64,000 nucleotides of DNA from an uncultured Pelagibacteraceae bacterium. Its GTDB lineage: Bacteria > Pseudomonadota > Alphaproteobacteria > Pelagibacterales > Pelagibacteraceae. The translations under genes and the position numbers were made by a program. Shown one piece after another: positions 1-64,000 of the stretch (position 1 is the stretch's first letter; every line of letters starts with the position of its first letter). The stretch spans positions 310,001-374,000 of the forward strand of contig CACASQ010000001.1 of assembly GCA_902535255.1 (NCBI GenBank), read 5' to 3'. Below the pieces are notes generated by a model. The model made no database searches, was not told the origin of the DNA, and worked only from the letters and a program-made list of their open reading frames with translations.

Positions 1-313
1 ACTCTTCCGCTGATTGAGACGAAAAATTTTTATTAAATTTAACAATAATTAAGAAATCTAATTTAAGTTTTTTTAATAGGTTTTTTTTCTGTTCTAAAGA
101 ATTTATTCTATGATTTTTAATTTTGTTATTAAAAAACATAACGGGCACGGGCTCAAAAGTCATAACTCCAAAAGGTATCTTATTTTTTTGGGCTTTCTGT
201 TTTGCCTCTTTTATAACTTTTTGATGACCTAAATGTAGTCCATCAAAATTGCCTATAGCTATCACGCCATTATAATGTTTTTTATTTAAATTTGGATTGT
301 TGTAAATTTTCAT
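1..313 (-). CDS. ribF: Bifunctional riboflavin kinase/FAD synthetase, N-terminal part (cut by window edge)
   Basis: About 104 N-terminal codons are present; the reading frame is open to the window edge. The protein starts MKIYNN and has the FAD-synthetase nucleotidyltransferase signature around residues 17-30 (AIGNFDGLHLGHQ), followed by a strand ending in FGVMTFEPVP. Family knowledge: RibF phosphorylates riboflavin to FMN and adenylates FMN to FAD in the cytoplasm; this end is the adenylyltransferase domain. The ATG lies 1 base past the stop of the HAD gene, so the two are probably cotranscribed. Identity is firm; the kinase domain is outside the window. Confidence 0.9.
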   Translation of the reverse strand, partial: MKIYNNPNLNKKHYNGVIAIGNFDGLHLGHQKVIKEAKQKAQKNKIPFGVMTFEPVPVMFFNNKIKNHRINSLEQKKNLLKKLKLDFLIIVKFNKNFSSQSAEE

Positions 314-314
314 T

Positions 315-1121
315 TTACCATTTTAACTCTTTTTGAAAAAAATTTGCTTTTACATTGTATTTTTCTAAAAGTTTATTTAGTTCGGAAAAATTATTGAATT
401 CTTTTCTATGGACGCCTTCAGTTATAAAAATACAATCTATTTTTAAATTATTTGCTCCTTTAATATCTGTTCTTAAATTGTCGCCTATAGCTAAAACTTT
501 TTCATTGGAGCTAAAACACATATTATAAACCTCTTTATGTGGTTTGCCAAAATATATAACTTCACCTCCAAGGTCCTCAAAAACCTTCGCTACTGAACCT
601 GCACATAATTCCTCAACGTTTCCCCTGTGAACTATTAAATCTGGATTAGTACAAATTAATTTTTTTGAAATATGCTTCAATAAAAATTTTTTATAATAAT
701 TCAAATCATTATCATAATCATCGAACAATCCTGTACATAAAATAAAATCACAACTTTGAAGATCAGTTCTATTATCTTTTTCTTTTTCAAATACTGAAAT
801 ATCTCTAGCTGGCCCAAGGTGGTAAAATGTCTTTCCAAATTTTTTTTGGTTTATAGCGTGCATCGCTGCTTCACCTGAGGTCATGACATTTTCTAGATAT
901 TTTTTGTCCATTTTCATTTTAAGTAAAAAATTAGTTACTTTCGAACTAGGCCTAGGTGCATTAGATAAAAATACAATTTTTTTCGAATTTTTTTTCAGTT
1001 TGTCTACTGCCTCTATAGCTTTAGGATTAAGAGAAACTCCATTATGCATTACCCCCCATAAGTCTATAATAAAAGTATCGTAGGTTTCGAATATATCTGC
1101 TAGGTGATTTAGTTCTTTCAA
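315..1121 (-). CDS. HAD-superfamily (subclass IIA, NagD-like) phosphatase
   Basis: The 268-residue protein has HAD motif I as DLWGVMHNG at residues 20-28 (the second Asp of the usual DxD is Trp-Gly, as in the TIGR01459-type subgroup), a motif II-like VFLSNAPRPS near 50-59, and a C-terminal motif III/IV AIGDNLRTDIKGA near 212-224. Family knowledge: NagD-like HAD-IIA enzymes hydrolyse phosphate from small metabolites; the substrate cannot be read here. The first codon appears to be TTG, with an AGGAG about 12 bases upstream; no ATG occurs before motif I. It sits directly upstream of ribF, so a flavin-related phosphatase (for example on FMN or pyrimidine phosphate) is possible but is only inference. 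Confidence 0.8.
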   Translation of the reverse strand: MKELNHLADIFETYDTFIIDLWGVMHNGVSLNPKAIEAVDKLKKNSKKIVFLSNAPRPSSKVTNFLLKMKMDKKYLENVMTSGEAAMHAINQKKFGKTFYHLGPARDISVFEKEKDNRTDLQSCDFILCTGLFDDYDNDLNYYKKFLLKHISKKLICTNPDLIVHRGNVEELCAGSVAKVFEDLGGEVIYFGKPHKEVYNMCFSSNEKVLAIGDNLRTDIKGANNLKIDCIFITEGVHRKEFNNFSELNKLLEKYNVKANFFQKELKW

Positions 1122-1189
1122 TTTACTATTTCTCTCCTTTTAATGCTTATTAATATAGTATTTAATGGTTTTTTTAATGATTTTTGCCT

Positions 1190-1217
1190 CTTGAAATATG
1201 GTTAAAACATACCATAT
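1190..1217 (+). promoter_or_regulatory. Heat-shock (sigma-32/RpoH-type) promoter of groESL
   Basis: CTTGAA at 1190-1195, then 14 bases, then TACCATAT at 1210-1217, close to the sigma-32 consensus CTTGAA-N13-15-CCCCATNT. It lies 35 bases upstream of the groES ATG. The same arrangement with the same 14-base spacer precedes hsp20 near 60.86 kb. No CIRCE inverted repeat (HrcA operator) is visible between 1122 and 1251, so RpoH control is the simpler reading. Confidence 0.7.
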
Positions 1218-1251
1218 CAACACTAAGTAAAAATTTATAGGAGAAAAATAT

Positions 1252-1548
1252 ATGAAATTTAGACCTCTGCACGATCGCGTGCTTATTAAAGTGCTAGACA
1301 GTGAAGAAAAAACTGCTGGCGGGATTATCATACCGGACACCGCTAAAGAAAAACCTCAAGAAGGTGAGATTGTAGCTGTAGGGCCGGGTGCCAAAAACGA
1401 AAACGGTAAAGTTTCTGCAATGGACGTAAAAGTTGGAGATATAGTTTTATTCGGAAAGTGGTCTGGAACTGAAGTCAAAATTGACGGCAAAGAATACAGC
1501 ATTATGAAAGAGTCTGACATAATGGGAATTTCAAAAAGTAAAAAATAA
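1252..1548 (+). CDS. groS: Co-chaperonin GroES
   Basis: The 98 residues begin [13 protein letters not shown], the standard GroES N-terminus, with the mobile loop ([20 protein letters not shown], about residues 18-37) that contacts GroEL, and end in DIMGISK. Family knowledge: GroES forms a heptameric lid on the GroEL cavity during ATP-driven folding in the cytoplasm. A TAGGAG Shine-Dalgarno site at 1238-1243 fixes the ATG. groEL follows after 18 bases, and a sigma-32-like promoter precedes the pair. Length is normal for the family. Confidence 0.98.
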
Positions 1549-1557
1549 CCTTGATAG

Positions 1558-3225
<1,668 letters not shown>

Positions 3226-3250
3226 ATCCATAAAACATTAAAATTATTTT

Positions 3251-3278
3251 AAAGGGCGGGTTTCCGCCCTTTTTTTTT
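3251..3278 (+). terminator. Rho-independent terminator of groESL
   Basis: A G+C-rich hairpin, AAAGGGCGG paired with CCGCCCTTT across a GTTT loop, runs straight into a T tract ending at 3278. It is placed 26 bases after the groEL stop and just before the convergent gene ending at 3290. Confidence 0.93.
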
Positions 3279-3289
3279 GAGGTTATTCG

Positions 3290-3973
3290 CTATCCTAAAA
3301 TTTCTTTACAAAGTACTCTTGAGTGAGAATGTATTTCTTTATTAACATTTTCTAACACCTGAACTTGTTTAAAAATATTTTTCAAGTCTTTAGCTCTTAT
3401 TGTATCGAAAATAAAAAATGTTTGCTTATGAGAGTTTTTTTTCAAGAAGCTCTTATAAATTTTTAGATCATAGTGATAATCCATTGAGTAAAGAGAGAAA
3501 ATAAAATCATATTTTTTTTGAATTAAATCTAAATTTTCAAAATCAAAAATTTCAAAATTATTATTATTACTGTTCAGATTGATAAATTCTTTAGTTAAAG
3601 AAAGTTTATTATATGCTTCATTTGGATTCCAAAAATATTTAATTTTTGTTGATATGAAATTTCTTTCAATCATGTCTAAATTAAAATTTTTATGCCGAGA
3701 TAAGATGATGCTTTCAACACCGCCTACGCCGCCTCCTATAGATAAAACATTTTTATCAACCTCCCTAAAAAAATTTTTTAAAAATAAATACTCTTTTAAA
3801 GAAACTTTATAATATTCTTTTGAAATTAAATCTTTATCATTAAAATAAGAAAAAAGTTGAGTAAAAAGATATCTACCAAATAATTTTCTTAGTTTTTTTT
3901 GAGAAGCAGTCATTATTTCATTTCTTTGAAAAAGAATTAACCTAGACATATTTTTTTTTAAATTAAATTGCAT
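3290..3973 (-). CDS. Putative SAM-dependent methyltransferase-like protein
   Basis: The 227-residue protein has a Rossmann glycine-rich motif VLSIGGGVGG at 76-85, then an acidic strand end (LDMIERN near 100), and FDFIFSLYSMDYHYDL near 156-171, which fits motif IV of class I methyltransferases. No specific family was recognised and the substrate is unknown. It is the last gene of the leftward his operon, beginning 1 base after the sulfotransferase-like gene. Residue use is extreme for Phe, Lys and Asn, like its two neighbours. Could also be a degenerate Rossmann protein without activity. Confidence 0.55.
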   Translation of the reverse strand: MQFNLKKNMSRLILFQRNEIMTASQKKLRKLFGRYLFTQLFSYFNDKDLISKEYYKVSLKEYLFLKNFFREVDKNVLSIGGGVGGVESIILSRHKNFNLDMIERNFISTKIKYFWNPNEAYNKLSLTKEFINLNSNNNNFEIFDFENLDLIQKKYDFIFSLYSMDYHYDLKIYKSFLKKNSHKQTFFIFDTIRAKDLKNIFKQVQVLENVNKEIHSHSRVLCKEILG

Positions 3974-3974
3974 T

Positions 3975-4742
3975 TTAAAGATCTAATTTATTCGAACTGA
4001 ATATTTTCTTTTGGAAAAAATTCAAATATAGAAAATAAAAAATTCTTTTAAAATTCCATATCTTAATTGTTCGCGAAACATTTTTTTTATTGGGAAATTG
4101 AAGCTCTTGTTCATTTATTTTTAGTATGTCAGAGAAATCAACAAAAATTTTTTTTCCCGATTTTTTATCAAATTTTATATATATGAAGTCTTTTTTAAAA
4201 ATTTTTTTCCAATTGTTAATAATCTTTCTATTATCTAAGTAATAATTTTGGCTTAAGTAATAGTTTTTATTTTTTTTGTTAAAATAATATCCAAATTTCT
4301 CAACTTTTTTTTTAAATTCAAATACACTATCAATTTTAATATTATGCCTTTGGGTCAACTGTTGTACATATAAAGAGTATAAATAAGAGTAGTCTGATCT
4401 AAAGTAAAATATAATAATAGGTTGAAAACCAAGTTGTAAAATAGTTTTTTTCAAAAATAAAATCTTTTCGAGATCATATGATAGACAAGAAAAAAACTCA
4501 GAGCTCAAAATTAAGTTGGCGTTATCTTTCTTTTCGGGGAAATAATTTTTTATCTTCTTAAAGTCCTTGGTATCAAAATATTTGAAAAGTTTTTGATTGT
4601 GTATTGTATTTTTAAAAAAATTATTTTCTTTAATGACCCTAAAATTCTCTCTTTTTAATTTTTCTTTATTTAAAAACAGAAAACTTTGAAGTGAAGTGCT
4701 ACCTGTCTTAAAATTTCCAATATGCAGAAAGCACTTTTTCAT
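3975..4742 (-). CDS. Sulfotransferase-like protein
   Basis: Near the N-terminus, residues 7-22 read HIGNFKTGSTSLQSFL, matching the 5'-phosphosulfate-binding loop (HxGxxKTGSTSLQ) of PAPS-dependent sulfotransferases of the carbohydrate/heparan type. A second segment near residues 116-130 (IIFYFRSDYSYLYSLYVQQ) resembles the 3'-phosphate-binding region (R...S..SxYxQ). The 255 residues are compact but plausible. Family knowledge: these enzymes move sulfate from PAPS to sugars or other acceptors. The adjacent upstream gene is APS kinase-like, which would make PAPS. The acceptor is unknown. Confidence 0.65.
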   Translation of the reverse strand: MKKCFLHIGNFKTGSTSLQSFLFLNKEKLKRENFRVIKENNFFKNTIHNQKLFKYFDTKDFKKIKNYFPEKKDNANLILSSEFFSCLSYDLEKILFLKKTILQLGFQPIIIFYFRSDYSYLYSLYVQQLTQRHNIKIDSVFEFKKKVEKFGYYFNKKNKNYYLSQNYYLDNRKIINNWKKIFKKDFIYIKFDKKSGKKIFVDFSDILKINEQELQFPNKKNVSRTIKIWNFKRIFYFLYLNFFQKKIFSSNKLDL

Positions 4743-4745
4743 TAA

Positions 4746-5183
4746 TTAAATTTCAAACTTTGATTTTAAATCATTTAATATCAAATGTTTTATAACCTCT
4801 GCGTTTTTCTCTTTAACTTCAAAATCAATCTCTTGGTTGTCTGGTATTTCAAATATCTTATTTGTGTCCTCAAATCTTCCTTGATCAATAGTATTCATCC
4901 AAATAATATAATCTGCACTAAATTTTTTCCGAGCATCGTTAGTTGGGCATACAAAGTCGGTTACTACGTTGTTGTTGTTTTTAATCTCTTGATCAGAAAG
5001 CTCATTCATTCTGTTTGATTGCCTTATTCTACCTTCTAAACTGAAATCCCAATCGTTAAATTTTTTTCGTACCTCATCAGCATTTACCCTACTTGCTTTA
5101 ATTAAAGGAGCGAGCTTATCACTTAAGGTTGTTTTACCAGAACCTGGGAGTCCCATAACAAGGATTTTAATTTTTTTTCTCAT
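4746..5183 (-). CDS. Adenylylsulfate kinase-like P-loop kinase
   Basis: The 145-residue P-loop protein has Walker A GLPGSGKT at 11-18, then NADEVRKKFNDWDFSLEGRI (about 34-53), which parallels the APS-kinase block DGDNVR..LGFS..DR, and FVCPTNDAR near 77-85 in the place of the family's ISPYR..R. It is about 30-40 residues shorter than a typical CysC. Family knowledge: APS kinase makes PAPS from APS and ATP. Its start overlaps the hisG stop by 4 bases, and a sulfotransferase-like gene follows. No ATP sulfurylase is in the window. It might instead phosphorylate another small molecule. Confidence 0.65.
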   Translation of the reverse strand: MRKKIKILVMGLPGSGKTTLSDKLAPLIKASRVNADEVRKKFNDWDFSLEGRIRQSNRMNELSDQEIKNNNNVVTDFVCPTNDARKKFSADYIIWMNTIDQGRFEDTNKIFEIPDNQEIDFEVKEKNAEVIKHLILNDLKSKFEI

Positions 5184-5860
5184 ATTTTTAAATTATTTAA
5201 AAAATTGTTAATTCTTTTTTTTACTTTTTTTGCTAATAGTAAACAAGCACAAGATTGAAGTATCACTCCATCTTTAACAACTCTCAGATTATTGTCTTCT
5301 AAAGTTTTTCCTGAGGAAGTAATATCAGTGATTATTTCAGACGAGCCTATAAAAGGATATGTTTCAGTTGCGCCTAGGCTTGATATCAGTTTGTATTGAG
5401 TGACACCTTTTGAGATTAAAAAATTATTTGTTAGGTTGGGATATTTTGTTGCAACTCTTAATCTAGTATTTCTTTTAGATCTTATATCGAAAGATACCTC
5501 CTCTAGATCTGCAATAGTTTGTACATCTATCCAATCATCTGGTACTGCAATTACGAGATTTGCATATCCAAAATCTAGTTTTTTTTCAATTAAAATTTTA
5601 TCACGTAAAGTTTTTTTTGACTCATTAAGAAGATCTAGACCAGATATACCGATATCTAAAGTACCATCTCCCAATCTTTGTATAATCTCTTTAGCATGCA
5701 AATAAATTATTTTAAGATTAGGCTTATTCTCAATTTCACCAAAATAATTTCTTTCTTTATTGCTGTTTAAGATTTTAAGTCCTAAATTTTCGAAATAAGA
5801 TTTGGCTTTTTCTTTTAATCGGCCTTTACTTGGTAATCCAATTGTAATTATATCTCTCAT
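5180..5860 (-). CDS. hisG: ATP phosphoribosyltransferase catalytic subunit, short form
   Basis: The 226-residue protein has the short (HisG-S) architecture lacking the C-terminal ACT-like regulatory domain. It opens ITIGLPSKGRL, has DIGISGLDLL near 72-81, and the PRPP-site region TDITSSGKTLEDNNL near 178-192. Family knowledge: it condenses ATP with PRPP in the first step of histidine synthesis; short forms need HisZ to be active, and hisZ lies immediately upstream with a 4-base overlap. Downstream, the APS-kinase-like gene also overlaps by 4 bases. Length and motifs are normal. Confidence 0.95.
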   Translation of the reverse strand: MRDIITIGLPSKGRLKEKAKSYFENLGLKILNSNKERNYFGEIENKPNLKIIYLHAKEIIQRLGDGTLDIGISGLDLLNESKKTLRDKILIEKKLDFGYANLVIAVPDDWIDVQTIADLEEVSFDIRSKRNTRLRVATKYPNLTNNFLISKGVTQYKLISSLGATETYPFIGSSEIITDITSSGKTLEDNNLRVVKDGVILQSCACLLLAKKVKKRINNFLNNLKI

Positions 5861-6894
5861 AAATTCTTTAAGTTGATTGCAGCCCCAACTGCAGGAATAC
5901 TTTTTTTTGCACCTAAACTTTTGAGAAGATCATCATATCGACCTCCTCTTGCAATTTCTTTTTTGCCTTCAAATACTTCAAAGACTATTCCGGTATAATA
6001 TTCTATGTCCCTTCCGAAGTTTGAAATAAAATTAACATCTTCTTTAAGTTTTTTAAGATTTTGAATTGATTGTAAATTTTTAAATATATCTTTTTTGAGA
6101 TTATTATTTTTTACAAAATTAAATAACACTTTATCAATAACAGATAATTTACAATTTATTTTAAGAAATGATCTTATAATTCTTACTATTTCTTTGCCCT
6201 CTCTGAATGATCTTGGATCTTTAATTTTTTTATTAAATCTTTTTAAAATCTCTGAAACTTTGCGACCAGCAATAATTTTATCTTGGGGCATAGTTTTCAT
6301 ATCAAAAAACTTTTTTTTATCAGTATCAAATTTCGCTGCATCAATATCTGAATTTTTTTCCAATCTTTTTAAAAGTTCATCAAAATATTTTGGCCGCCAA
6401 AAATGTCTTATCAATCTCAGTTTCCACCTCTCAGGCATATCTAGTGAGTTAATTAAGCTTTTGAATAGGCTAACATCACCTACTTTTATCTTAGTTTTTT
6501 TATTTTTAATTTTTTTAACTGAATTTAAAATAGTAGAAACGACTTTTAAATCGTCTTGTGCTTGATTTTTTGAGCCGAAAATTTCAATACCGATTTGATT
6601 GTGTATAAAATCAAAATTTTTATTTCTCGATCTTCTATACGCTTGACCTGAGTAATAAATTTTTGAGTTTGTTCTTGTTTGTAGAAAATTTAAACAAGAG
6701 GCTACTGTTAAATCAGGCCTCAAACACATAACCTTACCTCTTTCATTTTCAAAAGTAAGCATTGAGCTTCTAAACCCTTCGCCTGATCTTTGTATAATAT
6801 ATTCTGAATCTAAGAAAACCTCTGGCTCAGATAAAACAAAACCATTACTCTTAAATGTTTTTACTATTTCTTCAGATAATTTTTTTGATTTCAT
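5857..6894 (-). CDS. hisZ: ATP phosphoribosyltransferase regulatory subunit HisZ
   Basis: The 345-residue protein is a paralogue of the catalytic core of histidyl-tRNA synthetase: motif 2-like VMCLRPDLTVASC near 54-66 and the C-terminal RDIEYYTGIVFEVFEG and ARGGRYDDLLKSLGAKKS. It lacks the anticodon-binding domain of true HisRS. Family knowledge: HisZ binds histidine and activates short HisG. It starts inside the end of hisS (23-base overlap) and is followed by hisG, so the paired subunits are translated from one message. The hisS-hisZ-hisG order argues clearly for HisZ over a second synthetase. Confidence 0.92.
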   Translation of the reverse strand: MKSKKLSEEIVKTFKSNGFVLSEPEVFLDSEYIIQRSGEGFRSSMLTFENERGKVMCLRPDLTVASCLNFLQTRTNSKIYYSGQAYRRSRNKNFDFIHNQIGIEIFGSKNQAQDDLKVVSTILNSVKKIKNKKTKIKVGDVSLFKSLINSLDMPERWKLRLIRHFWRPKYFDELLKRLEKNSDIDAAKFDTDKKKFFDMKTMPQDKIIAGRKVSEILKRFNKKIKDPRSFREGKEIVRIIRSFLKINCKLSVIDKVLFNFVKNNNLKKDIFKNLQSIQNLKKLKEDVNFISNFGRDIEYYTGIVFEVFEGKKEIARGGRYDDLLKSLGAKKSIPAVGAAINLKNL

Positions 6895-8206
6895 CTGCTA
6901 ATTTTTTAATTTCTATTTTTGTTTCTTTGCCTGTTCTTAAATTTCTCAAAGTTGGTTTTCCTGATTTAATCTCATTATCGCCAAAGAGAATCACTGCAGG
7001 AGAATTAATTTTGTTAGCATATTCCATCTGTTTTTTTAATTTTCCATCTCCAGGATATATTTCAACACTTACGCCATTCTTTCTAAGCACCTTTTGCAAA
7101 TTTATATACTCCTTCATTGAGCCTTTATCAAAAATACAAATTACTACTGGTTTTGTTTGTTTGACTTTAAATTCTTTTTTTTGCATTAAAGCATAAACTA
7201 ATCGATCTAAACCAATTGAAATACCAGTTGCGGGAGCATCATAATTACCAAAATTATTTATAAGATTATCGTATCTGCCTCCACCACCTATTGAACCAAA
7301 TTGGATGACTTGACCTCTACTATTTTTAACATCAAATTTCAAATTTACTTCAAATATAATTCCCGTGTAATATTCAAGACCTCTTATAATTGACGGGTCT
7401 GTTTCATAATTGTTAAAATTATAATCTTTAAATATTTTTAATAGATACTCTAAATCTTCTGTTAAAGGTTTTTCTTTTCTTAACTCACTCTCAATAATTT
7501 CAATTGTTTTTGAATTTAAGTCCGCTCCCTTAGTGAAGTCCCCAGATTTATCTTTTCTCCCGCTACCCAACAACTGTTTTACGCCATCCCATCCTAAACG
7601 ATCAATTTTATCTAAAGCTCTTAAGGTGGTAAGTTTTTGTTCACTGTCATTTAAATTTATTTTTTTGAATAATTCCTCTGTAATCTTTCTTGATGAAATT
7701 TTAATTACATATTCTGATTTACTAAGCCCACAACTCTCAAGAATTTCAGAAATCATGATGCATAATTCAGCATCTGCTTGTAAACTTTTAGTTCCAACAA
7801 AATCAGCATCGAATTGAAGAAACTCTCTAAACCTACCTGGACCTGGCTTCTCATTTCTCCAAACTGTTCCGAGTTGATATCTCTTAAAGGGTTTCGGAAT
7901 TTCCAAGAAATTTTTTGCTACATATCTTGCTAAAGGTGCTGTTAAATCATATCTTAAAGACAACCACTTTTTATCATCTTTGAAAGAAAATACTCCAGCA
8001 TCTGGCCTTTCCTTATCAGGTAAAAATTTTCCAATGCTTTCCGAATACTCAAAGCTTGGAGTTTCAAGATACTGAAACCCATACCTGATCATGACTTCCT
8101 TAATTTTTGAAATTATGAAATCTCTAACAAGTAATTCTTTTTCTGTTCTGTCTACAAAACCCAAAGGCAGTTCTTTTAAGGGTTTTTTATTTTTTTGTTT
8201 ATTCAT
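6872..8206 (-). CDS. hisS: Histidyl-tRNA synthetase
   Basis: A class II synthetase of 444 residues. Motif 2 is in LRYDLTAPLARYVA and the GTVWRNEKPGPGRFREFLQFD block, the histidine-A motif is GLEYYTGIIFEV, motif 3 is near TGISIGLDRL, and there is a C-terminal anticodon-binding domain. I chose the ATG at 8206 because the longer open frame to 8272 runs through the tRNA-His gene. The start codon lies only 4 bases after the tRNA's encoded CCA, so no Shine-Dalgarno site can exist outside the tRNA. Processing of the joint transcript would leave an almost leaderless message. Confidence 0.95.
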   Translation of the reverse strand: MNKQKNKKPLKELPLGFVDRTEKELLVRDFIISKIKEVMIRYGFQYLETPSFEYSESIGKFLPDKERPDAGVFSFKDDKKWLSLRYDLTAPLARYVAKNFLEIPKPFKRYQLGTVWRNEKPGPGRFREFLQFDADFVGTKSLQADAELCIMISEILESCGLSKSEYVIKISSRKITEELFKKINLNDSEQKLTTLRALDKIDRLGWDGVKQLLGSGRKDKSGDFTKGADLNSKTIEIIESELRKEKPLTEDLEYLLKIFKDYNFNNYETDPSIIRGLEYYTGIIFEVNLKFDVKNSRGQVIQFGSIGGGGRYDNLINNFGNYDAPATGISIGLDRLVYALMQKKEFKVKQTKPVVICIFDKGSMKEYINLQKVLRKNGVSVEIYPGDGKLKKQMEYANKINSPAVILFGDNEIKSGKPTLRNLRTGKETKIEIKKLADEIKKII

Positions 8207-8210
8207 TTTT

Positions 8211-8287
8211 TGGTACAGCAGGGTGGATTCGAACCACCGACCCCTAGTTCCACAAACTAGTGCTCTAACCAACTGAGCTACTGCTGC
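8211..8287 (-). tRNA. tRNA-His (GUG anticodon)
   Basis: Read leftward, the 77-base gene folds as a complete cloverleaf: acceptor GCAGCAG with CTGCTGT, D-stem GCTC/GAGC, anticodon stem CTAGT/ACTAG around loop TTGTGGA (anticodon GTG), five-base variable loop, T-stem GGTGG/CCACC around TTCGAAT, and an encoded CCA. The base before G1 in the genome is T, the discriminator (position 73) is A, and pair 1:72 is G:U, so there is no encoded G-1 and no C73. The gene directly precedes hisS, giving a tRNA and its own synthetase on one transcript. Confidence 0.97.
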
Positions 8288-8520
8288 ATCCTTTTTATTT
8301 TTATCTTAATTTTAATTAAATTTATATATGTTTGATTATAAGCTAAGCAAAAGCCTAGCGTGCATTCTGTGAGAATGTGATCTAAAAGTAGAATTGTTTA
8401 AATCTATTAACATAATACCTATGTAGAAAAAAAATGTGTCTTTTTCATGAAGAATTATCGGGACAAAAAAATAGTTTACCTAAATTTAAGTCCCGTTAAT
8501 CAGTGATTTTGGAAATTAGA
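8288..8520. other. Spacer between cspA-like gene and tRNA-His with hairpins
   Basis: No ORF of note. Three inverted repeats are visible: GCTAAGC/GCCTAGC at about 8342-8359, a perfect CATTCT-GTG-AGAATG at 8363-8377, and a larger one with arms 8454-8464 and 8490-8500 (ATTATCGGGAC against GTCCCGTTAAT, one A.A mismatch) around a 25-base A/T-rich loop. The last begins 20 bases past the cold-shock gene's stop and may serve as its 3' end. A TATAAT at 8335-8340 on the minus strand is a possible -10 for the tRNA-His/his operon. Function of the rest is unknown. Confidence 0.4.
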
Positions 8521-8733
8521 TTAAGATGTTTTCTGCAGTTTGACTGCTGAAGGACCTTTTTCTGTGCTCTCCACTTCAAACGTTAACTCATCACCCTCGT
8601 TTAAATACTTTAAACCAGCTTCTCTTACCGCAGAAGAATGGACGAACACGTCTTTTTCTTTGTCTTCTCTTTCAATGAAACCATATCCTTTAGTACCATT
8701 GAACCACTTTACTTTACCTTTTAGTGTACTCAT
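8521..8733 (-). CDS. Cold-shock domain protein (CspA family)
   Basis: A 70-residue single cold-shock domain with RNP1 KGYGFIER at 15-22 and RNP2 VFVHSSAV at 29-36, both carrying the aromatic residues that stack on single-stranded nucleic acid. Family knowledge: RNA chaperone that melts secondary structure, either cold-induced or constitutive (CspE-like). The start is the ATG at 8733, with AGGAAAAT-type purines upstream. It is preceded by about 130 bases of spacer after the accA end. Which paralogue this is cannot be told from sequence alone. Confidence 0.95.
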
Positions 8734-8865
8734 ATTTATTATTTTCCTTATTATTATTAACTTTAACTAACTAAAAGTTAGTCTTGATCACCTTAAATAG
8801 ATTTGCTTTGTAAAAGTCAATAGGAGAATTATATTATTTGACGCAATTGTTATTTTGCAACAATA

Positions 8866-9972
8866 TTAAGATAATACAGCAATTAAGCCAGCAATAGCTA
8901 CTAGTCCTAGTCCTAGATAAATAAATTTGTTCTTTTTTAAATGAGTTTCGAATTTTCTTAACCCATTTTCTTTATAACTTAAGCCGTCACCGTTTAAACT
9001 AGAAGATTTACTAAACCCTTGATTTCTACCAATTTGCAAAAATTTTGCTTTTCTGTGATCGTAAATTTCGTCTTTGCTGAAATTTTCAAAATTTTTTAAG
9101 TTTTTTATAATTGAATGTTTTATATCAGATGCAATATTTTCTGGATCTCTATGTGCGCCCCCTAATGGTTCTGGGATAATTTCATCAATAATTTTTAATT
9201 TTAATAAATCTTTGGCAGTAAGTTTCATTGCTTCTGCTGCTTGTAAAGATTTACTAGGATCTCTCCAAAGAATTGATGCACAACCTTCTGGAGATATAAC
9301 TGAATAAATTGAATTTTCTAACATTATAACTTTATTTGAAGAGGCCAAAGCTATGGCTCCTCCAGATCCACCTTCTCCAATTATGATTGAAATGTTGGGC
9401 ACTGTTAATGACATACAACATTCTATTGAATTAGCAATTGCTGATGCTTGTCCTCTTTGCTCCGCGCCAATACCTGGGTAAGCTCCAGGAGTGTCTATAA
9501 AACTTATCACAGGTATTTGAAATCTATCTGCCAATTTCATAAGTCTTATACATTTTCTGTAACCTTCAGGACGCATCATACCAAAGTTTCTTTCGATTCT
9601 GCTATTAAGATCTTCTCCTTTTTCCTGACCAATAATCAAAACAGATTTATTATCTATTAAACCAAAGCCTGCAATAACTGATTTATCGTCACCAAAATAT
9701 CGATCTCCTGAGAGTAAAGTAAATTGTGAGAATATTTTTTTTATATAAAAATTTGCTTTTGGTCGATCTTCATGACGAGCAACTTGTGTTTTTTGCCAGC
9801 TATTTAAATTTGAATAAATCTCATCTAATTTTTGATTTATTTCTCTTTGAGTATCTTTAATTTTGTTAGTGTCTACCTCAGAAATTCCCTCAGAACCAAA
9901 AGGGCTTTTTAAACTATCTACTTCTTGCTCTAAAGCTTTTATTTCTTTTTCAAAATCTAAATAATTTTTCAT
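8866..9972 (-). CDS. accA: Acetyl-CoA carboxylase carboxyltransferase subunit alpha with C-terminal membrane tail
   Basis: Residues 1 to about 318 match AccA: N-terminal helix region, then ERNFGMMRPEGYRKCIRLM, FIDTPGAYPG, and IGEGGSGGAIALA, which form the carboxybiotin/CoA site with AccD. Family knowledge: AccA2-AccD2 transfers carboxyl from biotin to acetyl-CoA, making malonyl-CoA for fatty acids. The protein is 368 residues, about 50 longer than usual. The extra end has a polar linker and then a hydrophobic stretch at about 349-367 (IYLGLGLVAIAGLIAVL) that looks like a single membrane anchor. accD lies 30 kb away. The gene diverges from glcB across 62 bases. Confidence 0.93.
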   Translation of the reverse strand: MKNYLDFEKEIKALEQEVDSLKSPFGSEGISEVDTNKIKDTQREINQKLDEIYSNLNSWQKTQVARHEDRPKANFYIKKIFSQFTLLSGDRYFGDDKSVIAGFGLIDNKSVLIIGQEKGEDLNSRIERNFGMMRPEGYRKCIRLMKLADRFQIPVISFIDTPGAYPGIGAEQRGQASAIANSIECCMSLTVPNISIIIGEGGSGGAIALASSNKVIMLENSIYSVISPEGCASILWRDPSKSLQAAEAMKLTAKDLLKLKIIDEIIPEPLGGAHRDPENIASDIKHSIIKNLKNFENFSKDEIYDHRKAKFLQIGRNQGFSKSSSLNGDGLSYKENGLRKFETHLKKNKFIYLGLGLVAIAGLIAVLS

Positions 9973-10034
9973 GTAAAATGATACAATATTAATAGTATTA
10001 TTATATTATAAAATAATGTAAAGGTCGTCACGAT

Positions 10035-12179
10035 ATGAATTTAGTAGAGAAAAATGGGTTAAAAATTAGTTCAGCTTTATACGAATTTATTAATAATGAA
10101 GCTATTCCGGGCACAAAAGTTGATTCTGAAGATTTTTGGAAGAGTTTTTCTAATGTTGCTCATGAACTTGCTCCTATAAACAAAAGTTTAATTGAAAAAA
10201 GGGAAGTAATTCAAAAAAAAATAGACGAGTGGCATAAATCTAATCAAGGAAAAGAATTCGATAAAGAAAAATATATCAAATTTTTAAAATCAATTGGTTA
10301 TTTGGTTGAAGAAAAAGAAGATTTTGAAATTGAGACACGTAATGTAGATAAAGAAATAGCTTCAATAGCTGGACCGCAACTTGTAGTTCCAGTGGATAAT
10401 GCTAGATACGCCCTGAACGCAGCAAATGCAAGGTGGGGAAGTCTTTACGATGCGTTGTATGGAACGGATGTTATTCCAGGAGATAAATTTAAAGATTATA
10501 ACTCCCAAAGAGCATCGAAAGTTGTAAAATATGTTAGAGATTTTTTAAATAAAAGTTTTCCACTCAAGGATAAAACTTGGGAAGAAATTTCAAAAATAAT
10601 AATAAAAGAAGACAAATTAATTTTTCTAATTGATTCAAAAAAAACTGAATTGAAAAATAATGAACAATTTATTGGTTTCAATGGTGAGAGGGATAATCCC
10701 AATTCAATTCTATTAAAGAATAATAATCTACATGTTGATATTTCAATTGATCCGAGTAGCATTGTGGGAAAAAATGATAAAGCATCTATATCTGATATTA
10801 TAGTTGAGTCTGCGCTATCAACAATAGTAGATAACGAGGACTCTGTAGCTGCTGTCGATGCCAAAGATAAAATTAAATGCTATAGAAATTGGCTAGGATT
10901 AATGAAAGGTGATCTAATTGCTGAATTTCAAAAAGATGGTAAACAAATCTTAAGAAAATTAAATCCTGATAGAAGCTATACGTCAAAAAATGGCAAAAAA
11001 ATTAGCTTACATGGAAGGGCGCTTCTTTTGAACAGAAACGTGGGTCACTTAATGACGAACCCTTCAATAATTTTAAAAGATGGTTCAGAAATACCGGAAG
11101 GTATTATGGACGCATTTATCTCAAATTTATGTGCTTTGCATGATTTTAAAAATAAAAAAAATTCAAGAACTGATTCAGTCTATATTGTTAAGCCAAAAAT
11201 GCATGGTCCAGAAGAAGTTGCTTTCACTGATACTCTATTTGAAAAAGTGGAGGAAGCTCTTGGTATAAAAAAATATTCTATTAAGGTTGGTATAATGGAT
11301 GAAGAGAGAAGAACTACTGTAAATCTCAAAGAATGTATAAGAAAAGTAAAAAATAGAATTGTTTTTATTAATACTGGTTTTTTAGATCGCACAGGAGACG
11401 AAATGCATACATCTTTTGAGGCTGGGCCAATGATTTTTAAAGGAGAGATGAAAAAATCAAAATGGTTGAATGCTTATGAAGATTGGAATGTTGATATTGG
11501 TTTAAAATGTGGTTTCTCTGGTAAAGCACAAATAGGAAAAGGTATGTGGGCAATGCCTGATCAAATGGCAAATATGATGGAGCAAAAAATTAATCATCCA
11601 AAATCTGGGGCGAATTGTGCATGGGTACCATCGCCAACTGCGGCTACTCTTCACTCTCTACATTATCATAAAGTCAATGTTTTTAATGAACAAGCAAAAC
11701 TTAAATCAAGAGATTTGGCTAACGTCAAAGATATTTTGGAAATACCTAAAGCCGACAGACCTAATTGGTCTATGGAAGATATAAATCGTGAACTAGAAAA
11801 TAATGCCCAAGGAATTTTGGGATATGTCGTTAGGTGGGTCGATCAAGGCGTTGGTTGTTCTAAAGTTTTAGATATTAATAACATAGGTCTCATGGAGGAT
11901 AGAGCTACACTCCGAATATCTTCTCAGCATATTGCCAATTGGCTTCATCATGGAATTTGTAAAAAAGAGCACGTATTAGAGGTGATGAAGAAAATGGCAA
12001 AAACTGTTGATGAACAAAATAAAAATGACATTAATTATAAAAAAATGTCTGAAAATTTTGAAACATCAATTGCTTTTTCTGCAGCTTGTGATTTAGTTTT
12101 TAAAGGAAGAATTCAACCGTCTGGGTATACAGAGCCACTTTTGCATAAAAAAAGATTAGAAAAAAAAGCTGCAAATTAA
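10035..12179 (+). CDS. glcB: Malate synthase G
   Basis: A 714-residue malate synthase of the long G type. Characteristic blocks are [26 protein letters not shown] (around residues 117-142), the glyoxylate/acetyl-CoA site region [18 protein letters not shown], then [20 protein letters not shown] with catalytic Asp/Glu residues, and the C-terminal NWLHHGI region. Family knowledge: condenses glyoxylate with acetyl-CoA to malate. It diverges from accA and converges with recR, sharing 4 bases at the stops. The 62-base leader region is too short for a glycine riboswitch, which is known before glcB in cultured SAR11. Confidence 0.97.
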
Positions 12180-12781
12180 TTATCAGTTACTGGAACTCTA
12201 TTTTTAAAAGCTGAGAATAAAGTTCCATCATCCAACTGTTCTATTTCTCCACCTACAGGTAACCCTTGAGCTAATTTAGTAATCTTTATTTTATCGTTTT
12301 TGATTGTATCCTCAATGTAATGAGCTGTAGTTTGCCCCTCAACAGTTGCGCTTGTAGCAATAATTACCTCTTTAAGATTATTTTTTTTTATCCTTTTTAT
12401 TAAAGACTCGATTAGCAAATTTTTTGGCTGAAAGTTTTCATTGCTATTTAAAGTTCCGCCCAAGATATGATAATGACCTTTATAAATATTAGCTGAGTCG
12501 ATAACCCACATATCCGCCAAGTTTTCTACCACACAAATTTTATCGTAAGATTTATCAGACGAGCATATACATATTCTATCAATTATTTTTAAGTTTCCAC
12601 AGTCAACACAACGAACTACTTTTTTATAAACTTGAGCTAATGACTTAGCTAAAGGCTTTACCATAGTGCTTTTATTGTTGATTAATTTTAATATAATTCT
12701 TTTCGCAGATTTAGGTCCTAGTCCAGGTAACTTTGAAAATTGTTGTATAAGCTCGTTTATTTCTGGGATATCGTTATCCAT
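12176..12781 (-). CDS. recR: Recombination mediator RecR
   Basis: The 201-residue protein has the helix-hairpin-helix [12 protein letters not shown] near 19-30, a four-Cys zinc site (C-x2-C near 58-61 and CIC near 71-73), and a Toprim domain starting [13 protein letters not shown] with GTLN..FQPKN. Family knowledge: RecR with RecF/RecO loads RecA at gaps. It overlaps ybaB by one base (TAATG) in the conserved dnaX-ybaB-recR order. Length is normal. Confidence 0.95.
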
Positions 12782-13101
12782 TAAAATGGTAATTTAAAAT
12801 CTGATGGCAGATTTAATCCTCCAGTCACTTTTGAAAGCTCTTCTGCAGATCTTTTTTTTAAGTTCTCCTTGGCGCTATTATATGCAGCAATTATTAAATC
12901 ATTAATAATTTCTTGATTTTCTTTTTTTGCAGCTTCAGTAATCTCGATTGATTTTATTTCATAATCTCCAGTTAAAATAACTTTAACTAAATTTCCACCA
13001 GACATACCTTCGACTTCGATCTTTTTTATCAAATCTTGAGCCTCTTTCATTTTTTCTTGCATAGCTTTAGCTTTGGATAACATATCCGAAAAGTTATTCA
13101 T
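12781..13101 (-). CDS. YbaB/EbfC-family nucleoid-associated protein
   Basis: The 106-residue protein has the family's N-terminal helix with KAMQEKMKEAQ, the central GMSGGNLVKVILTGDYEIKSIEI strand block (given in part), and GGLNLPSDFKLPF at the C-terminus, as in alphaproteobacterial YbaB. Family knowledge: a dimeric tweezer-like DNA-binding protein of uncertain role. A GAGGA Shine-Dalgarno site lies inside the end of dnaX, and start and stop codons abut (TAAATG). recR follows. Confidence 0.93.
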   Translation of the reverse strand: MNNFSDMLSKAKAMQEKMKEAQDLIKKIEVEGMSGGNLVKVILTGDYEIKSIEITEAAKKENQEIINDLIIAAYNSAKENLKKRSAEELSKVTGGLNLPSDFKLPF

Positions 13102-14772
13102 TTATTCCTCCATATCAATTATTTCTATTAATTTCGCATCAGGAAAGTTAGTTTCAATATCTTTTGCGATTTTACTCTTTTTAAATTCACTGATTTCGAC
13201 ATTTTTACTTTCTAAAGCTTTTTCATATAGGCTTTTTACTTCTGAATTCTTACTAAGCGAGATAATCCACCTTTCACCTGTCCATTTTAGTAATTTTTCA
13301 CTTAAATTTTTTATAAAATTTTTATTAAGTTTTTCATTAAAACTAATGTCAATTTTGCCTTTATTAAAACTTACTAATTTTACATTTCTCTCTAAGTCAA
13401 ATTTAAGCTCAATTTCTTTTTCTTTATTTGACTGATCAATTAAATCTTGAAAACTTGAAATTTCAATTTTTGAGTTGATCTCCTGATTTTTGATATTTTC
13501 GATCGGATTTGATTTTACTTGATTGGTGCTTTTTAATTGTTTTTTAACTTTATTTTGTATTTCTTTCTCTTTAGAAATCTCAGTTGAACTTTTATCAGTT
13601 AAGATTTCCTGGCTATTACCTATCAAATCACTTTCTTCAACAACTCCTTCTCTTTGATCCAGACTATTAAGATGAACTAATTGCATGATGTACATTTCGA
13701 GAGTCAAGTTTTCATTTCCAACTGTTTTAAGATCATCAATAGTTTTTATTGTGAGCTGCCAAAATAGTCCGATATCTTGCATATCTATATTTTTAGAGTA
13801 TTCATTGATCATTTTAGCCTCTGTTTCAGAAATAGACATATCGTTTTCAATAGGACCTAGATTTACCCTTCTACTAAAGAAATATAATATCTCTAGAATA
13901 TCATTGAGAAAATTTTTTGCATCTAGACCATCATCAATTAATTCTTTTAAAAAAATTAAAGCATCTCTCTCGTTTCCACTTAAGACTTCTTTAAATAAAG
14001 ATATAATTTTACTTTTGTCAGCAAGCCCAAGCATTCCTCTTACATCTTGCTCACTAATTTCTTTTTCTTTTTCATTTAATTGTGAGATTAAAGCTCTATC
14101 TAATAAAGAAATAGAGTCTCTGACTGAGCCTTCTGCTGTTTTAGCAATTAGTTTTATAGCTTCATCGCTTATATTGCCTTTCTCTTTAATTGATATATCT
14201 TTCAAATGTTTACAAAGTTTATCGACACTTACTCTTTTAAGATCAAACCTTTGACATCTGGATAGGATTGTTACAGGTATTTTTCTCACCTCTGTAGTGG
14301 CTAAAATAAATTTCAAGCTTGAAGGTGGTTCCTCTAACGTTTTCAGTAATCCATTAAAAGCTTGCTTTGACAACATATGAACTTCATCAATTATAAATAT
14401 TTTATATTTTGCGCTAGTGGGGCTGTATTTTGAGTTTTCAATTAGTTCTCTAATATCATCAATGCCAGTCTTAGAAGCGGCATCCATTTCTAAAACATCC
14501 ATATGATTAGAGTCGACAATTTCTTTACAATGACACTTCTCACTTGCGTTACACTTTTCTCCTATAGAAAAATTTTTTGTACAATTTAAAGCTTTTGCAA
14601 TTAAACGAGCTGTTGTGGTTTTACCAACACCTCTAATTCCAGTTAATAAATATGCGTTTGGAGTTTTTCCAAGTTTGATTGCATTAGTAATGGTTTGTGC
14701 CATAACCTCTTGTCCAATCAAATCTTTAAACTCTTGTGGTCTATATTTAAGTGCTAGAATTTTGTTTGTCAT
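13102..14772 (-). CDS. dnaX: DNA polymerase III subunits tau/gamma
   Basis: From the ATG at 14772 the protein has 556 residues: start MTNKILALKYRPQEFKDLIGQ, Walker A GIRGVGKTTTARL near 45-57, a four-Cys zinc module (C...C...CHC near 64-83), Walker B-like IFIIDEVHML, sensor LATTEVRKIP, then a charged C-terminal tail typical of tau. Family knowledge: clamp-loader ATPase and replisome organiser. A longer open frame begins 36 bases upstream inside the SRP RNA gene and is rejected. The chosen ATG lies 6 bases beyond the predicted SRP RNA 3' end, leaving no room for a separate Shine-Dalgarno site. I see no obvious frameshift signal for gamma. Confidence 0.95.
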   Translation of the reverse strand: MTNKILALKYRPQEFKDLIGQEVMAQTITNAIKLGKTPNAYLLTGIRGVGKTTTARLIAKALNCTKNFSIGEKCNASEKCHCKEIVDSNHMDVLEMDAASKTGIDDIRELIENSKYSPTSAKYKIFIIDEVHMLSKQAFNGLLKTLEEPPSSLKFILATTEVRKIPVTILSRCQRFDLKRVSVDKLCKHLKDISIKEKGNISDEAIKLIAKTAEGSVRDSISLLDRALISQLNEKEKEISEQDVRGMLGLADKSKIISLFKEVLSGNERDALIFLKELIDDGLDAKNFLNDILEILYFFSRRVNLGPIENDMSISETEAKMINEYSKNIDMQDIGLFWQLTIKTIDDLKTVGNENLTLEMYIMQLVHLNSLDQREGVVEESDLIGNSQEILTDKSSTEISKEKEIQNKVKKQLKSTNQVKSNPIENIKNQEINSKIEISSFQDLIDQSNKEKEIELKFDLERNVKLVSFNKGKIDISFNEKLNKNFIKNLSEKLLKWTGERWIISLSKNSEVKSLYEKALESKNVEISEFKKSKIAKDIETNFPDAKLIEIIDMEE

Positions 14773-14778
14773 TTTAAA

Positions 14779-14868
14779 GAGGCAGGCAACAACCTGAAAA
14801 ATTTTCACTACGGCTGCTTCTTTTCAGACCTGACCGGGTTTATGAAACATCCACCTGATGCCAACCTC
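14779..14868 (-). ncRNA. ffs: Signal recognition particle RNA (4.5S, small bacterial type)
   Basis: Read leftward, the sequence contains the SRP Alu-less core GGTCAGGTCTGAAAAGAAGC followed by AGCCGTA, that is, the symmetric and asymmetric loops of domain IV with an A-rich variant of the GGAA tetraloop. The ends GAGGTTGGC and GCCTGCCTC pair, giving a hairpin of about 90 bases. Family knowledge: binds Ffh and FtsY for cotranslational membrane targeting. Its place before dnaX-ybaB-recR is conserved in many bacteria. Ends are estimated from pairing and may be off by a few bases. Confidence 0.93.
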
Positions 14869-14874
14869 AATATG

Positions 14875-14880
14875 AGTATA
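14875..14880 (-). promoter_or_regulatory. Probable extended -10 promoter of SRP RNA/dnaX operon
   Basis: On the minus strand, TATACT preceded by TGT gives an extended -10 element. Its end is 6 bases from the predicted SRP RNA 5' end at 14868, the expected distance to a start site. No convincing -35 hexamer is seen at the usual spacing. Confidence 0.5.
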
Positions 14881-14926
14881 ACAAGATAAAATTAAATACT
14901 ACAGGGGTAGAATTAAATTTTGTGGA

Positions 14927-15769
14927 CTATTTTTGCCTAAATGCAGATGCTTCGTAAACTCCCAAAATATCTAAAGTTTCAGTATGAAAGCCAAGTTCTT
15001 CTAGAGCTTTTTTTACCCCAGGTTGTTCTATATGACCTTCAAGGTCAAGGTAAAAATTAGCCTGATCAAAAGTATTTTTCACAGAAAAGCTTTCAAGCTT
15101 TGTTAGATTTACTTGATTAGTGGCAAAACCGCCTAAACATTTATAAAGGGCAGATGGCTCACTTTTAACTCTAAATATACAGCTTGTTATAAATTTTTTT
15201 TTACTTACGAATTCAGGTTGTTCTATATTTTTTCCCATGACTAAAAACCTAGTAACATTACCTTTTTCATCTTCAATATTTTTTTCTAAAATTTTTAAAT
15301 TATAAATTTTTGCAGAGAGTTCAGAGGCTATCGCTGCAATAGATTTATCTTCACCTTCTGCTAGATCCTTTGCAGATCCTGCAGTATCTGCAGAAATTAT
15401 TGGTTTGAATTTTCTTTTATTAATTAAGTTTTGGCATTGTCCAATAGCTTGTGCGTGACTTCTTATAAATTTAATATCATCTATATCTGCATTTTGTTTA
15501 CTTAAAAGATTATGCTCTACAGTCTGAAAATGTTCGCCATGAATTTGCAATTTGTACTTTGGTAACAAGTAATGAATATCTGCAACTCTTCCAGCCAAAG
15601 AATTTTCTATAGGTATAACTATTTTATAATTTGAGTCTTTGTATGCTTGTTTAAAAGTTTCCTCAAAAGTTGTACAGGTTTTTATTTCAGCTCCCTTGTA
15701 TAAATTTTCAGCAGCGATATGCGAGTATGCGCCTAATTCACCTTGTATTGCAATTTTGATCTTACTCAT
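14927..15769 (-). CDS. pheA: Prephenate dehydratase
   Basis: The 280-residue monofunctional enzyme opens KIAIQGELGAYSHIAAENL, has PIENSLAGRV near 56-65, SHAQAIGQC, and the catalytic TRF motif in GNVTRFLVMG near 171-180, followed by an ACT domain. Family knowledge: converts prephenate to phenylpyruvate in Phe synthesis. No chorismate mutase domain is fused. The Phe-binding motifs of the ACT domain, usually GALV and ESRP, read PSAL and ESFS here, so feedback inhibition may be altered. Start overlaps the kdsB end by 8 bases. Confidence 0.93.
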   Translation of the reverse strand: MSKIKIAIQGELGAYSHIAAENLYKGAEIKTCTTFEETFKQAYKDSNYKIVIPIENSLAGRVADIHYLLPKYKLQIHGEHFQTVEHNLLSKQNADIDDIKFIRSHAQAIGQCQNLINKRKFKPIISADTAGSAKDLAEGEDKSIAAIASELSAKIYNLKILEKNIEDEKGNVTRFLVMGKNIEQPEFVSKKKFITSCIFRVKSEPSALYKCLGGFATNQVNLTKLESFSVKNTFDQANFYLDLEGHIEQPGVKKALEELGFHTETLDILGVYEASAFRQK

Positions 15770-16499
15770 TTTTTTCCATAATTTTTTTAACTTTAATTAA
15801 ATCTTGATTGGTATCTACACTTAAAGGTGAACTATTAATGTAGCCAACGTGTATACTCATATCATTTTCCATGGCTCTAAGTTGTTCAAGCTTTCTACTC
15901 AATTCAAGTTTTGATCTTTTCAAACTTACATACCTCAATAAAGCTTTGTTAGTAAAGGCATAAATACCTACATGATGATAGATTTTAAGTTCTTTGGGGG
16001 GATTTATTCTAAAAAAATCCAAAGCTTTAACAAACATTCCTGGCTCCATTTTTTCTTTTACTAAAGCTTTTACAATATTAGGATCTTCTATTTCAGATAT
16101 TGAATTTAATTTGCTTACTAAAGTTCCTATATCACATTTTTTTAGGGTCATGTAATCATTCAAACTTTTAATATCTTGAGGATCGATATTTGGCATATCT
16201 CCTTGAAGATTTACAATAATATCAGGGCTACTATTTAATGTTTTTTTAAATACTTCAAATACTCTATCTGTGCCTGTCTCATGATTTCCGTTTGTCAAAA
16301 TTGCTTTACCTCCAAAGCTTTGAACCAAACTTGCAATTTTTTGATCTGGAGTAGCTATAAATACATCTCCTACATTTGATTTTTTTGCAGCTTCATAAAC
16401 ATGAAGAATCATCTCCTTATTGTTTATAAGTTTAAGCGGTTTGTTAGGTAATCTTTGAGCGTCTAATCTTGAAGGTATTATTATTGCAGTTTTATTCAT
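15762..16499 (-). CDS. kdsB: 3-deoxy-manno-octulosonate cytidylyltransferase
   Basis: The 245-residue protein carries the nucleotidyltransferase start IIPSRLDAQRLPNKPL at 7-22, then FIATPDQKI, TNGNHETGTDRVFEV near 79-93, NLQGDMPNI (metal/CTP site) and HVGIYAF. Family knowledge: activates Kdo as CMP-Kdo for lipopolysaccharide. kdsD, lptC and lptB are found 14 kb away in the same window. It leads a two-gene unit with pheA. A small hairpin lies just before its ATG. Confidence 0.96.
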   Translation of the reverse strand: MNKTAIIIPSRLDAQRLPNKPLKLINNKEMILHVYEAAKKSNVGDVFIATPDQKIASLVQSFGGKAILTNGNHETGTDRVFEVFKKTLNSSPDIIVNLQGDMPNIDPQDIKSLNDYMTLKKCDIGTLVSKLNSISEIEDPNIVKALVKEKMEPGMFVKALDFFRINPPKELKIYHHVGIYAFTNKALLRYVSLKRSKLELSRKLEQLRAMENDMSIHVGYINSSPLSVDTNQDLIKVKKIMEKNE

Positions 16500-16505
16500 A
16501 ATTAT

Positions 16506-16520
16506 GCGTCCTAGAGACGC
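16506..16520. other. Small inverted repeat before kdsB start
   Basis: GCGTC-CTAGA-GACGC is a perfect 5-bp inverted repeat, 6 bases upstream of the kdsB ATG on the minus strand; on that strand it follows a T7 run. It could be a leader hairpin or an operator in the 92-base divergent region shared with the cytochrome c gene. No known motif is recognised. Confidence 0.35.
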
Positions 16521-16591
16521 AAAAAAATTTGGTAATTTTAAGTTTTTTTTTTAAATCTCGTGTTATACGTCTTTAAGTATTTACCAAAAAT

Positions 16592-17137
16592 ATGGACAGT
16601 TTTGAAATAAATAAAGTTATAGCTGCGGTGCTTCTAACGGCTCTTATAGTTATAGGTATTGGAAAATTCACTGACATATTATTTCACGTAGATAAACCAG
16701 AACAGTCGGCTTATAAAGTTGAGGGTTTAGAAGTTGCCTCAACTTCTGGAGTTAAAGAAACATCCGAAGAGGTTGTAGATGTGGTCGACATAAAAGCTTT
16801 GTTGGCGATGGGGGATTTGGCTCATGGAGAAAAAGTTTTTAAAAAATGTAGCGCATGTCATATGATTGCAGCTGGTGGAAAAAATATGATAGGTCCAAAT
16901 TTATGGAATGTGATTGGAAGAACAGCTGGTTCCGTAAGTGATTATAAATATTCTAAAGCAATGGTTGCTTATGCTAAAGAATGGTCTTTTGAAGAGATGA
17001 ACAGTTACTTAATAAAGCCGCAAGCATATATTAAAGGAACTAAAATGGCATTTGCCGGACTAAGAAAAGAAAAGGATAGAGCTTCAGTTATTTTATATAT
17101 GAATTCGAAAGGTGATAATCCAAAACCTTTACCTTAA
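16592..17137 (+). CDS. Membrane-anchored class I cytochrome c (CycM-like)
   Basis: The 181-residue protein has an uncleaved N-terminal membrane anchor (about 8-26), a linker, and one haem c site CSACH at 86-90 with probable distal ligand Met152 in GTKMAFAG; the GPNLWNVIGR block around 101-110 is typical of mitochondrial-type/c552 cytochromes. Family knowledge: carries electrons from the bc1 complex to cytochrome oxidase on the periplasmic face. It diverges from kdsB and converges with argF (4-base overlap of ends). No Shine-Dalgarno site is evident. Confidence 0.92.
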   Translation: MDSFEINKVIAAVLLTALIVIGIGKFTDILFHVDKPEQSAYKVEGLEVASTSGVKETSEEVVDVVDIKALLAMGDLAHGEKVFKKCSACHMIAAGGKNMIGPNLWNVIGRTAGSVSDYKYSKAMVAYAKEWSFEEMNSYLIKPQAYIKGTKMAFAGLRKEKDRASVILYMNSKGDNPKPLP

Positions 17138-18060
17138 TCAAGACACCACTTTATGATACTTTTTTGAGCGTGCACTCTATTCAACGCTTGTCTCCAAACT
17201 ACTGAATGCTTTCCATCTATTACTTCATTTGTAACTTCTTCCCCTCTTCCTACTGGAAGACAATGCATAAAAATAGCATCTGAATTCGCTTTGCTCATTA
17301 ATTTTTTATTAACTTGGTAAGGCTTTAAAGTTTTCTTTTTGGAAACTTTATTTACCTTATCATTCATTGAGATCCATTTATCTGTCATTACACAATCAGA
17401 GCCTAAAACTGCTTCTATAGGTTTTGAAGTAATTGTTAATTTTACTTTTTCTTTTTTAGCAAGTTTTAAAATACTCTTATTTGGAGAATATTTTTTTGGA
17501 CAACCAATATTAAGTTTAAAATTAAATTTTCCTGCAGCTTCAATTAAAGAATTAGACATATTATTGTTACCATCTCCAATCCAAGAAACAGTTTTACCCT
17601 CGATAGAACCATTACTTTCTTCATAAGTAAGAATGTCAGACATAATTTGACATGGGTGGCTTACGTCTGAAAGGCCGTTGATAATTGGGATATCTAAATG
17701 CTTTCCAAATTCCTCTAAATTTTTATGAGATGAAGTTCTCAACATAACAATATCGACATACTCAGATAAAACTTTTGCCGTATCTTTTAAAGTTTCCTCT
17801 CCCTTACCGTAATGTATACCGTCTGGATTTAAAATAATTGATGATCCACCTAATTGTTTAACAGCGATATCAAACGACATTCTTGTTCTTGTTGAGGGTT
17901 TTTCAAAAATCATAGCCATCGACTTACCCTCAAAGGGCTTATCTTCATCAGGCGCAGATTTATTTAATCCAGATCTATTTTGTTTTCTCTTCTTTGCTTC
18001 TTCAATAATGGCTCTAAGCTCTACTGAAGAACAGTCAGAGATATTTATAAAGTTTTTCAT
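17134..18060 (-). CDS. argF: Ornithine carbamoyltransferase
   Basis: The 308-residue protein has the carbamoyl-phosphate motif EKPSTRTRMSF near 54-64, SHPCQ near 135-139, the ornithine-side WIGDGNNNMSNS, and MHCLPVGRGEEV near 268-279. Family knowledge: makes citrulline from ornithine and carbamoyl phosphate in arginine synthesis. It begins inside the argD end (4-base overlap), so argD and argF are translated together. Length is normal. Confidence 0.97.
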   Translation of the reverse strand: MKNFINISDCSSVELRAIIEEAKKRKQNRSGLNKSAPDEDKPFEGKSMAMIFEKPSTRTRMSFDIAVKQLGGSSIILNPDGIHYGKGEETLKDTAKVLSEYVDIVMLRTSSHKNLEEFGKHLDIPIINGLSDVSHPCQIMSDILTYEESNGSIEGKTVSWIGDGNNNMSNSLIEAAGKFNFKLNIGCPKKYSPNKSILKLAKKEKVKLTITSKPIEAVLGSDCVMTDKWISMNDKVNKVSKKKTLKPYQVNKKLMSKANSDAIFMHCLPVGRGEEVTNEVIDGKHSVVWRQALNRVHAQKSIIKWCLD

Positions 18061-19223
18061 TTAAAATTTTTGCAAACTTTCTCTATTATTTTTAAACCTA
18101 AGTTAATCTCGCTCTTTGTTACATTTAAAGGAGGCAAAAGTCTGACAACATTTTCAGCAGCTCTTACTGTCAACAAATTATTATCTAAAAGTTTTTGAAT
18201 AAATTTTACTTGATTTACGTGAAGGCATAGTCCAATTAGCAGTCCTTTACCTCTTACTTCTTTTATAACTTTGGGATACTTATTTTTAATTTTATTAAGT
18301 TGACTAATAAAATATTTTCCATTTTTGCTTACATTATTTAAGAAACCTTTTTTAAACATAATATCCATCACTGCATTTCCGGCGCTCATTGCTAAAGGGT
18401 TTCCTCCAAATGTTGATCCATGAGTTCCCGGCTTCATGCCTGATGCTACTTTTTTATTAACTAAAACTGCACCTATTGGAAAGCCACCACCGATACCTTT
18501 TGCTATTGGGACAATATCAGGTTTTATTTTTGCATATTCAAATGCAAAAAATTTGCCACTTCTTCCAATGCCGCATTGTACTTCATCAAGAATTAATAAA
18601 ATTTTTTTCTTATTACATAATTTTCTTAAGCCTTTGAGACAAAAATCTGGAATAACTTTAATGCCCCCTTCGCCCATGATTGTCTCGACCATGATAGCAG
18701 CTGTTCTGCTAGTTATCGCTCTCTCTAAACCTTTGTGATCACCAAAGTTAAAATGATCAAAACCATCCACTTTAGGTTTAAAACCTTCAATAGCTGTTTT
18801 ACTATTGCTAGCAAAAATAGCTGCGATAGTTCTCCCATGAAAACTGTTATTGATGCAAAGAACTCTATTTTTTCTTGGTTGACCTTTTGAATAAAAATAT
18901 CTTCTAGCGAATTTTATAGCTGCCTCTGTTGCTTCAGCACCAGAATTTTGAAAGGTTACATAATCTGCAAAAGTTTTTTGAGCTATTCTTTTTGCCAATC
19001 TCTCTTGCTCAGGAATAGTAAAAACGTTTGAAACATGCCATAATTTTTTCGATTGTTTATTAATAGATCTTATTAAATAGTCATTAGCGTGACCAAGGCA
19101 GTTAACAGCAATCCCTTGGACGAAATCTAAATATTTCTTTCCATTCGTTGAATATAAGAAACTTCCTTTTCCTTTAGAAAAAGAGATTTTCTTTCTGTTA
19201 TAAGTATTTAAAATTTTACTCAT
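18057..19223 (-). CDS. argD: Acetylornithine aminotransferase
   Basis: The 388-residue PLP enzyme of fold type I has FQNSGAEATEAAIKFAR near 94-110, the NNSFHGRT block, ILDEVQCGIGRSG, and the PLP lysine in AKGIGGGFPIGA. Family knowledge: transaminates N-acetylglutamate semialdehyde in arginine synthesis; many members also serve in lysine synthesis. It lies between the ABC-2 permease gene and argF, overlapping each by 4 bases. Confidence 0.96.
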   Translation of the reverse strand: MSKILNTYNRKKISFSKGKGSFLYSTNGKKYLDFVQGIAVNCLGHANDYLIRSINKQSKKLWHVSNVFTIPEQERLAKRIAQKTFADYVTFQNSGAEATEAAIKFARRYFYSKGQPRKNRVLCINNSFHGRTIAAIFASNSKTAIEGFKPKVDGFDHFNFGDHKGLERAITSRTAAIMVETIMGEGGIKVIPDFCLKGLRKLCNKKKILLILDEVQCGIGRSGKFFAFEYAKIKPDIVPIAKGIGGGFPIGAVLVNKKVASGMKPGTHGSTFGGNPLAMSAGNAVMDIMFKKGFLNNVSKNGKYFISQLNKIKNKYPKVIKEVRGKGLLIGLCLHVNQVKFIQKLLDNNLLTVRAAENVVRLLPPLNVTKSEINLGLKIIEKVCKNFK

Positions 19224-20032
19224 GATTTTATTTTATAACCTTTTTTATACAATAAATAACAAACAAGCCAGCTCACAAAGCTTAGGACAGTTAAATATAC
19301 CAAACCAACAGAGATTGAACCGTCTGAAGTGCCAATAAAACTATATCTAAAACCATCAATCATATAAAAAAATGGATTTACTTTACTTACTACTTGCAAA
19401 AAATCAGGAAGTCTCTCTATTGAATAAAAAGTGCCTGATAAGAAAGATAATGGCACTATTACAAAATTAGTGACGGTTGCCATATGATCGAATTTTTCAG
19501 CCCATAACCCGGCAATTATTCCAATATTTCCTAAAACAAAAGAAGAAAGCAAGGTGAATGCTATAAGCGTTAAATAGTTTTTGATTTCAATATCTATAAT
19601 TAATTTAAATACTATAATCGAAACTATTCCAATTAATACACTTCTAGTTACAGCCGCAAGAGAAACAGAAATTATAACTTCTCCAGCTGACAGAGGAGCA
19701 AACAATAAATCAACTATAGTTCCATCAATTTTTTTAATCATAAAAGATGAAGAAGAATGAGAAAAAGATTGTTGAATTACCTGCATTGAAATCAACCCTG
19801 GCGCTAAAAAAGTAATAAAAGGTACACCAAGAACATCTCCTCTATCAGCACCAATGGCTAAAGATAAAACAAGTAAAAAGAGTAATGATGAAATTAGTGG
19901 GGAAAAAATAGTTTGTATCCACACAATTAAGAATCTAAGAACTTCTTTTTTATATAAAGTCCATGTTCCGTACCAATTAACTAATCCAAATCTTCTTTTT
20001 CCAATTTTATATTTTTTCGAAATTTCAACCAT
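19220..20032 (-). CDS. ABC-2 type transporter permease
   Basis: The 270-residue membrane protein has about six hydrophobic segments after a cytoplasmic N-terminus (NWYGTWTLYKKEVLRF) and the ABC-2 signature region around FLSGTFYSIERLPDFLQVVSKVNPFFYMIDGFRY (quoted in parts: FLSGTFYSIERLP and NPFFYMIDGFRY). Family knowledge: such permeases pair with a separate ATPase to export polysaccharides, lipids or drugs. No partner ATPase is adjacent; the next gene, argD, overlaps by 4 bases. The substrate is unknown. Confidence 0.85.
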   Translation of the reverse strand: MVEISKKYKIGKRRFGLVNWYGTWTLYKKEVLRFLIVWIQTIFSPLISSLLFLLVLSLAIGADRGDVLGVPFITFLAPGLISMQVIQQSFSHSSSSFMIKKIDGTIVDLLFAPLSAGEVIISVSLAAVTRSVLIGIVSIIVFKLIIDIEIKNYLTLIAFTLLSSFVLGNIGIIAGLWAEKFDHMATVTNFVIVPLSFLSGTFYSIERLPDFLQVVSKVNPFFYMIDGFRYSFIGTSDGSISVGLVYLTVLSFVSWLVCYLLYKKGYKIKS

Positions 20033-20168
20033 TGATAGTCTTATAACCTGTTATTAAAAAAACTGTGTAAAACTAAATCTACTCACAGCTTTGATGCGTT
20101 TTAATGTTTTAAACCCCAATATTATGCCCTAAGTTTTAAATAATTACTAAATATTGTAATTATATACT

Positions 20169-20660
20169 ATGAGTTGGACAGAAGAAAAAGTCGCTAAATT
20201 AAAAGAACTCTGGTCTAAAGGGCATACTGCAAGTCAGATAGCTGAAGCATTAGGTGACACAACTAGAAACGCAGTAATTGGAAAAGCTCATAGATTAAAT
20301 TTAGAAGCTAGAGCTCCTTCTAAGCAATCTAATTCACCTAGAACCAATGATAATAAGCAGATTAGAAGAGGCCCTGCGCCAACATCAAGAAAAGCTAAAT
20401 TTCAATCAATATTATTAGATAAAAACTTTGAGCCAGAAAACCCTAAATCACTGGAAGAACTTACAGATGAAACGTGCAAGTGGCCTATAGGTCATCCCAA
20501 TGAGGAAAAATTCTATTTTTGCGGTAGAAAACCTGAAGGTGATTTTCCTTATTGCAAACTTCATGTTTTATACGCCTTTCAACCTAAAAATCAAAAAGAT
20601 GATGATCTTGATGATGAAATTCCAGAATTTATCGAGAAAAAAGTTAAGGCCTCAGGGTAA
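20169..20660 (+). CDS. gcrA: Cell-cycle regulator GcrA
   Basis: The 163-residue protein starts MSWTEEKVAKLKELWSKG, continues with SQIAEALGDTTRNAVIGKAHR, the GcrA helix-turn-helix, and has the C-terminal cysteine region TCKWPIGHP...FYFCGRKPEGDFPYC. Family knowledge: GcrA is an alphaproteobacterial transcription factor that works with sigma-70 at CcrM-methylated GANTC sites. The 136-base upstream region shows no GANTC. The gene is followed after 11 bases by a small membrane protein gene. Confidence 0.93.
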   Translation: MSWTEEKVAKLKELWSKGHTASQIAEALGDTTRNAVIGKAHRLNLEARAPSKQSNSPRTNDNKQIRRGPAPTSRKAKFQSILLDKNFEPENPKSLEELTDETCKWPIGHPNEEKFYFCGRKPEGDFPYCKLHVLYAFQPKNQKDDDLDDEIPEFIEKKVKASG

Positions 20661-20671
20661 TTCAAGCGTAA

Positions 20672-20899
20672 ATGGAATTTATTAAAAAATACCTTAAATG
20701 GTTAAGTACTTTTTTAGTCTTAACCGGAATACTATTAACTAACTTAAATATTTATCCAGTAAATATAATGTTCCATGGTGCAGGAGTTGTAGGTTGGACG
20801 ATAGCTGGTTTTTTATCAAAAGATAAAGCTATTCTTACAAACTTCGGATTACAAATTCCTTTATTTTTAATAGGGTTTTATCAAATTATATTTCATTAA
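20672..20899 (+). CDS. Small conserved-type membrane protein
   Basis: The 75 residues contain three hydrophobic stretches (about 9-27, 33-47 and 55-73) separated by short loops with few charges, suggesting a small integral membrane protein. No motif assigns a function. It resembles short DUF-type proteins found next to gcrA-like genes in marine alphaproteobacteria, but I cannot name the family securely. It begins 11 bases after gcrA, probably in the same transcript. Confidence 0.65.
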   Translation: MEFIKKYLKWLSTFLVLTGILLTNLNIYPVNIMFHGAGVVGWTIAGFLSKDKAILTNFGLQIPLFLIGFYQIIFH

Positions 20900-20907
20900 A
20901 TAACCCC

Positions 20908-20957
20908 GTGAAATTAAGCTGTGAAATTTAATTATATAAGATAATTTGTGAATTAAA
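20908..20957 (+). repeat. Three imperfect direct repeats, GTGAAATTAA type
   Basis: GTGAAATTAA (20908-20917), GTGAAATTTAA (20921-20931) and GTGAATTAAA (20948-20957) lie in the 168-base spacer before the PiT-like gene. They could be regulator half-sites, but low-complexity A/T DNA can give such repeats by chance. The rest of the spacer is A/T runs with no ORF. Confidence 0.3.
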
Positions 20958-21079
20958 TTTTTAAAATTTGATTTTTAAAAAAAAATTTTTATAAACGATC
21001 CAAGGCCCAAATCAAAAAAAAACAAATAAATTTTCCCAGTAGACAAACTTTTTTAGAAAGTTATAAAGTGAATCATCTA

Positions 21080-22048
21080 ATGGATATAACTTTAGTATAT
21101 ACAATAATTGGTTTCGGTCTTGCTGGTTACAGTGTAATAGCAAATGACTCTATACAAACTTTAGGGACATTTATTGCATCTAAGAAAAAGTGGTTTGCTT
21201 GGTATATTCTAGCGGGATCAGCTTCATTAGTTATGATTTTTGCCCTAGCTTGGGGATGGTATAATTATGATGGAGATATTTCTTATGGCAGATTAACGAG
21301 AATTCCATATCAAGAAATTCAGTGGTACCACGCTGTTGCGCCAGCTATTCTTTTATTATTAACAAGAATTGGAATTCCAGTTTCGACTACTTTTTTAGTT
21401 CTGTCTGCATTTGCTTCAACAATTGTTTTGGAAAAAATGCTTGTAAAAAGTATTGTTGGCTACGGTATTGCAGCCACAGTTGCCTACATATGCTGGATTG
21501 TAGTTTCTAAATTTATCAATGAAAAACTCGATGAGGTAAAAGGAGATACATGGATTTCTTTTTGGCGTAATTCAGTTTGGGTAACGTCTGGATGGTTATG
21601 GTGGGTTTGGTTATCTCACGACGTTGCTAATATTGCGGTATTTCTACCGAGGCAGTTGGATCTAACATTGTTATTAATTGTTATGGCGTATTTTACAGCC
21701 TTACTATTTTATATCTTTTATATTCACGGAGGGCCAATTCAAAAAGTTGTATTAGAAAAAACTGGGACTAGATACGCAAGATCAGCAACAATTATAAATG
21801 TAATCTATGCAGCAGTTTTATACTATTTTAAAGAGTTAAATGATTTACCAATGTCGACAACATGGGTGTTTGTAGGTTTATTGTGTGGAAGGGAGCTTGC
21901 TATTTCAACAATGAACAAAGAATATAAATTCAAATATGTGTTCCCATTAATTGGTAAGGATTTTGTAAAAATGTTTTTTGGTTTAAGTGTTTCAGTGGCA
22001 ATAGTTCTAGTGATTCACTATTTCATTATTCCACGAGGACTATTTTAG
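21080..22048 (+). CDS. PiT-like phosphate transporter family membrane protein
   Basis: About 322 residues with roughly ten membrane segments. Two inverted-repeat signatures typical of PiT (PF01384) are visible: ANDSIQTLGTFI near 21-32 and SHDVANIAVFLP near 174-185, together with GIPVSTTFLVLSAF and PMSTTWVFVGLLCG, matching the P-x-STTH motifs (His replaced by Phe and Trp). Family knowledge: PiT proteins move phosphate with Na+ or H+. The altered STT motifs leave the substrate open. I prefer the ATG at 21080; a GTG 12 bases upstream is in frame. Confidence 0.7.
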   Translation: MDITLVYTIIGFGLAGYSVIANDSIQTLGTFIASKKKWFAWYILAGSASLVMIFALAWGWYNYDGDISYGRLTRIPYQEIQWYHAVAPAILLLLTRIGIPVSTTFLVLSAFASTIVLEKMLVKSIVGYGIAATVAYICWIVVSKFINEKLDEVKGDTWISFWRNSVWVTSGWLWWVWLSHDVANIAVFLPRQLDLTLLLIVMAYFTALLFYIFYIHGGPIQKVVLEKTGTRYARSATIINVIYAAVLYYFKELNDLPMSTTWVFVGLLCGRELAISTMNKEYKFKYVFPLIGKDFVKMFFGLSVSVAIVLVIHYFIIPRGLF

Positions 22049-22281
22049 TTATCTTTGTTTTTATCTTGAATTTTATCGTATAAGTCTTTCAAATCTTTTT
22101 CGGACAAATTTTTTCTTTTTAATTCATCTAAAATATCTTCATCCTCTTGCTTGAGTTTCTCTTTTCTTTGTTCTTCTTTAACCTCACCTCTAGCATCAAA
22201 CCCTGCTTTAATAAATTTGGCTGATACAAGAATAACAATGATAGCAATGATACCAGCTAGTGATAAAAACAATAAAGTCAT
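22045..22281 (-). CDS. Small membrane protein with charged tail, unknown function
   Basis: The 78 residues have one N-terminal membrane segment (about 2-24) followed by a strongly charged, Lys/Glu-rich helical region with possible coiled-coil character. No family was recognised. It converges with the PiT-like gene, the ends overlapping by 4 bases, and lies just downstream of a 45-residue membrane protein gene on the same strand. Confidence 0.6.
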   Translation of the reverse strand: MTLLFLSLAGIIAIIVILVSAKFIKAGFDARGEVKEEQRKEKLKQEDEDILDELKRKNLSEKDLKDLYDKIQDKNKDN

Positions 22282-22312
22282 TATTGAGTTATACCTGATA
22301 TTTGATGATGTG

Positions 22313-22450
22313 TTAAATGAGTTTCGTTAGTATGTAAATTTGTAGCAGTAGAATTAAGAAAGGTAAAATAGTTCTAATAAGCTCCATTGTATGGTTATAT
22401 TCATCAAGTTTTCTCTCTAACCAATTTCTTTGATATTTTTTTTTTGCCAT
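22313..22450 (-). CDS. 45-residue membrane peptide, unknown function
   Basis: A short open frame starting ATG at 22450: a basic N-terminus (MAKKKYQRNW), an amphipathic stretch LERKLDEYNHTME, then a hydrophobic segment LIRTILPFLILLLQIYIL ending in TKLI. The organisation (charged head, one membrane helix) and good codon use suggest a real small protein. It fills most of the gap between the phosphodiesterase gene and the 78-residue gene. Similar peptides are often missed by gene finders. Confidence 0.55.
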   Translation of the reverse strand: MAKKKYQRNWLERKLDEYNHTMELIRTILPFLILLLQIYILTKLI

Positions 22451-22494
22451 AGGTTTATTTACACGATGATAAATATATTTTCAAGTTTTCAGGC

Positions 22495-23427
22495 TTAAAA
22501 CCAAGAGATATTTTTAGATTTACAAATTTCTTGAACCTTTTTTGGATAGTCAGTGATAATTCCATCGACTCCGTACTCGATCATCCTAATAATATCTTTT
22601 TCTCTATTCACTGTCCAAACACAAGTAGCTAAACCATGTTTGTGTGCTAATTCTACATTTTGTTTAGTCACATCACGGTAGAAAACACTCCATACATGTC
22701 CCTCTAATGATTTAATAATATTTGGTAATAAAAATAATTCTTCCATTGGGTAATTTTTAACCATCCAAGGAGAGTTCTCGTAAATATTCTTTTTAGTTAT
22801 TGAAAGTCCTTGTTGTAAGGTAATAAACCCTCTTAAAATGTTTGGATTTTGTTTTTTAAGGGCGTAAAGAATTCTAAAATCATAAGAAGTGATTAAAGTT
22901 CTATCCTCAAGATTAAAGTCTTTTATATCTTTAAGGATTAAAGAAACCATTTTCTCTGGATCTGGTGTTACATTTTGTTGGGTAGGAGTTGATTTAATTT
23001 CTAAATTTAAAAATACATCTTTATATTTGTCTTCCGTCACTAATTTAAAGAAATCAGTTAATTTTGGTATTTTTTCACCTGTAATAGGTTTTTGATCTTT
23101 AAATCTTTTTGCGTACTTTGTTTCGGGCTTTACACTTCCAATAGTATACTTGCTAATTTCTTCATAAGTAAGTTCTACTAATTTCATGCTTTTATCTGTG
23201 ATCCAGTTCCCTGAAGCATCTTTAACTAAATCAGGATTTAATCTGTAATCATGAAATATTGTTGGAATATTATCTTTTGAAATTACAACATCAAACTCAA
23301 CAGCTTTGATACCAAGATCAAAAGTATATTTAAAACCAGACATTGAGTTTTCAACAATATCGCCTCTAGCTCCCCTGTGGCCGTAAATTCTTATGTAATT
23401 AGGTTTCGTTAAAAATGGATTGATCAA
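22495..23427 (-). CDS. ugpQ: Glycerophosphodiester phosphodiesterase
   Basis: The 310-residue TIM-barrel protein has GHRGARGDIVENSMSGF near 16-32, the metal site KAVEFDVVISKDN and IFHDYRLNPD, and C-terminal CVWTVNREKDI...GVDGIITDYP. Family knowledge: hydrolyses glycerophosphodiesters to glycerol-3-phosphate and an alcohol. It has no signal peptide, so it acts in the cytoplasm on imported substrate. It overlaps the ATPase gene of the uptake system by 4 bases, closing the ugp operon. Confidence 0.93.
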   Translation of the reverse strand: MINPFLTKPNYIRIYGHRGARGDIVENSMSGFKYTFDLGIKAVEFDVVISKDNIPTIFHDYRLNPDLVKDASGNWITDKSMKLVELTYEEISKYTIGSVKPETKYAKRFKDQKPITGEKIPKLTDFFKLVTEDKYKDVFLNLEIKSTPTQQNVTPDPEKMVSLILKDIKDFNLEDRTLITSYDFRILYALKKQNPNILRGFITLQQGLSITKKNIYENSPWMVKNYPMEELFLLPNIIKSLEGHVWSVFYRDVTKQNVELAHKHGLATCVWTVNREKDIIRMIEYGVDGIITDYPKKVQEICKSKNISWF

Positions 23428-24479
23428 TTAATCCTCAAATCAGTATTAGTATCAAACAGGTGTAGTTTGTCATTTTGAATGGAAAGATTTATATTTTTTC
23501 CAATAGTGTCTTCTTTAACAACACCTGAGATACTTGCAACTAAAATCTCATTACTATTTTCAAGTTTACCATGAATAAGTGTATTCGCTCCGATCAGCTC
23601 TACAAGTTCAACTTTTAACTTGATTGGACCATTTTGATCTAATTCAAAATCTTCTGGTCGCATACCTATATTAACAGGTCCATTAAATTTCGAATTCACT
23701 GAAAGTGTAGCTTTGTTTGCCAAAATCAATTTGTTACCTCCGCAATTACCTTTTAAAATATTCATTGCAGGACTTCCGATAAATTGAGCCGTGAATAAAG
23801 TTTTAGGTTTCGTATATACTTCTAAAGGGGTTCCAATATGCTCTACATTACCTTCGTTCATTACAATCATTCGATCAGCTAAAGTCATAGCTTCGACTTG
23901 ATCATGTGTTACATACAGAGAGGTAGTTTTTAGTTGAGTTTGAAGTTTTTTAATCTCTAATCTCATTTGAACTCTTAATTTGGCATCAAGATTTGATAAT
24001 GGTTCATCAAATAAAAAGGCTACAGGATTTCTTACAATGGCTCTTCCCATTGCAACCCTTTGTCTTTGTCCACCAGATAATTGATTAGGCTTTCTCTCTA
24101 ATAATTCTCCAAGCTCTAAAATTTCAGCAGCCTTTTGAACTCTTGATTGAATTTCTTCTTTTGTCACTTTTGCAATCTTTAAACCATAAGCCATGTTACC
24201 AAAGACAGTCATGTGAGGATAAAGAGCATAATTTTGAAATACCATTGCTATATTTCGCTCCATGGGTTCAAGTTCATTTACTTTTTTATTATCAATTAAA
24301 ATATTTCCTTCATTAGCATCTTCTAGGCCTGCAACCATTCTTAATAGAGTTGATTTTCCACATCCAGAGGGTCCAACTATTACAATCAGCTCACCGTCTT
24401 TAACATCAATACTCAGATCATGAATAACCTGCGTTTTTCCGAAAGATTTCTTGAGATTTTGTAAGCTAATTTGAGACAT
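23424..24479 (-). CDS. ugpC: ABC transporter ATPase for sn-glycerol-3-phosphate/diesters
   Basis: The 351-residue CUT1-type ATPase has Walker A GPSGCGKST at 36-44, Q-loop FQNYALYPHMTV, signature LSGGQRQRVAMGRAI, Walker B FLFDEPLSNLDAKLR, H-loop YVTHDQVEAM, and a C-terminal TOBE regulatory domain with NIGMRPEDF. Family knowledge: powers uptake of sugars or glycerol-phosphate compounds; the linked phosphodiesterase points to the Ugp system. It abuts ugpE by sharing a base. Confidence 0.93.
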   Translation of the reverse strand: MSQISLQNLKKSFGKTQVIHDLSIDVKDGELIVIVGPSGCGKSTLLRMVAGLEDANEGNILIDNKKVNELEPMERNIAMVFQNYALYPHMTVFGNMAYGLKIAKVTKEEIQSRVQKAAEILELGELLERKPNQLSGGQRQRVAMGRAIVRNPVAFLFDEPLSNLDAKLRVQMRLEIKKLQTQLKTTSLYVTHDQVEAMTLADRMIVMNEGNVEHIGTPLEVYTKPKTLFTAQFIGSPAMNILKGNCGGNKLILANKATLSVNSKFNGPVNIGMRPEDFELDQNGPIKLKVELVELIGANTLIHGKLENSNEILVASISGVVKEDTIGKNINLSIQNDKLHLFDTNTDLRIN

Positions 24480-25333
24480 TATTTATCGCTTTCTAATAAT
24501 CCTTTAACAAAAAACTTTTGCATACTTATTACTACTATGACTGGAGGAACCATAGCTAACATTGCAGTCGCCATAACCGTTGGCCAGTGTGCATAATCAT
24601 CACCTGTCGGTATCATTGAGTCAATAGCCATCACAATAGTTCTCATGTCAGGATCGGTCGTCATTAATAGTGGCCATAAATATTGATTCCAACCAAAAAT
24701 AAATAAAATAACAAATAAAGCTGCAATATTAGTTTTACTAATTGGAACTAATATATCAAAAAAGAAACGCATTGGACTACATCCGTCCATTCTAGCTGCT
24801 TCAACCATTTCATCAGGTATCGTCATAAAAAATTGTCTAAATAAAAAAGTAGCCGTCGCTGATGCAATTAACGGGAAAATTAATCCTGTGTAAGAATTTA
24901 GTAGATTTAAATTTGCAACAACTTCATAAGTTGGAACTATTCTCACCTCTACTGGAAGCATTAGAGTAATAAAGATTAACCAGAAACATAAATTTCTGAA
25001 TGGAAATCTAAAATAAACAAAAGCAAAAGCTGATAATAATGAAATGATTATTTTTCCAACTGTAATACCGATTGCCATGATTGCAGAGTTCATCATCATC
25101 TTTATCACAGGAACTTTGGCTCCGTATCCCTCTGGTGAACCTCTAAATAATGCATTTGCATAATTTTCAAAGAATTCTGTACCAGGTAACATTGGTAATG
25201 GAGGATAAATAATTGCATCTTGTGTTACCGTGGATGCAACAAAAGTTAACCAAACTGGAAAAAATATAAATAACACACCAAGAATTAAACCTAAGTGAGT
25301 TAACCAGTATCCGGATTTCTTTTTCTCAACCAT
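24479..25333 (-). CDS. ugpE: ABC transporter permease UgpE
   Basis: The 284-residue membrane protein has about six membrane helices and the binding-protein-dependent permease EAA loop EAARMDGCSPMRFFFDILVP near 182-201. The conserved NPF-like start (GYWLTHLGLILGVLFIFFPVW) and MIPTGDDYAHWPTVMA fit UgpE. Family knowledge: pairs with UgpA to form the translocation pore. Position between ugpA and ugpC supports the name. Confidence 0.93.
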   Translation of the reverse strand: MVEKKKSGYWLTHLGLILGVLFIFFPVWLTFVASTVTQDAIIYPPLPMLPGTEFFENYANALFRGSPEGYGAKVPVIKMMMNSAIMAIGITVGKIIISLLSAFAFVYFRFPFRNLCFWLIFITLMLPVEVRIVPTYEVVANLNLLNSYTGLIFPLIASATATFLFRQFFMTIPDEMVEAARMDGCSPMRFFFDILVPISKTNIAALFVILFIFGWNQYLWPLLMTTDPDMRTIVMAIDSMIPTGDDYAHWPTVMATAMLAMVPPVIVVISMQKFFVKGLLESDK

Positions 25334-26214
25334 TAATAATGAACCTTTCTCTCTATATATTTAAATTGAATAACGGTTAGAATTCCAACTAAAACTAGTA
25401 GGATTACGGACTGAGCTGCACTTGATCCTAGATCTTGGCTCACAAACCCATCAGAGAATACTTTATATACAAGAATGGTGGTCGATTGTTCAGGTCCGCC
25501 GGAAGTAATTGTATGTATTACTCCAAAAGTATCAAAGAAAGCATAAACAATATTTACGACTAATAAAAAGAATGTGATGGGTGAAAGTAGAGGTATTACA
25601 ATTGTACCAAATCTTTTCCAAAAACTAGCTCCATCTATTGCAGCAGCTTCAATAATTGATTTTGGAATGGCTTGTAATCCTGCTAAAAAAAATAAAAAGT
25701 TATAACTTATTCTTCCCCAGGATGAGGCTAAAATAACTAAAAACATTGCTTGATCACCTTTTAAAGTATGATTCCATTCATAACCTAAAGCTTTAAGATA
25801 ATAAGATGCTAAACCAATATTTCCATTAAACATAAATAACCAAAGAACACCTGCAATCGCTGGTGCTATAGCGTAAGGCCAAATTAGTAATGTTTGGTAA
25901 ACTCCTGCTCCTTTAATTAACCGATCTGCTAAAGCTGCTAAGTATAAACCTAAAGCCATTGATGAAACCGATACTGCGGTTGAGAAAATAACTGTCGTTT
26001 TAAAACTTGCTAAATAATAGGGGTCAGATAATAAAAATCTAAAATTATCTAAACCTACAAATTCCGTTTTCAAACCGAAAGGATCTGGTAAAAATAAAGA
26101 ATTCCAAATAGCTTGGCCTGAAGGATAAAAAAAGAAAACAAAAGAAATCAGTAGTTGAGGTGCAACTAGTAGCGCTGGTAACCACCAGCCTTTAAAAAAA
26201 ACTCTTTTTTCCAT
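25333..26214 (-). CDS. ugpA: ABC transporter permease UgpA
   Basis: The 293-residue membrane protein has six or seven hydrophobic segments, the UgpA/MalF-type loop EAAAIDGASFWKRFGTIVIP near 190-209, and GLDNFRFLLSDPYYLASFKTT in the N-terminal half (quoted as GLDNFRFLLSDP). Family knowledge: one half of the inner-membrane channel for glycerol-3-phosphate or its diesters. A strong hairpin separates it from the binding-protein gene upstream. Confidence 0.93.
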   Translation of the reverse strand: MEKRVFFKGWWLPALLVAPQLLISFVFFFYPSGQAIWNSLFLPDPFGLKTEFVGLDNFRFLLSDPYYLASFKTTVIFSTAVSVSSMALGLYLAALADRLIKGAGVYQTLLIWPYAIAPAIAGVLWLFMFNGNIGLASYYLKALGYEWNHTLKGDQAMFLVILASSWGRISYNFLFFLAGLQAIPKSIIEAAAIDGASFWKRFGTIVIPLLSPITFFLLVVNIVYAFFDTFGVIHTITSGGPEQSTTILVYKVFSDGFVSQDLGSSAAQSVILLVLVGILTVIQFKYIERKVHY

Positions 26215-26230
26215 TTGATCTTAAGAATGA

Positions 26231-26254
26231 TACTAGGGGCTTTCGCCCCTAGTA
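26231..26254 (-). other. Strong intercistronic hairpin between ugpB and ugpA
   Basis: A perfect 10-bp stem TACTAGGGGC/GCCCCTAGTA closed by a GAAA (GNRA-type) tetraloop on the mRNA strand, with no T run after it. Such hairpins between a binding-protein gene and its permease genes commonly protect the upstream message from 3' decay, raising binding-protein yield. It could also give partial termination. Confidence 0.8.
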
Positions 26255-26266
26255 AATTAAATTGAT

Positions 26267-27580
26267 TTATTTATTTGCTCTTTCAAATCTTCTTAAAAGA
26301 ACATTACCTCTTTTTACAGCGCTGTCTAAAGCTACTTGAGCAGTTTTCTTACCGCTGTAAACTCCTTCCATCTCTTCATCGATAATACCTCTTATCTGAT
26401 CAAAAGATCCAAGACGTAAGCCTTTAGAGTTTTGAGTAACTTTATTTCTCATCATCTGTATTCCTGCTAAATCAGTTCCAGGATTTGCTTTGTAGAAACC
26501 TGAACTTTTAGTTTTTTTAGCAGCAGCAGTTGTTACACCTAAATAACCAGTATCTTGGTGCCACTTAGCCTGAATATCAGTTCTTGATAAGAAAGCTAAG
26601 AACGCAGCTGTTGCTTTGTTCTCTTCTTTAGATTTTCCAGATAATGCCCATAAAGATGAACCACCAATAATTGTGTTTTGAGGTGCTTCAGTTGCTCCAT
26701 AGTAAGGTAAATGTCTAATACCAAATTCGAATTTTGCTTCTTTTTTGATACCCGCATAACCAGCAGAAGACTCTGTCATTAACATACATTCACCGGCTCT
26801 AAAATTTTTACCAGCTTCATTTCTTCTACCCATATATTTAAATTTACCTTCTTGCGCCCATTTACCTAAAGTTTGAATGTGCTTGATATGAACTGGGCTG
26901 TTAAATGCCAACTCAGTGTCTAAACCAGCAAATCCATTAGCTTTAGTTGCAAATGGTATGTTGTGATACGCTGAAAAGTTTTCTAAGTGTACCCACGAGT
27001 GCCAGCAAGTGCAAAATGGCATATCAATTCCCTTAGCTTTTGCTGCATCAAGTGCATTTCCAACTCTCTTCCAAGTGCTTAAGTCCATTTCTGGATCTAA
27101 ACCTGCTTTTTTCATTAAGTCTTTATTTACCCAAAGAACAGGCGTTGAAGAGTTATATGGCATAGATAACATTTTGCCATCTGTAGTAGTGTAATAACCA
27201 CTCACAGCAGAAACAAATCCGTTTGGATTAAATTTCTGGCCAGCATCTTTCATAAGTTGGTACATAGGAACATATGCTCCTTTTGCTGCCATTAAACTTG
27301 CAGTTCCAACTTCAAACACCATAAGTATATTTGGATGTTGTCCAGCTCTGAATGCAGCAATTCCTGCGTTAAGAGTTTCAGAATAGTTTCCTTTTCTAGT
27401 ATGAACTACAGTGTATTTGTTCTGGCTTGCGTTAAACTTGTTTACTTGCTCATCTAGTAATTCTCCAAGTCGTCCACCAAAAGCGTGCCACCATTGTATT
27501 TCTACTTTTGCTTGAAGCGAAGTTCCCGCAAACATTGCGAAAAGTGCGATCGAAGCAATTATTGCTTTCAAATGTTTCAT
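26267..27580 (-). CDS. ugpB: Periplasmic binding protein of Ugp-type ABC transporter
   Basis: The 437-residue protein has a signal peptide (MKHLKAIIASIALFAMFAGT, cleavage after about residue 24, SLQA-KVEIQWWHAF), then the extracellular binding-protein fold type 1 with WWHAFGGRLGELLDEQV and FPFCTCWHSWVHLENFSA regions near 190. Family knowledge: binds sn-glycerol-3-phosphate or glycerophosphocholine in the periplasm. It is the first gene of the operon ugpB-A-E-C-Q. A GGGGGG run precedes the ATG as ribosome site. No Pho box is evident upstream. Confidence 0.93.
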   Translation of the reverse strand: MKHLKAIIASIALFAMFAGTSLQAKVEIQWWHAFGGRLGELLDEQVNKFNASQNKYTVVHTRKGNYSETLNAGIAAFRAGQHPNILMVFEVGTASLMAAKGAYVPMYQLMKDAGQKFNPNGFVSAVSGYYTTTDGKMLSMPYNSSTPVLWVNKDLMKKAGLDPEMDLSTWKRVGNALDAAKAKGIDMPFCTCWHSWVHLENFSAYHNIPFATKANGFAGLDTELAFNSPVHIKHIQTLGKWAQEGKFKYMGRRNEAGKNFRAGECMLMTESSAGYAGIKKEAKFEFGIRHLPYYGATEAPQNTIIGGSSLWALSGKSKEENKATAAFLAFLSRTDIQAKWHQDTGYLGVTTAAAKKTKSSGFYKANPGTDLAGIQMMRNKVTQNSKGLRLGSFDQIRGIIDEEMEGVYSGKKTAQVALDSAVKRGNVLLRRFERANK

Positions 27581-27674
27581 TTTATCCCCCCGTTTTCTTT
27601 AAAAAAGAAAAAAGCTAACACAATTTATATATAAAGAGGAGTCGTTGATTAAAAATTAATTTCTACCTAGGGTT

Positions 27675-28019
27675 TTATTTTACTTTACCAAAAATATTTA
27701 AAAGCACTACCCCTATAATAATAAAGACTAATCCGAGAGTCCCGTAAAGATTAGGTGTTTGATTATATTTAAAAATTCCAAATAAAGTTACTGCAGTGAT
27801 TGTGAGCGCTCCATAAGTAGCATAAGTAAATCCAACTGGAATTATAGTCATCGCTTTTGAGATACAAAAAAGGCAAATTATAATACTTGAGACACAAAAT
27901 ATTGTAGGATTAAGTTTCGTAAAGCCTTCAGTAGTTTTTAAAAACCCATTAGATGCAATGCCAGTGACAATAGCAAAAACTAAATAAATATATCCGCTTA
28001 ATAAACTAATACTTTTCAT
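27675..28019 (-). CDS. Small multidrug resistance (SMR/EmrE-like) family protein lacking the key Glu
   Basis: The 114-residue protein has four membrane helices and the SMR pattern GYIYLVFAIV...KTTEGFTKL...IPVGFTYATYGALTI...GVVLLNIFG. Aligned on the shared K-x-x-EGF block, the position of EmrE Glu14, which binds protons and drugs, is Gly in the segment IVTGIAS (about residue 20). Family knowledge: SMR exporters need this Glu, so a proton-drug antiport role is doubtful. It overlaps the NDUFA9-like gene by one base. Confidence 0.8.
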   Translation of the reverse strand: MKSISLLSGYIYLVFAIVTGIASNGFLKTTEGFTKLNPTIFCVSSIIICLFCISKAMTIIPVGFTYATYGALTITAVTLFGIFKYNQTPNLYGTLGLVFIIIGVVLLNIFGKVK

Positions 28020-28960
28020 CAGGCTTTAGCAAACTGCCCTCCATCTTTATATCTCCATAACCATTTTTTCATCTCCTCTTGAACATCTTTTGGATTTATA
28101 TCAAGATCCTTAAGTGTTAAATGATTGTTGGAAACAACGTTATCTGCCTCAGACAAAATTTCACATTGGTCTCTAGTTAAAATCGGAGGTAAAGGAAGTA
28201 AATCTGTTATACTACTTTGTATTTTTGCTATAGCCATTGGCATTTCAACAACAAATCTTTTTTTATTAATCGTTGATAAAATTGATTTAATCATATCTCC
28301 AAAACTAATTATTTTTGGTCCCCCTATTTCATAAATTTTACTTTCGTTATTTTTAATTTCAACAGCTTTTAAAATTGAGTTAGCGACATCTGAAACTAAT
28401 ATCGGTTGAAACTTATAATTTTTGCCAACAACTGGAATTACAGGCAATATACTTAATTTCGAAAATAGATTAGTAAAATTATCTTCCGAACCACAAACTA
28501 CACTTGGTCTTATAATTACTGTTTGTTTAAAATTCTCCAGTGCTTTTTGCTCTCCTAAAAATTTTGATTTTTGATATAGAGATTTTGATTTATCATTAGC
28601 ACCGATAGCACTGACGTGAATAAACTTCTCAACATCTGACTCTGAACAAATCTTAGCAACAGCTTCAGGGATTTTTGAATGAATATTATAAAATTTTTGT
28701 CTTCTATTCTCGAAAAGAATGCCGATTAAATTTACGACAACATCTGAATTTTTAATTGCTTCTTTCAAATCTGAAAAATTATTTGGGTTCCAGTCTAATA
28801 GTTCGATGGCGCCTGGAGTTGCCTGAGTCTTTAAATAACCTTTTTGGAAGGGTTTTCTAGTCGTAATTATACATCTGTAGTTTTTCTTGGTCAAATTTCG
28901 AACAAGATATCTCCCTATAAATCCACCACCACCTAAAATTGTGCAAATTCGATTTTTCAT
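28019..28960 (-). CDS. NAD(P)-binding protein of the NDUFA9/complex I-associated SDR family
   Basis: The 313-residue atypical short-chain dehydrogenase has the dinucleotide motif GGGGFIGRYLV at 10-20, NLIGILFENRRQKFYNIH (complex I 39-kDa subunit-like), VSAIGANDKSKSLYQKSK with the Y-x3-K pair, and RPSVVCGSEDNF. Family knowledge: homologues associate with respiratory complex I in mitochondria and alphaproteobacteria, or act as quinone/lipid-linked reductases. Its ATG is only 17 bases from the divergent RNase D ATG. Confidence 0.88.
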   Translation of the reverse strand: MKNRICTILGGGGFIGRYLVRNLTKKNYRCIITTRKPFQKGYLKTQATPGAIELLDWNPNNFSDLKEAIKNSDVVVNLIGILFENRRQKFYNIHSKIPEAVAKICSESDVEKFIHVSAIGANDKSKSLYQKSKFLGEQKALENFKQTVIIRPSVVCGSEDNFTNLFSKLSILPVIPVVGKNYKFQPILVSDVANSILKAVEIKNNESKIYEIGGPKIISFGDMIKSILSTINKKRFVVEMPMAIAKIQSSITDLLPLPPILTRDQCEILSEADNVVSNNHLTLKDLDINPKDVQEEMKKWLWRYKDGGQFAKA

Positions 28961-28977
28961 GGTATTTAAACTTATAT

Positions 28978-29601
28978 ATGAAAATAACTAAGATAAAAGA
29001 GGACATCAGTTCAGATATTGCAAAATCTTTAAAAAATAGCATAGCAATTGACACTGAGGCAACTGGTCTACAAATACCTGAAAGAGACAAATTAAGTTTA
29101 ATTCAAATTTGTGATGAAAAGGGTAATGTCTACATTATTCAACCAAATAAAAAAAGTTATCATGCTCCTAATTTAGTTTCTGTTTTGGAAAATGATAAAA
29201 TTTTGAAAATTGGACATTTTTTAAGATTTGACAAAAATGCCTTAGAATATTTTCTCAAGTGCAAAATTAAAAATATATTTTGCACAAAAATTTGTTCGAA
29301 AATTATTAGAACATACGACTCAAATCACGGGCTTAAAGATTTAGTGAGAGAGTTTTGTAATAAAAACTTAGATAAACGTCACGGAAGTAGTGATTGGAAT
29401 AAAGAATTGGATGAATTAAGTGACAAACAATTAGAGTATGCAGCTAATGATGTAGTTTATTTACATAAAATAAAAGACGAACTTGAAAAAATGTTAATAA
29501 GGGAAAAAAGGATGGATTTATTCAAAAAATGTATGAGTTTTTTAGATACCAGAATAGAATTGGATCAAAAAGGTTTTAAAGAGGACATTTTTCATCATTG
29601 A
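28978..29601 (+). CDS. rnd: RNase D-like 3'-5' exonuclease
   Basis: The 207-residue protein (start ATG at 28978; a longer frame upstream overlaps the divergent gene and is rejected) has the DEDDy exonuclease motifs: IDTEATGL at 24-31, GHFLRFDKNALEYF near 80-93, and YAANDVVYL near 156-164. It lacks the HRDC domains of E. coli RNase D, as is usual for the short alphaproteobacterial form. Family knowledge: trims tRNA and other stable RNA 3' ends. kdsD follows after 6 bases. Confidence 0.9.
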   Translation: MKITKIKEDISSDIAKSLKNSIAIDTEATGLQIPERDKLSLIQICDEKGNVYIIQPNKKSYHAPNLVSVLENDKILKIGHFLRFDKNALEYFLKCKIKNIFCTKICSKIIRTYDSNHGLKDLVREFCNKNLDKRHGSSDWNKELDELSDKQLEYAANDVVYLHKIKDELEKMLIREKRMDLFKKCMSFLDTRIELDQKGFKEDIFHH

Positions 29602-29607
29602 GTTTAA

Positions 29608-30585
29608 ATGAATAAAAAAAAATATATATCGTTAGCTAAAAAATCTGCCAACATTCAGATTAATGAGCTCAAAAAAATTAAAAAAACTTTTAATTCCTCC
29701 TTTATCAAGGCTGTAGATCTTATTTTGAATAATAAGGGAAAAATAATTTTTGCAGGGGTAGGTAAATCCGGATTAATTGCCCGAAAGATTTCAGCAACAT
29801 TTTCTAGTGTTGGAATTCCTAGTTTTTTTTGCGATCCCGCACAAGCACTACACGGAGATATGGGTCAGATCGAAAAAAAAGATCTTTTAATAATTTTTTC
29901 TTATTCAGGAAACACATCTGAATTAAAAAATATGTTAAGATATGCAAATCGATATAGGATTAAAATAATCGGCGTTGCTTCAAAACCCGAGAGTATTTTA
30001 TTAAAAGCTAGTGATGTTAAGATTTTAATTCCTAAAGTAAAGGAATCTGATGTAACTGGTATGGTGCCAACATCAAGCACCTCAATTACTCTTCTTCTTG
30101 GAGATTGTTTAGCTACAACAGTAATGCAACTAAAAAAGTTCTCTAAAGAAAAGTTCAAAGTCTATCATCCGGGAGGTGATATTGGTAATTCTTTGCTTTT
30201 AGCAAAAGATATCATGGTATCTGGAAAAAAAATGCCAGTATTAAATTATAAAAAAAATTTCAAACAGGCATTAAAAATAATAAATCAAAAGAAACTCGGA
30301 ATAGTTGTTGTCTTAAAAGGAAAGTTTATCTTAGGGTTAATAACTGATGGCGACCTTAGGAGAGAACTTAAAGATTATTCAAACGACAAGGATTTAGTTA
30401 AATTTATGACAAAAAAACCTTTAGTGGTTAATGAAAATATGCCAGCCACAAAAGCATTGGCCATTATGAATGAAAAAAAAATTACTAGTCTTTTAGTTGT
30501 TCAAGATAAAGATTTAAATAAAAAAAATAAAACTCTTAAAGGGGTTATTCATATTCATAATTTATTAAATTATGGAATAAAATAA
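29608..30585 (+). CDS. kdsD: Arabinose-5-phosphate isomerase (KdsD/KpsF)
   Basis: The 325-residue protein has a SIS domain with FAGVGKSGLIARKISATFSS near 48-67 and FSYSGNTSELKN near 97-108, then two CBS domains (about 205-325). Family knowledge: interconverts ribulose-5-phosphate and arabinose-5-phosphate, the precursor of Kdo for lipopolysaccharide. It stands between RNase D and lptC, as in other alphaproteobacteria, and its stop overlaps the lptC start. Confidence 0.95.
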   Translation: MNKKKYISLAKKSANIQINELKKIKKTFNSSFIKAVDLILNNKGKIIFAGVGKSGLIARKISATFSSVGIPSFFCDPAQALHGDMGQIEKKDLLIIFSYSGNTSELKNMLRYANRYRIKIIGVASKPESILLKASDVKILIPKVKESDVTGMVPTSSTSITLLLGDCLATTVMQLKKFSKEKFKVYHPGGDIGNSLLLAKDIMVSGKKMPVLNYKKNFKQALKIINQKKLGIVVVLKGKFILGLITDGDLRRELKDYSNDKDLVKFMTKKPLVVNENMPATKALAIMNEKKITSLLVVQDKDLNKKNKTLKGVIHIHNLLNYGIK

Positions 30586-31196
30586 TGATTAGAAAAAAGA
30601 AATTAAAATTTATCCAAATTGCATTAATTTTATTAGGCCTTATTATTATTTTTTTTACTTATTCAAAAAATTTTCAAAAAGATCAAGGTAAAGAGATCCT
30701 TAGTAAAGATGCAAAAATTAAAATAACTAAAGAATTAGATTCAAAAAAAAATAATAGCGAAGGAAATAAATTTTTTAATATTGAATATTCAGGTTTTGAT
30801 TTATCAGGCAATAGGTATATCCTAAAATCAAAAGAGGCAACCATAAATCCATCGGATGAAGAATTAATTTTCATGGTAGATGTTGAAGCAATTTTCTATT
30901 TTAAAGATGATACAAACTTACAAGTCTTTTCTAAATCAGGGATTTATAATAATAAAACTTTAGATATGAAATTTAAAGAGAATGTAAAAGCTTTTTATGA
31001 AAACAGTAAACTTTTAGCAAATGAGGCAGAATATTCAAATTCCTTAGGCTTTTTGACAATTTCAGACAATGTAAGAGTTGACGACACTAGAGGAAATTTA
31101 ATTGCCGACAAACTTTTCTTTGATATAAAAAAACAAACTTTAAATATAGACTCCTTTAATGATGGTAAAATTAATGCTAATATAAAATTAAAATGA
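30585..31196 (+). CDS. lptC: LPS export protein LptC-like
   Basis: The 203-residue protein has one N-terminal membrane anchor (about 9-26) and a periplasmic LptC/OstA-like beta-jellyroll: repeated segments YSGFDLSGNRYILKSKEA and VFSKSGIYNNKTLDMKF, then GFLTISDNVRVDD. Family knowledge: LptC links the LptBFG extractor to the LptA bridge. It lies between kdsD and lptB with overlaps of 1 and 4 bases. The lptA gene usually found here is absent. Confidence 0.8.
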   Translation: MIRKKKLKFIQIALILLGLIIIFFTYSKNFQKDQGKEILSKDAKIKITKELDSKKNNSEGNKFFNIEYSGFDLSGNRYILKSKEATINPSDEELIFMVDVEAIFYFKDDTNLQVFSKSGIYNNKTLDMKFKENVKAFYENSKLLANEAEYSNSLGFLTISDNVRVDDTRGNLIADKLFFDIKKQTLNIDSFNDGKINANIKLK

Positions 31197-31948
31197 AAAA
31201 AGGTTTTAGAATTTTAAAATTCAAAAAAGACAAACCAATTTTTGAAGTAAAAGACATAAGTAAATCTTATGATGGGAGACCGATACTAAAAAAACTTTCA
31301 CTAAAAGTCTATCCTGGAGAATGCGTTGGGGTGCTTGGGCCTAATGGTTGTGGTAAAACAACTTTATTTTCAATGTGTATTGGTGAGCAATCCCCAGAAG
31401 GCGGAAAAATTTTGATTAACAATAAATCAATTGAACAAATACCAATTCATTTAAGAACTAAAGAAGGTTTAGGATACTTACCTCAACAGAGAAGTGTGTT
31501 TGACATGTCAGTTTATGATAATGTTTTAGGTGTTGCGCAAATTTCAATTAAAGGGGCAGAAAACCAAAGAGCTATTACTGAAAAACTTCTTGATGAATTT
31601 AATTTACAACACTTGAGAACGTTAAATGCTTCTGTTTTATCTGGGGGTGAAATAAGAAGATTAATGATGGCAAGAGTTATGATTAACAAACCAAAAATTG
31701 TTCTTTTAGATGAGCCTCTAGCCGCCCTAGATCCGTTAGTAATACAAGATATTCAGAAATATATTTTAAAAATACAATCAAGCGGAACCGCAATACTTGT
31801 TACAGATCATAATGTAAAAAACTTATTTGATATTACTGATCGAAGTTATGTTCTTGGCGAACATACAGTCATTGCTGAAGGCACATCGAGAGAGCTATTA
31901 AAATCTACAAAAGCAATTGAGCATTATTTTGGTTCTCAATTTTCTTAA
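31193..31948 (+). CDS. lptB: LPS export ATPase LptB
   Basis: The 251-residue ABC ATPase has Walker A GPNGCGKTT near 49-57, Q-loop YLPQQRSVFDMSVYDN, signature LSGGEIRRLMMARVM, Walker B VLLDEPLAALDPL and an H-loop VTDHNVKNLF, the LptB pattern. It has a basic N-terminal extension of about 15 residues. Family knowledge: powers extraction of lipopolysaccharide from the inner membrane with LptF/LptG (not in this window). aroA follows after 6 bases. Confidence 0.93.
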   Translation: MKKGFRILKFKKDKPIFEVKDISKSYDGRPILKKLSLKVYPGECVGVLGPNGCGKTTLFSMCIGEQSPEGGKILINNKSIEQIPIHLRTKEGLGYLPQQRSVFDMSVYDNVLGVAQISIKGAENQRAITEKLLDEFNLQHLRTLNASVLSGGEIRRLMMARVMINKPKIVLLDEPLAALDPLVIQDIQKYILKIQSSGTAILVTDHNVKNLFDITDRSYVLGEHTVIAEGTSRELLKSTKAIEHYFGSQFS

Positions 31949-31954
31949 AAGTAA

Positions 31955-33301
31955 ATGCCAATAAAAAGTTTCAGTTTAAGAGTAAAACAAAAAATAACTC
32001 CTTTCTCAAAAACAATCCAAGTCGACTCGGATAAATCTATGTCTATAAGAAGTTTTTTAATCGGCTCAATTAGCCAAAATATTACCTTAACGAAAAATGT
32101 ATTGGAGTCAGATGATGTTATATCAACTATAAAATGTTTGAAAAAATTAGGTGTTAAGATTTTAAAAAAAGGATCTAAATCTTATCATATTTATGGCAAG
32201 GGATTAGGATCACTATATGCTAAAAAAAATTTAATTTTGAATTTTGGTAATTCAGGAACTCTAGCAAGACTTTTAACAGGTATATTATCAACTACGCCAA
32301 GTATTGAGGTAAAGCTAACCGGCGACCAGTCTTTAAAAAAAAGAAATATGAGAAAACTTATAGAGTTAATGGAAGAATTTGGGGCAACATTTTTGCCAAA
32401 AAAAAAATATTATTTTCCTCTTAAACTTATTTCTACCGAGATGCCACTAGGAATCGACTACAAAGCGGGCGTGTCAGCACAATTGAAAAGTGCAGTAATT
32501 TTTGCTGGATTAAACTCATATGGAAAAACTAGCGTGCTCGAAATTGAAAAAAGTAGAGATCACACTGAAAATATGCTTTTAACAAATTCACAAAACTTTA
32601 AAGTAAGAAATGAAAAGAAAAAAATAATTGAAATTAATGGAAGAAAGTTTTTGAAGCCTTTGAACATAAACATTCCAGGTGATCCCTCTTCAGCGGCCTT
32701 TTTTACTGCTTTAACACTTTTAAATAAAAAGTCTTTTTTAAAAATAAAAAATGTTGGATTGAATAATACAAGAATTGGATTCTATAAAATTTTGAGAGAG
32801 CGTGGAGCTAAAATAAAATTTAAAAATATTAAAAAATTTAATAATGAAACAAGGGGTGATATTATTATTAAAAGCTCAAAACTAAAACCTTTATATACGT
32901 CAAAAAAATATTATGTGAATTCAACTGATGAGTATCCTATTCTATTTGTAATCGCTGCACTTACTAAAGGTGTTTCAGTGTTTAAAGGTATTGAAGATCT
33001 TGCCAATAAAGAAAGTAACCGTATTAAAGAAATGCAAATAGCTTTAAAACAAATTGGAATAAAAAGTATTTTTAAAAAAGATGAATTAAAAATTTTTGGC
33101 ACAGGAATTATTGATGCAAAAAATAAAAATATTTTAGTTCCAAATTTAGGTGATCATAGGATTTGTATGTCTACTTTTATTTTGTCTATTTTAACTGGAG
33201 CTAACACAAAAATTAAGAATTTTGAAACTGTCTTTACATCCTCCCCGTCCTTTTTAAAAATCATGAAATATTTAGGAGCAAAATATGAAATCCAAAGATA
33301 A
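31955..33301 (+). CDS. aroA: 3-phosphoshikimate 1-carboxyvinyltransferase (EPSP synthase)
   Basis: The 448-residue protein keeps the active-site blocks: DKSMSIR near 26-32 (usual PGDKSISHR), GNSGTLARLL, GDQSLKKRNM (usual RPM), SAQLKSAVIFAGL, SRDHTENML, GDPSSAAFF, DEYPILFV, KESNRI (usual KESDR) and NLGDHRICM. Family knowledge: makes EPSP from shikimate-3-phosphate and PEP in aromatic amino acid synthesis. Several secondary positions are changed but the catalytic Lys, Arg, Asp and Glu are present. It overlaps cmk by 17 bases. Confidence 0.93.
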   Translation: MPIKSFSLRVKQKITPFSKTIQVDSDKSMSIRSFLIGSISQNITLTKNVLESDDVISTIKCLKKLGVKILKKGSKSYHIYGKGLGSLYAKKNLILNFGNSGTLARLLTGILSTTPSIEVKLTGDQSLKKRNMRKLIELMEEFGATFLPKKKYYFPLKLISTEMPLGIDYKAGVSAQLKSAVIFAGLNSYGKTSVLEIEKSRDHTENMLLTNSQNFKVRNEKKKIIEINGRKFLKPLNINIPGDPSSAAFFTALTLLNKKSFLKIKNVGLNNTRIGFYKILRERGAKIKFKNIKKFNNETRGDIIIKSSKLKPLYTSKKYYVNSTDEYPILFVIAALTKGVSVFKGIEDLANKESNRIKEMQIALKQIGIKSIFKKDELKIFGTGIIDAKNKNILVPNLGDHRICMSTFILSILTGANTKIKNFETVFTSSPSFLKIMKYLGAKYEIQR

Positions 33302-33941
33302 ATTTATACAAGTATCTTGCGATGGAGGAGCAGCAACTGGTAAATCTACTGGTGCTAAAATGATATCAAAAAAATATAATTTAAAGTTTTTGTCATCAGG
33401 TTTGTTATATAGATACGCAAGTTATTTGATCTTAAAATTTAAACCAAAAAAGGAATTGAGTTTTCTCAAAAAAAGATTTGTTAAGTTAAATTACTCAAGA
33501 CTTAATAAGATAAATTTACATTCTCCCATAATTTCAGAACACAGCGCTGTTATTGCTAAAAAAAGAGGTATAAGAAAAATATTAAAATCTTATCAAATAA
33601 AATTCGCAGAAAAAAATAAAAATTGTTGTATAGAGGGAAGAGATATATCTACAAAAATTCTTCCGTACTCTGACGTGAAATTTTTCTTTAAATGTGATCT
33701 TAATATTGCAGCTAGGAGAAGATACAAAGATTTCAAAAGAGTTAATTCAAAAATTAAATTTAATGAAGTTAAAAAAGCCTTAAGAATAAGGAATATTTTA
33801 GATATCAAAAGAAAAAACAGTCCTTTACTTAAACACAATGATTCGGTATCTATCGACACCGGAAAATTGAACAAAAAGGCTATGCTAAATAAAATGTCAA
33901 AATACATAGATAAAGCGATAAAACTTAAATATGGCAACTGA
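33285..33941 (+). CDS. cmk: Cytidylate kinase
   Basis: The 218-residue P-loop kinase has CDGGAATGKSTGAK near 9-22, SSGLLYRYAS (usual DTGAMYRA), IEGRDISTKILP near 117-128 and a lid ending ARRRYKDF, then KNSPLLKHNDSVSIDTG. Family knowledge: phosphorylates CMP and dCMP. It stands between aroA and rpsA as in most alphaproteobacteria and overlaps both. The first Asp of the DTG motif is Ser here; otherwise CMP-site residues are kept. Confidence 0.9.
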   Translation: MKSKDKFIQVSCDGGAATGKSTGAKMISKKYNLKFLSSGLLYRYASYLILKFKPKKELSFLKKRFVKLNYSRLNKINLHSPIISEHSAVIAKKRGIRKILKSYQIKFAEKNKNCCIEGRDISTKILPYSDVKFFFKCDLNIAARRRYKDFKRVNSKIKFNEVKKALRIRNILDIKRKNSPLLKHNDSVSIDTGKLNKKAMLNKMSKYIDKAIKLKYGN

Positions 33942-35652
33942 ACAAGAATTAAAAAAATCAAGTTCATTACATAAAGAGTTTCAAAACCTCTTAGATAAAG
34001 ACTTCAAAGACAGAAAATTAAAAGAAAACGAAATAATCAAAGCTAAAGTTACTGAAATAACAAAAAACTTTATAGTTGTTGACTGTAAGGCGAAGATGGA
34101 AGGAATGATTCCTGTTGAGGAGTTTAAGAACGATGATGAGTTGGGCAAACTAAAAGTTGGATCTGAAATTGATGTTTATCTTGAGAGAATTGAATCTTTT
34201 AAAGGAGAGATAATTATTTCCAGAGATAAAGCTAGAAAGATGAAAGCTTGGAAGAAAATGGAAAAAGTTTTTGAAACTCAGGAAGAAATGACGGGTTATA
34301 TTACAGGTAAAGTAAAAGGTGGTTTTGTCACTACAGTAGAAGGGCTTCCGTGTTTCATGCCATCTTCACAAATAGATGTAAGGCCTCTTAAAAGAATAGA
34401 TCATCTAATGAATACCCCTGTAAAAGTGATTGCAACTAGAATTGATAAAAATCGGGGAAATGTTTGTGTTTCAAGAAGAGCTGTTTTAGAGAAAAGTAAA
34501 AATGCAGAAATAACTGAAGCATTAAAAAATATAAAAGAGGGTCTAATTGTTGAGAATGCTATTGTAAAAGCAACTACTGACTGGGGAATTTTCTTAGATA
34601 TTAATGGTATTGATGCTCTATTACATGTTTCAGACTTAAGCCATGGAAGAGTAAAGAAACCTTCTGACCTTGTGACGATAGGACAAAAATTAAAAGTAAA
34701 AATTACAAAAATTGATGAAAAGACAAACAGAGTTTCAGCTTCGGTCAAAGCTTTAACTGAAGATCCTTATGAAAACATAGAAAAGAAATATAAAATTGGA
34801 GAAATATATGAAGGTGTAGTTACCAAAATAATGGATTATGGATGTTTCGTAAAAATTGAAGATGGAATTGAAGGACTAATTCATAATTCGGAATTAGATT
34901 GGACAAACAAAAACATAAAGCCAAACAAAATTTTGTCTGTCTCACAAAATATTAAATTCAAAATAGTAAATATTGATAAAGAAAATAAAAGAATTTCTCT
35001 ATCTTACAAAGCTACATTGTCGAATCCATGGAACAAAATAAAAGACAAAATTGGAAAGGAAGTTGAAATCAAAATTAATAATATTACGGAAAAAGCAATT
35101 TTTGGGGAACTAGTTGACTCTAAACTAACAGGTATGTTGCATTACAAAGAGATATCGTACGAGGAAAATATTGAAGACTTAAAAAGATTTAAAAAAAATG
35201 ACTTATTAAAAGTTAAAATTATAGAACTTAAAGATGATAAAATAAGATTTTCGAAAAGAGCTCTTGATAAAGACCCATTTGATTTTTTCAAAGATAATAA
35301 TAAAAAAGTTGGTGATGTAATCACTACAAGAATACACGAAGTTTTGAAGACAGGCGTAAAAGTATCTCTTGATAAAGATAAAAAGCTAGTGGTCACAATA
35401 AGAAAAGCTGATTTAGCCAAAGATGCTGCGGACGCTAGGCCAGAAGTTTTTTCACCAGGAAATGCTTTAGATGCAAAAATAATTGAAATTGATATTAAAA
35501 CTAGAAAAATCAAATTAAGTGTTAAAGCAGCTCAAATAGATGAAGAAAAATCTTTAATTGCTAAATTTGGAGAGGGAGCAACAAAATCAGGAGCTACACT
35601 AAAAGGAATCTTTGAAAAAGCAATAGGTAAAAAAAAAAGTAAAAAAAAATAA
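33931..35652 (+). CDS. rpsA: 30S ribosomal protein S1
   Basis: The 573-residue protein contains six S1/OB-fold repeats, each with signatures such as GFVTTVEGLPCFMPSSQID, DWGIFLDINGIDALLHVSD and DYGCFVKIEDGIEGLIHNSE. Family knowledge: S1 recruits mRNA to the ribosome, which matters most where Shine-Dalgarno sites are weak, as for many genes here. A Lys-rich tail ends the protein. The ihfB TTG begins at the very next base. Confidence 0.96.
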   Translation: MATEQELKKSSSLHKEFQNLLDKDFKDRKLKENEIIKAKVTEITKNFIVVDCKAKMEGMIPVEEFKNDDELGKLKVGSEIDVYLERIESFKGEIIISRDKARKMKAWKKMEKVFETQEEMTGYITGKVKGGFVTTVEGLPCFMPSSQIDVRPLKRIDHLMNTPVKVIATRIDKNRGNVCVSRRAVLEKSKNAEITEALKNIKEGLIVENAIVKATTDWGIFLDINGIDALLHVSDLSHGRVKKPSDLVTIGQKLKVKITKIDEKTNRVSASVKALTEDPYENIEKKYKIGEIYEGVVTKIMDYGCFVKIEDGIEGLIHNSELDWTNKNIKPNKILSVSQNIKFKIVNIDKENKRISLSYKATLSNPWNKIKDKIGKEVEIKINNITEKAIFGELVDSKLTGMLHYKEISYEENIEDLKRFKKNDLLKVKIIELKDDKIRFSKRALDKDPFDFFKDNNKKVGDVITTRIHEVLKTGVKVSLDKDKKLVVTIRKADLAKDAADARPEVFSPGNALDAKIIEIDIKTRKIKLSVKAAQIDEEKSLIAKFGEGATKSGATLKGIFEKAIGKKKSKKK

Positions 35653-35934
35653 TTGTCACGAAAAGAATTAATCAAAAGTCTTAAAAAAAAAAATCCAAAT
35701 CTTAATAAATCTGAATTAGTGAATATCATAGACACTTTTTGCAAAGTTATTCAAAATGCCCTTAATAATGATAAAAATGTGGAACTCAGGGGTTTCGGCT
35801 CTTTTTTTAAAAAAAAATTGAAAGAGAAATATTCAGCTAGAAATCCAAAAACAGGAGAAATAATTTATGTTCCAGAAAGAAATAAGGTAAGATTTAAAGC
35901 AAGTAAAAAACTTAACAAAATTATCAATCGATGA
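35653..35934 (+). CDS. ihfB: Integration host factor beta subunit
   Basis: The 93-residue HU/IHF-fold protein has MSRKELI, VELRGFGSFFKK near 43-54, and the DNA-intercalating arm RNPKTGEIIYVPERNKVRFK near 62-81. Family knowledge: with IhfA it bends DNA in replication, recombination and transcription. The start is TTG at 35653, immediately after the rpsA stop; no nearer ATG is in frame. Position after rpsA is the conserved site of ihfB. Confidence 0.93.
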   Translation: MSRKELIKSLKKKNPNLNKSELVNIIDTFCKVIQNALNNDKNVELRGFGSFFKKKLKEKYSARNPKTGEIIYVPERNKVRFKASKKLNKIINR

Positions 35935-36623
35935 AAAAATTAAAAATTTTTATAGCTTGTGACACGCAAAGTCATACAAAATTAAAGCAAATAATTAAAG
36001 AGACTAAAACAAAATATTTAGATATTGGTTATAAAATCGGTCTTGAGTTTTTTCTAAGTCCTTCGGGTCGAAAGATTATTTCAAAATTGAAAAGTAAAAA
36101 TATATTCCTTGACCTCAAACTCAATGATATTCCAAATACCTGTGCAGCCGCTATAAACTCCATTAAAGATTTAAAAAATATTTCGTATCTTACTGTTCAT
36201 ATTAATGGAGGTTTTGAAATGTTAAAAGCTATTCGTAAAGAGTCTAAAAAAAAAAATAAAAAACTAAAATTAATTGGTGTTACTGTGTTAACAAGTTTTT
36301 CAAATTCGTCTATTAAAAAAATAGGTCACACTAAGTCGGTAAGAGATTTAGTAAAACAACAAGCTGCTCTTGCTAAGAGAGCTCGATTGGATGGAATTGT
36401 TTGCTCAGGTCATGAAGCAAAATATGTAAAAAAAATTTGTAAAAATATGGAAATTATTACACCAGGAATAAGATTGCCAAATGATAAAAAAGATGACCAA
36501 GAAAGAGTTATGACACCAAAACAAAGTATCAAAAACGGTGCAACTTCACTTGTTATAGGTCGCAGCCTTTTAAAAGGAAGTATTAAATCTAATATTAAAA
36601 AACTAGTTCAATCATTAAGCTGA
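35931..36623 (+). CDS. pyrF: Orotidine 5'-phosphate decarboxylase
   Basis: The 230-residue TIM-barrel protein has the catalytic FLDLKLNDIPNT near 60-71, TVHINGG near 88-94, GVTVLTSF and the phosphate site TPGIRLP...SLVIGRSLLKG. Family knowledge: converts OMP to UMP in pyrimidine synthesis. It overlaps ihfB by 4 bases and is followed by trpF after 2 bases. Motifs are intact. Confidence 0.94.
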   Translation: MKKLKIFIACDTQSHTKLKQIIKETKTKYLDIGYKIGLEFFLSPSGRKIISKLKSKNIFLDLKLNDIPNTCAAAINSIKDLKNISYLTVHINGGFEMLKAIRKESKKKNKKLKLIGVTVLTSFSNSSIKKIGHTKSVRDLVKQQAALAKRARLDGIVCSGHEAKYVKKICKNMEIITPGIRLPNDKKDDQERVMTPKQSIKNGATSLVIGRSLLKGSIKSNIKKLVQSLS

Positions 36624-36625
36624 AA

Positions 36626-37231
36626 ATGAAACTTAAAGTTTGTGGGTTATCAAGTGTCAATGAAGTTAAAACTTGTGTTTTAAACAATGTAGATTATTGT
36701 GGGTTCATCCTTAACTACCCAAAAAGTCATAGGTTCATTTCGTTGAATAAGGCTAAAGAAATTACCAGCGTAGATAAAAAAAACACAAAATTTGTATGTG
36801 TACTAGTAAATCCTACTGAAGGGGAATTAGAAATTTATTCAAAATTAAATTTTGATTATTTCCAGCTTTATGGAAACTATAAAGATTTAGACCTGAAAAA
36901 TATTAAAAATAAATTCAGAAAGAAAATAATTTGTGCTATCCAGGTAAAGACGGAGCAAGATGTTTATAATTATAAACAAGTAGAAAACGAGTCGGATATT
37001 ATTTTGTGGGATAGTTCAGGTTACGAAAAAAGTTTAAGCTGGGATTTTAATTGGATAAAATCAATTTCAACAAAAGTGAAAAAAATGATAGCTGGAAATA
37101 TCACAATTGAAAAATTAAACGTTTTAAAAGGTGTGGCTGATATTATTGATGTTTCTGGAGCTTTGGAGACAAATAAAGTAAAAGATATTAACAAAATCAA
37201 AGAATTTATCAACGAGATAGGAAAAATTTAA
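36626..37231 (+). CDS. trpF: Phosphoribosylanthranilate isomerase (divergent)
   Basis: The 201-residue TIM barrel begins KLKVCGLSS with the catalytic Cys near residue 6, and has ILWDSSGYEKSLSWDFNWI near 128-146 with the catalytic Asp. The phosphate-binding segments differ from the family: AGNITIEKLNV for the usual AGGL...NV, and DVSGALETNKVKD for DVSSGVE...G.KD. Family knowledge: isomerises phosphoribosylanthranilate in Trp synthesis. Position pyrF-trpF-trpB-trpA supports the call. Activity may be changed. Confidence 0.85.
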   Translation: MKLKVCGLSSVNEVKTCVLNNVDYCGFILNYPKSHRFISLNKAKEITSVDKKNTKFVCVLVNPTEGELEIYSKLNFDYFQLYGNYKDLDLKNIKNKFRKKIICAIQVKTEQDVYNYKQVENESDIILWDSSGYEKSLSWDFNWIKSISTKVKKMIAGNITIEKLNVLKGVADIIDVSGALETNKVKDINKIKEFINEIGKI

Positions 37232-37232
37232 A

Positions 37233-38459
37233 ATGAAAATAAAAAAAGGAGTGCCATTAATAGACCAACACGACAAAAACTTTATGTATGGTGGAAAATT
37301 TGGTGGAAACTTCATACCAGAAACTTTGAAAAAACCTATAAATGATTTAACAAAATTATTTTCAAAATTAAGAAATAATAAAAATTTTTTAAAAGAAAGA
37401 GATTTTTATTTTAAAAATTATGTTGGAGCTCCTACTCCATTTATCAAATTAGAAAATCTAACAAATCACCTTGGCGGTGCTCAGATTTATGCTAAAGTTG
37501 TTTCTGAAGCAAATGGGGGGGCACATAAAATTTATAATGCCACTGTACATTGCTTAATAGCTAAAAAAGCTGGAAAAAAATTTATAGTTGGCGACACTGG
37601 TGCTGGATATGCAGGTAAAATGCTTTCGATGGCCGCAAGAAAGTTTGGACTAAAATGTAAAATCTTTATGGGAGCAAAAGATATAAAAAGGCAAAGACCT
37701 AATGTTGAGGCCATGAAAAAAAATGGAGCAAAAATCGTACCTGTGACTACTGGCAGTCAAACACTAGTAGATGCAGTAAGTGAATGCATGCGTTATTGGG
37801 TGTCCAACTGTGACACTACACACATGTGTGTCGGCTCTACAGTCGGTCCTAATATTTTTATAAAAATATGTGCCTGGAGTACGGCTCAAATTTCTAGAGA
37901 GCTAATTTTACAGGTAAAAGAGGAATTTGGAAAAATACCAAAAAAATTAAAATTGATTAATTGTGTAGGAGGAGGAAGCTCAGCAATGGGATTTTGGAAT
38001 GAGTTTATGGACACTAATGCAGAATTTATTGGTGTTGAAGCTGGTGGACCTACAAAAAGCAAATTACACGCTGCTCCATTGACTAATAATTCAAAAATTG
38101 GAATTTTGCATGGAGCTGCTCAGTATGTAGTTCAGGATAAGGAAGGCCAAATAGGTTCAACAGAATCAATTTCAGCTGGTCTAGACTATCCTGGTATCTC
38201 ACCCTTGCATTGTTTTTTAAAGGATACAAAAAGAGCAAAATATACCTCTGCTAGTGATGAAGCGGCATTAAAAGCTTATCAGTTAGTTTCTAGCTTAGAG
38301 AACATTTCACCTTCCTTAGAACCTTCGCATGCTTTTGCAGAAGCAATTCGTATCGCTCCAAAATTGAGTAGTTCTGAAATATTGATTGTTGATAGCTGTG
38401 GTGACTCTTTAAAAGATAAAGACATTATTATTCGAAAAATAGGTTCGTACTCAAGATGA
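37233..38459 (+). CDS. trpB: Tryptophan synthase beta chain (divergent)
   Basis: The 408-residue PLP enzyme opens YGGKFGGNFIPETL and has the PLP lysine in NGGAHKIYNA near 91-100, phosphate site CVGGGSSAMGF, and ISAGLDYPGISP. Several near-invariant TrpB residues differ: the usual EDLNHTGAHK reads VSEANGGAHK, catalytic Glu of ETGAGQHG is Asp (GDTGAGYAG), GPHPYP is GPNIFI, and the SGRGDKD end is SCGDSLKDKD. Family knowledge: makes Trp from indole and serine with TrpA. Close neighbours trpF and trpA make it TrpB-derived, but its activity is uncertain. Confidence 0.85.
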   Translation: MKIKKGVPLIDQHDKNFMYGGKFGGNFIPETLKKPINDLTKLFSKLRNNKNFLKERDFYFKNYVGAPTPFIKLENLTNHLGGAQIYAKVVSEANGGAHKIYNATVHCLIAKKAGKKFIVGDTGAGYAGKMLSMAARKFGLKCKIFMGAKDIKRQRPNVEAMKKNGAKIVPVTTGSQTLVDAVSECMRYWVSNCDTTHMCVGSTVGPNIFIKICAWSTAQISRELILQVKEEFGKIPKKLKLINCVGGGSSAMGFWNEFMDTNAEFIGVEAGGPTKSKLHAAPLTNNSKIGILHGAAQYVVQDKEGQIGSTESISAGLDYPGISPLHCFLKDTKRAKYTSASDEAALKAYQLVSSLENISPSLEPSHAFAEAIRIAPKLSSSEILIVDSCGDSLKDKDIIIRKIGSYSR

Positions 38460-39256
38460 AATCAAAAATAAGTACAGTATTCGAACAATGTAAGATGGAA
38501 AAACGACCAGCTTTAATTACTTACACAGTTGCTGGGGATAATAGTAAAAATAATTCATTAAAAATTTTAAACTCTATTTCAAAACATGCAGATATTTGTG
38601 AGTTAGGTTTTGTACATAATTGCCCAATTGCTGATGGGAGCCAAATTCAAAATAGTTCTTACAGAGCTCTAAAGAATGGTATTAATCTTAAGGATACCTT
38701 TGATATTGTAAAAAAATTTAAAAAAAATAGACCCGAGAAACCTTTAATTTTGATGGGGTATTATAATTTGATTTATCAGATGGGAGAAAATCTTTTTTTA
38801 AAAAATTGTAAATCCTCTAAAGTAGATGGATTAATTATTGTTGATTTACCTTGGCCTGAAAATAAAAAATTTGCTAAAAAATGTAAACAAAAATCAATTA
38901 GTTTTATTCAACTTTTGTCACCTACTACCACAAAAGATAGAATTAAAAAGATAATAAATGACTCCCATGATATGATTTATTATATTTCAATGTTGTCCAC
39001 GACTGGCGGGAAATTGAAAGTTTCACCAAAAAAAATATTGCAAAATTACAATAAAATTAGAAGAGTAAATCCTAGTAAAAATCTAGTAATTGGATTTGGG
39101 ATAACTGATAAGACTATAAAATCACTTAAATCTGCAAATGGCTTGGTTGTAGGAAGTATGTTGTGTAAAAGTATTACTGATTCGCTCAAAATGGGACAAA
39201 ATCCTGTCACAAAGTTAGATAAAGTTGTGTACAATCTAAAAAATAAAATTTTATGA
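38456..39256 (+). CDS. trpA: Tryptophan synthase alpha chain (divergent)
   Basis: The 266-residue TIM barrel keeps catalytic Glu in CELGF and Asp in IADGSQIQNS (about residues 49-67), and the phosphate site GFGITDK...VVGSMLCK. The loop GVPFSDP of TrpA is GFVHNCP, and the SRSGVTG segment is SMLSTTGG. Family knowledge: cleaves indole-3-glycerol phosphate and channels indole to TrpB. It overlaps trpB and accD by 4 bases each. The changes match those in trpF and trpB. Confidence 0.85.
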   Translation: MKSKISTVFEQCKMEKRPALITYTVAGDNSKNNSLKILNSISKHADICELGFVHNCPIADGSQIQNSSYRALKNGINLKDTFDIVKKFKKNRPEKPLILMGYYNLIYQMGENLFLKNCKSSKVDGLIIVDLPWPENKKFAKKCKQKSISFIQLLSPTTTKDRIKKIINDSHDMIYYISMLSTTGGKLKVSPKKILQNYNKIRRVNPSKNLVIGFGITDKTIKSLKSANGLVVGSMLCKSITDSLKMGQNPVTKLDKVVYNLKNKIL

Positions 39257-40167
39257 ATTGGATAACAAAATTTATTAAACCAAAAATTAAATCGCTTTTT
39301 ACTAAAAAGTCCTCAAAAGTAGAGGGCAATCTTTGGACTACATGTACCTGTAAAAATTTAATTTACATAGAAGATCTAAAATCGAATCAAAAGGTTTGTC
39401 CAAAATGCGGGGAGCATCATAAGCTTACTTGTAATGAGAGATTTGCAACTTTTTTTGATAATAAAGAGTTTGAGTTAATTGAAACTCCTCAGCCCAATGA
39501 TGATCCTTTAAATTTCGAAGATAAGAAAAAATATACTGACCGACTACATGCAGCTAGAAAATTAACTGGTCAAGAAGATGCAGTTTTAATAGCTAAAGGC
39601 AAAGTTCAAAATGTTGATGTAATAGCTGGAGCTCAAGACTTTAGATTTATTGGAGGATCATTTGGTGCTGCGTCAGGTGAAGCATTTATAGCTGGAGCTC
39701 AAAATGCAATTGAAAATAAAATTCCCTACATCTTTTTTAGCTGTTCAGGAGGACAGAGAATGCATGAAAGTTCAATAGCTTTGATGCAAATGTCTAGAAC
39801 TGCTTTAGCAGTAAACGAACTAAAGAAAAAAAATATTCCTTTCATAGTTGTGTTGACGAACCCGACAACTGGAGGAGTTACGGCATCATGGGCAATGCTT
39901 GGTGATATATTGATTGGTGAACCAAAAAGTGTCATAGGTTTCGCTGGTAGAAGAGTGATACAAGATACTGTGAGAGAGACACTACCGGATGACTTTCAAA
40001 CTGCAGAATATGTTAAAGATCATGGAGGATTAGATTTAATTATAGAAAGACAATATTTAAATTCGACTATTGGAACTCTATTAAATGTTCTATTGAAAAA
40101 AGCAGAGGCTCAGGCTAAACAAGAGTCAAATGTCACAGTCGATCAATCTATACAAACAGCTAGCTGA
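39253..40167 (+). CDS. accD: Acetyl-CoA carboxylase carboxyltransferase subunit beta
   Basis: The 304-residue protein has an N-terminal zinc ribbon and the crotonase-fold carboxyltransferase core: DFRFIGGSFGAASGEAF, FSCSGGQRMHESSIALMQM, TNPTTGGVTASWAMLGD and GFAGRRVIQDTVRETLP. Family knowledge: partner of AccA. The first zinc pair reads CTC rather than C-x2-C (second pair CPKC is normal), and SGGARMQE is SGGQRMHE. It lies between trpA and folC, the usual alphaproteobacterial order. Confidence 0.93.
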   Translation: MNWITKFIKPKIKSLFTKKSSKVEGNLWTTCTCKNLIYIEDLKSNQKVCPKCGEHHKLTCNERFATFFDNKEFELIETPQPNDDPLNFEDKKKYTDRLHAARKLTGQEDAVLIAKGKVQNVDVIAGAQDFRFIGGSFGAASGEAFIAGAQNAIENKIPYIFFSCSGGQRMHESSIALMQMSRTALAVNELKKKNIPFIVVLTNPTTGGVTASWAMLGDILIGEPKSVIGFAGRRVIQDTVRETLPDDFQTAEYVKDHGGLDLIIERQYLNSTIGTLLNVLLKKAEAQAKQESNVTVDQSIQTAS

Positions 40168-41392
40168 TCATAAACTATTTAATAAATCTATAAATTTTGG
40201 TCTCAAAAGAGTAAAATCAGCTCTCAAATTATTAGGTAATCCAGAGAGAAGACTCAAAAATGTTATTTCAGTGGTTGGTGAGTCAGGTAAATTTACAACC
40301 TTGTTCTCTCTTAAATTATTTATTGAAGCAAATAATCAAAAGGTAACTACTCATATTTCTCCTTCCTTAAGAGATATTAAAGAGAGGTTTTATATGGGAG
40401 AAGAATATCTATCTCATAAATCAATTAAAAATACTATAGCTCAAATAGAAAAACTGAATATACCTTTAACAGTTTTTGAATGTCTTACCTTAGTTTATGT
40501 TATTAATGCTTCTAAAGTGAACGCAGATTATAATATCCAAGAGACTGGAGCGCTCTGGAGACTAGACTCAAATAATATTAATGATTTTCCCAAACTTCAA
40601 GTTTGTACTAATATAAATAAACAACACTTAAATTTCTTAAAAATAAAATCTATAAATGAAGTTATTAAAGAAGATGTAGGTTCGCTTAGTAATTTTACGA
40701 CCATTTATATAGGTAAACAAACACCATATGTTTTAAAAAAAATTAAAAAATATTTAAAGATAAACAAGAGTAAAATTGTATATCCAAACTGCTGGAAAAT
40801 TATAAAAAAAGGTAACTTATTTTATTACCAAGACAAAAAAAATAGAATAAAACTAAATACGAAGCATGTTTATTCTAAAGGAATGTTCGAAAATGTCTGC
40901 CTTGCTATAAAAATTGCTCTTGATCTTAAAATTGATAAAAAAGTAATTCAAAAAACATTACCGTCTCTCGCTTTTGAAGGTCGCTTTCAATATTTAAGTA
41001 AAGGTAAAGTTAAAAATAAGCTTCATAGGAATGAAAAGATAATGATTGATGGTGCGCATGCTACTGCTGATGCTAAAAACTTGGCAGCCTATTTAAAATC
41101 AATTAAAATTCCTAAATATGGAGTTTGGGCTATGAGTAAAAAAAAACAGCCAGATTTATTTATTAAACAACTAAAGGGAGTGTTTAAAAAAATTGTAACA
41201 ATGCCGATTGAAAATGAAAGTAATTCAGTCTCAGCAAACGAACTCTATAAATTAGCGATAAAAAATAAATTCGTTTCAGAAAAAAGTAAAAATTTTGAAG
41301 AAGCCTTAAAGAAAATAAGCAGTGAAGAGAAAAAACTTATTGTTTGTTTTGGTAGTCTTTATAATTGTGGAAATATTTTAAACAAAAATTAA
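40130..41392 (+). CDS. folC: Folylpolyglutamate/dihydrofolate synthase family protein (divergent)
   Basis: The 420-residue Mur-ligase-type protein has P-loop VVGESGKFTT near 46-55 (family GTNGKGST), SPSLRDIKERF for SPHL..ERI, FECLT, ETGALWRLDSNNI for E-GLGGRLDATN, and IDGAHATAD for DGAHNP. So the fold and order of FolC are present but several ATP/folate-site residues are changed. Family knowledge: adds glutamate to dihydropteroate and folates. It overlaps accD by 38 bases and converges with trxA. Activity needs testing. Confidence 0.8.
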   Translation: MSQSINLYKQLADHKLFNKSINFGLKRVKSALKLLGNPERRLKNVISVVGESGKFTTLFSLKLFIEANNQKVTTHISPSLRDIKERFYMGEEYLSHKSIKNTIAQIEKLNIPLTVFECLTLVYVINASKVNADYNIQETGALWRLDSNNINDFPKLQVCTNINKQHLNFLKIKSINEVIKEDVGSLSNFTTIYIGKQTPYVLKKIKKYLKINKSKIVYPNCWKIIKKGNLFYYQDKKNRIKLNTKHVYSKGMFENVCLAIKIALDLKIDKKVIQKTLPSLAFEGRFQYLSKGKVKNKLHRNEKIMIDGAHATADAKNLAAYLKSIKIPKYGVWAMSKKKQPDLFIKQLKGVFKKIVTMPIENESNSVSANELYKLAIKNKFVSEKSKNFEEALKKISSEEKKLIVCFGSLYNCGNILNKN

Positions 41393-41706
41393 ATATGTGG
41401 CTTAATAAATTCAAGCATATCTTTTTCACTTGATGCCCCTACTTTTGTTCCTAAAAGTTTACCTTCTTTAAATAAAAGAATTGTTGGTACACCTCTCACT
41501 GAATACTTTGTTGGCTCATTAGGCTGACTTTCAATGTCATGATAATAGCAATCTATTTTATCTGACATGTCATTTGAAATTTTCTCTACTATCGGTTTAA
41601 GTTGCTGACAGGGTCCGCACCATGATGCTGAAAATTGAATTAGTGAAAGTTTGCTTCCACCTATTTGATCGCTAAATTTTTCGTCTGTAGAATCTTTAAA
41701 TGCCAT
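41389..41706 (-). CDS. trxA: Thioredoxin
   Basis: The 105-residue thioredoxin has the redox site SASWCGPCQQLKP (Cys30 and Cys33) and the cis-proline loop RGVPTILLFKEGK near 70-82. Family knowledge: cytoplasmic disulfide reductant. No signal peptide. Its end overlaps the folC end by 4 bases (convergent); trxA next to folC is a common alphaproteobacterial arrangement. The internal DIESQPNEPTKY replaces the usual D.D.NP..A.KY. Confidence 0.9.
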   Translation of the reverse strand: MAFKDSTDEKFSDQIGGSKLSLIQFSASWCGPCQQLKPIVEKISNDMSDKIDCYYHDIESQPNEPTKYSVRGVPTILLFKEGKLLGTKVGASSEKDMLEFIKPHI

Positions 41707-41740
41707 AACCTTTAATTAAGTATTTTTTATTTTTTGTCAA

Positions 41741-43162
41741 CTATGCAGATGAATAATATTTTTCTAGATCTTCAACGTATGCGTTAATATCATCTAGTAT
41801 TTTAAGTTTTTCTGGTTGGTTTTCTTTTTCGAATTTTGCTCTTAAAGTATCTATTTCCGAATATGTTCTTGGAATTGTATTCCAGTTTTCATTATTAGTA
41901 CTTAAAAGTTTTTTTGAAATATCTTTATGAATTAAATTAAAGTCAGATTTAGTTAAAATCTCAGGTTTTTCCATGTAAAGAAGTTTTTTTCCAAAGTAAT
42001 GTAATCTCTCATCTTTAAATTTAGAGATCACTTGAAGTTTTTTGCTCCAATCAACACTATGAAACTCTGGCATTATTTTATTATCTTCTGTTGAGGTAAA
42101 TTTAGCGTAAATACTCTCCTCATTATATAAATCTTCTTGTGACTTTGTTTGTTCTTTTTCATCTATTTCAGATCGTTTTACCGAGGAGACCTTTTCCGCA
42201 AATGCTTCATTGTTTTTTAACAATCTAGCTCGTTCCTCTAATTTTTTTGTACCAATAATTTTATACTCATCAAATTGATTTCCGTAAGATGGATTCATAA
42301 TAACTGGATGTTTATTGTGTCTAACAGTTCTAATAAATTTTGGTTGTTTTTTCATTGCTGCAGTTAATTCTTTAATTGGCATATCCAAATATGGAGAAGG
42401 ATCATGCCTCAAATCAAAACATAACGGCCATTGATATTGAGGATGCTGACAAATAAACGTTTGAACATATGGTCTACTTCTTCCATAAAAATATTCATTC
42501 GTACAAAAAAGTAATTCTTTTTTTATTAATTCTAAAGACTGATTTTTATCCATGGTTAACATGCTTGCTTTCCAAACATTTGGGGCTTTTTTAGAAATTA
42601 ATTTCGCTATTCCAATAGTTGCTATTACATCACCAATTGCACTATGTGCATCTCCATGTTCAATTCCGTTTAAGGGTGCCATTTGATCTAATTTGTAAAC
42701 ATCGTTCCCTTTTTCGTTTACAGAATTTTTAAGAGTATTAGGGTAATACAGGTTAGCGGCTCTTGCCAAACTTAAGATATCTCCCCTGGTATTTCCGTTT
42801 GTGCTTGTAATGTAAGGATATTCTAATGTTTGAAATAAAGTGCACCTTAAAAATTCCTCATCAAACTCAATACTATTGAACCCAATATAAGTAGCCTTAC
42901 CCCATCTTTTAAGTGTTTCAACAAACTGCCTGATCATTTCATAATGTGAGAGGTTAGACTTTTTTAGCATTGAGGGTGAGGTCTTGTTCACGATCAACGC
43001 CATGGCTTCCGGAATTATACCAGGACTTAATCTACACCTGGCATCAAAACGATCTAGTTCATCTAAATTGTCATTAGTTAATACTGCACCAATTTGAATT
43101 ATTTGACCCCAATATTTATTAGATGAACTGGTCTCAAAATCGTAAAAGACAAAGTTAGACAT
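41741..43162 (-). CDS. sbcB: Exodeoxyribonuclease I
   Basis: The 473-residue DEDDh exonuclease starts FVFYDFETSSSNKYWGQIIQIGA (in part FYDFETSSSNKYWGQII), with catalytic Asp8/Glu10, IGFNSIEFDEEFL near 96-108 and HGDAHSAIGDVIATIG near 169-184. The C-terminal SH3-like and helical ExoI domains follow. Family knowledge: degrades single-stranded DNA 3'-5' and suppresses recombination defects. rmuC lies 9 bases upstream on the same strand. Confidence 0.93.
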   Translation of the reverse strand: MSNFVFYDFETSSSNKYWGQIIQIGAVLTNDNLDELDRFDARCRLSPGIIPEAMALIVNKTSPSMLKKSNLSHYEMIRQFVETLKRWGKATYIGFNSIEFDEEFLRCTLFQTLEYPYITSTNGNTRGDILSLARAANLYYPNTLKNSVNEKGNDVYKLDQMAPLNGIEHGDAHSAIGDVIATIGIAKLISKKAPNVWKASMLTMDKNQSLELIKKELLFCTNEYFYGRSRPYVQTFICQHPQYQWPLCFDLRHDPSPYLDMPIKELTAAMKKQPKFIRTVRHNKHPVIMNPSYGNQFDEYKIIGTKKLEERARLLKNNEAFAEKVSSVKRSEIDEKEQTKSQEDLYNEESIYAKFTSTEDNKIMPEFHSVDWSKKLQVISKFKDERLHYFGKKLLYMEKPEILTKSDFNLIHKDISKKLLSTNNENWNTIPRTYSEIDTLRAKFEKENQPEKLKILDDINAYVEDLEKYYSSA

Positions 43163-43171
43163 AATCTATTT

Positions 43172-44200
43172 TTACTTAAGAACTTTTATCTTTTCTGGAT
43201 TTTCTTTCAAGGAATCTGTTACTTGCTCTGGATCTTTTATATTCCCAAGCGTATTCATTATGGATCTAGCGTCCCTACCAAAACCATCGGTTGCAGCCAT
43301 GGCCTGCTCTAATTTCTTTCTTAAGTCTTTAATCCCATCAAAATGTTTTTCAAACCTAGAGCTTATATTTCTTAAGTCACTATAGATTTGAGTTGCATGT
43401 TGTTGAACTTTTAGGGTTTGAAATCCTAAATGATAAGATTGCAACAGAGCAGATAAAGTATTAGGACCAGAAACTGTTACTTTATATTTTATTCTTAGTT
43501 CTTGTAATAATAATTCTTTTGTTTTTGGATCTCTATAGCTTGAAAGTTCTGAGAACAATCCTTCAGTTGGAACGTAAACTATTGCAAAATCTGTGCTTTT
43601 AGGTGGAGCTATATATTTTGAATTAACTGTTTTAGCTTTTAATCTAAATGCTGCAGCTAAATCTTTTCTTGCCTCAGCTTGTGCCTCTTTATTATTAGCA
43701 TTGTACGCGTCATCAATTGCTTTGTATTTCTCAACTGGCCAATGACTGTCGATAGGCAATAAAACATCTTGAAGCTTAATAGCAAATTCAACCGTCTCGG
43801 ACGTATCATCTTTCATTTTTGCATTTTCAATAAATTGAGATGCTGGTAATAAATCTTTAAGGAGAGCGCCTAATCCAAATTCTGCAAGTGTTCCATATGT
43901 TTTTACTCCGCTTAAAATTCTACTGAAATTATCTTGGCTTTTATTAAGCTCACTTACTTGCTGGTTAAAAACTGAAACTTTTTCATCAACTTTAGTTAAA
44001 GCTCCTGTCATATCTTTAGCTATTTCTTTGCTCATAGAACCAAAGGACTGGCCGAAGGTTTCTTTAAATGAGTTAAATTCATCTTTAAAGGCCTGCTCTG
44101 GATTTATTTGTTTTTCAGGCTTATTTCTTACTAGAAAGAAAATAACTCCGAGGTTAATTATGACTAATAATACTACTAAAACTATAATTAACGAATCCAT
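43172..44200 (-). CDS. rmuC: RmuC-family DNA recombination protein
   Basis: The 342-residue protein has an N-terminal membrane segment (about 3-24), a coiled-coil stretch (35-95), and the RmuC nuclease-like domain with GLGALLKDLLPASQF, LPIDSHWPVEKY, DFAIVYVPTEGLFSEL and SGPNTLSALLQSYHLGFQTL (parts quoted). Family knowledge: limits inversions at short inverted repeats. Its partner-like neighbour is exonuclease I, suggesting a small DNA-maintenance unit. Confidence 0.93.
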   Translation of the reverse strand: MDSLIIVLVVLLVIINLGVIFFLVRNKPEKQINPEQAFKDEFNSFKETFGQSFGSMSKEIAKDMTGALTKVDEKVSVFNQQVSELNKSQDNFSRILSGVKTYGTLAEFGLGALLKDLLPASQFIENAKMKDDTSETVEFAIKLQDVLLPIDSHWPVEKYKAIDDAYNANNKEAQAEARKDLAAAFRLKAKTVNSKYIAPPKSTDFAIVYVPTEGLFSELSSYRDPKTKELLLQELRIKYKVTVSGPNTLSALLQSYHLGFQTLKVQQHATQIYSDLRNISSRFEKHFDGIKDLRKKLEQAMAATDGFGRDARSIMNTLGNIKDPEQVTDSLKENPEKIKVLK

Positions 44201-44216
44201 AAATTAATATACCACA

Positions 44217-45167
44217 TTAAGAATTAATATATTTCAAAATATTTTTTGCTGGCAAAGTTCTTCTAACCCAGTGGCTAGGAATACTTTCTGGTTTTAATGC
44301 TGCGAAATACGCTCCAACAAAATTTGCTCTTGAGCAATTGCAACCACCAGCTTTAATCGTTTTTGTAATAGCAGATTTATAGCTGTTAGATGTTATAATC
44401 GCGTGAATTGATCCCATAAATGTGCCGGGATAACTACAGGCTTTCCCAAACTTTCTTACGGTCATTGTATGATTTTGGTCTTTTAGTCTTAAAACTTTTT
44501 TAATATTTGTAATTACATCTTTAAAATATTTATTCTTTTTGTATTTTTTAACAAAAGATTGAACAGGATTTCTATCTTTTTTATTAGCTAAATCTATAAT
44601 CTTTAATTTAGATAAAGCATATTTTTCATTTATTCTTGAATTAGCTACAGATTTAATAACCTTTTTAATTTCTTTTTCTTTATAGTTGAAAAGAAAATAA
44701 GGCAGAGCAGCACAATAACCATCAGACTCGTTTACTTTAGTGCCACCAGTGATAATTTTCTTAGATTTGATATTTTGTATAGTCTCTAAGATATTTTGAT
44801 GAATCCACGGACCATTCATAGGCTTTTTCCATTTCACTTTTTTATATTTTTTTCTTAATTTTAGATTTTTCCAATAATTTGACCCTGGTCCAAAGTGTTT
44901 TATGATATTTCTTTTGAAATTCCTAAAAATTTCTGATTTTTTTTTTGAGGAAATTAAAGTTTGAAACATTACTTGTCCAATATCATTATACCCTGAAACC
45001 TTTCCAGTTTTAATGTTATAAAAAGGACTTCTATTTTTTTTCAAAAAAACTATTTCTTTTTTTCCCTTAATATATTTCTTTAACTTTTTTGGATCGTATA
45101 CCCAGTGTAGAGGTCTAGTCGCTGCGTCCGCAACTGTTGCGCCCAAAAAAATATGTAAATTATTCAT
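44217..45167 (-). CDS. ADP-ribosylglycohydrolase-fold protein, J1-crystallin-like
   Basis: The 316-residue protein has the ARH family start HIFLGATVADAATRPLHWVYD near 5-25 and C-terminal AGGCNCSRANFVGAYFAAL near 275-293. In classical ADP-ribosylhydrolases this last segment is GGDTD with metal-binding Asp residues; here it is GGCNCSR, like J1-crystallin and selenoprotein J relatives. Hydrolase activity is therefore doubtful. The middle is very Lys-rich. It overlaps the rlmN end by 8 bases. Function unknown. Confidence 0.75.
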   Translation of the reverse strand: MNNLHIFLGATVADAATRPLHWVYDPKKLKKYIKGKKEIVFLKKNRSPFYNIKTGKVSGYNDIGQVMFQTLISSKKKSEIFRNFKRNIIKHFGPGSNYWKNLKLRKKYKKVKWKKPMNGPWIHQNILETIQNIKSKKIITGGTKVNESDGYCAALPYFLFNYKEKEIKKVIKSVANSRINEKYALSKLKIIDLANKKDRNPVQSFVKKYKKNKYFKDVITNIKKVLRLKDQNHTMTVRKFGKACSYPGTFMGSIHAIITSNSYKSAITKTIKAGGCNCSRANFVGAYFAALKPESIPSHWVRRTLPAKNILKYINS

Positions 45168-46251
45168 TAAACACAGCTTTACTATTCGCTAGCGATCCAC
45201 AAGATGCATTTATGTCTCTACCTCTACTTCTCCTAAACAAAGAGAGAAATCCAGCTTCTTGGATTGTTTTAGAAAACTTATCTATATTTTCTTGAGTCGC
45301 TGGTTTAAAATCCTTGTTTGAAAGAGGATTAAATTCAATTAAATTTAATTTTGAAGGAACTTTTTTCATAATCTTTATCAGTTCTTTAGCGTGTACATCC
45401 GTCAAATTCTCATCTAAACATATCCACTCGATAAAAATAGGTAATTTTGTTTTTTCGTAATATTTTTTCAATTTTGGTAATAACGAATTAATTGAATATT
45501 TATCATTTATTGCCATTAATTTTGACCTGTGTTTTGGTATTGAACTATGCAGGCTCCATGCAAGATAAACATCCAATTCATTAGCCGCCCATTCAATAGC
45601 ATCTAAATTATCTTTTTTGGTTCCGACTCCTACAGTACTAACTGTGATCCTAGTTCTTCCGTACTCTAGGCCATCTTTATTTTTTGAATTATCAATTGCT
45701 ACTTTAACATTATCTAAATTTAAAAACGGTGAACCTTCACCCATCAATACTTGATTGGTTATTTTTTTCTGTGTCGACCAATCGTTAATATAATCTTTAC
45801 TTAAAATTATTTGTGAGATTATTTCTCCCGGTGATAAATTCCTTACTAATTTCTTTGAGATTTGAGCTGTGGCGCAAAATTCACAAGAGAGATAACAACC
45901 TACAGATACAGATAAACAAATTGTATATCTGCTTTGCGATTTATCAGGAATAAGAACTGTCTCGACATTTCGTTTATCTTTAAGCTCTAAAAGAAATTTT
46001 ATAGTCCCGTCATTAGATTTTTGAACATCTATAATTTTTGGTTTTTCTAAACTAATCAAATCTTTGATTTTGTTTCTAAGTTCAACTCCAAATGTTGTAA
46101 GCTCATCAAAACTTTTGATATTCTTTTTATAAACTGCATTAAAAAGTTGTTGAGACCTCATCTTTGCTTTTTTTGGTTCAACTTCTCCTTTTTCAATTAA
46201 AAAAGCTTTCAGCTGATCAAAATTAAGATCATAAAAATTTTGTTTTTCCAT
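45160..46251 (-). CDS. rlmN: 23S rRNA (adenine2503-C2)-methyltransferase RlmN
   Basis: The 363-residue radical SAM protein has the cluster motif CYLSCEFC near 118-125, NQVLMGEGSPFLN, VSTVGVGTKKDN, LHSSIPKHRSKLMAIN and the C-terminal LFRRSRGRDINASCGSLA, whose Cys is the methyl-carrying/catalytic residue. Family knowledge: methylates A2503 of 23S rRNA and tRNA adenine 37. It begins next to the unexplained spacer 46252-46619, and a hairpin lies in its leader. Confidence 0.95.
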   Translation of the reverse strand: MEKQNFYDLNFDQLKAFLIEKGEVEPKKAKMRSQQLFNAVYKKNIKSFDELTTFGVELRNKIKDLISLEKPKIIDVQKSNDGTIKFLLELKDKRNVETVLIPDKSQSRYTICLSVSVGCYLSCEFCATAQISKKLVRNLSPGEIISQIILSKDYINDWSTQKKITNQVLMGEGSPFLNLDNVKVAIDNSKNKDGLEYGRTRITVSTVGVGTKKDNLDAIEWAANELDVYLAWSLHSSIPKHRSKLMAINDKYSINSLLPKLKKYYEKTKLPIFIEWICLDENLTDVHAKELIKIMKKVPSKLNLIEFNPLSNKDFKPATQENIDKFSKTIQEAGFLSLFRRSRGRDINASCGSLANSKAVFNE

Positions 46252-46312
46252 TGAGAGGATATTAAAGACTTAAGTGGGGATTTTAAAGTCCCCACCCTAT
46301 AAAAGTTTAAAG

Positions 46313-46332
46313 CTGATTTTTATCAGTTTTTT
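46313..46332 (+). terminator. Terminator-like hairpin (plus strand)
   Basis: CTGAT-TTTT-ATCAG followed by six T residues. The stem is short and weak. No plus-strand gene ends before it, so it may be chance or belong to an RNA in this spacer. Confidence 0.35.
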
Positions 46333-46543
46333 AAATGCTTCAAAATTTTTCCGGAATTTTTTCCATTTTTAACCAAATAGCCAGCCGTTCCATTGGCGTT
46401 AGCATCGGGGCTTTTTGGTTTTTACTTAACTGCATTTAGAGTTTCTGCTCAGCTTTTTTAACGGCAGAATTTCCATACAGTTTGCTAAATCTATTCATAG
46501 CAACTCCTTTCATTTCTACCAACTTTGCAACCCTTTATAGGTC

Positions 46544-46570
46544 CGGCATGTCGAATGCCGAGTTTTTTTT
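46544..46570 (+). terminator. Rho-independent terminator (plus strand) with no matching gene
   Basis: CGGCAT-GTCGA-ATGCCG followed by AG and eight T residues is a good terminator on the plus strand. The nearest upstream gene (rlmN) is on the other strand, so a plus-strand non-coding transcript from this spacer is implied, unless the hairpin serves as a 5' leader structure on the minus strand. Confidence 0.6.
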
Positions 46571-46619
46571 CCCATGACAGATGGATAATTAAACTTTAAT
46601 ATAAGGTTTATATTTGTCA

Positions 46620-46775
46620 ATGGATAATAAGCTTTTAGGAGTAATCATTATAGGTTTTGGTCTATTAGTTCTATTCAGCGAACAAGAATACTCTTGGGTT
46701 ATATCAGCCATTTCAGTGGGGATAGGTTCGGGATTTCTAATACGAAAAAATGAAAAAAATGATATAGACAATTAA
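46620..46775 (+). CDS. 51-residue membrane protein, unknown function
   Basis: A short open frame from ATG at 46620: MDNKLLGVIIIGFGLLVLFS, a hydrophilic turn (EQEYSW), a second hydrophobic stretch VISAISVGIGSGFLI, then RKNEKNDIDN. Two membrane helices with a charged C-terminus are predicted by eye. It ends 2 bases before the flavodoxin-fold gene, which suggests an operon. No family was recognised. Confidence 0.6.
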   Translation: MDNKLLGVIIIGFGLLVLFSEQEYSWVISAISVGIGSGFLIRKNEKNDIDN

Positions 46776-46777
46776 AG

Positions 46778-47359
46778 ATGTCTAAAAAAATTTTTATTGT
46801 TTACGGCCATCACGACATAAAAAAATCATTTAATGCTTCTGTAAGAGATACTTTTATCGAAGAAGCAAAAAAATTAGGTTATCAAATTGATTTAGTTAAT
46901 TTACATGAGGAAAAACCGATTCCTTTTTTTGATGGTTCTGGCCCTAATCATCAAATTTTAGATTATAGAAAAAGACTAGAATCTAGTGATGTATTATTTA
47001 TGATTTCACCTTGTTATAATCTGAGAGCAACAGCAATTTTAGAAAATTGGATTGATTTAACTTTAGCTCCTAAATGGTTTTTCTCTTTTAAAAGACTTGT
47101 TGGCAATTGGGGTTACCCTGTTGCAGGTGCGATGAAAGGTAGAAAAGCTATAATGTCGATGTCTTACGGTGGAAATTGGTTTTCAATTCAAACCTGGTTT
47201 CAAAATATCCCATTTAGGAGAATTAAAGCAGGAGTTTTAAAGCTTGGTGGAATGGAAACAACCTACATAAGATTTTATGAGGTTTTACCAGGTATGACAC
47301 AAAAAAAATTTAATTCACATATGGAAAAAGTAAGAAAACTAGTGCGAAATTTAAAATAA
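46778..47359 (+). CDS. Flavodoxin-fold NAD(P)H oxidoreductase/quinone reductase
   Basis: The 193-residue protein has the flavodoxin_2 fold pattern: KIFIVYGHHDIKKSFNASV near 4-22 (FMN/FAD phosphate loop, HxxxxSFN), SSDVLFMISPCYNLRATAILENWID near 70-94 (in part), and a YGGNWFSIQTWF region. Family knowledge: reduces quinones or other electrophiles with NAD(P)H using flavin. The substrate is unknown. It follows the 51-residue membrane protein with a 2-base gap. Confidence 0.85.
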   Translation: MSKKIFIVYGHHDIKKSFNASVRDTFIEEAKKLGYQIDLVNLHEEKPIPFFDGSGPNHQILDYRKRLESSDVLFMISPCYNLRATAILENWIDLTLAPKWFFSFKRLVGNWGYPVAGAMKGRKAIMSMSYGGNWFSIQTWFQNIPFRRIKAGVLKLGGMETTYIRFYEVLPGMTQKKFNSHMEKVRKLVRNLK

Positions 47360-47394
47360 TTTAATTTTCCATTTAAAAAGTATATAAGGCAGTT

Positions 47395-47841
47395 ATGGAA
47401 GGTTTTAAAAATTGGATGACTGAAGCAGCTAACATCATGTTTGATGATAGTAAAAACGACTTAAGAAGCTTGCCAAAGTCTGTAAGGCTTCAAATTTTAA
47501 TTGTTTTGTCTTTTGTTTGGTCCACTGTGTTTAGCCTCTATGTATTTAGCGTAACCTCCTTTATTTTTGGTTGGGCTGGAGTAGTTATGGCGCATATTGG
47601 ATTAATCATAGCAGTTTACTTAACATTTAAATTTTTTCACAAAAAACAAGAACAACCAGTCAGTGTTTTTCAATCTGGGAATTATAATCCTGCAAAAATA
47701 TTTGCAGTCTTTTTTATTGTTTTTTTTATCTTTATTTTTACTAAGGGTATTGACGTTCTAACAAGGACTAATAGTTACGAAACACCTTACTCTGGTCCTG
47801 AAACGACTACTGAAGAAAGAATCAAAAGATTTGTAAAATAG
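47395..47841 (+). CDS. Integral membrane protein, unknown function
   Basis: The 148 residues have a polar N-terminus (1-30), three hydrophobic segments (about 33-58, 61-79 and 102-121) and a charged C-terminus. No domain was recognised. It lies between the flavodoxin-fold and FAH-family genes on the same strand, with gaps of 35 and 24 bases. It has no signal peptide. Confidence 0.65.
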   Translation: MEGFKNWMTEAANIMFDDSKNDLRSLPKSVRLQILIVLSFVWSTVFSLYVFSVTSFIFGWAGVVMAHIGLIIAVYLTFKFFHKKQEQPVSVFQSGNYNPAKIFAVFFIVFFIFIFTKGIDVLTRTNSYETPYSGPETTTEERIKRFVK

Positions 47842-47865
47842 CGATTCCAAGAATAAAATTAATCA

Positions 47866-48699
47866 ATGAAATTATTAAGAGTTGGAGAATTAGGAAGTGA
47901 AATTGTTGCTGCCTTAGATAATAATAATGTCATTAGGGATTTATCAGATCATATTAAAGATTTAAATCCACAGACAATTAATGAAGAAACATTAAATAAA
48001 TTAAAAAGAATAAAATTATCTGAACTAAGGGAAATTAACTCAAACATTAGAATTGGCGCTTGCATCTCAAATCCTGTAGATTTTTTAGCAATAGGTTTAA
48101 ACTATAAAGCACATGCAGAAGGCACCAAATCAAAATTACCAACTGAACCAATTGTTTTTAATAAAAGCTCAGGATGTATTCAGGGTCCTTATGATCAAAT
48201 AGTAAAACCTATATCTGCTAATAAAATGGATTACGAAGTTGAAGTTGCAATGATTATTGGTCGAGAAGGCAAATATATTAAAGAGGAAAATGCTCAAGAT
48301 TATGTATTTGGCTATTGTATCGTTAATGACATATCTGAAAGGTCTTGGCAAAAAGAAAGAGGTGGCCAATGGATCAAAGGTAAATCTATAGCAGGACCAA
48401 CAGGGCCCTATCTTGTGACCAAAGATGAAATAAAAAACTTAAATAATATTAATTTAGAGTTAGATGTAAATGGCAACAGAAGACAAACTGGAAATACAGA
48501 AAGAATGATTTTTAATTTCAATTTTTTAATTTCTCACTTGAGTCAATTTATGACTTTATATCCTGGGACAATTATCACTACCGGGACACCTGCGGGTACG
48601 GCAATGGAAATGGAAAAACCTGAATTTCTAAAGCCAGGTGACAAAATTCACTTAAAAGTAGATGGACTAGGTGAGCAATTACATGAAATAATAGAATAA
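47866..48699 (+). CDS. Fumarylacetoacetate hydrolase family protein
   Basis: The 277-residue protein has the FAH fold signatures AIGLNYKAHAEG, the metal site DYEVEVAMIIGREGKYI near 124-138, GYCIVNDISERSWQ and GTIITTGTPAGTAM. Family knowledge: cleaves C-C bonds in acylpyruvates and homologues or acts as an isomerase/decarboxylase. Substrate not assigned. The next short gene starts 2 bases after its stop. Confidence 0.9.
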   Translation: MKLLRVGELGSEIVAALDNNNVIRDLSDHIKDLNPQTINEETLNKLKRIKLSELREINSNIRIGACISNPVDFLAIGLNYKAHAEGTKSKLPTEPIVFNKSSGCIQGPYDQIVKPISANKMDYEVEVAMIIGREGKYIKEENAQDYVFGYCIVNDISERSWQKERGGQWIKGKSIAGPTGPYLVTKDEIKNLNNINLELDVNGNRRQTGNTERMIFNFNFLISHLSQFMTLYPGTIITTGTPAGTAMEMEKPEFLKPGDKIHLKVDGLGEQLHEIIE

Positions 48700-48701
48700 G
48701 T

Positions 48702-48812
48702 ATGTCAAAAAGATATTCGGGTAAAAGTCAAAAAGATAGAAGCTTTATGAAAAAAGCAAAGTTATCTTTAAAAGAAAAGAGAAAGCTTAAAAGAGAGAGA
48801 AAAAATAAATAA
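48702..48812 (+). CDS. 36-residue very basic peptide, unknown function
   Basis: Starting ATG at 48702 the peptide MSKRYSGKSQKDRSFMKKAK continues Lys/Arg-rich to the end (RKLKRERKNK). About half the residues are Lys or Arg, so nucleic-acid or ribosome contact is possible. It starts 2 bases after the FAH gene, and its TAA overlaps the SRAP ATG (TAATG), which supports translation coupling. Confidence 0.55.
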   Translation: MSKRYSGKSQKDRSFMKKAKLSLKEKRKLKRERKNK

Positions 48813-49438
48813 TGTGTGGAAGATATAGCATTCGGAAACCAGTTTCTAAAACCGCTGATTTGGTAAAAACAAACATTAAGGTTGAGGATACAGATAATTA
48901 TAATGCACACCCAACTCAAAAGTTACCTGTAATAAAATCCTATTCAAATGGTAAGGCTCTTGAGCTCTATGAGTGGGGATTAGTTCCGAGTTGGTCTAAA
49001 AAATTAGATAAGTTTTCTCCCCTTATTAATGCAAGGAGAGAAACCCTTATGGAAAAGGTTACTTTTAAGAATCTTATCCAGACATCAAGATGTATTATTC
49101 CAGCTGATGGGTATTATGAATGGAAAAGGGAAGATAAAACAAAAACTCCCTATTATTTTTCGAAAGAGGATGATGAATTGATGTATTTTGCCGGGATATA
49201 TCAGAATAACCAGTTTTGTATAATCACAAGAGAAGCTACTGAAAAAATTAGTACCGTCCATCACAGAGAACCAATGATTATTAATCAAAGCCAGATTAAT
49301 AATTATTTGAACATCAAAAAAGATGCTATGGAAATATTAAATTCTATTAAACCTCCCAATTTAAAGTTTCATGAGATATCAAAAGATGTTAATAATCCAG
49401 TAAATAATGACCCTGCTTTAACTAAACCTTTAAACTAA
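48812..49438 (+). CDS. yedK: SRAP/YedK-family abasic-site-processing protein
   Basis: The 208-residue protein starts MCGRYSIR with the invariant Cys2 that crosslinks to abasic DNA, then NARRETL near 71-77, IPADGYYEWKRE with the conserved Glu, and STVHHREPMII with the catalytic His. Family knowledge: HMCES/YedK forms a protective covalent link to abasic sites in single-stranded DNA. Start overlaps the stop of the 36-residue gene; the dioxygenase gene begins at the next base. Confidence 0.93.
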   Translation: MCGRYSIRKPVSKTADLVKTNIKVEDTDNYNAHPTQKLPVIKSYSNGKALELYEWGLVPSWSKKLDKFSPLINARRETLMEKVTFKNLIQTSRCIIPADGYYEWKREDKTKTPYYFSKEDDELMYFAGIYQNNQFCIITREATEKISTVHHREPMIINQSQINNYLNIKKDAMEILNSIKPPNLKFHEISKDVNNPVNNDPALTKPLN

Positions 49439-50248
49439 ATGAATTTATCTATCACACCGGGAAAAAATAATGTTGGTGCTTATATCAACAACATTAATTT
49501 AAAATCCCTAGATCAAGATCAGGCAACAGAAATAAAAAAAATTTTAAACAAGTACGGAGTTATATTTATAAAAGAACAAAATCTTGATCCTGAAACTTAT
49601 CAAAACTTTGCAAAAAATATAGGCCGTCCCGTAGTGTATCCAAGACTTAAAGGTTTAGATGAAAAATTTCCATTTATTAATGTAATCGAGAGGAAGCCTG
49701 ATGACAAAAATTTAAGTTTTGGCTCTAGCTGGCTTCATCAGGATACAAGTTATTTAGCTAATGATAGACCGAGATATACAATGTTAATGGGTATGGAAAT
49801 ACCAGTTGGCCAAGGTAATACTATATTCTCATCTGGTTTTAATGCTTATGATAAATTACCAGACGACATTAAAGAAAAGATTAAAGATGCTACTGGAGTT
49901 TTTTCATCGGCAGGTCCAATAGCAATAACAAGACTTGAGCGAGAAAAAGAAATGGGAATAAAATCTTCAGAAAGTATGGAGGCCGAACATCCGATAGTTA
50001 TTACTGTAGATGGAAAGAAAACTCTTTATGTATCTCCAGGGCATTTAATGAAGATTAAAAATGTAAAGGAAGACGAAGCTGAATATTTAAAAAATTATTT
50101 AGTAGATCACGTAAATAAAGAAGAGTTTATATTTTCATATGAGTGGACAAAAGGTGATATCTGTCTTTGGGATAATTTAAGTATTCTGCATATGGCTAGT
50201 GAAATAAAGAACTGCAGAAGAGTTATGCATAGAATAACAATTAAATAA
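49439..50248 (+). CDS. TauD/TfdA-family Fe(II)/2-oxoglutarate dioxygenase
   Basis: The 269-residue protein has the iron facial triad SWLHQDTSYL near 97-106 (His and Asp) and distal His in LSILHMASE near 247-255, with the 2-oxoglutarate Arg in CRRVMHRITI. GVIFIKEQNLDPETYQ near the start matches the family. Family knowledge: hydroxylates substrates such as taurine, gamma-butyrobetaine or aromatic ethers; the substrate here is unknown. It converges with purK. Confidence 0.88.
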   Translation: MNLSITPGKNNVGAYINNINLKSLDQDQATEIKKILNKYGVIFIKEQNLDPETYQNFAKNIGRPVVYPRLKGLDEKFPFINVIERKPDDKNLSFGSSWLHQDTSYLANDRPRYTMLMGMEIPVGQGNTIFSSGFNAYDKLPDDIKEKIKDATGVFSSAGPIAITRLEREKEMGIKSSESMEAEHPIVITVDGKKTLYVSPGHLMKIKNVKEDEAEYLKNYLVDHVNKEEFIFSYEWTKGDICLWDNLSILHMASEIKNCRRVMHRITIK

Positions 50249-51292
50249 TTATTTTTTTAAAATCGTAAGGTGTCCCATTTTTCTTTTATCTTTAATAGAT
50301 TTTTTTCCGTAATCATAAAAAAATTCATTTTTACTAAATGTTTTGGATCTATAAGTCTCGATATCTTTTCCTAAGACATTAAGCATTTCAGCATTAGAAA
50401 TTTTTTCAACTTTTTTTACACCAAGATTACACACAGCTGCAACATGTCCAGAAAATTGACTTACGGAAAAGGCATTTATTGTTAGGTGGCCTGAATTATG
50501 GACTCTTGGAGCAATTTCATTGACTAACAAATTGTCATCTTGATCGACAAAATATTCAACACACATCGTGCCAACATAATCCAATTTTTCTGAAATAAGT
50601 TTTGCATTACTCTGAGCTTTAACAAAAATTTCTTTATTTATCTCTGCGGGGATTTTTGAATGATTTAAAATTTGGTCTTTGTGAATATTTTCTATGGGCT
50701 CATAAATATAAGTTTCACCATTTAAATATCTTGTTATAACAACTGATATTTCTTTTTTTAAATTTACCTTTTTTTCTAAAATATAGTCAGCAGTGAAACA
50801 CCAATTTTTTTTTATATCATTAAGAGAGTTTAAAATATATTGTCCGTGTCCATCATAGCCGAGTGTATTAGATTTTAAGATTCCAGGTAATAAGTTTTTA
50901 TTCTTTTCGACATCCCCAGCCTTTTTGATAAAGGCCCAGTCTGTAGTTTTAATACCCAAATCATTGACGAAAGTTTTTTCTAATTTTCTGTTTTGAATTA
51001 TCTTATTTATTTCAGGTTTAGGTAAGACTTTTTTTTCTTTATTGATCTCATTTAAAATATTTATTGGAATATTTTCAAACTCATAAGTAATAATATCGAC
51101 TTTCTTTACAAATTCTTTTATCTTTTCTTTGTTGTCGTATTGTGAGTAGATAAATTCATCCGAGTAATTTTGGGCAGGTCCATTTTCATCATCTGATATT
51201 ACTATAGTTTTAATATTAAGTTTTTTTGCAGCCTGACAAAGTAATAATCCAAGTTGACCTGAACCAATAATCCCTAGGGTGCTTATTGTCAT
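50249..51292 (-). CDS. purK: N5-carboxyaminoimidazole ribonucleotide synthase
   Basis: The 347-residue ATP-grasp protein starts GIIGSGQLGLLLCQAAKKL near 7-25, has EFENIPINIL near 71-80, and ends its ATP-grasp fold with LVNEIAPRVHNSGHLTINA. Family knowledge: makes N5-CAIR from AIR, bicarbonate and ATP. It follows purE on the same strand after 4 bases, completing the two-step bacterial route. Confidence 0.95.
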   Translation of the reverse strand: MTISTLGIIGSGQLGLLLCQAAKKLNIKTIVISDDENGPAQNYSDEFIYSQYDNKEKIKEFVKKVDIITYEFENIPINILNEINKEKKVLPKPEINKIIQNRKLEKTFVNDLGIKTTDWAFIKKAGDVEKNKNLLPGILKSNTLGYDGHGQYILNSLNDIKKNWCFTADYILEKKVNLKKEISVVITRYLNGETYIYEPIENIHKDQILNHSKIPAEINKEIFVKAQSNAKLISEKLDYVGTMCVEYFVDQDDNLLVNEIAPRVHNSGHLTINAFSVSQFSGHVAAVCNLGVKKVEKISNAEMLNVLGKDIETYRSKTFSKNEFFYDYGKKSIKDKRKMGHLTILKK

Positions 51293-51296
51293 TGAA

Positions 51297-51782
51297 TTAT
51301 GGTTTTTTTTTAATGGATTTAGTTTGTAAACGTTTCCACTTTTCTAAATTTGATTTAATTTTTTCATCAAAATTTCCAATAATTGAGGCAGCAAGTAACC
51401 CGGCATTCATGGATCCATTAATTGCCATAGTAGCTACAGGACAGCCACGTGGCATTTGCACTATTGATAATAAACTATCTAAACCCTTAAGTTTTTTTGT
51501 TTCTATCGGGACACCTATTACCGGTAAGGAAGACAAAGATGCCACCATACCAGGCAAATGGGCTGAGCCCCCTGCACCAGCTACAATAACACCAAAGCCA
51601 TTTTTTGAAGCTGACTCAGCAAATTGAAACATTCTTTTAGGTGTTCTGTGTGCACTAACTATAGATAATTGAAATTTTACCTTTAGGATTCTTAAAATTT
51701 TCTCGCATTCTTTCATTACGGAATAATCTGATTTAGATCCCATAATGATTGCTACCTTATTATTGAGTTTATTATGTTTCAC
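51297..51782 (-). CDS. purE: N5-carboxyaminoimidazole ribonucleotide mutase
   Basis: The protein has the PurE core IIMGSKSDYSVMKECEKIL, SAHRTPKRM with catalytic His/Arg, and GAGGSAHLPGM, near residues 12-82. Family knowledge: converts N5-CAIR to CAIR in purine synthesis. No ATG precedes the first strand; I propose GTG at 51782, while a TTG at 51797 (166 residues) is also in frame and the true start may be either. It precedes purK. Confidence 0.93.
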   Translation of the reverse strand: MKHNKLNNKVAIIMGSKSDYSVMKECEKILRILKVKFQLSIVSAHRTPKRMFQFAESASKNGFGVIVAGAGGSAHLPGMVASLSSLPVIGVPIETKKLKGLDSLLSIVQMPRGCPVATMAINGSMNAGLLAASIIGNFDEKIKSNLEKWKRLQTKSIKKKP

Positions 51783-51816
51783 AGAGCAATTTAACAATTA
51801 TTGATATAAAAACAAT

Positions 51817-51924
51817 GGCCTAATTAGATTAAGCCACTGATTTATTTAGGAGGAAAGATTATGTTCGAACTCTAAAATTTAGAAATTTTGGACTATTTTG
51901 AAGTTCGAAAAGAGAGATTTTTTT
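51817..51924 (+). other. Possible leader/small RNA with Shine-Dalgarno and 4-codon ORF
   Basis: Within the 296-base gap: hairpin 51817-51835 (GGCcTAAT-TAG-ATTAaGCC), an exact AGGAGG at 51848-51853, ATG at 51861 seven bases later with only Met-Phe-Glu-Leu before TAA, then an 8-bp stem TTCGAACT (51864-51871)/AGTTCGAA (51902-51909) around an inner A/T hairpin, and T7 at 51918-51924. This order resembles an attenuator or a short RNA with a terminator. No matching family recognised; the downstream plus-strand gene is over 650 bases away. Confidence 0.4.
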
Positions 51925-51981
51925 AAATTTTTTATTAGTGTTATTCTTAAGCTTGTTTTTCTTTAAATATTTAATTCTCAT
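51859..51981 (-). CDS. Possible 40-residue basic protein (weak)
   Basis: On the minus strand an ORF from ATG at 51981 gives MRIKYLKKNKLKNNTNKKFK, then KISLFELQNSPKFLNFRVRT. The same frame stays open about 36 codons upstream with protein-like content (for example CLNFRYKLYSTQVCKFSNTC) to near the ybgC stop but has no ATG there. It overlaps the candidate plus-strand RNA. It could be a real small protein, a decayed gene or chance. Confidence 0.3.
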   Translation of the reverse strand: MRIKYLKKNKLKNNTNKKFKKISLFELQNSPKFLNFRVRT

Positions 51982-52093
51982 AGCTCTTTTTAGTTTATTT
52001 TTAGCTCTACAAGTATTGCTAAATTTGCAAACTTGAGTTGAATATAGTTTATAACGAAAATTTAGGCATATATTAGGCGTTTCTTGGCCAAAT

Positions 52094-52486
52094 TTAAATT
52101 TTTGTAAAAAAATCTTTAGAAAGTTTTTTTATCGACCCACTTCGATCTACAACTGCTAGTTCCACTTCTGCGCTAACAAGAATTTCCCCGCCTCTTTTAA
52201 CCTCTTGAAGCAAGTTTAGTCTAACGTTGGTTTTTTTGAAAACGGTTGTTTCAACACTTAAATTATCCTCAAAAACAGCAGATTTCAGATATTTTATGTT
52301 ACAGGTTCTAACGACAAACATAATATCGTACTCGTTCATTAGTTGAGTTAAATTAAGACCAAGTTTTTCGTTTATTAACTCCGTTCTAGCTCTCTCAATA
52401 TATTGAAGATATCTTGAATAAAATACTCGACCAAAATCAACGTCCTCAACAAAAACTTTCAATTTATAAATGTGTCTTTTTGACAT
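52094..52486 (-). CDS. ybgC: YbgC-family acyl-CoA thioesterase
   Basis: A hot-dog-fold protein with VFVEDVDFGRVFYSRYLQYIE (quoted in part as FVEDVDFGRVFY) and RARTELI in the N-terminal third; the usual catalytic D-x-D/Y pattern is present as DVDFG. Family knowledge: hydrolyses short acyl-CoAs or acyl-ACP and is often next to tol-pal genes, which are not in the window. I use the Met at 52486 (130 residues); an ATG at 52522 adds 12 residues unlike the family. Confidence 0.85.
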   Translation of the reverse strand: MSKRHIYKLKVFVEDVDFGRVFYSRYLQYIERARTELINEKLGLNLTQLMNEYDIMFVVRTCNIKYLKSAVFEDNLSVETTVFKKTNVRLNLLQEVKRGGEILVSAEVELAVVDRSGSIKKLSKDFFTKI

Positions 52487-52594
52487 AATTTCAATCATAA
52501 GGCTAAAGTTTATCTTATTCAATAAAGTTTCAATTTCTTTTTTTGGTCCAAATTATGCCAAGCAAAGCACAGACTCTAACTTTAAATTTTAATC

Positions 52595-52798
52595 ATGAAA
52601 ATATTATCTACTTTAATGTTGTTGCTTATGTTGACTAATTGTGCTGGAAGCAACATGGCCAAAGTAAAATTTGGCAAAAGATGTACAGCTGCCGATGTGA
52701 ATGGTTTAAAAGAAAGCTCGTATGTTTGGGTCATTTCAAAAGAGGCACTTAAATCATTTGATAAGAGAATAAATAAATCTAATTGTTCAGATATTTAA
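52595..52798 (+). CDS. Small lipoprotein, unknown function
   Basis: The 67 residues begin with a signal sequence MKILSTLMLLLMLTNC; LTNC is a lipobox with lipidated Cys16. The remainder is polar, with two further Cys. No family recognised. A hairpin and then the metallo-beta-lactamase-fold gene follow on the same strand, so they may be cotranscribed. Confidence 0.65.
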   Translation: MKILSTLMLLLMLTNCAGSNMAKVKFGKRCTAADVNGLKESSYVWVISKEALKSFDKRINKSNCSDI

Positions 52799-52826
52799 TT
52801 TCCTTTTAAATTTAATTGTCTGTGCT

Positions 52827-52854
52827 AATAAGGGGTATGCGAATACCCCTTATT
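52827..52854 (+). other. Perfect 12-bp hairpin over a start codon
   Basis: AATAAGGGGTAT pairs exactly with ATACCCCTTATT around a GCGA (GNRA) loop. The stem takes in the purine tract and the first two bases of the ATG at 52837. It carries no T tract. It may end the upstream lipoprotein message or block translation of the next gene. Confidence 0.75.
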
Positions 52855-53919
52855 CTGTGTATATTATTTTCATTCAGTAATAGTTTGAATGCTATGGAAA
52901 AAAAACCTTATCATCATGTTTATAAAGACGGGAAATTATATGCTTTTAGAAACCTTGAGGGAGGTCCAAAAAGAGATCCTAATTTTAAATGGGATTGGAA
53001 AGTTTTTAGGGAGGAAAAAAAGAAACTTAAGATTGATTATCCACCTGAACATGTAATTGATAAACAGATAGTTTTAAAAAATCTTGAAAAACATAAATCT
53101 GATTCATATGTGATGTGGCTTGATCATGCTAGCTTTATAATCAAACTTGGAGACACTACAATTATTACTGATCCAGTTTTTGAAAAGAATTATGGACCTA
53201 TGGTATTTGGTCCTAAGAAATATATAGAGTCCCCTTTAACTCTTAGAGAACTTCCTAAAATAGATTTATTTTTGCTGACACACAATCATTATGATCACAT
53301 GAGTATTCGTACGATAAAAAACTTTCCCTATAAAAATGCTAAAGTTCTTGTACCTCTTAAGCTCGGTAAATATTTCACAAAAAATGGATATAAAAAAGAA
53401 ACAGTTAAAGAAATGGATTGGTTTAATAAAGTCAAAATTAATGATGAAATAACGGTTACAATGCTTCCAAGTCAACATTGGTCCAAACGGTGGATATGGG
53501 GAGATGGAAATACAAATAGATCACTTTGGGGAAGCTTTTTAATTGAATACAAAGATAAAAAAATCTTTTTTGCTTGTGATACTGGACCAGCACCATTTTA
53601 CAAAGAGTTAGGAAAAAAATTTGGTCCTATCGATTTGGGTTTTGGGAATTTAGGCGCCTACAATTTCTATCCAATTGTTCCGGTCAAGGATAAATCTACA
53701 GCTCACGCGAATCCTGAAGAGCTTTTATCTTTAATGAAAGATTTAAAAGTAAAAAAAATTATAGGAATGCATTGGGGTACAGCAATATTAAGTCTGGAGC
53801 CAATCTGGGAGCCTCCCGTAAGGTTTAAAGAAAATGCTGAAAAGTTTGGCTACAAAAAAGAGGAAGCAATTATATTTAAAATTGGTGAGATTAAAAAATT
53901 TAAAGATCTCATCAACTAG
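52837..53919 (+). CDS. Metallo-beta-lactamase-fold hydrolase (NAPE-PLD/RomA-like), secreted
   Basis: The protein has a signal peptide (MRIPLILCILFSFSNSLNA) and the beta-lactamase superfamily metal site LLTHNHYDHMS near 149-159, then CDTG and HWGTA metal-binding regions. WLDHASFIIKLGDTTIITDPVF matches NAPE-PLD-type proteins. Family knowledge: hydrolysis of phosphodiester lipids or related esters. Likely periplasmic or outer-membrane associated. ATG at 52837 is chosen for its signal peptide; TTG at 52816 is in frame. Its start lies in a strong hairpin. Confidence 0.85.
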   Translation: MRIPLILCILFSFSNSLNAMEKKPYHHVYKDGKLYAFRNLEGGPKRDPNFKWDWKVFREEKKKLKIDYPPEHVIDKQIVLKNLEKHKSDSYVMWLDHASFIIKLGDTTIITDPVFEKNYGPMVFGPKKYIESPLTLRELPKIDLFLLTHNHYDHMSIRTIKNFPYKNAKVLVPLKLGKYFTKNGYKKETVKEMDWFNKVKINDEITVTMLPSQHWSKRWIWGDGNTNRSLWGSFLIEYKDKKIFFACDTGPAPFYKELGKKFGPIDLGFGNLGAYNFYPIVPVKDKSTAHANPEELLSLMKDLKVKKIIGMHWGTAILSLEPIWEPPVRFKENAEKFGYKKEEAIIFKIGEIKKFKDLIN

Positions 53920-55123
53920 CTTTTCTTTTATTTCTTTCTCTCTCTAGTAAAGCAGTAAGTGAGTCTACCATAAAATCAGAAGCATCAAAAATCTGATCTC
54001 TCTTAAATTCTTTTGAAATATTTTTTTCTGGATCTGTTTTATCCTCGATCACTATCCCTTCAGTAGGAGTATCATCTTTTAAATAAATACAAATGAGCCA
54101 CTCATCTTCAGGCGTATCATCCCATTTAATATATATAGCTGACTCCTCTATCCTTTTATCTATACACCTCATTATAGGAAGGTGTTTGCTTAAATATCTT
54201 TTTGAAATCATAAAACAAAGTGAATGAGAAGCTCTATAGAAAGACTCAAGTGCATACTCTACCTTCTCTCGCTCCTCGTTATAAACTCTCTCCTTCTCTA
54301 ATAATATTTCTTTAGTATCACTATCTTTTATTTCAACACCAAATTGAGTTAGTCGTTCTCTAATTGCCTCCTCAACTTTTTGTTGTCTTAACGCTTTATA
54401 TTTTTCTTTAATCTTATCTATTCGTAATTTGACTTCTTCGTAGGATTCTCTTTGCTGACTTAACACATATTTTGAGAGAGCTTGAACTTCTTTTTCCTCT
54501 CTTCGCACAAAACTCTCGATTTTCTTTTCAAGTTTTATTTGTTCTAAAAACTTCCTCTGTTTTTCTGCCCGCTCCCTTCTAAGTTCAGCCTGATCCTCAC
54601 GTAAAAATCTTTTTAGATCGATTGATAATTGTCGACTTAACTCTTTTTCCTCTTTTAACTCAAGAGCTTTAGCCTTTAATGCCAATTCTTCTTGTTGTAT
54701 GAAACGTTTCTTTGCTTCTATTTTTTCTCTTTCCATTTCTTTTATTTTTTCTCTTTTTTGTTTTTCTCTTTCCTCTTGAATAACTTTTTTAATATTTAAA
54801 ACTCTATTTGAAATACCTTGAAAAAAATTCTGAAGAGATTTGTCTAAATTAAAATTAAATCTAAGCATTGATTTAATTTTATCACTTAAACTTAAAATAC
54901 TTGAAACCACCGCTCTTGTTTTTTGAGTTTTTTTTCGTTTTGATTCTGATGAAATAATTTTTTTTTTTCGAATCTTAATTTTTTTTCTTCTTTTTTTTAC
55001 TATTCTTTTTATTTTTGATTTTTTTTTTGAGATATATTTTCTTTTTTTGACAGATTTTCTAGGTTTAAATCTTCTTGATTTAGTTGACTTGATTTTCCTG
55101 AGTTTTTTTTTCTTCCTTTTCAT
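53912..55123 (-). CDS. Very basic coiled-coil protein, unknown function
   Basis: The 403 residues comprise a Lys/Arg-rich first 70 residues (for example MKRKKKKLRKIKSTKSRRF), a long charged helical region (about 115-290) rich in Glu, Lys, Arg and Gln with heptad-like pattern, and a compact C-terminal part (about 295-400) with YRASHSLCFMISKRY and DDTPEDEWLICIYLKDDTP. No signal peptide or membrane helix. No known family recognised. It converges with the hydrolase gene by 8 bases; cfa lies upstream on the same strand. A structural or nucleic-acid-binding role is possible. Confidence 0.7.
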   Translation of the reverse strand: MKRKKKKLRKIKSTKSRRFKPRKSVKKRKYISKKKSKIKRIVKKRRKKIKIRKKKIISSESKRKKTQKTRAVVSSILSLSDKIKSMLRFNFNLDKSLQNFFQGISNRVLNIKKVIQEEREKQKREKIKEMEREKIEAKKRFIQQEELALKAKALELKEEKELSRQLSIDLKRFLREDQAELRRERAEKQRKFLEQIKLEKKIESFVRREEKEVQALSKYVLSQQRESYEEVKLRIDKIKEKYKALRQQKVEEAIRERLTQFGVEIKDSDTKEILLEKERVYNEEREKVEYALESFYRASHSLCFMISKRYLSKHLPIMRCIDKRIEESAIYIKWDDTPEDEWLICIYLKDDTPTEGIVIEDKTDPEKNISKEFKRDQIFDASDFMVDSLTALLERERNKRKAS

Positions 55124-55149
55124 GCTGTTACTTAATTTAATAACAGTTT

Positions 55150-56355
55150 TTATGAATATATATAGTCTCTTGTTCTATGAGCTGATTGAAAGTTCTTGAC
55201 AATTTGTAATTGAAAAACAACAAGATCACGATATCTAAAGGCAGCAGCGCAGCTAGCTAAATAAAATTCCCACATTTTTACAAATTTTTCATCGAACAAA
55301 TCTTTGACAAGATTTTTTTTATTTAAGAACCTTTCTAACCAACTTTCTAACGTTTTATCATAATGTCTTATTAGTGTTTCAGAATCTGCTACAATTAATC
55401 CTGTCTTTTCTAAAGGTGTAATTATTTGGCTTAAAGAGGGACAAATTCCCCCTGGAAAAATATATTTATTTATAAATTTATTAGGAGGCGATGGTTTGTC
55501 TACTACTCCAATTGTGTGCAATAAAAAAAGACCATCATCTTTTAGTAATCGATTCATTTTTTTAAAAAAAGTCGGGTAAAATTTTTTTCCTACATGTTCA
55601 AACATACCAACTGAGTAAATCCTATCGTAAGTACCTTTTACTTCTCTATAATCGATTAGTTCGAATTTTACTTGATTGTCTAACCCAAGCTTCTTTGCCT
55701 TGTCTTTACAATATATAACTTGATTTTTGCTTAAAGAAATACCAGTTACTTCACAGTTTTTTTGTTTGGCTATTTCAAGTGCCATTCCACCCCAACCACA
55801 ACCTACTTCAAGAACTTTTGAGCCTTCTTTAATATCAAGTTTTTTTACAATATGTTCTATTTTATTTTGTTGAGCATCTTCGAGAGTTTTAGTGTTGTCT
55901 TTCCAGTAAGCGCACGAATACAATCTATGTTTAGTATCTAAGAAAATATCATAAAGTTGTTCACCTTTTTTTCCGCCAACATCGTAATGATGCTCTATAT
56001 TTTTTCGGGACTTACCAGGTAAATTAAAATTTGTTAGATATCTCCAAGCTTGATAAATTTTCTTTGTAATTAAGCTTGCGGTTGAAACTTCATTTCTACC
56101 AAGATTTTTTATTAATTCCATTAAAAAATCTTTTAAAGATGCATTTTCAATAATGATCTCATTTCTCATATAGGCTTCGGGAAATTCAAGTTCAGGATCA
56201 ATTAATAATTTCCATTGTAAATTATCTTTTAAAAGTTTTAATGTAATTGGCTTATCTTTCCTTGGACTCCCGCAAATATATTTTTGTCCATTGGCATCAA
56301 TTAATATAATGCCTCCTTCTTTGTAAATTCTTGAAAATATTCTTGCTAGAATCAT
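55150..56355 (-). CDS. cfa: Cyclopropane-fatty-acyl-phospholipid synthase family protein
   Basis: The 401-residue methyltransferase has an N-terminal lipid-binding region and the SAM motif VLEVGCGWGGMALE near 182-195, then SVGMFEHVGKKFYPTFFKK near 249-267, and the C-terminal EFYLASCAAAFRYRDLVVFQ. Family knowledge: adds a methylene from SAM to unsaturated acyl chains; some homologues modify other lipids. Its start lies 2 bases from the DapA-like gene end. Confidence 0.92.
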   Translation of the reverse strand: MILARIFSRIYKEGGIILIDANGQKYICGSPRKDKPITLKLLKDNLQWKLLIDPELEFPEAYMRNEIIIENASLKDFLMELIKNLGRNEVSTASLITKKIYQAWRYLTNFNLPGKSRKNIEHHYDVGGKKGEQLYDIFLDTKHRLYSCAYWKDNTKTLEDAQQNKIEHIVKKLDIKEGSKVLEVGCGWGGMALEIAKQKNCEVTGISLSKNQVIYCKDKAKKLGLDNQVKFELIDYREVKGTYDRIYSVGMFEHVGKKFYPTFFKKMNRLLKDDGLFLLHTIGVVDKPSPPNKFINKYIFPGGICPSLSQIITPLEKTGLIVADSETLIRHYDKTLESWLERFLNKKNLVKDLFDEKFVKMWEFYLASCAAAFRYRDLVVFQLQIVKNFQSAHRTRDYIYS

Positions 56356-56357
56356 GC

Positions 56358-57242
56358 TTATGCTGCTTTATTTTTTTCTAAAGTAAATTTTAAACCATTT
56401 AATTTTTTTATAAGTTCTTTTTGCTTATTTTCACTAAGTAAAGTCAATGGAGGGAGTATATTCTTATAATTTTGGTCTTTTAACGAATGAAAACTATGCA
56501 ATGCTGATATCAAATTATATTGATCAAAAGTTTCTCTTACTGCAATTAATTGATCATTTTTAGTTTGAATTTTCTTATCTTCAAAATCATCAAATACTTG
56601 CCTGGCGAGTGAATGTGTAACATTTGTTACAGCTGAGATGCATCCGGAACATCCAAGTTCTAAGCCTTTTAATAATTTTGCTTCTGAACCAGGAAACATC
56701 AAAAAGTTTTTTAATTTTAATGTCTCAAATAAGTTATAGCTTGAGTCTTTGCAGCCTATTATATTTTCTGGAAATAATTTAACTAACCTTGTGACTACTT
56801 CAGAAGAAAACTTATAGCCGCTTAGTTTTTCAAAATTATAAAGAATGATTTTTATTTTTGGTGCTGATTTTATAATACCTGAGTAAAAGTCTAACACGCC
56901 TTCATCGGTGTTTCCTTTATAATAAGCTGGTGGCATTATTAAAAAATCTCTAAAGTCGTATTCCATTGCATATTTTATTAAATCTATATTTTCATTCAGA
57001 GAATTGCATCCAGTTCCTAAAAAAAATTTTTTTCTCATTTTATGACTTGAGATTTTTGCAATAAGTTCTTTTTTTTCTGTAACAGAAATTAATTGACTTT
57101 GCCCAGTTGAACCAAAAAAAAATACGCCGTGTAAGCCATTTTTGATCGCATCAACTGCATGATTAATTGTTAAATCGATATTTAAAGTTTTTTCCTTGTT
57201 AAGGATACTCAAACTTGCAGCGTAAACCCCTTTTTTTATCAT
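56358..57242 (-). CDS. Dihydrodipicolinate synthase/N-acetylneuraminate lyase family protein
   Basis: The 294-residue class I aldolase-fold protein has GVFFFGSTGQSQLIS near 40-54 (family GTTGE), catalytic Tyr in IILYNFEKLSGY near 133-144, and Schiff-base Lys in GCKDSSYN near 162-169. Family knowledge: members condense or cleave pyruvate adducts. GSTGQ differs from the DapA GTTGE, so a non-DapA specificity is likely. It overlaps no gene; the GT9 gene diverges 44 bases away. Confidence 0.85.
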   Translation of the reverse strand: MIKKGVYAASLSILNKEKTLNIDLTINHAVDAIKNGLHGVFFFGSTGQSQLISVTEKKELIAKISSHKMRKKFFLGTGCNSLNENIDLIKYAMEYDFRDFLIMPPAYYKGNTDEGVLDFYSGIIKSAPKIKIILYNFEKLSGYKFSSEVVTRLVKLFPENIIGCKDSSYNLFETLKLKNFLMFPGSEAKLLKGLELGCSGCISAVTNVTHSLARQVFDDFEDKKIQTKNDQLIAVRETFDQYNLISALHSFHSLKDQNYKNILPPLTLLSENKQKELIKKLNGLKFTLEKNKAA

Positions 57243-57286
57243 AATCTTACCTAAATTATTTTATCTAAGTTATATTAAAATTTAGA

Positions 57287-58246
57287 ATGAAAGTTTTAGT
57301 AATACAACCAAAAATTGGCATGGGAGATATGGTAATTTACCTTCCATATATTCATGCAATATCTAAAAAGTACAATTCACCAGTCTCTCTTTTGGTAAAA
57401 GAGAATTCAAGAGCAAGGGATCTTTTAATTGATGATGATCAAATTAATGAGATTATTACTTTGGAAAGAACAAACACAAACACTGGGTACCACGACGGTT
57501 TATCTGGCTTTTTTGATCTTGCAAAAAAATTAAAAGAAAAAAAATTCGATAAAGTATTCATCTTCAGTAGTTCATTTAGATATTTTTTAATTTCAAAACT
57601 AGCTGGGATCAAAAAAATATCTCAATACCCATTATTTAGAAAAAAAGATAATATTGTGACATCTGCGAAAATCTTTACTGAACATGAGTTGGGTTTAATT
57701 ATTTCTACAAAGCCAATTTTACAACTTAATAAAGAAAAAATTGAAAAATCTAGGAGTAAATTTACTAAAGAATTTAAACATATTTGTTTAGGTATTTCCG
57801 CTAGCGGACCTACAAAAAGATGGTCTATAAAAAACTATATTAAACTATGTGAAAAGATAAATGACATAGTGCCATCTAAATTTTATATCGCTGCTGGTAA
57901 AAACGACAAAGAACTGGTTAGTGAAATTTTCAATTCAAATATAAAAGATAATTGCACTTCATTTAAAGACTTAAAAATTAGAGAAACACTGCCAATTATT
58001 AAAAATTGTGACTTATATATTGGTAACGACACTGGATGGTTACATATCTCATCTGCATTAAATATAAAATGTCTGGCTCTATTTATGGATAGTCCAGTTC
58101 AAGCTTATGGTAAATATTCTAAAAATATTGAAATAATTGTTCCTGAGGGTGAGACAGAAGAAACAACAACTCATGACACTTTAGGTGCTGAAAAGATTTC
58201 TTTTGATAAAGTATTTGATAAATCGATTAATCTATTAATTAACTAA
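57287..58246 (+). CDS. Glycosyltransferase family 9 (heptosyltransferase-like)
   Basis: The 319-residue GT-B-fold protein starts KVLVIQPKIGMGDMVIYLPYIHAI (in part), the family's phosphate-handling N-terminus, and has CDLYIGNDTGWLHISSALN near 244-262, matching the GT9 GnDSGpmHlAaA motif. Family knowledge: transfers ADP-heptose or another sugar to lipid A-core. The donor is uncertain in SAR11, whose LPS is simplified. It converges with the DnaJ-domain gene by 8 bases. Confidence 0.85.
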   Translation: MKVLVIQPKIGMGDMVIYLPYIHAISKKYNSPVSLLVKENSRARDLLIDDDQINEIITLERTNTNTGYHDGLSGFFDLAKKLKEKKFDKVFIFSSSFRYFLISKLAGIKKISQYPLFRKKDNIVTSAKIFTEHELGLIISTKPILQLNKEKIEKSRSKFTKEFKHICLGISASGPTKRWSIKNYIKLCEKINDIVPSKFYIAAGKNDKELVSEIFNSNIKDNCTSFKDLKIRETLPIIKNCDLYIGNDTGWLHISSALNIKCLALFMDSPVQAYGKYSKNIEIIVPEGETEETTTHDTLGAEKISFDKVFDKSINLLIN

Positions 58247-58751
58247 AATCACTTTTAATAATTTTATCTCTTGCCTCGTTTACTAGTTGGCTTAGCCTTT
58301 CAGTTTTAACATCTCTATTCATATCAGGATGGATTTTTTTTTGAAGCTGATTAGCTGCCTTCAATACTTCTTCTTTGCTTGCTCCTTTTTTAAGACCCAG
58401 TAATTTATAAGCCTCTTCTGATGTCAGACTTGATGAACCAGGGGATTGTCCAAATTGCCCTTGTGAAAATCTCCCAGCATTGTTTTTCATGAACTGGATC
58501 AATTTGTAAAGTTGATAGAATTGTAACAAAGTAAATCCTTTTATCTTAAGCCCAGAAAGTAAGATCAGCCACATTGGTAGACTAAAAATGAATTTACCGC
58601 CAATCGTAAATAGAACAGCTAAGATTAAAGATATATAAATTGCAATTTTTTTTATAGTAGTAGCTATTTTCTTTGAACTAGTTCTCGCAAACCAATTCAA
58701 AAATAAATAAACGATGACAAATATGATAATTCCTAATAAAAACAAATTCAT
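58239..58751 (-). CDS. Membrane-anchored J-domain protein (Pam18/DjlA-like)
   Basis: The 170-residue protein has two or three N-terminal hydrophobic segments (about 3-20, 36-55, 60-75), then a Gln/Ser-rich linker and a C-terminal J domain SEEAYKLLGLKKGASKEEVL ... KKIHPDMNRDV with the HPD motif near 145-147. Family knowledge: stimulates an Hsp70 at the membrane. The layout resembles the mitochondrial Tim14/Pam18 group. It is divergent from the oligopeptidase gene by 13 bases. Confidence 0.85.
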   Translation of the reverse strand: MNLFLLGIIIFVIVYLFLNWFARTSSKKIATTIKKIAIYISLILAVLFTIGGKFIFSLPMWLILLSGLKIKGFTLLQFYQLYKLIQFMKNNAGRFSQGQFGQSPGSSSLTSEEAYKLLGLKKGASKEEVLKAANQLQKKIHPDMNRDVKTERLSQLVNEARDKIIKSDFS

Positions 58752-58764
58752 ATAATTTCCTAGT

Positions 58765-60849
58765 ATGAATATACCAAAACTTAAAAAAATAAAGAGTACG
58801 AAAAATTATCACGGGATTCCACTAGAAGATGATTATTCATGGGTTGACCAGCCAAATATCCTTGAAGTTTTGAGGGACCCAAAAAAATTGAACACTGAAG
58901 TCAAAGATTACATAGAAGCTAACAACAAAATAACTAAAGATTACTTCACAGACGTTAAAGATTTACAGAAAAAATTATTTAGCGAAATCAAAGGAAAAAT
59001 CAAATTAGATGATACTGGATTAAAATATAAAGATGTAAGATATTATTATTGGTCAAAAACAGAGGCCAAAGGTAATTACGGAAAAAGAATGAGACAACTC
59101 ATTGATTGTTCTAAACCCGAGGAAGTTTTTTTCGATGGAGATTTGGAGAAGAAGAAATCTGGTTCAGAATATTTTGGGGTTGGAACTGTAAGCACTTCAT
59201 ATTGTGATAATTTTATTGCTTATTCACTAGATTTGAAAGGATCAGAATATTACACAATTTATTTAAGAGATCTCAGAACCGGAAAAAATGAAAAAGATAT
59301 AATTGAAAATACTAGTGGCAATGTAACTTGGGCCTTGGATAATAAAAGTTTCTATTATTCGAAACTAGATAAATATCATAGACCAAGGCAGATTTTCAAA
59401 CATGTCCTTGGAACATCGACCGATCAAGATCAACTAATATTTGAGGAAAAAGATGAAACTTTTACTTGTGGTATTAGTATTACTTCTGATGAAAAATATT
59501 TCATTATTGGAACCTCTGATCACATCACGACTGAAGAATATTTTTTTCCTACTGACGCAAAAGAAATTAAACCCACTCTTTTTCAAAAAAGAAAAAATGA
59601 TATTCGTTATTCAATAGACTCTTGGCAAGGTTATTTTTATGTTCACACCAACGAAGAAGCTAGGGATTATAAGGTGCTCAGATGTAAAACTAATCAAATA
59701 GATAAATTAGAAGTTTTTATTCCCGCTAAAAAAGAAACTGTAATTGGTGGATTTGAATTTTTAGATGATTATATTCTTAGATCAGAAAAGTCTGATGCTA
59801 TACCAAGACTTTTTGTAAGAAATATTAAAACTAACAAAGAAGAAGAAATTAAAATTTCAGATGAGCCAATAGGTGTACCTGGTGTTTCTTTAATGCAAAG
59901 AGATACAAATACTACAATGATCAGAGTTGGTTGGGAGAGCATGGCGACTCCAGGAAGAGTTTATGATTATGATATTGTCACTAAAGAAAAAAAATTAGTT
60001 AAAGAAACAGAAATTCCGTCTGGCCACGATCCTAGCAAATATGTTGTGGAAAGAATTAAAGCTCAATCACATGATGGTCGTATGATTCCAATTAGTTTAG
60101 TAAGATTAAAAGACTCAAAACAAGATGGAAAGTCAAAAGTCTTGCTCTATAGCTACGGAGCTTATAAACATTCGGTTAATTGTTCATTTAGTGCATCAAG
60201 ATTTTGTCTTATAGACAGAGGAATTATTTTTGCAATAGCTCACATTAGAGGCGGAGGCGACCTTGGCGATAGCTGGCACACCGAAGGTAAAAAAAAATTA
60301 AAGAAAAATACCTTTTTAGATTATGTAGCATGTGCAAATCATTTAATAGAACAAAGATATACCTATAAGGGAGGAATTTGTTTTTACGGTGGATCAGCTG
60401 GAGGTCTTACAGGTGGAGCAGTAGCTAATTTGTCTCCAGATTTATTTTTTGGAATGCTTTTGTTAGTACCGTTTGTAGATACTATGACTACAATGTTAAA
60501 TGAAAAATTACCATTAACGCCAGGTGAATGGGAAATGTGGGGAAATCCAATTAAAAGTAAAGAGTACTTTGAATATATTCTGTCTTACTCTCCCTATAAT
60601 AATCTCGAGAAAAAAGATTATCCGTCAATGTTTATAACGACATCTTTATTTGACAATAGAGTTCTTTACTCTGAGCCAGTTAAATATATTGCAAAGTTAA
60701 GAGATTTAAAAACTGATAATAATAATCAATTGCTTAAATGTAAGATGGAAGCAGCAGGTCACGGTGGTATGTCTGGGCGCGACAATGCTATCACAGAATT
60801 AGCAGAAGAATATTCTTTTATACTAAAATCTGCAAAAATTTTAAAATAA
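58765..60849 (+). CDS. ptrB: Oligopeptidase B (S9 family serine peptidase)
   Basis: The 694-residue protein has the beta-propeller region (about 80-400) and a C-terminal alpha/beta hydrolase domain: AHIRGGGDLGDSWHTEGK, nucleophile Ser in CFYGGSAGGLTGGA near 534-547, catalytic Asp in TSLFDNRVLY and His in GHGGMSGR. Family knowledge: cytoplasmic peptidase cleaving after basic residues in short peptides. Diverges from the J-domain gene by 13 bases. hsp20 follows. Confidence 0.92.
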   Translation: MNIPKLKKIKSTKNYHGIPLEDDYSWVDQPNILEVLRDPKKLNTEVKDYIEANNKITKDYFTDVKDLQKKLFSEIKGKIKLDDTGLKYKDVRYYYWSKTEAKGNYGKRMRQLIDCSKPEEVFFDGDLEKKKSGSEYFGVGTVSTSYCDNFIAYSLDLKGSEYYTIYLRDLRTGKNEKDIIENTSGNVTWALDNKSFYYSKLDKYHRPRQIFKHVLGTSTDQDQLIFEEKDETFTCGISITSDEKYFIIGTSDHITTEEYFFPTDAKEIKPTLFQKRKNDIRYSIDSWQGYFYVHTNEEARDYKVLRCKTNQIDKLEVFIPAKKETVIGGFEFLDDYILRSEKSDAIPRLFVRNIKTNKEEEIKISDEPIGVPGVSLMQRDTNTTMIRVGWESMATPGRVYDYDIVTKEKKLVKETEIPSGHDPSKYVVERIKAQSHDGRMIPISLVRLKDSKQDGKSKVLLYSYGAYKHSVNCSFSASRFCLIDRGIIFAIAHIRGGGDLGDSWHTEGKKKLKKNTFLDYVACANHLIEQRYTYKGGICFYGGSAGGLTGGAVANLSPDLFFGMLLLVPFVDTMTTMLNEKLPLTPGEWEMWGNPIKSKEYFEYILSYSPYNNLEKKDYPSMFITTSLFDNRVLYSEPVKYIAKLRDLKTDNNNQLLKCKMEAAGHGGMSGRDNAITELAEEYSFILKSAKILK

Positions 60850-60853
60850 TAAT

Positions 60854-60881
60854 CTTGAAAAATTAAAAATAGTTCCCATAT
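60854..60881 (+). promoter_or_regulatory. Heat-shock (sigma-32-type) promoter of hsp20
   Basis: CTTGAA (60854-60859), 14 bases, TCCCATAT (60874-60881); 6/6 and 7/8 matches to the sigma-32 elements, with the same spacer as the groESL promoter. It begins 4 bases after the ptrB stop and 57 bases before the hsp20 ATG. Confidence 0.72.
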
Positions 60882-60916
60882 CTAAATTGTCGGTTGCCAG
60901 ATGGGACTGACATTAA

Positions 60917-60934
60917 CCTTGCTAACAAAGGAGG
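60917..60934 (+). promoter_or_regulatory. Possible ROSE-like RNA thermometer before hsp20
   Basis: CCTT (60917-60920) can pair with AAGG (60928-60931) of the AAAGGAGG Shine-Dalgarno site; the intervening TTGCT fits the U(U/C)GCU anti-Shine-Dalgarno heart of ROSE elements known before alphaproteobacterial hsp20 genes. The rest of the roughly 50-base leader should be folded to judge. Confidence 0.45.
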
Positions 60935-60938
60935 ATAT

Positions 60939-61382
60939 ATGACAAGTAAGGATCTATCGATCTTTAATTCACTTAGACCTTTCAGCATTGGATTCGATGA
61001 CATGTTTGATCAATTCGAGTCAATATTAGGAAATGGTAGTCTTGCTGTGCAAAGCAACTACCCGCCATACAACATTCGAAAAGCAGGCAAAGATAAGTAT
61101 GCTATTGAAGTAGCGGTTGCTGGCTTTAACAAAGATGATGTTGAAGTTGAATATGAAGACAATCTTTTAACAGTAAAAACAAAAGACGTTAAAAGAACTG
61201 AAGAAAAAGATGGTGATGAAGTTATTCATCGAGGAATATCGCAAAGATCTTTTGCAAGATCGTTTACAATTGCAGATGATGTAAAAGTGAATGGTGCCGA
61301 GCTAAAAGATGGTTTGCTAACTATTTCTTGTGAAAAAATCATACCTGAAATGAAGAAAAAAAAACTTATTGAAATTAAATAA
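60939..61382 (+). CDS. Small heat-shock protein (Hsp20/IbpA family)
   Basis: The 147-residue protein has an alpha-crystallin domain (about 45-135): YAIEVAVAGFNKDDVEVEYE, RSFARSFTIADDVKVNGAEL and GLLTISCEKIIPEMKKKKL, with the C-terminal I-x-P-type IIPE tail. Family knowledge: ATP-independent holdase for aggregated proteins. The AAAGGAGG Shine-Dalgarno site (60927-60934) fixes the ATG at 60939; the longer open frame from 60894 is rejected. Confidence 0.93.
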   Translation: MTSKDLSIFNSLRPFSIGFDDMFDQFESILGNGSLAVQSNYPPYNIRKAGKDKYAIEVAVAGFNKDDVEVEYEDNLLTVKTKDVKRTEEKDGDEVIHRGISQRSFARSFTIADDVKVNGAELKDGLLTISCEKIIPEMKKKKLIEIK

Positions 61383-61390
61383 GTTTACCT

Positions 61391-61417
61391 TACTTGCGGA
61401 GTTTAGCTCCGCGGGTA
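61391..61417. terminator. Bidirectional terminator-like hairpin
   Basis: An 11-bp stem TACTTGCGGAG/CTCCGCGGGTA (two G.T pairs) around TTTAG lies between the convergent hsp20 and lipoprotein genes. It has no long T tract on either side, so termination may be weak. Confidence 0.55.
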
Positions 61418-61418
61418 A

Positions 61419-61724
61419 TTAAAAGCAGTTTTTACTACTAAAGCCGACGACAATATTCCTAGGATTTATCTCAAATTTACGCTCGCATTTAATCTTATAT
61501 TTTTCTGTTATATAAATGTAATTCCTGTTTCTAGTTTTTAAAAATTCAATTTTATCAGGTTGACCATAGAAGCTTTTTAGACTCCCTTCAGGTTTGTTTA
61601 ACCATTTACTTAATTCTTTTTCCTCTTTAGCTGTGGTATCTTCAACTTTTTTAGAAACTGTTTGGCACCCGGCAATAGAAATTAATAATAATGTGTATAA
61701 AAACGCAAAAAATATTTCTCTCAT
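61419..61724 (-). CDS. Small lipoprotein, unknown function
   Basis: The 101-residue protein has a signal sequence with lipobox IAGC (lipidated Cys20), a Lys/Glu-rich stretch (28-42), then WLNKPEGSLKSFYGQPDKIEF with a pattern seen in small outer-membrane-associated lipoproteins, and two further Cys near the end that could form a disulfide. No family assigned. It stands alone between hsp20 and the NCS2 gene. Confidence 0.65.
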   Translation of the reverse strand: MREIFFAFLYTLLLISIAGCQTVSKKVEDTTAKEEKELSKWLNKPEGSLKSFYGQPDKIEFLKTRNRNYIYITEKYKIKCERKFEINPRNIVVGFSSKNCF

Positions 61725-61779
61725 TTTAATCCTTATTTTATAACGAAAAGTTATAAACAGATATATTTACTAATAGTTG

Positions 61780-61802
61780 AATCTTGGCAGCTATGTCAGA
61801 TT
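61780..61802 (+). other. Hairpin in the leader region of the NCS2 gene
   Basis: AATCTTGGCA-GCTA-TGTCAGATT forms a 9-bp stem with one bulged T and one G.T pair, 58 bases before the ATG. It does not match the purine riboswitch pattern that I know. The remaining 135-base gap has no other feature. Confidence 0.3.
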
Positions 61803-61859
61803 TAGTTAAGATTTTATCACCTATATAGAGTAATAAACTCAGAACGGAGGTTTATTTTT

Positions 61860-63170
61860 ATGATGGATAAATATTTTGAGTATAGAAAACATAAAACAAA
61901 TTTTAAAACAGAAGTAATCGCTGGCGTAACCACGTTCCTTACAATGGCGTACATAATGTTTTTGAATCCTTTCATCTTATCTGGCGAGTTTGCTGGTACA
62001 GAAAAAGGTTTTTTTGATTTTGGTGCAGTTTTCACTGCAACCATTTTAGCAACAGCAGTCGCATGCTTTATAATGGCATTCCATGGACGTACGTGGCCAA
62101 TAGGATTGGCGCCTGGAATGGGTATCAATGCCTTTGTTGCATACGGAGTAGTTGCAGGAATGGGTTATACCCCTCAAGCAGCATTAGGTGCAGTTTTAGT
62201 TGCTGGAGTAATCTTCTTAGCAATTTCTTTAACACCTTTAAGAGCTTGGTTAATTAACTCGATACCAAAAAGTTTAAAACTTGGGATAGGAGCTGGAATT
62301 GGATTATTTTTAGCGATTATAGGATTAGAAATAATGGGGGTAGTTGGAGATCATCCTGTTACACTTGTAACTCTTGGAGATATTAAAAATCCTTTAGTTC
62401 TACTAGGTTGTTTAGCTTTTGTCTTTATGATCGTGTTAGAAAAAATGAAAATTAGAGGTAATATCATAATAGGTATTCTTCTTTTTAGTATAATTGCTTG
62501 GGCAACTGGTTTAGCAAAGTTTAATGGAGTAGTCGGATCTATTCCACCTATGACTTACTTATTCGAATTTGACCTCAAAGCAGCATTAACAGCTGGTATG
62601 GCCTCGATAGTCTTTACTTTATTGTTCATAGACTTTTTTGATACTGCTGGAACTTTAACGTCTGTTGCTAACGTAGCAGGCAAAGTAGATAAAAAAGGTA
62701 AAGTTCAAGATATAAATAAAGCGATGCTATCTGATAGTGTTGGAACTGTTGCGGGTGCAATGATGGGAACAACCACAGTCACAAGTTATGTTGAGTCAGG
62801 TGCGGGTGTGAAAGCGGGAGGAAGAACTGGAATGACCTCATTAGTAATTGGGGTTCTGTTCTTAGCTTGTTTGTTCTTTTCACCTTTAGCTACTAGTCTG
62901 CCAAAAGAAATAGATGGAGCAGCGTTATTATATGTAGCGATTTTGTTCGTTAGAAACATCACTGATATTGAGTGGAATGATATAGCAGAGTCTGGGCCAG
63001 CGGTGGTGGCTATGATAACTATGCCATTAACTTATAGTATTAGTAATGGTATAGCTCTAGCATTCATCTCTTATGCTTTGATACAAATATTCACTGGTAA
63101 ATTTGGAAAAACTTCACCAGCTATTTGGGTGATTGCAGTATTCAGCGTGATAAGCTTTTACGTAGCTTAA
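61860..63170 (+). CDS. NCS2-family purine permease (guanine/hypoxanthine/xanthine type)
   Basis: The 436-residue protein has about 12-14 membrane helices and the AzgA/PbuG-type pattern: FKTEVIAGVTTFLTMAYIMF near 17-36, GLAPGMGINAFVAY near 80-93, DFFDTAGTLTSVANVAG near 258-274, and TVTSYVESGAGVKAGGRTGM. Family knowledge: proton-linked nucleobase uptake. A CGGAGG ribosome site lies 10 bases before the ATG. The convergent gpt-like gene for phosphoribosylation supports purine salvage. Confidence 0.92.
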   Translation: MMDKYFEYRKHKTNFKTEVIAGVTTFLTMAYIMFLNPFILSGEFAGTEKGFFDFGAVFTATILATAVACFIMAFHGRTWPIGLAPGMGINAFVAYGVVAGMGYTPQAALGAVLVAGVIFLAISLTPLRAWLINSIPKSLKLGIGAGIGLFLAIIGLEIMGVVGDHPVTLVTLGDIKNPLVLLGCLAFVFMIVLEKMKIRGNIIIGILLFSIIAWATGLAKFNGVVGSIPPMTYLFEFDLKAALTAGMASIVFTLLFIDFFDTAGTLTSVANVAGKVDKKGKVQDINKAMLSDSVGTVAGAMMGTTTVTSYVESGAGVKAGGRTGMTSLVIGVLFLACLFFSPLATSLPKEIDGAALLYVAILFVRNITDIEWNDIAESGPAVVAMITMPLTYSISNGIALAFISYALIQIFTGKFGKTSPAIWVIAVFSVISFYVA

Positions 63171-63177
63171 TAATTTT

Positions 63178-63199
63178 AGGGCCGGAACACTCTGGCCCT
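63178..63199. terminator. Hairpin between NCS2 and phosphoribosyltransferase genes
   Basis: AGGGCC (63178-63183) pairs with GGCCCT (63194-63199) around a 10-base loop with possible extra G-C pairs. It lies just after the NCS2 stop and touches the end of the convergent gene. No strong T tract. Confidence 0.5.
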
Positions 63200-63726
63200 T
63201 AACTCTTACTATGTTTCTTTACTAAATCTTCAACTTTTATCTCTTCATAATGTTCGAAAGGCTGAACGATCCATGGGTTGCTATCTAGCCTTTGTGCACA
63301 AAAATCCGGTTCAAATGTAGAGTCTTTTTTTTTCCATAATACAGCTGTTTTAATTTCTTTTATATTTCCTTTTAAAGGCGGGTATTTTTTTAACCAGTCA
63401 ATACTTTTATTTAATGTGACGCCAGTATCAGATAAATCATCACATAGTAAAATATTACCACTCATCTCTTGGACTGTAGAACTCATCTCCCTAGAAAAAA
63501 CTAAATCCCCTTGTTGATCTTCAATGCCTTCCCCGGAATAAGATTCTACTGCTAAATAAGCACATTTTAATTTGAATACACGGCTTAATACGTCAATTAT
63601 CGGTGCGCCTCCTCGCATAATTCCAATAAGTATATTAGGCTTAAAACCACTTGCATGTATCTGTATTGCTAATTTTTCTACGATTTGATTGTACTCTTTC
63701 CAATCAATGATAAGTTTATCTGCCAT
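63199..63726 (-). CDS. Xanthine/guanine phosphoribosyltransferase-like protein
   Basis: The 175-residue type I phosphoribosyltransferase has the PRPP-binding motif ILLCDDLSDTGVTLNKS near 90-106 and GIMRGGAPIID near 34-44. Family knowledge: converts guanine, xanthine or hypoxanthine to the nucleotide. The proposed role in purine salvage fits the neighbouring NCS2 purine permease. Other bases cannot be excluded from sequence alone. Confidence 0.85.
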   Translation of the reverse strand: MADKLIIDWKEYNQIVEKLAIQIHASGFKPNILIGIMRGGAPIIDVLSRVFKLKCAYLAVESYSGEGIEDQQGDLVFSREMSSTVQEMSGNILLCDDLSDTGVTLNKSIDWLKKYPPLKGNIKEIKTAVLWKKKDSTFEPDFCAQRLDSNPWIVQPFEHYEEIKVEDLVKKHSKS

Positions 63727-63759
63727 GAAGAAAGCTAATTTATTTTTAAGGAGTTGTAA

Positions 63760-64000
63760 ATGAAAGGTTATGTAGTTTGTGTTTATAAAAATATAACTAA
63801 CGAGGAAAAGCTAAAGGAATACGCAATTAAAGCTAGAGCAGCAGTTGAAAAATATGATGGAAAATTTTTAGTTAGAGGCGGAAGATCAACATCTAATGAG
63901 GGAGAAAAGTCTCCTAGAACGGTTGTGATTGAGTTTATATCTTTTGATGAAGCTAATAGGTTTTACAAGTCAAAAGAATATCAGGATGCACATTCTATTC
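63760..64000 (+). CDS. DUF1330-family protein, N-terminal part (cut by window edge)
   Basis: Eighty codons of an open frame: MKGYVVCVYKNITNEEKLKE, then AAVEKYDGKFLVRGGRS near 31-47 and FISFDEANRFYKSKEYQ near 61-77, the dimeric ferredoxin-like pattern of DUF1330 proteins (about 95 residues). Function unknown. An AAGGAG ribosome site lies 6 bases before the ATG. It diverges from the phosphoribosyltransferase gene. Confidence 0.82.
   Translation, partial: MKGYVVCVYKNITNEEKLKEYAIKARAAVEKYDGKFLVRGGRSTSNEGEKSPRTVVIEFISFDEANRFYKSKEYQDAHSI

Follow-up and report, generated by a model that had tools for sequence, protein, structure and literature searches.

The window, meaning the whole stretch of 64,000 nucleotides that was analysed, carries three small genes in the gap between the last gene of a histidine operon and a groEL gene. 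Coordinates are positions in the window.

1567-3225, forward strand: groEL, identified by eye from the sequence; convergent, the other border of the cargo slot
3290-3973, reverse strand: class I SAM-dependent methyltransferase (gene 3), 227 aa; 1-base gap to gene 2
3975-4742, reverse strand: probable, divergent sulfotransferase-like protein (gene 2), 255 aa; 3-base gap to the kinase
4746-5183, reverse strand: P-loop kinase resembling adenosine 5'-phosphosulfate (APS) kinases, 145 aa; its start overlaps the end of hisG by 4 bases
5180-5860, reverse strand: hisG (PF01634, 1.2e-33), the final histidine gene ahead of the cargo slot

The open reading frame coordinates agree with a preliminary description of this DNA, which had reported three small genes behind hisG with junctions of 4, 3 and 1 bases. 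Their best relatives in other genomes share 73% (kinase), 66% (gene 2) and 58% (gene 3) identity, and this recurrence indicates that they are not chance open reading frames. The same description had proposed a conserved three-gene pathway, with its linkage to be checked across SAR11. The proposal did not hold: the full trio lies behind hisG in just one of 247 SAR11-family genomes, its linkage is not conserved and the subsets in the slot differ. Kinase and gene 2 adjoin each other behind hisG in the window's genome (G000, 84.6% complete), in G229 and in G151, where the kinase is fused to the small nucleotidyltransferase (NT) described below. Gene 2 occurs there without the kinase in G171 and G145, and gene 3 by itself in G187; groEL is the shared neighbour of the slot in G229, G171, G151 and G187. 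The interval between hisG and groEL is a slot for cargo, carrying varying gene subsets.

In a tree built from only 138 columns, with many open forks, the window kinase groups with the standalone kinase of G229 (support 100/99), and the hisG-linked kinase fusions of G151 and G125 fall in a separate group. This separation suggests that the slot was probably filled on more than one occasion. An origin of the window kinase as a fusion that merely lost its NT was considered and discarded, since the tree separates it from the hisG-linked fusions. Gene 3 matches the Pfam model Methyltransf_23 (PF13489; 1.7e-7, 31.5 bits, gathering cut-off 27), which upholds its earlier designation as methyltransferase-like; an O-antigen ligase gene (Wzy_C, 68.6 bits) is the neighbour of one relative, L046.

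The window kinase and gene 2

The window kinase, with the P-loop GLPGSGKTT, was matched in Pfam by AAA_33 (1.3e-8) and by APS_kinase (PF01583; 1e-6, 29.3 bits, cut-off 21.1), and it is the sole PF01583 match in its genome by profile search. Against the NCBI apsK equivalog (TIGR00455) it reached 26.5 bits, below the cut-off of 138.7, and it is therefore named APS-kinase-like; the kinase half of a Halocatena fusion exceeds that cut-off (147.8). Many relatives carry an NT domain on the kinase, which the window kinase does not. All 18 kinase residues that show no variation across 36 kinase-NT fusions are retained in it, and when a profile of these fusions was searched against the PDB, the top 19 matches were all APS kinase domains (2yvu, 1.8e-13). 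A fused bacterial relative was modelled with AlphaFold2 (pLDDT 88.5); its best rows in the fold comparison were APS kinases with Z up to 19.3, and the best gluconate kinase row had a Z of 16.4. With the PF01583 match, the fusion profile and the fold of this relative in agreement, the first gene is by homology an APS-kinase-like enzyme, as the preliminary description had it.

Gene 2 had been described as sulfotransferase-like on account of a PAPS-binding-type loop. The loop is present (HIGNFKTGSTS), as is a segment, FRSDYSYLYS, in which a Ser follows 8 residues past an Arg; this Arg+8-Ser pattern resembles the 3'-phosphate motif of PAPS-dependent sulfotransferases. Judged by eye, six of the seven family members have the KTG[ST] loop (L038 has KTAS), six have Arg+8-Ser (all except L037) and five have both. 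No family model supports the assignment: Pfam and NCBIfam yielded nothing for gene 2 up to E 1, phmmer and profile searches gave no convincing PDB match, and the best E in PHROGs was 0.15, with no phage match and no viral relatives found. None of the seven members matches PF00685 or PF13469, and gene 2 is not filed under these sulfotransferases. Profile-profile alignment of its family with eight Pfam-confirmed sulfotransferases using hhalign, however, yielded a probability of 85.6% (E 5.5e-6) over a region spanning the loop and the Arg+8-Ser motif, compared with 0.03% for the kinase family as control; with a single canonical Sulfotransfer_1 protein as partner, the alignment produced no match (0.46%). 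The AlphaFold2 model from the single sequence was not usable (pLDDT 44). By profile-profile comparison alone, gene 2 is probably sulfotransferase-like and very divergent.

The small nucleotidyltransferase and its partners

Relatives of the window kinase in SAR11, phages, haloarchaea and other bacteria are often fused to NT or have it next to them. In the window's genome, NT (G000:C1:94777-95139, ~120-126 aa) lies beyond the window, 219 kb from the kinase, which is why it was missed in the preliminary description. Among the 247 SAR11-family genomes, the kinase was found in 127, NT in 160 and the methyltransferase in 16, counts that take in 6, 3 and 4 weak matches, respectively. The NT motifs HxGH and ISATxIR are those of ATP/PPi nucleotidyltransferases. 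Both His of HxGH and the Ser and Thr of ISxTxIR are invariant in sets of 9 and 36 sequences, the Gly of HxGH being Ser in Microvirga, and the G000 copy retains 27 of the 27 residues invariant in the family. PF01467 scores, taken from relatives of the G000 copy, passed the cut-off of 21 for L137 (31.7), Halocatena (32.3) and L005 (22.3) and fell just under it for the other SAR11 proteins scanned (20.3, 19.6 and 20.0). Motifs and scores of relatives place NT in the HxGH nucleotidyltransferase superfamily (PF01467). In sequence it is similar to NMN adenylyltransferase (1f9a, 5.9e-12); the L137 protein reached 33.5 of the 181.2 bits of the NMNAT equivalog TIGR01527. In Pfam, L027 and L137 matched CTP_transf_like only, with no PF01747 (Sat), and L137 matched no CysD or CysN model. 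The fold-search rows of the fused model were all filled by the kinase half and have no bearing on the structural neighbours of NT.

In the SAR11 genus to which the window's genome belongs (g1), 36 of 40 sampled regions hold AprA with NT, directly before aprM in 34, in the order NT-aprM-aprB-aprA-116 aa-TauE. The 40 were drawn from 54 other NT-bearing genomes of the genus, and since at least 5 of the 14 omitted have NT fused to the kinase, the 36/40 proportion applies to NT as a standalone gene. AprA and AprB were matched to PDB entries 1jnr (2.6e-198) and 3gyx (1.3e-31); AprM was named from position and size alone. At its NT locus, the window's genome retains NT but not the apr genes; tblastn found no AprA in the window, in L057 or in L406-L419 (fourteen 20-kb stretches), and L406-L419 hold no long flavoprotein-like open reading frame.

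In another alphaproteobacterial family, an operon with siroheme and sulfite reductase genes has the order CbiX-SUMT-sulfite reductase-CysH-DUF2061-kinase-NT, identical in four of four genomes, and CysH carries CC and CxxC, the pattern of APS-reducing enzymes, in all four. Kinase and NT occur together in 79 of 80 viral loci, these being the best of at least 579 NT-encoding stretches (from the scan of genomes, 80 of 377 were retained, almost all of them SAR11). A sulfotransferase lies within 6 kb in 36 of the 80, a count favoured by the search model, 6 of whose 17 sequences came from kinase-NT loci; among uvsX-anchored control loci it was 0/80, the control stretches being somewhat shorter (628 kb vs 782 kb) and 6 of the 80 also holding kinase or NT. 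In 25 viral cases the genes are within 30 bp, L257 being counted across an intervening open reading frame. All 35 candidates scanned match both PF00685 and PF13469, two of the 37 matches (the L191 fragment and one from L258) having been outside the scan. On haloarchaeal plasmids, a sulfotransferase lies immediately ahead of the kinase-NT fusion in all eight examined of nine records. In Microvirga, the fusion is flanked by a sulfotransferase and by cysD-cysN, where CysN has no CysC domain.

In line with the reported lack of an ATP sulfurylase, neither of the canonical forms, PF01747 or CysD, was found in the window's genome at its 84.6% completeness; the same applies to four kinase-NT genomes that are 99-100% complete (G627, G630, G345 and G364). 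Canonical Sat (PF01747) was found in 10 SAR11 genomes, nine of them also with NT, and in G273, one of the four genomes with the assimilatory operon. The Sat-NT overlap in SAR11, along with cysDN in Microvirga, indicates that NT is not a strict replacement. NT is present in one of the seven SAR11 genomes confirmed to have CysD then CysN and in 159 of the 240 others (p 0.0085, uncorrected for descent); this CysD count omits the sub-threshold CysH matches G004 and G011 (not CysD) and G048 (a CysD fragment, no NT), as well as four weaker ones. Assimilatory sulfate reduction in SAR11 was considered and dropped, because CysH was above its cut-off in none of the 247 genomes; for the same reason, PAPS in SAR11 probably serves something else.

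A proposed route to PAPS and its alternatives

Our preferred reading, to which we assign a probability of about 0.75, is that the window kinase converts APS to PAPS, gene 2 sulfates an acceptor and NT supplies the APS as an ATP sulfurylase. Gene content, homology and conserved linkage are direct observations; activities, directions and acceptor are read from context and homology. The NMNAT-like NT would catalyse ATP + sulfate <-> APS + PPi, the kinase (4746-5183) would phosphorylate APS to yield PAPS, and gene 2 (3975-4742) would transfer sulfate from PAPS, most likely onto a cell-surface acceptor, with the methyltransferase as a possible optional decoration. Ahead of aprMBA in most sampled genus-g1 genomes, NT would probably run in reverse (APS + PPi -> ATP + sulfate), ending sulfite oxidation. 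The metabolite common to the NT partners, namely aprMBA, the CysH operon, and APS kinase with sulfotransferases, is APS. We regard it as likely that NT constitutes a third, independently evolved ATP sulfurylase family of ~120 residues, NMNAT-derived and bidirectional, which would work with AprMBA in SAR11, gaining ATP from sulfite as the step so far missing there, with APS-reductase-type CysH in the other alphaproteobacterial family, supplying sulfate assimilation, or with a fused or neighbouring APS kinase. In the last case it would be a minimal PAPS synthase alongside sulfotransferases in phages, haloarchaea and some SAR11, serving the sulfation of surface or other molecules.

Several findings count against the preferred reading. 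The window kinase falls below the apsK equivalog cut-off and its lid is, by eye, shorter than in canonical APS kinases; NT is similar in sequence to NMN adenylyltransferase, fits no known sulfurylase family and lies far from the kinase in the window's genome; and gene 2 matches none of the sulfotransferase family models. Moreover, 36 of the 55 genus-g1 NT genomes have no recognisable kinase, many SAR11 kinase-NT loci lie beside DMSP/betaine-like genes, not sulfotransferases, 44 of the 80 viral loci have no sulfotransferase inside the stretch examined, and cysDN adjoin the Microvirga fusion.

It is distinctly unlikely that the kinase is an APS kinase and NT, no sulfurylase, disposes of APS otherwise (e.g. 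APS + phosphate -> ADP + sulfate), the kinase drawing its APS from AprBA or from outside. The location of NT with aprMBA, the many NT genomes without a kinase and the identical distribution of cysC and aprA over seven SAR11 strains (Table 3, in the accessible part of PMC5069961) would suit such a role. However, AprA was found around NT in 0/80 viral loci, 0/8 haloarchaeal plasmids and 0/9 alphaproteobacteria (four with the assimilatory operon and five others) within the stretches examined, so that APS there would need to come from sulfate, and NT has the two motifs of ATP/PPi nucleotidyltransferases. An ordinary two-step nucleotide activation without sulfate, in which X is phosphorylated and then adenylylated or cytidylylated as in NadR, appears highly improbable: the kinase has its nearest sequence and fold matches among APS kinases, the four kinds of genomic context examined have APS in common with no common nicotinamide or sugar pathway seen, and the frequent occurrence of NT without a kinase would not fit a kinase-first pathway, despite the fact that the nearest known NT relatives are NMN and phosphopantetheine adenylyltransferases and that P-loop kinases have a wide substrate range. 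NadR-like NAD salvage had been considered for NT and was dropped, no NAD genes having been noticed beside it.

Gene 2 may instead not be a sulfotransferase, with the kinase of the hisG slot serving something else. The missing family match, the empty comparison with a single canonical sulfotransferase and the failed single-sequence model point this way, but the hhalign result with its kinase control, the adjacency of gene 2 and kinase in three genomes and the origin of all five close gene 2 homologues in kinase-bearing genomes (p 0.035, uncorrected) render it rather unlikely. We give hardly any credence to the cargo being junk or a remnant, with a kinase that lost its partner. The distance from NT and the variable slot content would agree with decay; the invariant kinase and NT residues are nevertheless fully retained, the junctions measure 1-4 bases, and G229 has the identical pair at the identical place.

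Relation to known systems

PAPS synthase, the ATP sulfurylase-APS kinase fusion of human PAPSS1 and Aquifex (2gks), resembles the fused relatives in its two-step PAPS formation on one chain and in the fold of its kinase half. In the fused relatives, however, the sulfurylase half would be ~120 aa and NMNAT-like, not the far larger Sat, and the order is kinase then NT; the window's genome has two unlinked genes. NT shares the motifs GR[WYF]QPxHxGH, ISxTxIR and NPF with the NMN adenylyltransferase NadM (1f9a) but is shorter, has an invariant Arg in a VRD motif and a VPNIxxxxYGRxVGY segment, and is linked to APS genes. Its family resemblance to nicotinamide nucleotide adenylyltransferases makes NT easily overlooked.

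In other sulfur oxidisers, sat accompanies apr, and the SAR11 NT occupies the place expected for sat. SAR11 shares the aprM-aprB-aprA order with the clusters by which sulfur oxidisers oxidise sulfite (Apr lineage I, accessible part of PMC2211403). According to the accessible text of PMC5069961, SAR11 has neither cysDNCHIJ nor sat, yet it has AprBA. This leaves the APS of SAR11, one of the most abundant forms of life on Earth, without a known fate. The cysC of that study, the sulfotransferases SAR11_0312 and SAR11_1215 noted in PMC2217521 and the viral cysC placed under assimilatory sulfate reduction in the review PMC12713726 probably belong to the same kinase family or kind of transferase; the accessible portions of these sources propose no NT partner, PAPS pathway or sulfation role. 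If the preferred reading is true, NT beside aprMBA would complete SAR11 sulfite oxidation with a gain of ATP, in addition to PAPS for sulfation, as a third solution for a central reaction of the sulfur cycle. The viral kinase-NT-sulfotransferase neighbourhoods (36/80 loci, of at least 579 NT-encoding stretches) would then be readable as sulfation modules.

The rhizobial nodPQ-nodH cluster for Nod-factor sulfation places sulfate activation genes next to a sulfotransferase. By eye, the Microvirga fusion sits in a cluster of similar look, whereas no CysD was found in the window's genome. In G106, a genus-g1 genome without NT, a Sulfotransfer_1 gene lies ahead of cysDN.

Genes between hisG and groEL

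Four minus-strand genes stand in series in the window, nearly unspaced, and groEL converges on them from the opposite side:

5180-5860, minus strand: hisG
4746-5183, minus strand: kinase, 145 aa, 4-base overlap with hisG
3975-4742, minus strand: 255-aa protein, 3-base gap to the kinase
3290-3973, minus strand: methyltransferase, 227 aa, 1-base gap to the 255-aa protein

The first gene behind hisG had been described as APS-kinase-like, which was borne out: it is the sole match to PF01583 (APS_kinase) in its genome and scores 29.3 bits against a Pfam cut-off of 21.1, yet it lies far under the NCBI apsK equivalog cut-off. The kinase gene of many relatives encodes about 257-281 aa because a second domain, an HxGH nucleotidyltransferase (NT), follows; elsewhere, NT is a separate gene of about 120 aa downstream. 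The kinase half of the Halocatena kinase-NT fusion was above the apsK equivalog cut-off, and a profile of 36 fusions searched against the PDB returned APS kinase domains as all of its top 19 matches (2yvu, 1.8e-13). When the AlphaFold prediction for L102, a fused bacterial relative (pLDDT 88.5), was aligned to known structures, APS kinases gave Z values of up to 19.3 and gluconate kinase 16.4 at best. Of the residues that never vary in the 36 fusions (34 encoded on viral contigs), the window kinase retains 18/18 and the NT of the same genome, a separate gene on contig 1 (94777-95139) located 219 kb from the kinase, 27/27.

The description of the second gene as sulfotransferase-like stood in alignment comparisons and not in family searches, none of which returned a family match for the 255-aa protein. 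Comparison by hhalign of a seven-member alignment of this protein with Pfam-confirmed sulfotransferases gave 85.6% (E 5.5e-6); the match spans residues 2-127 and aligns the KTGSTSLQ loop to the PAPS loop and FRSDYSYLYS to the second motif. The same alignment reached 0.03% against the kinase profile, which also represents a P-loop family, and only 0.46% against one canonical sulfotransferase. We describe the 255-aa protein as sulfotransferase-like on this basis and keep it outside the sulfotransferase family. Its five close homologues all come from kinase-bearing genomes. The methyltransferase scored above the Pfam cut-off of Methyltransf_23.

The three genes had also been proposed as a possible compact pathway, but they are not a unit across 247 SAR11-family genomes: 127 have the kinase (6 weak hits), 7 have the 255-aa protein and 16 have the methyltransferase (4 weak hits), and the complete trio stands behind hisG in the window's genome only (1/247).

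Partial gene sets behind hisG in other SAR11-family genomes
G229: hisG-kinase-255-aa protein
G151: hisG-fused kinase-255-aa protein
G171 and G145: hisG-255-aa protein, with the kinase at another place
G125: hisG-fused kinase
G187: hisG-methyltransferase

The gap between hisG and groEL is a small cargo slot, and the kinase tree suggests more than one filling of this slot.

NT as a candidate ATP sulfurylase

NT carries GR[WYF]QPxHx[GS]H and ISATxIR-like motifs, which are marks of HxGH nucleotidyltransferases. Among the 247 SAR11-family genomes, the Sat family PF01747 was found in 10 and CysH above cut-off in none. NT was present in 1/7 SAR11 genomes with CysD followed by CysN, compared with 159/240 others (p 0.0085, kinship ignored), and neither sulfurylase was found in four kinase-NT genomes that are 99-100% complete. 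Counter to a strict replacement of canonical sulfurylases, NT was also present in 9 of the 10 Sat genomes. One genome of the window's genus (G106) lacks both kinase and NT and has a sulfotransferase 5' of cysDN; at this locus (L320:566-3576), the canonical sulfotransferase gene follows a cupin-like gene and precedes cysD-cysN. This sulfotransferase-cysD-cysN set is the ordinary system, present within the window's genus.

The NT neighbourhood is conserved in the genus and comprises cystathionine-beta-lyase-like, MFS, CADD, NT and TauE genes. Across 40 sampled genomes (regions L420-L459), aprA was found in the NT region in 36 and NT directly 5' of aprM in 34, in the order NT-aprM-aprB-aprA-116 aa-TauE (for example, L422:6096-10050). 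AprA matched adenylylsulfate reductase 1jnr (2.6e-198) and AprB matched 3gyx (1.3e-31); AprM was labelled from gene place and size. The window's genome, like G171 and G018, lacks the apr genes at this locus, and its NT adjoins TauE. PMC2211403 assigns Pelagibacter AprBA to the sulfur-oxidiser lineage, with aprM always 5' of aprBA, and PMC5069961 describes SAR11 without sat and cysDNCHIJ and suggests that they may detoxify sulfite via AprBA. NT occupies the position expected of an ATP sulfurylase in the apr cluster. The kinase is lacking from 36 of the 55 NT genomes of the genus, which fits an enzyme acting on APS independently of the kinase but shows that the role of NT is broader than sulfation.

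The gene adjoining NT in the window's genome, at L057:7179-7850, encodes a putative folate protein of the CADD family (TIGR04305, 299.7 bits); a CADD gene also lies near NT in most sampled regions of the genus.

NT in assimilatory operons, phages and haloarchaea

In 4/4 genomes of another alphaproteobacterial family, the kinase-NT pair ends an operon with the order CbiX-SUMT-sulfite reductase-CysH-DUF2061-kinase-NT (family models were run on L137 and L312, and gene order was compared in all four, L311-L314 and also L137). CysD was not found in these genomes, a weak match in G501 falling on its CysH, and PF01747 was not found in three of them (68-89% complete); G273 has a PF01747 gene elsewhere in the genome. 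A CC pair together with CxxC in CysH is a mark of APS-reducing enzymes. The CysH of all four bears both, and the operon would then require APS from sulfate, for which NT is its sole candidate.

Of at least 579 NT-encoding viral stretches, the best 80 (IMG/VR; L182-L261) were compared. Kinase and NT were fused in 42 of them and separate neighbours in 37, with one contig cut off; a single gene separates them in L193, L226 and L229. A sulfotransferase was encoded within 6 kb of kinase-NT in 36/80 viral loci, compared with 0/80 uvsX-anchored loci (Fisher 1.7e-13, with loci treated as independent; 23 clusters at 70% identity), and within 30 bases in 25/80. All 35 candidate viral sulfotransferases scanned matched both sulfotransferase families. 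Seen from the other side, 11/23 loci that encode members of a single phage sulfotransferase family also have kinase or NT, a count that includes the contig of the query. Five cultured phages, with hosts among Stenotrophomonas, Xanthomonas and Clavibacter, also carry both halves, and the three that were inspected each encode them as a single ORF.

On haloarchaeal plasmids, a sulfotransferase gene lies immediately 5' of the fusion in 8/8 examined (9 found). In Microvirga lotononidis, the fusion stands between a sulfotransferase, NodH-like by eye and behind nodIJ-like genes, and cysD-cysN, whose CysN lacks a kinase domain; in Rhodoferax, a sulfotransferase gene is followed by the kinase with a 4-base overlap. 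APS is the one metabolite common to four NT contexts.

A YqcI/YcgG-family gene lies 3' of the haloarchaeal fusion in seven of the eight plasmids (L460-L465, L101) and upstream on the opposite strand in L100. DUF2061, a predicted membrane protein, is tied to sulfate activation in two settings, being fused to CysN in Microvirga (L095:11175-12764) and standalone 5' of kinase-NT in the L137 operon (L137:4865-5125).

Proposed route and precedents

From gene content, homology and linkage, we infer an activity for each protein: NT would make APS, the kinase would make PAPS, and the 255-aa protein would transfer sulfate to an acceptor. PAP could be cleared by a CysQ-like phosphatase encoded near NT (TIGR01331, 193.5 bits, under the cut-off of 228.8). 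A surface glycan is a plausible acceptor because one methyltransferase relative adjoins an O-antigen ligase.

No report of NT as a new ATP sulfurylase was found in the literature covered, a scope that leaves out preprints and most subscription journals. SAR11 cysC (PMC5069961), SAR11 sulfotransferase genes (PMC2217521) and viral cysC (PMC12713726) are already in print, in the relevant passages of these papers without an NT partner. The ATP sulfurylase reaction is known; the novelty, if true, would lie in NT as a protein family that carries it out.

In other SAR11 genomes (L105-L181), kinase-NT stands among Rieske, GcvT/DmdA-like and DddP-like genes, with methanethiol-oxidase-like genes nearby in 14/76 SAR11 loci (one representative of each was scanned, all under equivalog cut-offs), hinting at a possible link to organosulfur metabolism.
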